This document shows positions 1-21,119 of a stretch of 21,119 nt of DNA, in pieces. The position numbers and the translations under genes are program-made. The stretch is from Bacilli bacterium (GTDB taxonomy: Bacteria; Bacillota_I; Bacilli_A; RF39; UBA660). Numbering within the stretch: position 1 is the first letter of the stretch; every line of letters starts with the position of its first letter. Under the pieces are notes generated by a model, which had not been told where the DNA came from, ran no database searches, and worked only from the letters and a program-made list of their open reading frames with translations. The stretch covers positions 1 through 21,119 of the forward strand of contig CAAHEM010000124.1 of NCBI GenBank assembly GCA_900772435.1, written 5' to 3'.

Positions 1-1641
1 GAAAGTGGTTCAAAACAAGTAAGTGAAGAAGAAATGCTAGAAGCACTTATGTTTGGACACGAAGCAGTAAAAGAATTATGTGCTATTCAAAATGATATCA
101 TTAGTGAAATTGGTGAAGAAAAGATAGAAGTAGTACTTGCTAATATCCCAGATGAACTAAGAGAAGAAGTAAATAATGATATCAAACAAGATATGATTGA
201 AGCAATTCAAATCAAAGATAAATTAGAAAAATATGCAAGAATAGACGAAGTAAAAGAAGAAGCAATAACTAAATATACTGAAAGACATGAAGGAGAAGAA
301 GATTTAGAAGCTAATCTAAAACTAGTTAAGAAGGTGGCTGATGAAATCGAAGGAGCAGAAGTAAGACGTTTAATTACTAATGAACATATTAGACCAGATG
401 GACGTGCTATGGACGAAATTCGTGAATTATCAGCAGATGTAGATTTACTTCCAAGAACACATGGTAGTGCATTATTTACAAGAGGTCAAACTCAAGCATT
501 AGCTATCACAACATTAGGTGCTCAAAATGAAGAACAAATCTTAGATGGCTTAAGTTTAGAAGATTCTAAAAAGTTTATCTTCCATTATAACTTCCCAGCA
601 TTTAGCGTAGGTGAAACTGGAAGATATGGAAGCCCTGGTAGAAGAGAAATAGGACATGGAGCTTTAGCAGAAAGAGCATTATTACAAGTAATGCCTAGTC
701 AAGAAGAATTCCCATATACAGTACGTGTAGTATCAGAAGTATTAGAAAGTAATGGTTCATCAAGTCAAGCAAGTATTTGTGCTGGATGTATGTCACTTAT
801 GTCAGCAGGTGTACCAATTAAAGCACCAGTAGCTGGTATCGCAATGGGACTTATTACAGAAGATGGAACATGCGACTCTAAATATACAATTTTAACTGAT
901 ATCCAAGGCTTAGAAGATCATATGGGAGATATGGACTTCAAAGTAGCCGGTACTAGAAAAGGAATTACAGCACTTCAAATGGATATCAAAATCAAAGGAG
1001 TAACAAGAGAAGTATTAAAAGAAGCATTAGATAAAGCTCACAAAGCAAGAATGCAAATCTTAGATGTAATGGAAGCAACTATTAAAGAACCAAGACATGA
1101 ATTATCAGAATATGCTCCTAAGATTAGAACAATGAAGATTTCACCAGATAAGATTAAAGATGTAATCGGAAAAGGTGGAGATATGATTACTAAGATTATT
1201 TTAGAATCAAGTAATGTAAACTCAGTAAATCATAAAGATGCTGTTAAGATTGATATAGATGATGATGGAAATGTAATTTGTTATCATATGAAGAAAGAAG
1301 TATTAGATAAAGCAATCAAGATGATTGAAGATATAGTTAAAGAAGTAGAAATCGGAGCAGTTTATACAGCAAAAGTTGTAAAAATTGAAGATTTCGGTGC
1401 ATTCGTAGAACTATGGCCAGGATGCGAAGGATTAGTACACGTTTCTCAACTTGATAATAAGAGAGTAAATCATCCAAGTGATATTCTTAAAGTAGGAGAC
1501 GAAATAGTAGTAAAAGCAACTGGTTATGATAGAAAAGGTAAATTAAATCTATCAAGAAAAGAATTACTACCAAAAATAGAAAAGAAAGAACCAAAAAAAG
1601 AAATTAAAAAAGATACTGAAAAAGAAGAAATTTCTGAATAG
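1..1641 (+). CDS. pnp: Polynucleotide phosphorylase, 5'-truncated by window edge
   Basis: 3'-to-5' phosphorolytic exoribonuclease that degrades RNA to nucleoside diphosphates, a core enzyme of mRNA turnover in the cytoplasm. The frame is open from base 1 (first residues [13 protein letters not shown]), so the gene begins upstream; the ATG at 34 is an internal Met, not the start. 546 residues are visible of a protein usually near 700. Numbering from base 1: end of the first RNase PH domain and the all-helical domain (about 1-125); second, catalytic RNase PH domain (about 130-345) with SVGE at 202-205 and Asp300/Asp306 in TDIQGLEDH, matching the E. coli catalytic pair; KH domain with its GKGG loop at 390-393; S1 domain (about 451-520); then a Lys/Glu-rich tail. 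The KH region has a small insertion relative to B. subtilis. It ends TAG directly followed by TAA and a hairpin terminator. Confidence 0.97.
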
Positions 1642-1642
1642 T

Positions 1643-1674
1643 AAAGTTTGTCATAATTGACAAACTTTTAATTT
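1643..1674 (+). terminator. Terminator of pnp
   Basis: Perfect 11-bp inverted repeat AAAGTTTGTCA (1643-1653) and TGACAAACTTT (1658-1668) with a TAAT loop, followed by an interrupted T-rich tail. It starts just after the pnp stop. The right arm also contains the -35 box of the next promoter. Confidence 0.8.
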
Positions 1675-1684
1675 ATGGTATAAT
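1657..1684 (+). promoter_or_regulatory. Promoter of the 1711 gene, overlapping the pnp terminator
   Basis: Consensus -35 TTGACA (1657-1662), 16-bp spacer, then TATAAT (1679-1684) preceded by TGG, making an extended -10. Predicted start of transcription is about 20 nt before the ATG. The -35 is built into the right arm of the pnp terminator hairpin. Confidence 0.75.
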
Positions 1685-1710
1685 ATGCCATAAATAAAAG
1701 AGGGGATACT

Positions 1711-2604
1711 ATGAATGAAAGTGATATTTATAATAGTATAAAAAGTACAACTTATGTATTATATAGTTTATATCAAAAACTAACAAACTTAGAAATTGAT
1801 GGAAAAGAAGCAACTAAAGAATATGAAGAAACTTTAAGAGCTATAGAAATATATACAACTCTTGAAGATAAATATTATGATATGTTGGAAGAACTTGGCA
1901 AAAAAGATGATGATCTTGTATTAAGATTAAATGCAATAACAGCATTAGAGTCACATGCGAATTTTGGCAGTGATAAGAAAATATGTGACCCATCATATAT
2001 AATTTTTCATAATTTTAAAAGTGAAGATGTCGTTCCTATGAGAATAACAAATAAACTATTTGAAGTGTTTCTACATAATAGAATTAGCGATGAAAATGAA
2101 TTAGAACGTAGACTATATGATGAATATGAAGCACAAAGAGATCAATATTTTGTAGATATATTAGATTCTATGTCAAAAGATAAAGATTTTAAAGCATATA
2201 AAAATATGCTTATAAGAGCAAAATATAAAGTTGCATTTATAAATAAGAGAAGAAAACCCAGAAAGCTAGAAAGTGATTTCTTTGCTGATACAGCTGCTGG
2301 CTTAACAAATGCTACTGAAGTTTCCGAATATGCTAAAAAGATGTATAAATTAAGTGAAAAATCAATAAATTCTCCATTAAATGCAAGAAGTATTCTATTA
2401 AGTAGTGCATTTATTAGAGCAAACTTACTTCAAATGGATGAAGTGTCTACTGAAGCATTAAGACTAATATTGCAAACAGGAGAAGCACTTGGAGATATAG
2501 AAGCACATGAAGGAAAGAAATTATTTGATAGAATAGTTGATTATCAAGACGAAGATAAAAAGACATTTAGAGACAAAGGAAACTCATTAAAAAGAAAATT
2601 TTAA
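1711..2604 (+). CDS. Helical protein of unknown function
   Basis: I do not recognise this 297-residue protein. It is rich in Glu, Lys and Asp and predicted to be almost entirely alpha-helical. There is no signal peptide and no membrane segment, so it is probably cytoplasmic. Heptad-like stretches near residues 15-65 and 125-175 could form coiled coils. A basic patch around residues 178-186 (NKRRKPRK) could bind nucleic acid or phospholipid, which is only a guess. The start is supported by AGAGGGGA 9 nt or less upstream of ATG 1711. It has its own consensus promoter and its own terminator, so it is a single-gene unit between pnp and the surface-protein gene. Three Cys at most, with no metal-binding pattern seen. 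Confidence 0.85.
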   Translation: MNESDIYNSIKSTTYVLYSLYQKLTNLEIDGKEATKEYEETLRAIEIYTTLEDKYYDMLEELGKKDDDLVLRLNAITALESHANFGSDKKICDPSYIIFHNFKSEDVVPMRITNKLFEVFLHNRISDENELERRLYDEYEAQRDQYFVDILDSMSKDKDFKAYKNMLIRAKYKVAFINKRRKPRKLESDFFADTAAGLTNATEVSEYAKKMYKLSEKSINSPLNARSILLSSAFIRANLLQMDEVSTEALRLILQTGEALGDIEAHEGKKLFDRIVDYQDEDKKTFRDKGNSLKRKF

Positions 2605-2630
2605 TAAACTCAAAAGAGTTTATTTTTTTT
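2603..2630 (+). terminator. Terminator after the 1711 gene
   Basis: Perfect 9-bp stem AATAAACTC (2603-2611) and GAGTTTATT (2616-2624), AAAA loop, then a T-run. The left arm overlaps the TAA stop at 2602-2604. Confidence 0.9.
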
Positions 2631-2640
2631 ATTTAAAATA

Positions 2641-2669
2641 TTGAACTTTTAAATAAAAGATGCTACAAT
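2641..2669 (+). promoter_or_regulatory. Promoter of the thioester-protein gene
   Basis: TTGAAC (2641-2646), 17-bp spacer, TACAAT (2664-2669) with an upstream TGC that makes an extended -10. The Shine-Dalgarno AAGGAG (2685-2690) lies 6 nt before ATG 2697. Confidence 0.7.
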
Positions 2670-2696
2670 TATTTTATAAAATAGAAGGAGATAGTT

Positions 2697-4313
2697 ATGA
2701 AAAAGAATATTATTAAATTGATTACAGTGTTATTTGTATCTATACTATTTATATTTGGAGTAGATGCATTATCTGTACCAAAAAATGAAGCAGCAAGAGT
2801 ACCAAGTAGAATACCTGAACCTGGATCAAAACTATATGCGACAGTACAAGAAGCATTTGATTTCTCAAAAATCAAGTTCTCAAATGGCATCGAAGAATTA
2901 CCAGGATATTCTAGTATGAGAAAAATAGTTTTCTCAGAAGGATTTGAATTTGATAAAACAAATGGAAAGTTTGGAGTAAAAGATGATTGGTTTACTGCAT
3001 ACTGTTTAGATGGTAGACTTAAATATCCAGAAGATGGGTTCTATTTTAGTCAATTTACTGGAAAAACAGATATAGCAGCAGTTGTTAAAAACATGGTTAA
3101 AACAGCATTATTAAATCAATCAAATTCAAGCAAAAAAATGTATGAATTATTAGGGCAATTAAGAGGTGCTGTAGGAATTGATGTTAGTTATGAAATGCCA
3201 TTAAAAGAAGATGGTACAAAAATGACTGATGAAGAATTAGGAAATAAAATGTTAGCTTCATCAACTACACCAATGGAAATAGAAATTACAGGTGTAGTAG
3301 CATCTAATGGAACAAGCACACCAATTGTAATTAATGCAGCTGAATTAAATGAAGCAGCAGGAACTACAGGAAGTACATTTAAATTAAAAGTATCATCATC
3401 AGTAGAAGATTCAAATATTATATTTAATCGTTATACAACTGAAGCATTAGATACAACACTAAATTACAATAGAGCATTATGGATGATAGAACATAGTTAT
3501 CCAACATTAAGCTTGCAAGAATCACTAACAGTAGCTGGAGCTGATTACAATAAATTAGTGACTGAAATCAAAGCACTAGATAGTACAGCAACAGATAACA
3601 ATATAGCAAGCCTAATTGAAAATTATGTTTATTCAACTGTTCAATATGCAGTATGGAAAGTAAATGATGGCGTTGACTATAATGGAAAAACTTTAGGAAA
3701 TGAATTAATAGGATCTGAAGAATTAAATAAACTTTATAAATATTTAATTCAAGATAAAGGAAATGGTTTCTATGCAAACTATGGACAAAGTCAATACACT
3801 GAAGATTTAACTATAGTAACACCAGAATCTAAAAAAGAAATTTATGAAGAAACAAACGATGTATATAAATATGGACCATATAAAGTAAATGGTGGTTTCC
3901 TAGAAACTGGTAAGATTTACTTAACAGTTAAAGATGCAGATAAAAATGGAGTTAAATTAGTTAATAAAGCCGGAGATGCAGTTAGTGAAGTAAACTCAGG
4001 AGAAGAATTCTTTGTATTAACTAATAAAAAATCTAAAATTGCTAATATAACTATTGAAGCAAGTGCTCCAGATGCTAAAATATTTGTTCCTACAGGAAAT
4101 AGAGGAAGAATATATTATGCAAATAGTGTAACTACTCAAAACGTTATTACTGGTGGAAAAATTGAAACAAAAGCAGTAAATGCAAACTTTGAATTATTAT
4201 TTAATCCAGGTACTGGAGTTGAAGATGTTGGAATGTTATTTATCATAACTTTAATAGCATTCACAGTTGGATACCTAGTATTAAGTCATAAAAATCAACC
4301 AGTTGAATTATAA
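2697..4313 (+). CDS. Cys-Gln thioester-domain surface protein, probable adhesin
   Basis: Secreted, surface-attached protein of 538 residues. An N-terminal signal peptide (KKNIIK, then hydrophobic residues 7-24) precedes a predicted thioester domain. Cys103 in FTAYCLD and Gln316 in STVQYAVW match the two motifs that form an internal Cys-Gln thioester in Gram-positive thioester-domain proteins; the intervening ALWMIEHSYPT (260-270) also fits that family. A beta-rich domain follows (about 393-500, beginning near YGPYKVNGG). The C-terminus has NPGTG (503-507), a hydrophobic segment (about 512-529) and a short tail with His-Lys, which resembles a sortase-type anchor or simply a membrane anchor. 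In studied relatives the thioester reacts covalently with host-surface amines. It is single-copy here, without the long stalk repeats many adhesins have. Own promoter and terminator. The family call is firm; the ligand is unknown. Confidence 0.85.
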   Translation: MKKNIIKLITVLFVSILFIFGVDALSVPKNEAARVPSRIPEPGSKLYATVQEAFDFSKIKFSNGIEELPGYSSMRKIVFSEGFEFDKTNGKFGVKDDWFTAYCLDGRLKYPEDGFYFSQFTGKTDIAAVVKNMVKTALLNQSNSSKKMYELLGQLRGAVGIDVSYEMPLKEDGTKMTDEELGNKMLASSTTPMEIEITGVVASNGTSTPIVINAAELNEAAGTTGSTFKLKVSSSVEDSNIIFNRYTTEALDTTLNYNRALWMIEHSYPTLSLQESLTVAGADYNKLVTEIKALDSTATDNNIASLIENYVYSTVQYAVWKVNDGVDYNGKTLGNELIGSEELNKLYKYLIQDKGNGFYANYGQSQYTEDLTIVTPESKKEIYEETNDVYKYGPYKVNGGFLETGKIYLTVKDADKNGVKLVNKAGDAVSEVNSGEEFFVLTNKKSKIANITIEASAPDAKIFVPTGNRGRIYYANSVTTQNVITGGKIETKAVNANFELLFNPGTGVEDVGMLFIITLIAFTVGYLVLSHKNQPVEL

Positions 4314-4336
4314 GAAGTTGAAAAACTTCTTTTTTT
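4312..4336 (+). terminator. Terminator of the thioester-protein gene
   Basis: Stem AAGAAGTT (4312-4319) and AACTTCTT (4324-4331), GAAA loop, T-run through 4336. It overlaps the TAA stop. Confidence 0.9.
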
Positions 4337-4367
4337 ATGCAGTGTTTTTTTAAAATACAGCTAATTA

Positions 4368-4373
4368 TATAAT
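4368..4373 (+). promoter_or_regulatory. -10 box of the comEA-comEC promoter
   Basis: TATAAT 25 nt before ATG 4399. The -35 region (about 4345-4350) is a T-run without a good match. Two purine-rich stretches follow: AGAGGGGAT (about 4374-4381) and AAAGGAG (4388-4394). Only the second is correctly spaced for the start. Confidence 0.5.
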
Positions 4374-4398
4374 AGAGGGGATATAAGAAAGGAGATAA

Positions 4399-5073
4399 AT
4401 GTTAATAGATAAAATAAAAAATATTACAAGTAAAAATGTAATCGGAATATTTACAATAGTTATATTAATAACTGGATACATAGCTATATTTATATATTTT
4501 AGTAATAAAATAGATACTAAAAATAAAGAACAAAATACAAGTGAAATAAGTATTATAGAAGAAGAACCAAAAGAAACTGAAAAGAAAGAGATTAAGGTTG
4601 ATATAAAAGGAAGTGTTAAAAAACCAGGAGTTTATACGTTAAAAGAAAATTCAAGAACTAATGATGCTATAATAGCTTCAGGAGGCTTACTTAAAAATGC
4701 AAATACAAGATTCACAAATCTATCAAAAGTATTAAATGATGGAGATGTTATAGTTGTATATTCAAACGAAGAAATAAAGAAAGCTCAAAAGGAAGAAAGA
4801 ATAGTAGTTGAGACACCATGTGTATGCGAAGAAGTAAAAAATGATAGTTGTTATAAAGAAGATGAAGAAAACAAAACAACATCTAAAATAAACATAAATA
4901 CTGCCACTATGAATGAATTAACTAAATTAAATGGAATTGGTGAATCAAAAGCAAAATTAATAATTGAATATAGAACAAAAAATGGTAAGTTTAAAGACAT
5001 AAAAGATATAATGAATATAAAAGGTATAAGTGAAACATTATTCTCTAAAATTAAGGAAAATATTACTGTGTGA
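4399..5073 (+). CDS. comEA: Competence protein ComEA, membrane-anchored DNA receptor
   Basis: Binds incoming double-stranded DNA at the outer face of the membrane and passes it to ComEC. 224 residues: a short basic N-terminus, one membrane helix (about 14-35), an acidic linker, an SLBB domain (about 67-122, VDIKGSVKKPGVYTL onward), a linker holding Cys141, Cys143 and Cys151, and a C-terminal tandem helix-hairpin-helix domain (164-224) with the typical ININTAT, LNGIGESKA and IKGI motifs. Length and domain order are normal for Firmicute ComEA. AAAGGAG lies 4 nt before the ATG. The 3' end overlaps the start of comEC, so the two are probably translationally coupled. Three Cys in the extracytoplasmic linker (CVC and a later C) are unusual and could form a disulfide. 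Confidence 0.95.
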   Translation: MLIDKIKNITSKNVIGIFTIVILITGYIAIFIYFSNKIDTKNKEQNTSEISIIEEEPKETEKKEIKVDIKGSVKKPGVYTLKENSRTNDAIIASGGLLKNANTRFTNLSKVLNDGDVIVVYSNEEIKKAQKEERIVVETPCVCEEVKNDSCYKEDEENKTTSKININTATMNELTKLNGIGESKAKLIIEYRTKNGKFKDIKDIMNIKGISETLFSKIKENITV

Positions 5074-7123
5074 TTACGTTTATTACATATTAGTTATTTT
5101 AGCTTTAATTTATGTTTTTATTTATAATAAAACTTTTACTATAAATAAGAATTATAATGGTAATACATTTTATTTAAAAATTAACAATTATATTATTGAT
5201 GGAAATAAATTATCTATGGATTTTGATAATTTAAAAAGTACTTATTATTTTCAAACTAAAGAAGAAATAGATTTATTTAAAAGTAATTATAATCTAGGCG
5301 ACACACTGAAAATAAATGGAACACTTGAAACACCAAATAATAATACTATACCAAATACATTTAATTATAAAGAATATTTATTCCATAAAAAAATAAAATA
5401 CATTTTAAAAATAGATAGTTTTAAAAAAATAGAAGAAAATAAAAATATATTATTAAAAATAAAAAACTTTCTATTAAAAAAAATCGAAAGAATAAAATAT
5501 AATAGTTATCTTTATGCATTTATATTGGGCAAATCTTCTTATATAGATATAGAAAGTTATAATAATTATAAAATAAATGGAGTGACACATCTATTTGCTT
5601 TATCTGGATTACATGTATCATTATTTTCATCAATAGTTTTATACATACTAAACAAATTAAAATTAAATGAGAAAGTAACATTTATTATAACAAGTATATT
5701 CTTAATATCATTTTCTTTTATAGCATCATTCACGCCATCTATTTTAAGAGCTACTATATTTTTCATATTATCTAGTATTAATAAGATATATTACTTTTTT
5801 ATAAAGCCAAAAAATCTTCTTTATTTAACATTTACAATTCTAATTTTTATTAATCCATTTTATATATTTGATATTGGATTTATTTTATCATTTACAATTA
5901 CTTTTTTTATATTGCTTTTAAATGAAGCTCTAACTATTAATAGTAATATAAAATCTATATTGGTGGTAAGTATTTTATCATTCTTTTCTAGTTTACCAAT
6001 AATAATAAATTTATCTTATGAAATAAATATAATAGGCTTTATAAATAATATATTTTTTATACCATTAGTTACTAATATAATTTTTCCATTCTCGTTAATA
6101 GTTGTAATAATACCAAAACTAAGCTTTATATTATTTATTTTAACAAGATTTATGGAAAATGTATCATCTTTAAGTAGTAACATTTTTAATATAACATTAT
6201 ATTTTGAAAGATTAAGCTATATTGAAATATTTATATATTATTTACTTTTGATATTATCGATAAAGAAAAATAAAAAATTATTATTTTTATTATTTATTTT
6301 TATATCCATATTATATATAAAACCAAGTCTCAATAAGAATACATATGTATATTTTATAGATGTAGGTCAAGGAGACTCAACTTTAATAGTTACAGAGAAT
6401 AATAAAAGTATATTAATAGATACTGGTGGTAAATTAAGTTATAAAACTGAATCATGGAAACAAAAGAATAAAGAATTTAATTTAATGTCATCATCAGTTA
6501 TACCTTTTTTTAAAAGTATAGGTCTTAAAAAGATAGATTATCTTTTAATTACTCATGGCGACTACGATCATATGGGAGAAGCGATTAATTTAGTAAAAAA
6601 CTTTAAAGTAGAGAAAGTAATCTTTAATTGTGGAGAGTTCAATGATTTAGAAAAGAAATTAATCAAGGTATTAGATAAAAAGAATACAAAATATTATTCA
6701 TGTATTAAAGAGTTAAATATAGATGATAACAAATTATATTTTTTAAACACAAAAGAATATGATAACGAAAATGATAATAGTAATGTTATTTATACAGAAC
6801 TTAATGGTTATAAATTTATGTTTATGGGAGATGCTTCGAGTACTACTGAAAAAGAAATATTAAATAAGTATAACTTACCAGATATTGATGTATTAAAAGT
6901 AGGCCACCATGGCTCTAAAACAAGTAGCAGCAAAACCTTTATAAATGAAATTAATCCTAGATATAGTGTTATTAGTGTTGGAAAAAATAATAGATATGGT
7001 CATCCGAATAAAGAAGTATTAAATACTTTAGAAGATTCAAAGATATATAGAACAGATCAAGATGGTAGTATTATTTTTAAGATTAAAAATAATAAATTAA
7101 AAATTGAGACTTGTAGTCCATAG
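5030..7123 (+). CDS. comEC: ComEC/Rec2 DNA-uptake channel
   Basis: Membrane channel that carries single-stranded DNA into the cell. About 697 residues: first membrane helix and OB-like (DUF4131) region (about 15-140), the polytopic Competence domain (about 155-415, including THLFALSGLHVS), and a C-terminal metallo-beta-lactamase domain (about 437-697). Motifs in the last are FIDVGQGDS (Asp444, Asp449), THGDYDHMG (His509, Asp511, Asp513, His514), MGDA and GHHGSKTS (His626, His627), consistent with an active nuclease domain that degrades the non-transported strand. The start is uncertain. The longest frame begins at GTG 5030 inside comEA, 5 nt after AAAAGG; a CTG at 5066, 8 nt after AAGGA, is a less likely alternative. 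Either way it overlaps comEA. The gene after it is not the usual holA but a nuclease pseudogene. Confidence 0.95.
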   Translation: MKHYSLKLRKILLCDYVYYILVILALIYVFIYNKTFTINKNYNGNTFYLKINNYIIDGNKLSMDFDNLKSTYYFQTKEEIDLFKSNYNLGDTLKINGTLETPNNNTIPNTFNYKEYLFHKKIKYILKIDSFKKIEENKNILLKIKNFLLKKIERIKYNSYLYAFILGKSSYIDIESYNNYKINGVTHLFALSGLHVSLFSSIVLYILNKLKLNEKVTFIITSIFLISFSFIASFTPSILRATIFFILSSINKIYYFFIKPKNLLYLTFTILIFINPFYIFDIGFILSFTITFFILLLNEALTINSNIKSILVVSILSFFSSLPIIINLSYEINIIGFINNIFFIPLVTNIIFPFSLIVVIIPKLSFILFILTRFMENVSSLSSNIFNITLYFERLSYIEIFIYYLLLILSIKKNKKLLFLLFIFISILYIKPSLNKNTYVYFIDVGQGDSTLIVTENNKSILIDTGGKLSYKTESWKQKNKEFNLMSSSVIPFFKSIGLKKIDYLLITHGDYDHMGEAINLVKNFKVEKVIFNCGEFNDLEKKLIKVLDKKNTKYYSCIKELNIDDNKLYFLNTKEYDNENDNSNVIYTELNGYKFMFMGDASSTTEKEILNKYNLPDIDVLKVGHHGSKTSSSKTFINEINPRYSVISVGKNNRYGHPNKEVLNTLEDSKIYRTDQDGSIIFKIKNNKLKIETCSP

Positions 7124-7135
7124 AAAGGAGTAGAT

Positions 7136-8017
7136 ATGAATTATTATAATGAGATAAAAAATGAATTAATAAATAATAAGATAAATAGAAAAGTTAAAAG
7201 TTATTCGATCAATAAAAGTGATTTAAATACTTACTATAATGTTGGCAAATTATTATTAGATGCAGGTAATCAATATGGAGAAAGTATTATTAAAGAGTAT
7301 TCATTAAGATTGACTGAAGATTTAGGCCCAGGGTATAGTCAAAGAAATTTAAAAAATATGAGACAATTCTATAAAGTTTCTCAAAAGTGGCAGACACTGT
7401 CTGCCAAATTAAGTTGGAGTCATTATTGTGAAATTCTTTAGTTTGATGATAATAAATTTCAATACTATATTAAAATAACTGAATTAAATAATCTATCTAT
7501 TAGACAGTTAAGAAAAAGAATAAAGTCGAATAAATATGAAAGACTTTCGGAATTCACTAAAAATAAATTAATAGAGCAAAAAGAATCTAATATTGTTGAT
7601 TTCGTAAAGAATCCAATTTTGATTAAAAATAGCAATAACTATGATATATTTTCAGAGAAAGTATTACAAAAATTAATTTTGGAAGATATCGAAAAATTTT
7701 TAGATGAATTAGGAAATGGATTTATATTTATTAAAAGTGAGTATCTCATTAAGTTAAATGATAGATATAACTATATAGACTTACTTCTATATAATATTAA
7801 GTATAAATGTTATGTAGTAGTAGAATTAAAGGTTACTGAACTCAAGAAAGAACATACAGGTCAAATTATGACTTATATGAATTACATTGATAAAAATGTA
7901 AAAACAATTGACGAAAGTGATACAGTAGGAATCATTATTTGTAAGCAAGACAATGAATATGTTATAAAATATTGTTCAGATGATAGAATAATTGCTAGAG
8001 AATATGAATTAGTATGA
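7136..8017 (+). pseudogene. DUF1016/YhcG-type PD-(D/E)XK nuclease gene with one in-frame TAG
   Basis: A single reading frame of 294 codons interrupted only by TAG at 7439-7441 (codon 102). The first part carries the DUF1016 N-terminal domain (GKLLLDAGNQYGES, YSQRNLKNMRQFY, LSWSHYCEIL). The frame continues after the stop without any shift into family-typical sequence (LSIRQLRKRIKSNKYERL) and the C-terminal nuclease domain, with Asp215 in YIDLLLYN and Glu230-Leu-Lys232 in VVVELKV forming a PD-(D/E)XK core. The stop falls where the family has one ordinary residue. A TTG at 7619 opens a second possible frame but has no ribosome site, so I treat the gene as broken or read through. AAAGGAG sits 5 nt before ATG 7136, 12 nt after comEC. 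YhcG proteins are often linked to mobile DNA and restriction loci; their exact role is not settled. Confidence 0.85.
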
Positions 8018-8023
8018 TATAAT
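8015..8023 (+). promoter_or_regulatory. Extended -10 promoter of the 8043 gene
   Basis: TGATATAAT, whose TGA is also the stop codon of the preceding frame. The -10 hexamer ends 19 nt before ATG 8043, leaving a leader of roughly 13 nt that starts at AGGATGTGAT. No good -35. The 17 bases at 8007-8023 recur exactly at 9653-9669. Confidence 0.55.
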
Positions 8024-8042
8024 ATTTATAGGATGTGATAAC

Positions 8043-8990
8043 ATGTTTAAAAATGTTGAAGAGTTGAGAGATTTAATTAAGCAGGGAAAAACAAACGAAG
8101 AAATCATAAAAAGTCAAATTGAATATTTAAATTCAGATAATTATTGTATATCTAAACATGAAACAATAAAGGAAAATGATACAGATATGATTATTTTTCA
8201 TGAAGGATTTATAAACAAAAACATGGATGTTTCTTTTACAGGAAATAGAATAGTTGATATTGTTTATTATCATGATAATACAGAAATATATGATGCTATA
8301 ATTAATTTAATTAGAGATAATATGGATAAAAAAGGATTTAGTATAAACAGTATGATGAGAATAATTAGAAATTATTTTTCTATAAATGAAGATTCACCAT
8401 ATAAACAATTATATGATTTTTATAAAGAAAAACTTCCTAATCAACCATATTTTTTGAGAGAGAATCTGCCATATATTATAATGAGTTATAAATGTTCTAA
8501 CTTTGATGGTGATATTACAGAATTTGGTAAAGCTTATTTATACAATATTGCTTTTTATAATACAAAAGATGAAAAATACAGGCAGGAATCTGAAAGATAC
8601 AGAAATTCTATTGATTGGGATAAATTAGATGAGATAGGGAATATAAGATTAAATTTATCAGATATAAAAGGAGCTGGTTTAGCTGCATGTACAGAATATG
8701 CATTTTTAGAACAAAATATTTTAAGTTTTCTTGGATATGAAGTATATATGGTTGGAGGTAAAATAAAAAAAGAAAATGGACAAGAAGAAGCTCACAATTT
8801 CAATGTTATTAAGAGAACAAATGGTAATTTTGAAATTATTGATACAGCTCAAGTAACAAAATGTATATTACCGAATATTAATACTTCAGAAGAATTAATA
8901 GGATTGAAAGATATAGAAGCAATAAATGGATATGGGGAAAGAATTTATTATTATATTGGTAGTCAAAAAACAATTAATTTAAAACATTAA
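8043..8990 (+). CDS. Transglutaminase-like protein (Cys-His-Asp)
   Basis: 315-residue protein without signal peptide or membrane segment. The C-terminal third has the layout of a papain-like transglutaminase/cysteine-protease fold: Cys216 in AACTEYA at a helix start, His251 in EAHNFNV, Asp267 in EIIDTAQ, with beta-strand-like stretches between (GYEVYMVGG). The N-terminal 200 residues are not recognised and look mainly helical. Such domains act as proteases, peptide cross-linkers or amidases; the reaction here cannot be told from sequence. It has its own extended -10 promoter with a very short leader, and a strong terminator. It sits between a broken nuclease gene and a truncated ComEC-like fragment, which suggests a region of gene gain and loss. 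Start chosen at ATG 8043 because of AGGA 9 nt upstream. Confidence 0.6.
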   Translation: MFKNVEELRDLIKQGKTNEEIIKSQIEYLNSDNYCISKHETIKENDTDMIIFHEGFINKNMDVSFTGNRIVDIVYYHDNTEIYDAIINLIRDNMDKKGFSINSMMRIIRNYFSINEDSPYKQLYDFYKEKLPNQPYFLRENLPYIIMSYKCSNFDGDITEFGKAYLYNIAFYNTKDEKYRQESERYRNSIDWDKLDEIGNIRLNLSDIKGAGLAACTEYAFLEQNILSFLGYEVYMVGGKIKKENGQEEAHNFNVIKRTNGNFEIIDTAQVTKCILPNINTSEELIGLKDIEAINGYGERIYYYIGSQKTINLKH

Positions 8991-9010
8991 AATTTTATAA
9001 AAAATAATTG

Positions 9011-9035
9011 GATTGCAATTTGCAATCTTTTTTTT
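9011..9035 (+). terminator. Terminator after the 8043 gene
   Basis: Perfect stem GATTGCA (9011-9017) and TGCAATC (9021-9027), ATT loop, then eight T. Confidence 0.9.
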
Positions 9036-9047
9036 GCTCAAATTCGT

Positions 9048-9614
9048 ATGCATAAACGTATGTCACCACACGGAGATGCAGATCATGCAGGGTACGCTTT
9101 AGAATTGTTAAATAATTTTAAAGTAATAAATAAATATACAAATAAAGGAAGAAAAAACACTTTAGAAAAGAAAATAAATATTAATTCTTTAGAAACAAAA
9201 TATATGAGTATTGATAACATAGAAATTTATTCATTAAATAACAATATTTATAATAATGAAAATAAAGATAGTTTAGTTCTTTTAATTAAAATATATAATA
9301 AGAATTTTTTATTCATGGCAGATGCAGACAAAAAAGTAGAAAAAACTATAATAGAAAAATATAACTTAAAAGATATAGATTTCTTAAAAGTAGGTCATCA
9401 TGGTTCTAAAACAAGTACTGGTGTATCATTTATAAACAAAATTAATCCCAAATATTCTATTATTTCAGTTGGAAAAAACAATAAATTTGGTCATCCAAAT
9501 ACTGAAACTTTAGAAACATTAAAAAATACTAAAATAATAAGAATAGATAAAGCAGGTACAATAAAAATAACTATTAATAAAAATGAATCATTAATAAACA
9601 CATATTCACCATAA
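9048..9614 (+). pseudogene. 5'-truncated ComEC-type metallo-beta-lactamase domain
   Basis: 188 codons that align with the last ~190 residues of the ComEC at 5030-7123. They begin at the first metal motif (SPHGDADHAG, compare THGDYDHMG), include FMADAD and KVGHHGSKTS, share ISVGKNN and GHPN, and end in the same Ser-Pro-stop. Everything upstream is missing: no FIDVGQGDS strand, no membrane domain. No Shine-Dalgarno precedes ATG 9048, which lies 12 nt after the T-run of a strong terminator. It is therefore most likely the surviving 3' end of a second comEC or a related hydrolase. The two copies have diverged clearly at DNA level, so this is not a recent duplication. A functional mini-enzyme cannot be excluded, since the metal-binding residues that remain are intact. 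No hairpin terminator is seen after it. Confidence 0.7.
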
Positions 9615-9660
9615 CAAGTACGCTAATTTAAAAGAATAATTTAAGTAATATTAATTAGTA

Positions 9661-9669
9661 TGATATAAT
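9661..9669 (+). promoter_or_regulatory. Extended -10 promoter of the LRR/transglutaminase/ADP-ribosylhydrolase operon
   Basis: TGATATAAT, with the hexamer at 9664-9669; the 17-bp block 9653-9669 equals 8007-8023. A weak -35 (TTAAGT, 9641-9646) has 17-bp spacing. AGGAG (9676-9680) follows at once, so the leader is very short. Confidence 0.55.
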
Positions 9670-9689
9670 TATTATAGGAGTGATATTTG

Positions 9690-10280
9690 ATGAATACAAA
9701 GAGTATTGAAGAGTATATTTATTCTTTAGAAAATCCAAAAGATTGTAAAGAATTAACAATAAATAAGTTAAGTATTACAGGAGAAATTCAAACAGTTGAT
9801 TTAAATGATTTATATAATTTTCAGAAGTTAGAAAGATTATCTTTATGTAATATGACTATCGGAGAAAACGATTTATTAATTTTAGAAAAACTAGAAAATT
9901 TAAAAGTATTAAAGCTGTATAATTGTGATTTTTCTAATGATAATTTATATGCATATTTTAATAGTATAGATATTGAAGAATTAGTTATAGATAATACTGA
10001 AATAAATTTTAATTCTATTAAAAAGAAATATAATAAAGTAATAGCTAAAAATGTAGCACATGTATATGATATAGATTGTATTGAACTAGATATAAGTAAA
10101 GCAACAACAGTTGACTTTCAAAAGTTAGAATTTGAGAAATATGAAAAACTCATAGTAAGTAAATCACAATATTCATCACAAAAAAATATTTTTACTGAAT
10201 ATAAAAATAAAATTGAACTAGTAGTTAAAGATGATTATTATGATGAATTAGGAGACTTATATGAAGAAAATAAAGATTAA
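9690..10280 (+). CDS. Leucine-rich-repeat-like protein
   Basis: 196-residue protein without signal peptide. Residues about 18-115 show a degenerate leucine-rich pattern with a period near 22-24: LNDLYNFQKLERLSLCN, LEKLENLKVLKLYNCD, then IEELVIDNTEI. This suggests a small solenoid that binds a partner protein. The C-terminal part (about 115-196) is mixed alpha/beta and not recognised. Start: ATG 9690, 9 nt after AGGAG; an in-frame TTG at 9687 would add one Met. Its last 20 bases overlap the start of the next gene, so the two are very likely co-translated and may work as a pair. The LRR call is by eye and moderate. Confidence 0.6.
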   Translation: MNTKSIEEYIYSLENPKDCKELTINKLSITGEIQTVDLNDLYNFQKLERLSLCNMTIGENDLLILEKLENLKVLKLYNCDFSNDNLYAYFNSIDIEELVIDNTEINFNSIKKKYNKVIAKNVAHVYDIDCIELDISKATTVDFQKLEFEKYEKLIVSKSQYSSQKNIFTEYKNKIELVVKDDYYDELGDLYEENKD

Positions 10281-11430
10281 TTCTCCATTAACTAATGAAA
10301 CAATACAAAGAATAAATGGAATGGCACAAAAAGAACGTATTATCATAGTTTTTAATAATACCAAAGGTTTAAAACCAGATGATTTAATGAAACTTAACTC
10401 AAATGTCACAATAAGTATTATAGGTGGTTTAGACACTAGAAAAGAAAAGTTCAATAATGAACACTATCAAAAAAGAACATACTATTCTCCAAAAGAGTTA
10501 ATTAGCATTATTAATTTCTTTGAAAAAATAGAAAGACAACTTAATCCACTATGGAATGAACTAGAAAAATGTATGTTTGTATATCAAAAGATTTGCGAAT
10601 ACTCAAATTATGATGAATGCGAATATAACGGAAGAGATGCTGCAAGAAACCTATTAGGGGTAATAACCGGAAAAAGTGTTTGTGTTGGTTATGCTATGAT
10701 ATTTAAAGAAGCTATGGATAGAATTAATATAAAATGTTACTATCAAAATAGAGAAGGCCATCACGGCTGGAATATCGTTGAATTAGAAGGAAAACAATAT
10801 GCAATTGAATTAACTTGGGATACTTATAATAAGAAAGATAATAAATGCGGCTTTAGAAATTTTTGTAGAGAGGATAGACAAAAATTTTATTCAAATAAAC
10901 ATCATGATATAAGTGCTGAAAAAGATGAACAAGAATTTGATGTAAAAGAATGTCCGGTTCCAGTATTACAAAATGCTTTAAGAAAGATAAGCCAAGAGAG
11001 AATAAAAAGAATACCAGTTGAAAATCGTAATGGTGTAATGACATGCTCGATTGTTGGGCAACCTATAGTTATTAAGAATAATATACCTTATTTGCAAAAT
11101 GGAAATCCTTCAAATACATTCATTAGAACTGATGGAAGCGGTTTTATAATAATACCAACAAATAAATCAAATAATCGCATTAGAGAATATATATATTTAA
11201 TATATATTCCTACAAGTCAAATAGTCCAAGCCACAAGAATATATAGTGAAATGGATTTATTAACAAACGATCAGGAACTAAGAAGTAATGTTACAAATAA
11301 TTTATTATCAAATCAAAGAGTAGCAAGAAAAATAAATGGATACAATGGTTATGTAGGATATGTTGAAAAAGGTAGCACGTTAAAATACTATAGTCCTGAT
11401 GTCGAGTCATCACTAAATATACATAGATAA
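10261..11430 (+). CDS. Transglutaminase-like protein with C-terminal domain
   Basis: 389-residue cytoplasmic-looking protein. Residues about 95-195 form a transglutaminase-like core: Cys141 in GKSVCVGYAMIFKEAM, His168 in EGHHGWNIV and the strand YAIELTWDTYN. In related bacterial proteins this last strand usually reads HVDVTWDD and its first Asp is the third catalytic residue; here that position is Glu183, with Asp187 kept after the Trp. Activity is therefore possible but not certain. Residues about 230-389 are an extra, beta-rich, unrecognised domain. Start at ATG 10261 with AGGAG 6 nt upstream, overlapping the LRR gene by 20 bp; the ADP-ribosylglycohydrolase follows 28 bp later. The arrangement suggests a protein-modification operon in which the LRR protein may recruit a substrate. 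That role is inference. Confidence 0.65.
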   Translation: MKKIKINSPLTNETIQRINGMAQKERIIIVFNNTKGLKPDDLMKLNSNVTISIIGGLDTRKEKFNNEHYQKRTYYSPKELISIINFFEKIERQLNPLWNELEKCMFVYQKICEYSNYDECEYNGRDAARNLLGVITGKSVCVGYAMIFKEAMDRINIKCYYQNREGHHGWNIVELEGKQYAIELTWDTYNKKDNKCGFRNFCREDRQKFYSNKHHDISAEKDEQEFDVKECPVPVLQNALRKISQERIKRIPVENRNGVMTCSIVGQPIVIKNNIPYLQNGNPSNTFIRTDGSGFIIIPTNKSNNRIREYIYLIYIPTSQIVQATRIYSEMDLLTNDQELRSNVTNNLLSNQRVARKINGYNGYVGYVEKGSTLKYYSPDVESSLNIHR

Positions 11431-11433
11431 ATA

Positions 11434-11455
11434 TATAATAAAATAAAAAGGTGAT
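11434..11455 (+). promoter_or_regulatory. -10 box and ribosome site of the 11459 gene
   Basis: TATAAT (11434-11439) and AAAGGTGAT (11447-11455) just before ATG 11459. The -10 could give the ADP-ribosylhydrolase an extra promoter inside the operon, but in DNA this AT-rich the hexamer may be chance. Confidence 0.4.
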
Positions 11456-11458
11456 ATT

Positions 11459-12232
11459 ATGCTAGGAGCAATATATGGAGATAAAGTAGGAAGCATATAT
11501 GAATTTGAACAATTAAAAGGAATAAAAAGTATTAGTCCCGATGTATTAATACAATCAAATTCTTTTTATAGTGACGATACAATAGAAACAATCGCAGTCG
11601 CAGATGCAATTATCAATAATAAAGATTATGAAGAAACATTAAGAGAATATATATTAAAAAATATTGATTATAGTCCTAACTTTAAACCATACTTTAAAAA
11701 TCCCTTTTCGCCAGGAACAATGAAATGGGCAAAAGGAATAGGCAAGAATACAAGCATTGGTAATGGAGCAATGATGAGAATATCACCAGTAGGTTATTTA
11801 TTCGATAAAGAAGAAGATGTAATAGAGCAAGCTAGGCTAGTAACAATACCATCACATAATTCTAAGGAAGCTATAGACTCAGCAACCATAATAGCATTAA
11901 TGATTTATTACTTTAGAAATGGGTTAGGCAAAGAAGAAGTATTTCATAAATTAAACTTATTAGTTAAATATGAACCATTTAAGAAATTTAATACAACATG
12001 TAGTGAAACATTAAATAATTGTCTTTATGCTTTATATAATTCAACATCATTTGAAGAAGCAATAAGAAACACACTCTTAATGGGAGGAGATACAGATACT
12101 AATTGCTGTATTGTAGGGTCTGTCGCAGAAGTAATGCATGGTATGAATATTTCACAAATAAAAGGTGCCGCAACTGGCTTACCAAAAGAATACATAAAAA
12201 TACTAAAAAAAGCATATGAATCAATCAATTAA
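11459..12232 (+). CDS. ADP-ribosylglycohydrolase (DraG family)
   Basis: Predicted to remove ADP-ribose from modified proteins or nucleic acids using two Mg2+ ions. 257 residues, near the normal family length, all-helical. Motifs are complete and in order: GDKVGS (7-12), SDDT (38-41) for the first metal-binding set, GNGAMMRISPVG (101-112), PSHNS (131-135) and GGDTDT (209-214) for the second metal-binding set. No signal peptide, so it acts in the cytoplasm. Start supported by AAAGGTGAT 3-4 nt before ATG 11459. It follows the transglutaminase-like gene by 28 bp and is probably co-transcribed. An ADP-ribosyltransferase-like protein is encoded about 5.5 kb downstream, so this enzyme could reverse or give immunity to that modification; a general housekeeping role in ADP-ribose turnover is equally possible. 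Confidence 0.9.
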   Translation: MLGAIYGDKVGSIYEFEQLKGIKSISPDVLIQSNSFYSDDTIETIAVADAIINNKDYEETLREYILKNIDYSPNFKPYFKNPFSPGTMKWAKGIGKNTSIGNGAMMRISPVGYLFDKEEDVIEQARLVTIPSHNSKEAIDSATIIALMIYYFRNGLGKEEVFHKLNLLVKYEPFKKFNTTCSETLNNCLYALYNSTSFEEAIRNTLLMGGDTDTNCCIVGSVAEVMHGMNISQIKGAATGLPKEYIKILKKAYESIN

Positions 12233-12429
12233 TAGTTTAATTAATTATAATAATTACAAAAGAAAACATAATATATAGTAGATATAGAAAATATATCTAA
12301 ATTTTAACCGCTCCTAGACTATTTAATATAATGTATAATAATCCTCTAAAAAACTTTTATAAAAACATGCAACTTATTACATATAATCCATAAAATATAA
12401 TGAGCCACCAAGTGGTGTTTATATAGATC

Positions 12430-12458
12430 AGGAACTATTCTTATAGTTCCTTTAGTTT
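12430..12458 (+). terminator. Hairpin, possible terminator in the intergenic region
   Basis: Perfect stem AGGAACTAT (12430-12438) and ATAGTTCCT (12443-12451), TCTT loop, followed by TTAGTTT. The tail is weak. It may end the ADP-ribosylhydrolase operon, since no hairpin lies nearer to 12232, or end a small transcript begun at the TATAAT at 12396. Confidence 0.5.
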
Positions 12459-12502
12459 GCACTAACTAGACACAATCACTTCTTATTTTAATAAAAATGT
12501 AA

Positions 12503-12508
12503 TATAAT
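12503..12508 (+). promoter_or_regulatory. -10 box of xerD, predicting a leaderless mRNA
   Basis: TATAAT followed by six bases and then ATG 12515. With the usual 6-7 nt spacing, transcription would start at the A of the start codon. No Shine-Dalgarno precedes the ATG. A weak -35 (TTCTTA, 12480-12485) has a 17-bp spacer. Confidence 0.55.
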
Positions 12509-12514
12509 GAACTT

Positions 12515-13408
12515 ATGGATAAAGAAGAATTTCTTAAAATTAATGTTATAAATGATTTTATAAGTTATATAAGTAAAAAGAATTATTCTATAAATACATA
12601 TACTTCTTATATTAATGACTTATATTATTTTTATATCTTTATAAAAAAGGACTTAACAAAAGTAACTTTTGAAGATATAAAAGATTATTTAGAACATCTA
12701 AATTTAAAGAAAGAAAAACCATCTTCAGTAAGAAGAAAAATAAGTTCTTTAAAATCATTTTATAAATTTTTATATAAAAATAATTATATGGATAAAAAAG
12801 ATTATCCACTTACTAAAGTTGCTTATCCTAAAATGGAAAAGAAGCTTCCTAAGTTTATATATTATAATGATTTACTTGAAATAATTAATGAGTCCACTAA
12901 AGATAAAGATGGAGTAAGGGATAGATTAATTATAGAGATGCTTTATGCGACAGGTGTCAGAGTAAGTGAACTTGTTAATATTAAAGTAAATGATATAGAT
13001 TTTAATAATAGAAGAATTATAGTTTTAGGAAAAGGAAATAAAGAGAGAATAGTTTATTATGGTGAATATGCAGAAGAAGTGTTAAAAGAATACATGAAAA
13101 CACACGAAAGAAAAAATCATAATTATCTGTTTGTAAATTCGAAAGGTGGACAGCTTACCGATAGGGGAGTTAGATACATAATAGATAATATCATGTCTAA
13201 ATTATCAGTTAAAACACATGTAACACCTCATGTATTAAGACACACATTCGCAACAGATATGTTAAATAATGGATGTGATATAAAAGTAGTTCAAGAATTA
13301 CTTGGACACAGTTCACTAAAAGCAACAGAGATTTATACTCATGTAACAAATGAACACTTAAAAAAAGTATATTATGAATGTTTTCCAAGGAGGGACAAAG
13401 ATGAGTAA
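12515..13408 (+). CDS. xerD: Tyrosine recombinase XerD
   Basis: Site-specific recombinase that, normally with XerC, resolves chromosome dimers at dif. 297 residues, typical Xer length. N-terminal SAM-like core-binding domain (about 10-95), then the catalytic domain with the full set: Arg149 in ATGVRVSEL, Lys173 in LGKGNKER, His239 and Arg242 in TPHVLRHTFAT, His265 in LLGHSS and nucleophile Tyr274 in IYTHVT. The end (YTHVTNEHLKKVYYECFPR) resembles XerD more than XerC, and no integrase-type extra domain is present, so a housekeeping XerD is favoured over a phage integrase. The start has no ribosome site; the ATG sits 6 nt after a -10 box, suggesting leaderless translation. Its last 8 bp overlap tdk (ATGAGTAA). 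Confidence 0.9.
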   Translation: MDKEEFLKINVINDFISYISKKNYSINTYTSYINDLYYFYIFIKKDLTKVTFEDIKDYLEHLNLKKEKPSSVRRKISSLKSFYKFLYKNNYMDKKDYPLTKVAYPKMEKKLPKFIYYNDLLEIINESTKDKDGVRDRLIIEMLYATGVRVSELVNIKVNDIDFNNRRIIVLGKGNKERIVYYGEYAEEVLKEYMKTHERKNHNYLFVNSKGGQLTDRGVRYIIDNIMSKLSVKTHVTPHVLRHTFATDMLNNGCDIKVVQELLGHSSLKATEIYTHVTNEHLKKVYYECFPRRDKDE

Positions 13409-13994
13409 ATTATATTTTAGATATGGAGCTATGAATAGTGGAAAAACAACGCTATTATTACAAGTAGCACATAATTATGAAGAAAGAGGAATGAAAGTAG
13501 TAATATTAAAACCTGGAATTGATACTAAGGGTGATGATAAAATAGTAACAAGAATAGGTCTTAAAAGAAAAGTGGATCACATAGTTAAAAGCGATGAAAA
13601 ACTAATTAATTATTTATGTACTTTACCACTAGATATAGTTTGCGTATTAGTAGATGAAGCACAATTTTTAACACGTGATCAGGTAGACGACTTATTTATG
13701 TTTACTAAACTTAAAAATATACCAGTTATCTGTTATGGACTTAGAAGTGACTTTAAAACAATGGCATTTCCAGGAAGTTTAAGATTATTTGAAGTATCAG
13801 ACGTTATGGAAGAATTAATAACTATTTGTAGATGTGGTAAAAGAGCGAAATTCAACGGAAGAATAGTAAATGGAGAATTTACATCAAACGGAGAACAAGT
13901 TGCAATAGATGGAGAAAATCATGTTGAATATGAATCTCTTTGTGGAAAATGTTATCTTGAAAAAGTACTTGGAATAACATCTCTGGATGAATAA
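13401..13994 (+). CDS. tdk: Thymidine kinase, type II
   Basis: Phosphorylates thymidine with ATP to dTMP in pyrimidine salvage. 197 residues. Walker A GAMNSGKT (9-16), Walker B region with VDEAQF (about 88-93, the Glu being the catalytic base), the lasso region YGLRSDF, and a zinc site made of CRC (about 151-153) and CGKC near residues 185-188. The start is ATG 13401, because AAGGAGGG (13387-13394) is well placed; an upstream in-frame ATG at 13374 would extend the protein into xerD without a ribosome site and lengthen it beyond the family norm. It overlaps the xerD stop, so it is translated from the xerD transcript. A strong terminator follows. Confidence 0.95.
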   Translation: MSKLYFRYGAMNSGKTTLLLQVAHNYEERGMKVVILKPGIDTKGDDKIVTRIGLKRKVDHIVKSDEKLINYLCTLPLDIVCVLVDEAQFLTRDQVDDLFMFTKLKNIPVICYGLRSDFKTMAFPGSLRLFEVSDVMEELITICRCGKRAKFNGRIVNGEFTSNGEQVAIDGENHVEYESLCGKCYLEKVLGITSLDE

Positions 13995-13997
13995 ATT

Positions 13998-14024
13998 AAA
14001 TCACTAATAATTAGTGATTTTTTT
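13998..14024 (+). terminator. Terminator of xerD-tdk
   Basis: Perfect 10-bp stem AAATCACTAA (13998-14007) and TTAGTGATTT (14011-14020), TAA loop, T-run to 14024. Confidence 0.93.
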
Positions 14025-14065
14025 GTAAAATTTTCTTTAAATATCTTCTCTCAAAAATAATGCTA

Positions 14066-14074
14066 TGGTATAAT
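14066..14074 (+). promoter_or_regulatory. Extended -10 promoter of ppdK
   Basis: TGGTATAAT, the hexamer at 14069-14074. The -35 region (about 14046-14051) is a poor match. It leaves a leader of about 50 nt, the longest in the window. Confidence 0.65.
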
Positions 14075-14087
14075 AAATTAGTCGGTA

Positions 14088-14104
14088 ACATATGTTGCAT
14101 ATGT
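14088..14104 (+). promoter_or_regulatory. Inverted repeat in the ppdK leader
   Basis: ACATATG (14088-14094), TTG, CATATGT (14098-14104): a perfect 7-bp inverted repeat about 7-23 nt past the predicted transcription start. It could be a repressor operator or a weak RNA hairpin upstream of the AGGAGGGAG ribosome site (14115-14123). The regulator is unknown. Confidence 0.45.
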
Positions 14105-14132
14105 CTTAAATGACAGGAGGGAGATAATAAAT

Positions 14133-16751
14133 ATGAAGTATGTTTACATGTTTAGTGAAGGAAACAAAGACATGAAAAATCTACTTGGTGGTAAAGGTGC
14201 TAACTTAGCCGAAATGACTAGTATCGGATTACCAGTTCCAAGAGGATTTACTGTTACTACTGAAGCTTGTACTGCTTACTATGATGCAGGAAAAAAGATC
14301 AGTAAAGAAATCATAGATGAAATCTATGAAAAATTAGAAGAGTTAGAAAAACTAACTGGAAAGAAAATGGGAGACCTTAAAAATCCATTACTAGTATCAG
14401 TTCGTAGTGGTGCTAGAGCTAGTATGCCTGGTATGATGGATACAGTACTTAACTTAGGTCTAAATGATGAAGTATGTAAGTCATTTGCAGAAGCTACAAA
14501 TAATAAGAGATTTGTTTATGACTCATATAGAAGATTTATAATGATGTTCGCAGATGTTGTTAAAGGATACAGCAAAAACTCATTTGAAAGAATCTTAGAT
14601 AAAATCAAAGAAGAAAAAGGTGCAGAATACGATACAGATCTTAACGAAGATGATATGTATGAAATCGCAATGAAATTCAAAGATGTTTATAAAGAACTTT
14701 CAGGAGTAGAATTCCCACAAGATCCAAAAGAACAATTAATAGAAGCAGTTACAGCTGTATTTAGAAGTTGGAATAATGAAAGAGCTATTTACTATAGACG
14801 TATGAACGATATTCCATCTAGTTGGGGAACTGCAGTTAACGTTCAAGAAATGGTATATGGAAATAAAGGAGAAGACTGTGGAACAGGTGTTGCATTCACA
14901 AGAAACCCTGCTACAGGTGAAAAGAAACTTTATGGTGAATACCTAATGAATGCTCAAGGAGAAGATGTTGTTGCTGGTGTACGTACTCCAAAAACAATTG
15001 ATACTCTAGCTGAAACAATGCCAGAAGCATATAATGAATTCGTTAAAACTTGTGAAATCTTAGAAAGTCATTATAAAGATATGCAAGATATGGAATTTAC
15101 TATTGAAAATGGAAAGCTATTCATGCTTCAAACTAGAAATGGTAAAAGAACTGCTGCTGCTGCATTAAAAATCGCAGTAGATTTATATAATGAAGGAATG
15201 CTTACTAAAGAAGAAGCATTATTAAAAGTTGAACCTAAACAATTAGATCAACTATTACACCCAAATTTTGATACTGACGCATTAAAGAAAGCAACTCCTA
15301 TTGCTACAGGTTTAGCTGCTAGTCCAGGCGCTGGATGTGGTAAGATTTACTTTACTGCCGAAGAAGTAACTGAAGCTGCTAAAAGAGGAGAAGATACAAT
15401 TCTTGTTAGACTTGAAACTTCGCCAGAAGATATCGAAGGTATGAACCTTGCAAGAGGTGTACTTACTATTCGTGGTGGTATGACAAGTCACGCAGCTGTT
15501 GTTGCTCGTGGTATGGGTAGATGCTGTGTATCTGGATGTGGTGAACTAACGATAAGTGAGGAAAACAAAACATTAACTACTAAAGATGGAAAAGTATTCA
15601 AAGAAGGAGATTACATTTCAGTAGATGGAAGTACTGGTAAAGTATATGGCGAACAAATTAAGACAGTTGAACCAGAAATTAGTGGTAACTTCGAAACATT
15701 TATGAGTTGGGCAGATGAAACTCGTAAATTACAAGTTAGAACAAATGCTGATACTCCAAGAGATGCTAAACAAGCATTAAAATTTGGTGCTGAAGGAATT
15801 GGACTTTGCAGAACAGAACATATGTTCTTTGAAGAAGAAAGAATCTTTGCTATTCGTCAAATGATCGTATCTGATACAGTAGAACAAAGAGAAAAAGCAT
15901 TAGCTAAATTATTACCAATGCAAAGAGGAGACTTCGAAGAATTATATAAAGAAATGAAAGGTTACCCAGTAACAATTAGATTCTTAGATCCACCTCTACA
16001 TGAATTCGTTCCACATACTGATGAAGAAATTAAACCACTTGCTAAAGAACTTGGAATGACATTCGAGGCATTAAAAGACAAAATTGCAACATTACATGAA
16101 TTTAACCCAATGATGGGACATCGTGGTTGTAGACTTGCTGTTACATATCCAGAAATCGCTAAAATGCAAACTAGAGCTGTAATAGAAGCTGCTATCAACG
16201 TAGATAAATCAGGTATTAAAGTAGTTCCTGAAATTATGATCCCACTAGTTGGAGAAAAGAAAGAACTTGCTTATGTTAAAAGTATCGTAGTAGAAACAAT
16301 TAACAAAGTATTCGAAGAACAAAATTACAAATTAGATTATAAGATTGGTACTATGATTGAAATACCAAGAGCTGCATTAACTGCTGATGAAATCGCAGAA
16401 GAAGCTGAATTCTTCTCATTTGGTACAAACGATTTAACACAAATGACATTCGGATTTAGCCGTGATGATGCTGGTAAATTCTTAGGTGACTACTATAGTA
16501 AACAAATTCTTGAAAGCGATCCATTCGCTAGAATAGATGAAAAAGGTGTGGGACAACTAGTTAAAATGGCTGCTGAAAAAGGTAGAAAGACTAGAAAAGA
16601 CATTCACCTTGGAATTTGTGGAGAACATGGTGGAGACCCTGCTACAATTGACTTCTGTCATAGAGTAGGACTAGACTATGTATCTTGTAGTCCATATAGA
16701 GTACCAATTGCTAGATTAGCTGCTGCACAAGCTGCAATCAATAATAAGTAA
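14133..16751 (+). CDS. ppdK: Pyruvate, phosphate dikinase
   Basis: Interconverts pyruvate + ATP + Pi and PEP + AMP + PPi, acting in PPi-linked glycolysis or in PEP formation in the cytoplasm. 872 residues, full length for the family. N-terminal ATP-grasp domain (about 1-340) with GGKGANLAEM and VSVRSGARASMPGMMDT; swivelling phosphohistidine domain (about 385-505) with His453 in GGMTSHAAVVARGMG; C-terminal PEP/pyruvate barrel (about 515-872) with GTMIEIPRAAL, FGTNDLTQMTFGFSRDD and Cys829 in GICGEHGG. All catalytic residues are present. Start ATG 14133, 9 nt after a strong AGGAGGGAG. Monocistronic, with its own promoter, leader and terminator. Codon choice is richer in C-ending codons than neighbours such as comEC, which fits high expression. 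Confidence 0.98.
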   Translation: MKYVYMFSEGNKDMKNLLGGKGANLAEMTSIGLPVPRGFTVTTEACTAYYDAGKKISKEIIDEIYEKLEELEKLTGKKMGDLKNPLLVSVRSGARASMPGMMDTVLNLGLNDEVCKSFAEATNNKRFVYDSYRRFIMMFADVVKGYSKNSFERILDKIKEEKGAEYDTDLNEDDMYEIAMKFKDVYKELSGVEFPQDPKEQLIEAVTAVFRSWNNERAIYYRRMNDIPSSWGTAVNVQEMVYGNKGEDCGTGVAFTRNPATGEKKLYGEYLMNAQGEDVVAGVRTPKTIDTLAETMPEAYNEFVKTCEILESHYKDMQDMEFTIENGKLFMLQTRNGKRTAAAALKIAVDLYNEGMLTKEEALLKVEPKQLDQLLHPNFDTDALKKATPIATGLAASPGAGCGKIYFTAEEVTEAAKRGEDTILVRLETSPEDIEGMNLARGVLTIRGGMTSHAAVVARGMGRCCVSGCGELTISEENKTLTTKDGKVFKEGDYISVDGSTGKVYGEQIKTVEPEISGNFETFMSWADETRKLQVRTNADTPRDAKQALKFGAEGIGLCRTEHMFFEEERIFAIRQMIVSDTVEQREKALAKLLPMQRGDFEELYKEMKGYPVTIRFLDPPLHEFVPHTDEEIKPLAKELGMTFEALKDKIATLHEFNPMMGHRGCRLAVTYPEIAKMQTRAVIEAAINVDKSGIKVVPEIMIPLVGEKKELAYVKSIVVETINKVFEEQNYKLDYKIGTMIEIPRAALTADEIAEEAEFFSFGTNDLTQMTFGFSRDDAGKFLGDYYSKQILESDPFARIDEKGVGQLVKMAAEKGRKTRKDIHLGICGEHGGDPATIDFCHRVGLDYVSCSPYRVPIARLAAAQAAINNK

Positions 16752-16762
16752 TTTAAATAATA

Positions 16763-16800
16763 AAAGGTTGAAAATTTAAACTTAGATTTCAATCTTTTTT
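16763..16800 (+). terminator. Terminator of ppdK
   Basis: Stem AAGGTTGAAA (16764-16773) and TTTCAATCTT (16787-16796) with one G-U pair, 13-nt loop, T-run to 16800. Confidence 0.85.
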
Positions 16801-16806
16801 AATGCA

Positions 16807-16815
16807 TGATATAAT
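16807..16815 (+). promoter_or_regulatory. Extended -10 promoter of the S41-like gene
   Basis: TGATATAAT, hexamer at 16810-16815, similar to the boxes at 8015 and 9661. It ends only 11 nt before GTG 16827. A weak -35 (TTTCAA, 16787-16792) would lie inside the ppdK terminator. Confidence 0.55.
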
Positions 16816-16826
16816 AATCATAGAAG

Positions 16827-17702
16827 GTGGAAAAAATAATTAGTTTTAAGTATAAAGACATTTATAATAAATTTATTGATAGTTATAAAAAAATACATAT
16901 TAATCCATTTCATGAAATTAGTGAATATGAGTTAGAAAAAGGTTTATTTAATAGAAGAATGATGTTTGGTTTACCATCTCTAAAGGATAGTGATAGTCTA
17001 ATATATGAGTTTATTACTTTAAATGGTGAACCTAAAATAATAAAATTTGATAAGAATAAAACTGAAAGAGAAGAAAAACCTTTTGATTATAATATGTACT
17101 TATATGGAGATACTGGAAAATATGAGTTTATAGATGATATACTTATATATCGTCATAGTTCCGTACAATCACAGTTTAAAGATAAAATTGAAAAAGCCAT
17201 CGAAACGCTTGAAAAAGAAGATTTATCACAAATAAAATCAATTATAATTGACTTAAGAGAAAATACAGGCGGAAACTCAAGACTTAATAAATTGTTAATT
17301 GATTTTCTAAAAAAACATAATGATAAGAAATTAATATGCTTAACAGATTATAGAATATTTTCAGCAGGTAGATATGCTCTTATTGACTTAATAAGTCTTG
17401 GAGCAATCACTATAGGAGAAGAAATAAGCACACCAATTAATTGTTATGGAGAAAGTAACTGGGTACTTTTTGATAAATATAGTTTTTCTATTTCAGGTTG
17501 TTATTTTGATCCATCTATTAATTATTCATCAAGAAATAAAGATGATTTCTTAAAAACAAAAACAGATGAAATATTAAAACCACATATTTTTAAACCGGAT
17601 ATATATGTAGAACAAAGTAGAGAAGACTTTATAAAAGGCAATGATACTATTTTAGATTATGCAATTAATTATTGTAAAGAGCAAAATAGAATATTAAATT
17701 AA
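16827..17702 (+). CDS. S41-family peptidase homologue, cytoplasmic
   Basis: 291 residues. Family signs: IIIDLRENTGGNSRLN (139-154), the nucleophile region DYRIFSAGRYA with Ser179, the following IGEEIST (196-202), and a typical S41 ending with PDIYV, a GND motif and an ILDYAI helix (about 257-280). Unlike processing proteases of the CtpA type there is no signal peptide and no PDZ domain. The Lys that pairs with Ser in CtpA, expected some 25 residues after it near Gly-Lys-Gly, is not evident; the segment here reads INCYGESNW. Activity is therefore doubtful, or uses another dyad. Start is uncertain: GTG 16827 is immediately downstream of GAAGG and only 11 nt after the -10; a non-standard ATA/ATT start a few codons later, better spaced from AAGGTGG, is an alternative. 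Confidence 0.7.
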   Translation: MEKIISFKYKDIYNKFIDSYKKIHINPFHEISEYELEKGLFNRRMMFGLPSLKDSDSLIYEFITLNGEPKIIKFDKNKTEREEKPFDYNMYLYGDTGKYEFIDDILIYRHSSVQSQFKDKIEKAIETLEKEDLSQIKSIIIDLRENTGGNSRLNKLLIDFLKKHNDKKLICLTDYRIFSAGRYALIDLISLGAITIGEEISTPINCYGESNWVLFDKYSFSISGCYFDPSINYSSRNKDDFLKTKTDEILKPHIFKPDIYVEQSREDFIKGNDTILDYAINYCKEQNRILN

Positions 17703-17712
17703 TATATTAGAA

Positions 17713-17741
17713 TTGATATAGTATATTAGTTATGATAAAAT
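17713..17741 (+). promoter_or_regulatory. Promoter of the ADP-ribosyltransferase-like gene
   Basis: TTGATA (17713-17718), 17-bp spacer, TAAAAT (17736-17741) with upstream TGA (extended -10). AAGGAG (17755-17760) lies 8 nt before ATG 17769. No terminator separates it from the S41-like gene, so read-through is also possible. Confidence 0.6.
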
Positions 17742-17768
17742 AAAAATATAAAACAAGGAGAAGTAATT

Positions 17769-19151
17769 ATGTCAAAAGAAATATCGTACACAAAAAGTGA
17801 GTTAGATTCACTATCAGCATATGGTGGAAGAGGAAGAAGAGAAAGAAAAAACACTAGTTTATCAGAATATCTAGGACTAATAAGCAATAATGAAATTAAT
17901 AATTTTTTACTTTACTTAACAAATAAAAATATAACAGTTCAACCAGTTGAAATTGAGGGATTAACATTAGATGATTATAGAATAATGCTTAGAGATATAG
18001 ATAATTTATTCTCAGTTGCCTGCAAATATGGATTCACTCATGAACTTCCTGAAAGCATTAAAAGAGGTGACCCATATGCAGGTAGAATGTTATCAAACGG
18101 TACTAATAATTGGCTATCAGATAAAATGCTATCATGTTCAACGGGAGATGTTAGTCAATTCTCATATACGACAGGTAGAAACGGAAGAATAACAGATTCA
18201 ACAATTATAACATTTTCATTTAGTGAAAAAGATAGAAGAGAAAGAAAGATACCTTTTATAAAAATTAACGATATATTAAAAGAGGGAGATGTCTTTAATG
18301 GTGAAAAAGAAATTATTTTACCACCTTTTTTTGAAACAAGAATAACAGACAAAAAAGAAAAAGTACCAGCTCCATACGGACATGATTTTTTTAGATACTT
18401 TTATTCAGTTGATTTTAGTTCAAGAATGAATAAACCAGAAAAAGAAATTGAAACACTTAGTGATGAAGAATTACAAAGCTGTATTGATGCAATAAATGCA
18501 GTTACACCTAAAACTATAACAAAAGATTTTGAAACAAGTGAAGAGAAAAAAAATTTAGAGCATGCAAAAAGTATACTTAGAAATTATATACAAACTAGAT
18601 TTCATCAAATATATAACCAAACATTATTTGAAGTATTAGATAGAGAAGAATTAAGCGATTACTTCTATAGAGAAGAATTAAGCAAATTAAATTCAAAACA
18701 TTTCGAACTATGTGACAATGCACGACTAGCTAGATATATGGCGGATGATAGAGTGTTTGAACTAGAATTAGATAACTACTATAGAAATATATTTCCAAAT
18801 ATAAGTCATGCTGAAAGAATAAATAGAGAATTAGGATTCGTATGTAGAAATCCTAATTATTTCAAAATTAGTGATACAGAATTTAGAGACAGAGACAATT
18901 TAGAGTTGAAAGTTCATGGAAGAGTAGAAGATAGAGAAAATAGAATGGGATTAAAAGTAAATGAATTTAGAGTTATGGAACAAACAATAGCTGAAATAAG
19001 TAAAGCAAATATACCAGAAAACTTTCCAACAGACTACTACACAAGAACATTAGAAACTATTGAAAAAAGAAACTTGAATATATTTAGAAGTAGACAGAAA
19101 AAAGAAGCAATGGAACAAACTAATGACACTGAAATAGGAATGAGACTTTAA
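17769..19151 (+). CDS. Putative ADP-ribosyltransferase-like protein
   Basis: 460 residues, no signal peptide or membrane segment. Residues about 68-195 carry a pattern like the R-S-E class of mono-ADP-ribosyltransferases: Arg99 in ESIKRGDP (first strand, usually tyrosine-Arg-Gly), Ser122/Ser124 in DKMLSCSTGD (second strand, usually STS), and Glu179-Lys-Glu181 followed by IILPP (usually ExE followed by a leucine-rich strand and a Pro/Arg-Gly turn). Spacing and surrounding predicted strands fit, but the match is by eye and the first strand is atypical. An Arg-rich patch GGRGRRERK (19-27) and a helical, highly charged C-terminal half (about 225-460) are unrecognised; the latter could hold a regulatory or immunity function. 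The nearby ADP-ribosylglycohydrolase (11459) and downstream holin/M23 pair make an effector role attractive. If the ART reading is wrong, it is a protein of unknown function. Confidence 0.45.
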   Translation: MSKEISYTKSELDSLSAYGGRGRRERKNTSLSEYLGLISNNEINNFLLYLTNKNITVQPVEIEGLTLDDYRIMLRDIDNLFSVACKYGFTHELPESIKRGDPYAGRMLSNGTNNWLSDKMLSCSTGDVSQFSYTTGRNGRITDSTIITFSFSEKDRRERKIPFIKINDILKEGDVFNGEKEIILPPFFETRITDKKEKVPAPYGHDFFRYFYSVDFSSRMNKPEKEIETLSDEELQSCIDAINAVTPKTITKDFETSEEKKNLEHAKSILRNYIQTRFHQIYNQTLFEVLDREELSDYFYREELSKLNSKHFELCDNARLARYMADDRVFELELDNYYRNIFPNISHAERINRELGFVCRNPNYFKISDTEFRDRDNLELKVHGRVEDRENRMGLKVNEFRVMEQTIAEISKANIPENFPTDYYTRTLETIEKRNLNIFRSRQKKEAMEQTNDTEIGMRL

Positions 19152-19340
19152 AATAAAAATATATATTTTCTTGTATGTAACTGTGGAAATTTAAGAAATA
19201 CATGGAAAAACTACGAGGAAATATTAAAAGGAAACAACATAGTATCTAAGATAGACTTAATATATCCAATTAAAAACGGTATAGAAGAATCTAAAAAGAA
19301 AGCTAATGAATGGATAAAGAATAATTTAAAGACTATATAA
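19152..19340 (+). pseudogene. Start-less 62-codon frame, in frame after the ART-like gene
   Basis: Directly after the TAA at 19149-19151 the same frame stays open for 62 codons and reads like real protein (YFLVCNCGNLRNTW near its start, GIEESKKKANEWIKN near its end). It has no ATG, GTG or TTG start and no ribosome site. A strong terminator overlaps its stop, as for real genes in this window. It is either the decayed 3' end of a lost gene or a former C-terminal extension of the upstream protein. Family not recognised; it contains a Cys-Asn-Cys-Gly motif. Confidence 0.5.
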
Positions 19341-19364
19341 TATATCATAAATATAGTCTTTTTT
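19328..19364 (+). terminator. Terminator after the 19152 remnant
   Basis: Perfect 11-bp stem AAAGACTATAT (19328-19338) and ATATAGTCTTT (19351-19361), 12-nt loop, T-run to 19364. Confidence 0.88.
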
Positions 19365-19384
19365 AATGTTCATAAAATTTAATA

Positions 19385-19390
19385 TATAAT
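19385..19390 (+). promoter_or_regulatory. -10 box of the holin-M23 unit
   Basis: TATAAT, 21 nt before ATG 19412. AGGTGAT (19401-19407) is the ribosome site. No clear -35. Confidence 0.45.
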
Positions 19391-19411
19391 AAAATACAAT
19401 AGGTGATACAT

Positions 19412-19732
19412 ATGAATATTGAATTAATAAAAGAACTACTTTTAATAGCAGTATCATCAAGTATAATAAGCACAGCTTTTGTACAAAAGATTAAAGGCAC
19501 ATCGTTAATTAAATGTAGTGAATGTTTGATATATATATCATTCTTAATTTCTATGAGTTTTGGTATTTTATTTACGTTATCTTTTACTGAGTATGCATTA
19601 AGTGATTCTGTATGGGTAGGGCTATTTAGTTTTATTGGAGCAGATTCTCTTTATAAAACATTCGAAGATAAACTATTTAAATCATTTAATAAAATAAATG
19701 AAGTAAAAGAAATAGAAAGAAAAAACTTATGA
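19412..19732 (+). CDS. Holin-like small membrane protein
   Basis: 106 residues with membrane segments at about 8-24, 38-58 and 66-78, then a charged C-terminal tail (KLFK to ERKNL) that should face the cytoplasm. Size, helix number and tail are as in phage holins, which make holes that let a cell-wall hydrolase reach the wall. The next gene is an M23 endopeptidase whose ATG overlaps this stop (ATGA, 19729-19732), the usual holin-endolysin arrangement. Start: ATG 19412 after AGGTGAT; a GTG at 19403 would fall inside the ribosome site. No other phage genes surround it, so this may be a domesticated lysis pair rather than a prophage. Cys35 and Cys38 lie near the start of the second helix. Holin function is inferred from topology and context, not from a motif. 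Confidence 0.6.
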   Translation: MNIELIKELLLIAVSSSIISTAFVQKIKGTSLIKCSECLIYISFLISMSFGILFTLSFTEYALSDSVWVGLFSFIGADSLYKTFEDKLFKSFNKINEVKEIERKNL

Positions 19733-20334
19733 TAAAACTATATTTTCCTTGCAAATACGTAAGTTTTACAAGAGGATACTCATCTAGTCATAAAGGATTA
19801 GATATGGCATGGAACTCTAAATATGGAGGACCTAATCATAATATATTAGCTCCAGCAGATGGAATAGTAAAAAAAGTATTAAAGAACTATAACAAAACAG
19901 ATAAAACTAATAAAACATATGGAAACTACGTAATAATAGATCATGGCAATAATATTGAAACAGTTGTTGCACATCTAAAATATAATACAGTAAGAGTTAA
20001 AAAAGGTGATAAAGTAAAAAAAGGACAAGTACTAGGCGTTATGGGTAATACTGGGTATTCAAAAGGTACACACTGTCACTATGAAGTAAAAATAAATAAT
20101 GAAAAGGTAGATCCACTAAAATACACATACTTAGAAAAAGAAAATATATTAAATGACGCAACATCTAAAGAATATAAAATATTAAAGATTATAGAAGAAC
20201 CCAAAAAAGAAGAAAAAATCGAAGAAAAAACTGAAGAGAAAATATTAGAAAAAGTAAAATTTGAATATATATGTCCTAAAACAGGTATTTATAAAATTAA
20301 ACTCATGGAAAACGAAAAGATTCTAATCATTTAG
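19729..20334 (+). CDS. M23-family (LytM-type) endopeptidase, probable endolysin
   Basis: Zinc peptidase that cuts peptidoglycan cross-bridges. 201 residues. Catalytic domain about 15-130 with all metal and catalytic residues: His21 and Asp25 in HKGLDMA, His82 in VVAHL, and His115-Cys-His117 in THCHYEV; the KKGDKVKKGQVLG loop is typical. It is followed by a Glu/Lys linker (about 157-176) and a short C-terminal piece (KFEYICPKTGIYKIKL) that may be a small wall-binding or SH3-like segment. There is no signal peptide, so export would need the holin-like protein encoded just upstream with a 4-bp overlap. It lacks the coiled-coil or LysM parts of division-type M23 proteins, which supports a phage-derived endolysin. 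The 3' end overlaps the convergent rnhC by 12 bp. Confidence 0.85.
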   Translation: MIKLYFPCKYVSFTRGYSSSHKGLDMAWNSKYGGPNHNILAPADGIVKKVLKNYNKTDKTNKTYGNYVIIDHGNNIETVVAHLKYNTVRVKKGDKVKKGQVLGVMGNTGYSKGTHCHYEVKINNEKVDPLKYTYLEKENILNDATSKEYKILKIIEEPKKEEKIEEKTEEKILEKVKFEYICPKTGIYKIKLMENEKILII

Positions 20335-20343
20335 AATCTTTTC
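20314..20343. terminator. Bidirectional terminator between the M23 gene and rnhC
   Basis: Perfect 13-bp inverted repeat GAAAAGATTCTAA (20314-20326) and TTAGAATCTTTTC (20331-20343), TCAT loop. U-rich sequence follows on both strands. Both stop codons lie inside it. Confidence 0.88.
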
Positions 20344-21119
20344 TGTATTTTTAAAGTTAAGTTTAGCTATCTTTTCTAGTTCAATTTTTCCATATTTAGA
20401 AACAATCTTCTTACCAAGCTCATCAACTTTATCACTAGCACCTTTTAGTATTGTAACTCCATACTTCTCTGATAACTTATCCATTTCTACTAAGAATAAA
20501 TATCTACTTATAACACTCGCAGCAGCAACACTTAAATGTTTGCTTTCACCTTTAGTTAAGAATGTTATCTTAGTAACTTTATCAGTAATATTTTCTTGTT
20601 TTAAGTAACTAAAATAACTTCTAGGAGTAGTGAATTGATCAACTATGATTTTATGATAAGGAATTCCATTATTAGAAAGTTCATATAAAACTCTATTATG
20701 AAGTATTGCCTTAATCTTATTCATATTAAACCCTTTATTAGATAGTTCATTATATTTAACATTTGATAATGTAAATGTTACATAAGGAATCTTATCCATA
20801 AGAATAGGGGCACATCTACGAATCTTTTCATCAGTCATTTTCTTAGAGTCCATTATCTTTAAATCTTCAAGTAACTTTCTAGTAGATTTATCAACTAATG
20901 TAGCAGTTACAATAATAGGACCAAAATAGTCACCAGTACCAACTTCATCACTACCAATTGCATCATAATAGTAATATGTCTTATCATCTTCTTTATTTTC
21001 TTTATTCTTAATTTCACTATCTATATCTCTATCATTAAAGTGTTTTTCTAAATCTTTCCACATATTAGCATCAATATCAGCACTAATACCTTGAAACATA
21101 ACTTTACCACTTTCATATA
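20323..21119 (-). CDS. rnhC: Ribonuclease HIII, 5'-truncated by window edge
   Basis: Cleaves the RNA strand of RNA-DNA hybrids, removing R-loops and primers. The frame remains open past ATG 21099 to the end of the window (residues YESGKV precede the Met), which matches the end of the N-terminal TBP-like substrate-binding domain of RNase HIII; the true start is therefore outside the window and the ATG at 21099 is internal. Catalytic domain motifs: GSDEVGTGDYFGP (first Asp-Glu pair), DSKKMTDEKI, IVDQFTTP and SVAAASVISRY, giving the usual acidic active site. The GTGDYFGP form separates HIII from HII. It converges on the M23 gene, with the stops overlapping inside a shared hairpin. Confidence 0.95.
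   Translation of the reverse strand, partial: YESGKVMFQGISADIDANMWKDLEKHFNDRDIDSEIKNKENKEDDKTYYYYDAIGSDEVGTGDYFGPIIVTATLVDKSTRKLLEDLKIMDSKKMTDEKIRRCAPILMDKIPYVTFTLSNVKYNELSNKGFNMNKIKAILHNRVLYELSNNGIPYHKIIVDQFTTPRSYFSYLKQENITDKVTKITFLTKGESKHLSVAAASVISRYLFLVEMDKLSEKYGVTILKGASDKVDELGKKIVSKYGKIELEKIAKLNFKNTEKILND

Follow-up and report, generated by a model that had tools for sequence, protein, structure and literature searches.

An open reading frame (ORF) at positions 17769..19151 on the forward strand of the window, that is, of the whole 21,119-nucleotide stretch of Bacilli DNA analysed here, encodes a stand-alone, divergent ADP-ribosyltransferase (ART) of 460 amino acids (P0001), as judged from its homologues and its predicted fold. 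The protein almost certainly has the ART fold and belongs to the R-S-E class, and it is homologous to RTas1808, an accessory protein of UG24 reverse-transcriptase (RT) operons. The data as a whole are best explained by a cytosolic R-S-E mono-ART acting as a conflict or defence effector, which we consider reasonably probable.

The ATG is preceded at a distance of 8 nt by AAGGAG, which resembles a ribosome-binding site (17755..17760, forward strand). Further upstream on this strand, TTGATA-17-TAAAAT with a TG preceding the second hexamer (17713..17741) is promoter-like by consensus match only, and promoter-like sites in the region upstream of the ORF are fewer than the mean of the region's shuffles. 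All features of the gene are likewise given for the forward strand. The ART fold, predicted for residues ~1-225, corresponds to 17769..18443, and VIA rows cover model residues 2-220. Arg99, the R of R-S-E, is encoded at 18063..18065, the STS-like motif Ser122-Cys-Ser124 at 18132..18140 and the ExE motif Glu179-Lys-Glu181 at 18303..18311. A modelled helical tail (residues 232-293, 18462..18647), mostly within the part matched by RTas1808, is followed by a charged extension (residues 295-460, 18651..19148) that is partially shared with P0007 (31% over 87 aa). A sequence scan of P0001 found no hydrophobic signal or membrane segment. In view of this, of the ExE signature and of the full catalytic residue set, the product is most likely a cytosolic mono-ART.

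An earlier note had pointed out R99-G100, S122-C-S124-T125 and E179-K-E181-IILPP, and all three are found at these positions of the 460-aa translation. Without relatives, the R-S-E motif alone hardly rises above chance. Of 2000 shuffles of P0001, 516 contained the tight pattern R-x(18-28)-S-x-[ST]-x(48-62)-E-x-E and 1367 a loose R-S-E pattern, and among 14 other window ORFs tested the tight pattern was present in none and the loose one in one. What makes the motif significant is the conservation of its five residues across relatives. This was read from A9, an alignment of 25 rows that mixes the close family with the RTas1808 group and consists of P0001, three rows 86-99% identical and 21 more distant ones. 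Position 99 is R in 24 rows, the single gap being that of P0013, which lacks the R region; S122, E179 and E181 are each kept in 25/25, and S124 is S in 22 rows and T in 3. When the three near-copies are removed (22 rows), R99, S122, S124, E179 and E181 rank 7, 9, 22, 14 and 15 of 294 positions, and none of 200000 random same-letter residue sets matched the conservation of the five. The expected conservation in homologues was thus borne out, each residue being kept in 22-25 of the 25 rows.

With an alignment of four rows, AF2 modelling of full-length P0001 did not arrive at a fold (pLDDT 36.8). Modelling of residues 1-294 with the 25 rows resulted in a confident prediction of an ART fold, and the structural matches listed by the fold search agree with it. 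Strands 96-100, 121-124 and 181-184 of this model hold R99, S122-S124 and E181, the last strand beginning at E181, and the region aligns with solved ARTs; Foldseek TM-scores are modest (~0.3-0.4 by query length). Among solved structures, the closest folds are for the most part those of exotoxins and effectors, and two toxin-immunity pairs (8za7 and 6dre) belong to them; structure matches in BFVD include phage Alt- and ModA-like ARTs. The best PDB sequence match of the family profile is the ART domain of SpvB (E 0.045, not significant alone). P0001 hence displays the features of the R-S-E superfamily, namely an Arg on an early strand, S-x-[ST], [EQ]-x-E and a predicted ART fold. An ART domain had been proposed for residues 60-215; the domain itself is recovered, with the limits shifted to ~1-225 plus a helical tail to ~293. 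The description of the C-terminal half as charged holds (35.5% K/R/D/E in residues 295-460), and its helicity appears only in the low-confidence model (pLDDT 36.8). Predicted fold and conserved catalytic residues together support the reading as a divergent ART, and the protein is very probably catalytically active.

Three database searches yielded 20 further proteins (P0002-P0021), P0020 and P0021 being marginal (E 0.13 and 0.18). The P0002 cluster, 99% identical to P0001, represents 180 member sequences. A profile scan of genome contigs with a 4-row alignment found no locus; with a 16-row alignment it uncovered four, L001 and L002 in Bacilli metagenome-assembled genomes (MAGs), the former from a water-deer rectum sample, and L003 and L004 in isolates of Cuneatibacter caecimuris and Faecalicatena faecalis, respectively. 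The host bacterium of the ART gene is probably from the animal gut. No match was obtained by tblastn with P0001 or P0011 against 50,697 phage records or with P0001 or P0020 against plasmids, and five profile scans of viral contigs confirmed no relative. Two candidates were dismissed as chance matches: L010 (E 1e-3, 51 aa, internal stops) and L011 (E 5.1e-4), which lies within a 272-aa ORF that we take to be LysM-like in appearance.

Pfam, NCBIfam and PHROG contain no significant match for P0001 (best E 0.067, 0.013 and 0.14, respectively); no curated cut-off is exceeded where one exists, and none of these libraries names the protein an ART. Comparison of the 25 rows with Pfam gave ten families below threshold, of which three are ART models and have the lowest E-values of all: PF18760 (0.00029, one row), PF03496 (0.0018, two rows) and PF01129 (0.0032, one row). 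The PF18760 (ART-PolyVal) match, at 238-325 of P0021, is located outside the R-S-E motifs of that protein, and MIC19_MIC25 also matches two members below threshold. Likeness to PF03496 (ADPrib_exo_Tox) is seen through the distant relatives P0020 and P0021, both below the cut-off, whereas P0001 has no match. Profile-profile comparison was more informative. In hhalign, the close family (A7) and the RTas1808 group (A8) align over 254 columns, including the helical tail, with E 3.1e-21. A8 in turn matches three PF03496 proteins taken from genomes of the same family as that of L003 (E 6.4e-6, probability 84.9%; 0/100 shuffles as good). Against the same proteins, A7 alone is not significant (E 0.11; 2/100 shuffles equal) and the mixed A9 is weak (E 0.0059, probability 6.3%; 0/100 shuffles). 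L031, a PF03496 match with internal stops, was excluded from A11.

C3-like and iota/VIP2-like R-S-E ARTs (2a78, 5wtz, 1qs2) differ from P0001 in several respects. P0001 has no signal segment, a cell-binding partner was not seen and its sequence is too distant for Pfam; its extension is C-terminal, in contrast to the N-terminal extension of the iota/VIP2 type. The phage ARTs of the T4 Alt/ModA type are similar in fold, according to the predicted model, but tblastn found no relative by sequence in the phage records.

The closest link to a named system is provided by the PADLOC profile RTas1808 (PDLC03798), whose rows give no curated cut-off. It matches residues 9-281 of P0001 with E 1.1e-6 across nearly its full length (positions 4-272 of 278), as expected of a member, and also matches other proteins of the P0001 family. 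The RTas groups reportedly stem from a survey of UG/Abi RTs. Homology extends over the first 281 residues, with R, S-x-S and E-x-E in common and the helical tail aligned; P0001 differs by the lack of an adjacent RT or RTas1299 in the window, by residues 295-460 beyond the 278-position profile and by a signature of its own, ACKYG, preceding the R.

In L003, genes for RTas1808 (E 2.4e-106), RTas1299 (1.9e-58) and RT_UG24 (E 0) are consecutive (9620-14515), and homologues follow in the same order in L004 (9623-14533), L020 (3371-8044) and L021 (3602-8395). A relative of the L003 RT is thus present in 4 of the 11 loci examined, L003 included, and none was detected in the other seven, where an RT of another kind would escape this search. 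An HD-CE domain is found within the L003 RT and, in L020, in a 1038-aa protein just past the RT. Two loci combine an RTas1808-type ART with HD-CE proteins in the absence of a UG24-type RT. In L023 (2178-8149), a SLATT_5-like protein (E 4.4e-4, below cut-off) lies between the ART and a 1509-aa HD-CE protein of the same gene row, and in L022 (7429-11822) the ART adjoins a protein of 1139 aa that matches HD-CE weakly. These rows are possibly an RT-free sister system. P0020 unites RTas1808 and SLATT model matches in one protein. R, both S and the second E are kept in 11/11 rows of RTas1808-type proteins; the first E is a Q in the L023 protein (alignment read by eye). The profile links of A7 with A8 and of A8 with PF03496, together with the conserved R/S/S/E, indicate that RTas1808 itself is a predicted ART family. 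Its numeric name suggests that this nature was unrecognised when PADLOC was built, and the titles and abstract beginnings returned by a literature search do not report RTas1808 or an ART in UG24 systems.

Members of the family are rare. Within the order to which L001's genome belongs, profile A7 matched 3 of 385 genomes, among them the centre genome and a marginal case (2/385 without L010); it matched 3 of 291 in the family that contains L002's genome, a set overlapping the 385-genome group, and 2 of 145 in the family that contains L001's genome. In the class of L003's genome, RTas1808 was found in 2 of 391 genomes, and in its family in 7 of 397; none of 14 control genomes had it. Since these groups overlap and include the centre genomes, the tallies are not additive. 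Of 231 genomes sampled from L001's order, 205 match the pyruvate phosphate dikinase (PPDK) gene of the window, with up to 78% DNA identity, so that an origin of the window in this order of Bacilli is most likely. In 3 of the 8 best-matching genomes of the 231, XerD and thymidine kinase (TDK) genes accompany PPDK. These 8 are of other species and include L047, whose contig ends 0.9 kb behind the gene; in the stretch read downstream of PPDK, none of them has a gene related to the S41-like, ART, holin or peptidase ORFs. With nothing equivalent at this place in the 8 genomes, an accessory position of the ART locus fits.

The ORFs adjacent to the ART gene are an S41-like and a holin-like one. The former (16827..17702, forward strand; partial peptidase S41 match, PF03572 E 9.9e-6) ends 66 nt before the ART start. 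The latter resembles the A118 holin (PF06946 E 3e-6) and precedes a metallopeptidase ORF that matches endolysin-type PHROGs and is presumably of the M23 type (19403-20334 for the two); they are possibly a prophage remnant or a cell-lysis pair. An ADP-ribosylglycohydrolase (ARH) gene (11459-12232; PF03747 E 3.8e-31) is located 5.5 kb upstream of the ART gene. A pairing of the two was considered and found unsupported: PF03747 is present in 0/4 genomes with a stand-alone ART (G001, G002, G068, G825) and in 6/24 other genomes of the order, absent from one further ART-positive genome (G1084) and present in another (G1224), and the 30 genomes tested show no co-occurrence. Among 19 of the 20 distinct window ORFs, part of them scanned to 1e-5 only, Pfam revealed no RT, HD-CE or SLATT match, so that the window itself does not place the ART gene in a UG24 DRT system and the link to defence is one of homology only.

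Other ORFs of the window present features of their own. DUF1016_N and YhcG_C nuclease domains in separate ORFs (7136-7441 and 7619-8017) look like one broken DUF1016/YhcG gene. The ORF at 9048-9614, with no Pfam match to 1e-5, resembles the final portion of the metallo-beta-lactamase part of ComEC (5030-7123) and is perhaps a partial duplication. The ORF at 10261-11430 matches a transglutaminase-type model below its cut-off (NF045980, E 3e-11), and the ORF at 8043-8990 has no significant family match and carries a Cys-containing motif that, by eye, recurs near the ART relative in L009.

Several alternative explanations can be envisaged. It is very improbable that P0001 is not an ART and owes its fold match to an alignment of too few rows: the failed four-row model, the bare motif in a quarter of the shuffles and the misplaced ART-PolyVal match of P0021 would agree with this, but the 25-row model is confident, the five residues are conserved, the RTas1808 group profile matches PF03496 proteins, and even the best PDB sequence match, below significance by itself, is an ART domain. 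A toxin delivered to neighbouring bacteria or host cells appears unlikely. The exotoxins, effectors and toxin-immunity pairs among the nearest solved folds point in this direction. Interbacterial ART toxins come with ADP-ribosylhydrolases or other immunity proteins, and the window does contain an ARH gene. Yet this gene is separated from the ART gene by a XerD-like recombinase, thymidine kinase, PPDK and the S41-like ORF. Delivery is further disfavoured by the lack of ARH co-occurrence, the missing signal segment and the N-terminal ART domain, whose fold starts at about residue 2 with no recognised trafficking or other domain matched; the layout of polymorphic toxins (N-terminal trafficking domain, C-terminal toxin) was not found in P0001.

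The T4 proteins Alt and ModA reprogram the host of the phage, and a similar ART in a prophage remnant is conceivable, since the ART gene is followed by ORFs for a holin-like protein and an endolysin-like peptidase; phage ARTs also occur among the BFVD matches. This origin is nevertheless quite improbable, because no relatives were found in the phage records and viral contigs searched and head, tail or terminase families were absent from the window ORFs scanned with Pfam. Rather unlikely, too, is a mono-ART that serves the cell's own regulation or metabolism rather than conflict. It would be in line with a cytosolic protein and with the finding that no recognised defence partner adjoins the window gene or its relatives in L002 and L001/L027, the contig of the latter ending soon behind the ART gene. 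Against it stand the rare and patchy occurrence in the order, the lack of a relative in the stretch read downstream of PPDK in the 8 genomes of other species that match best, and the homology to a protein of RT operons. This homology to RTas1808 of UG24 DRT operons is the reason why the window ART is read as a conflict or defence effector, a role that, taken on its own, we regard as evenly balanced.

As such an effector, the N-terminal ART domain would bind NAD+, and E181 would serve as the catalytic glutamate when NAD+ is split and ADP-ribose is passed to a target. ExE goes with arginine acceptors in characterised enzymes, and from this signature we infer that the acceptor would be an arginine. 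The effector would remain dormant until an invader signal is received; once activated, it would modify a host or phage component and thereby halt growth. Delivery of this signal would run through the RT/HD-CE protein in UG24 operons, and in the orphan version the extension 295-460 might replace this protein as a sensor, target-binding or inhibitory part. In its most specific form, the proposal is that RTas1808 is the ART effector of UG24/HD-CE operons and that the window gene descends from it, has lost the RT and forms a self-contained, one-gene, NAD-using abortive-infection system of gut Bacilli, whose extension senses the invader or holds the inhibitor; this we put forward tentatively, as a doubtful possibility.

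P0001 and its relatives make up a predicted ART family that has no name in Pfam, NCBIfam or PHROGs. Because its recognised relatives adjoin reverse transcriptases in suspected anti-virus systems, the window ART may be an element of bacterial immunity that stands alone. RTas1808, which is listed under a number among the accessory proteins of UG24 DRT systems, gains a testable enzymatic function, and with ART residues in the RTas1808 proteins an ART may act as the killing component of these systems. If so, UG24 systems would provide ADP-ribosylation-based immunity, alongside DarTG, a known example according to the title of a reference cited in PMC13092281. Small and tractable, the stand-alone protein lends itself to tests of this chemistry in which no RT is needed.
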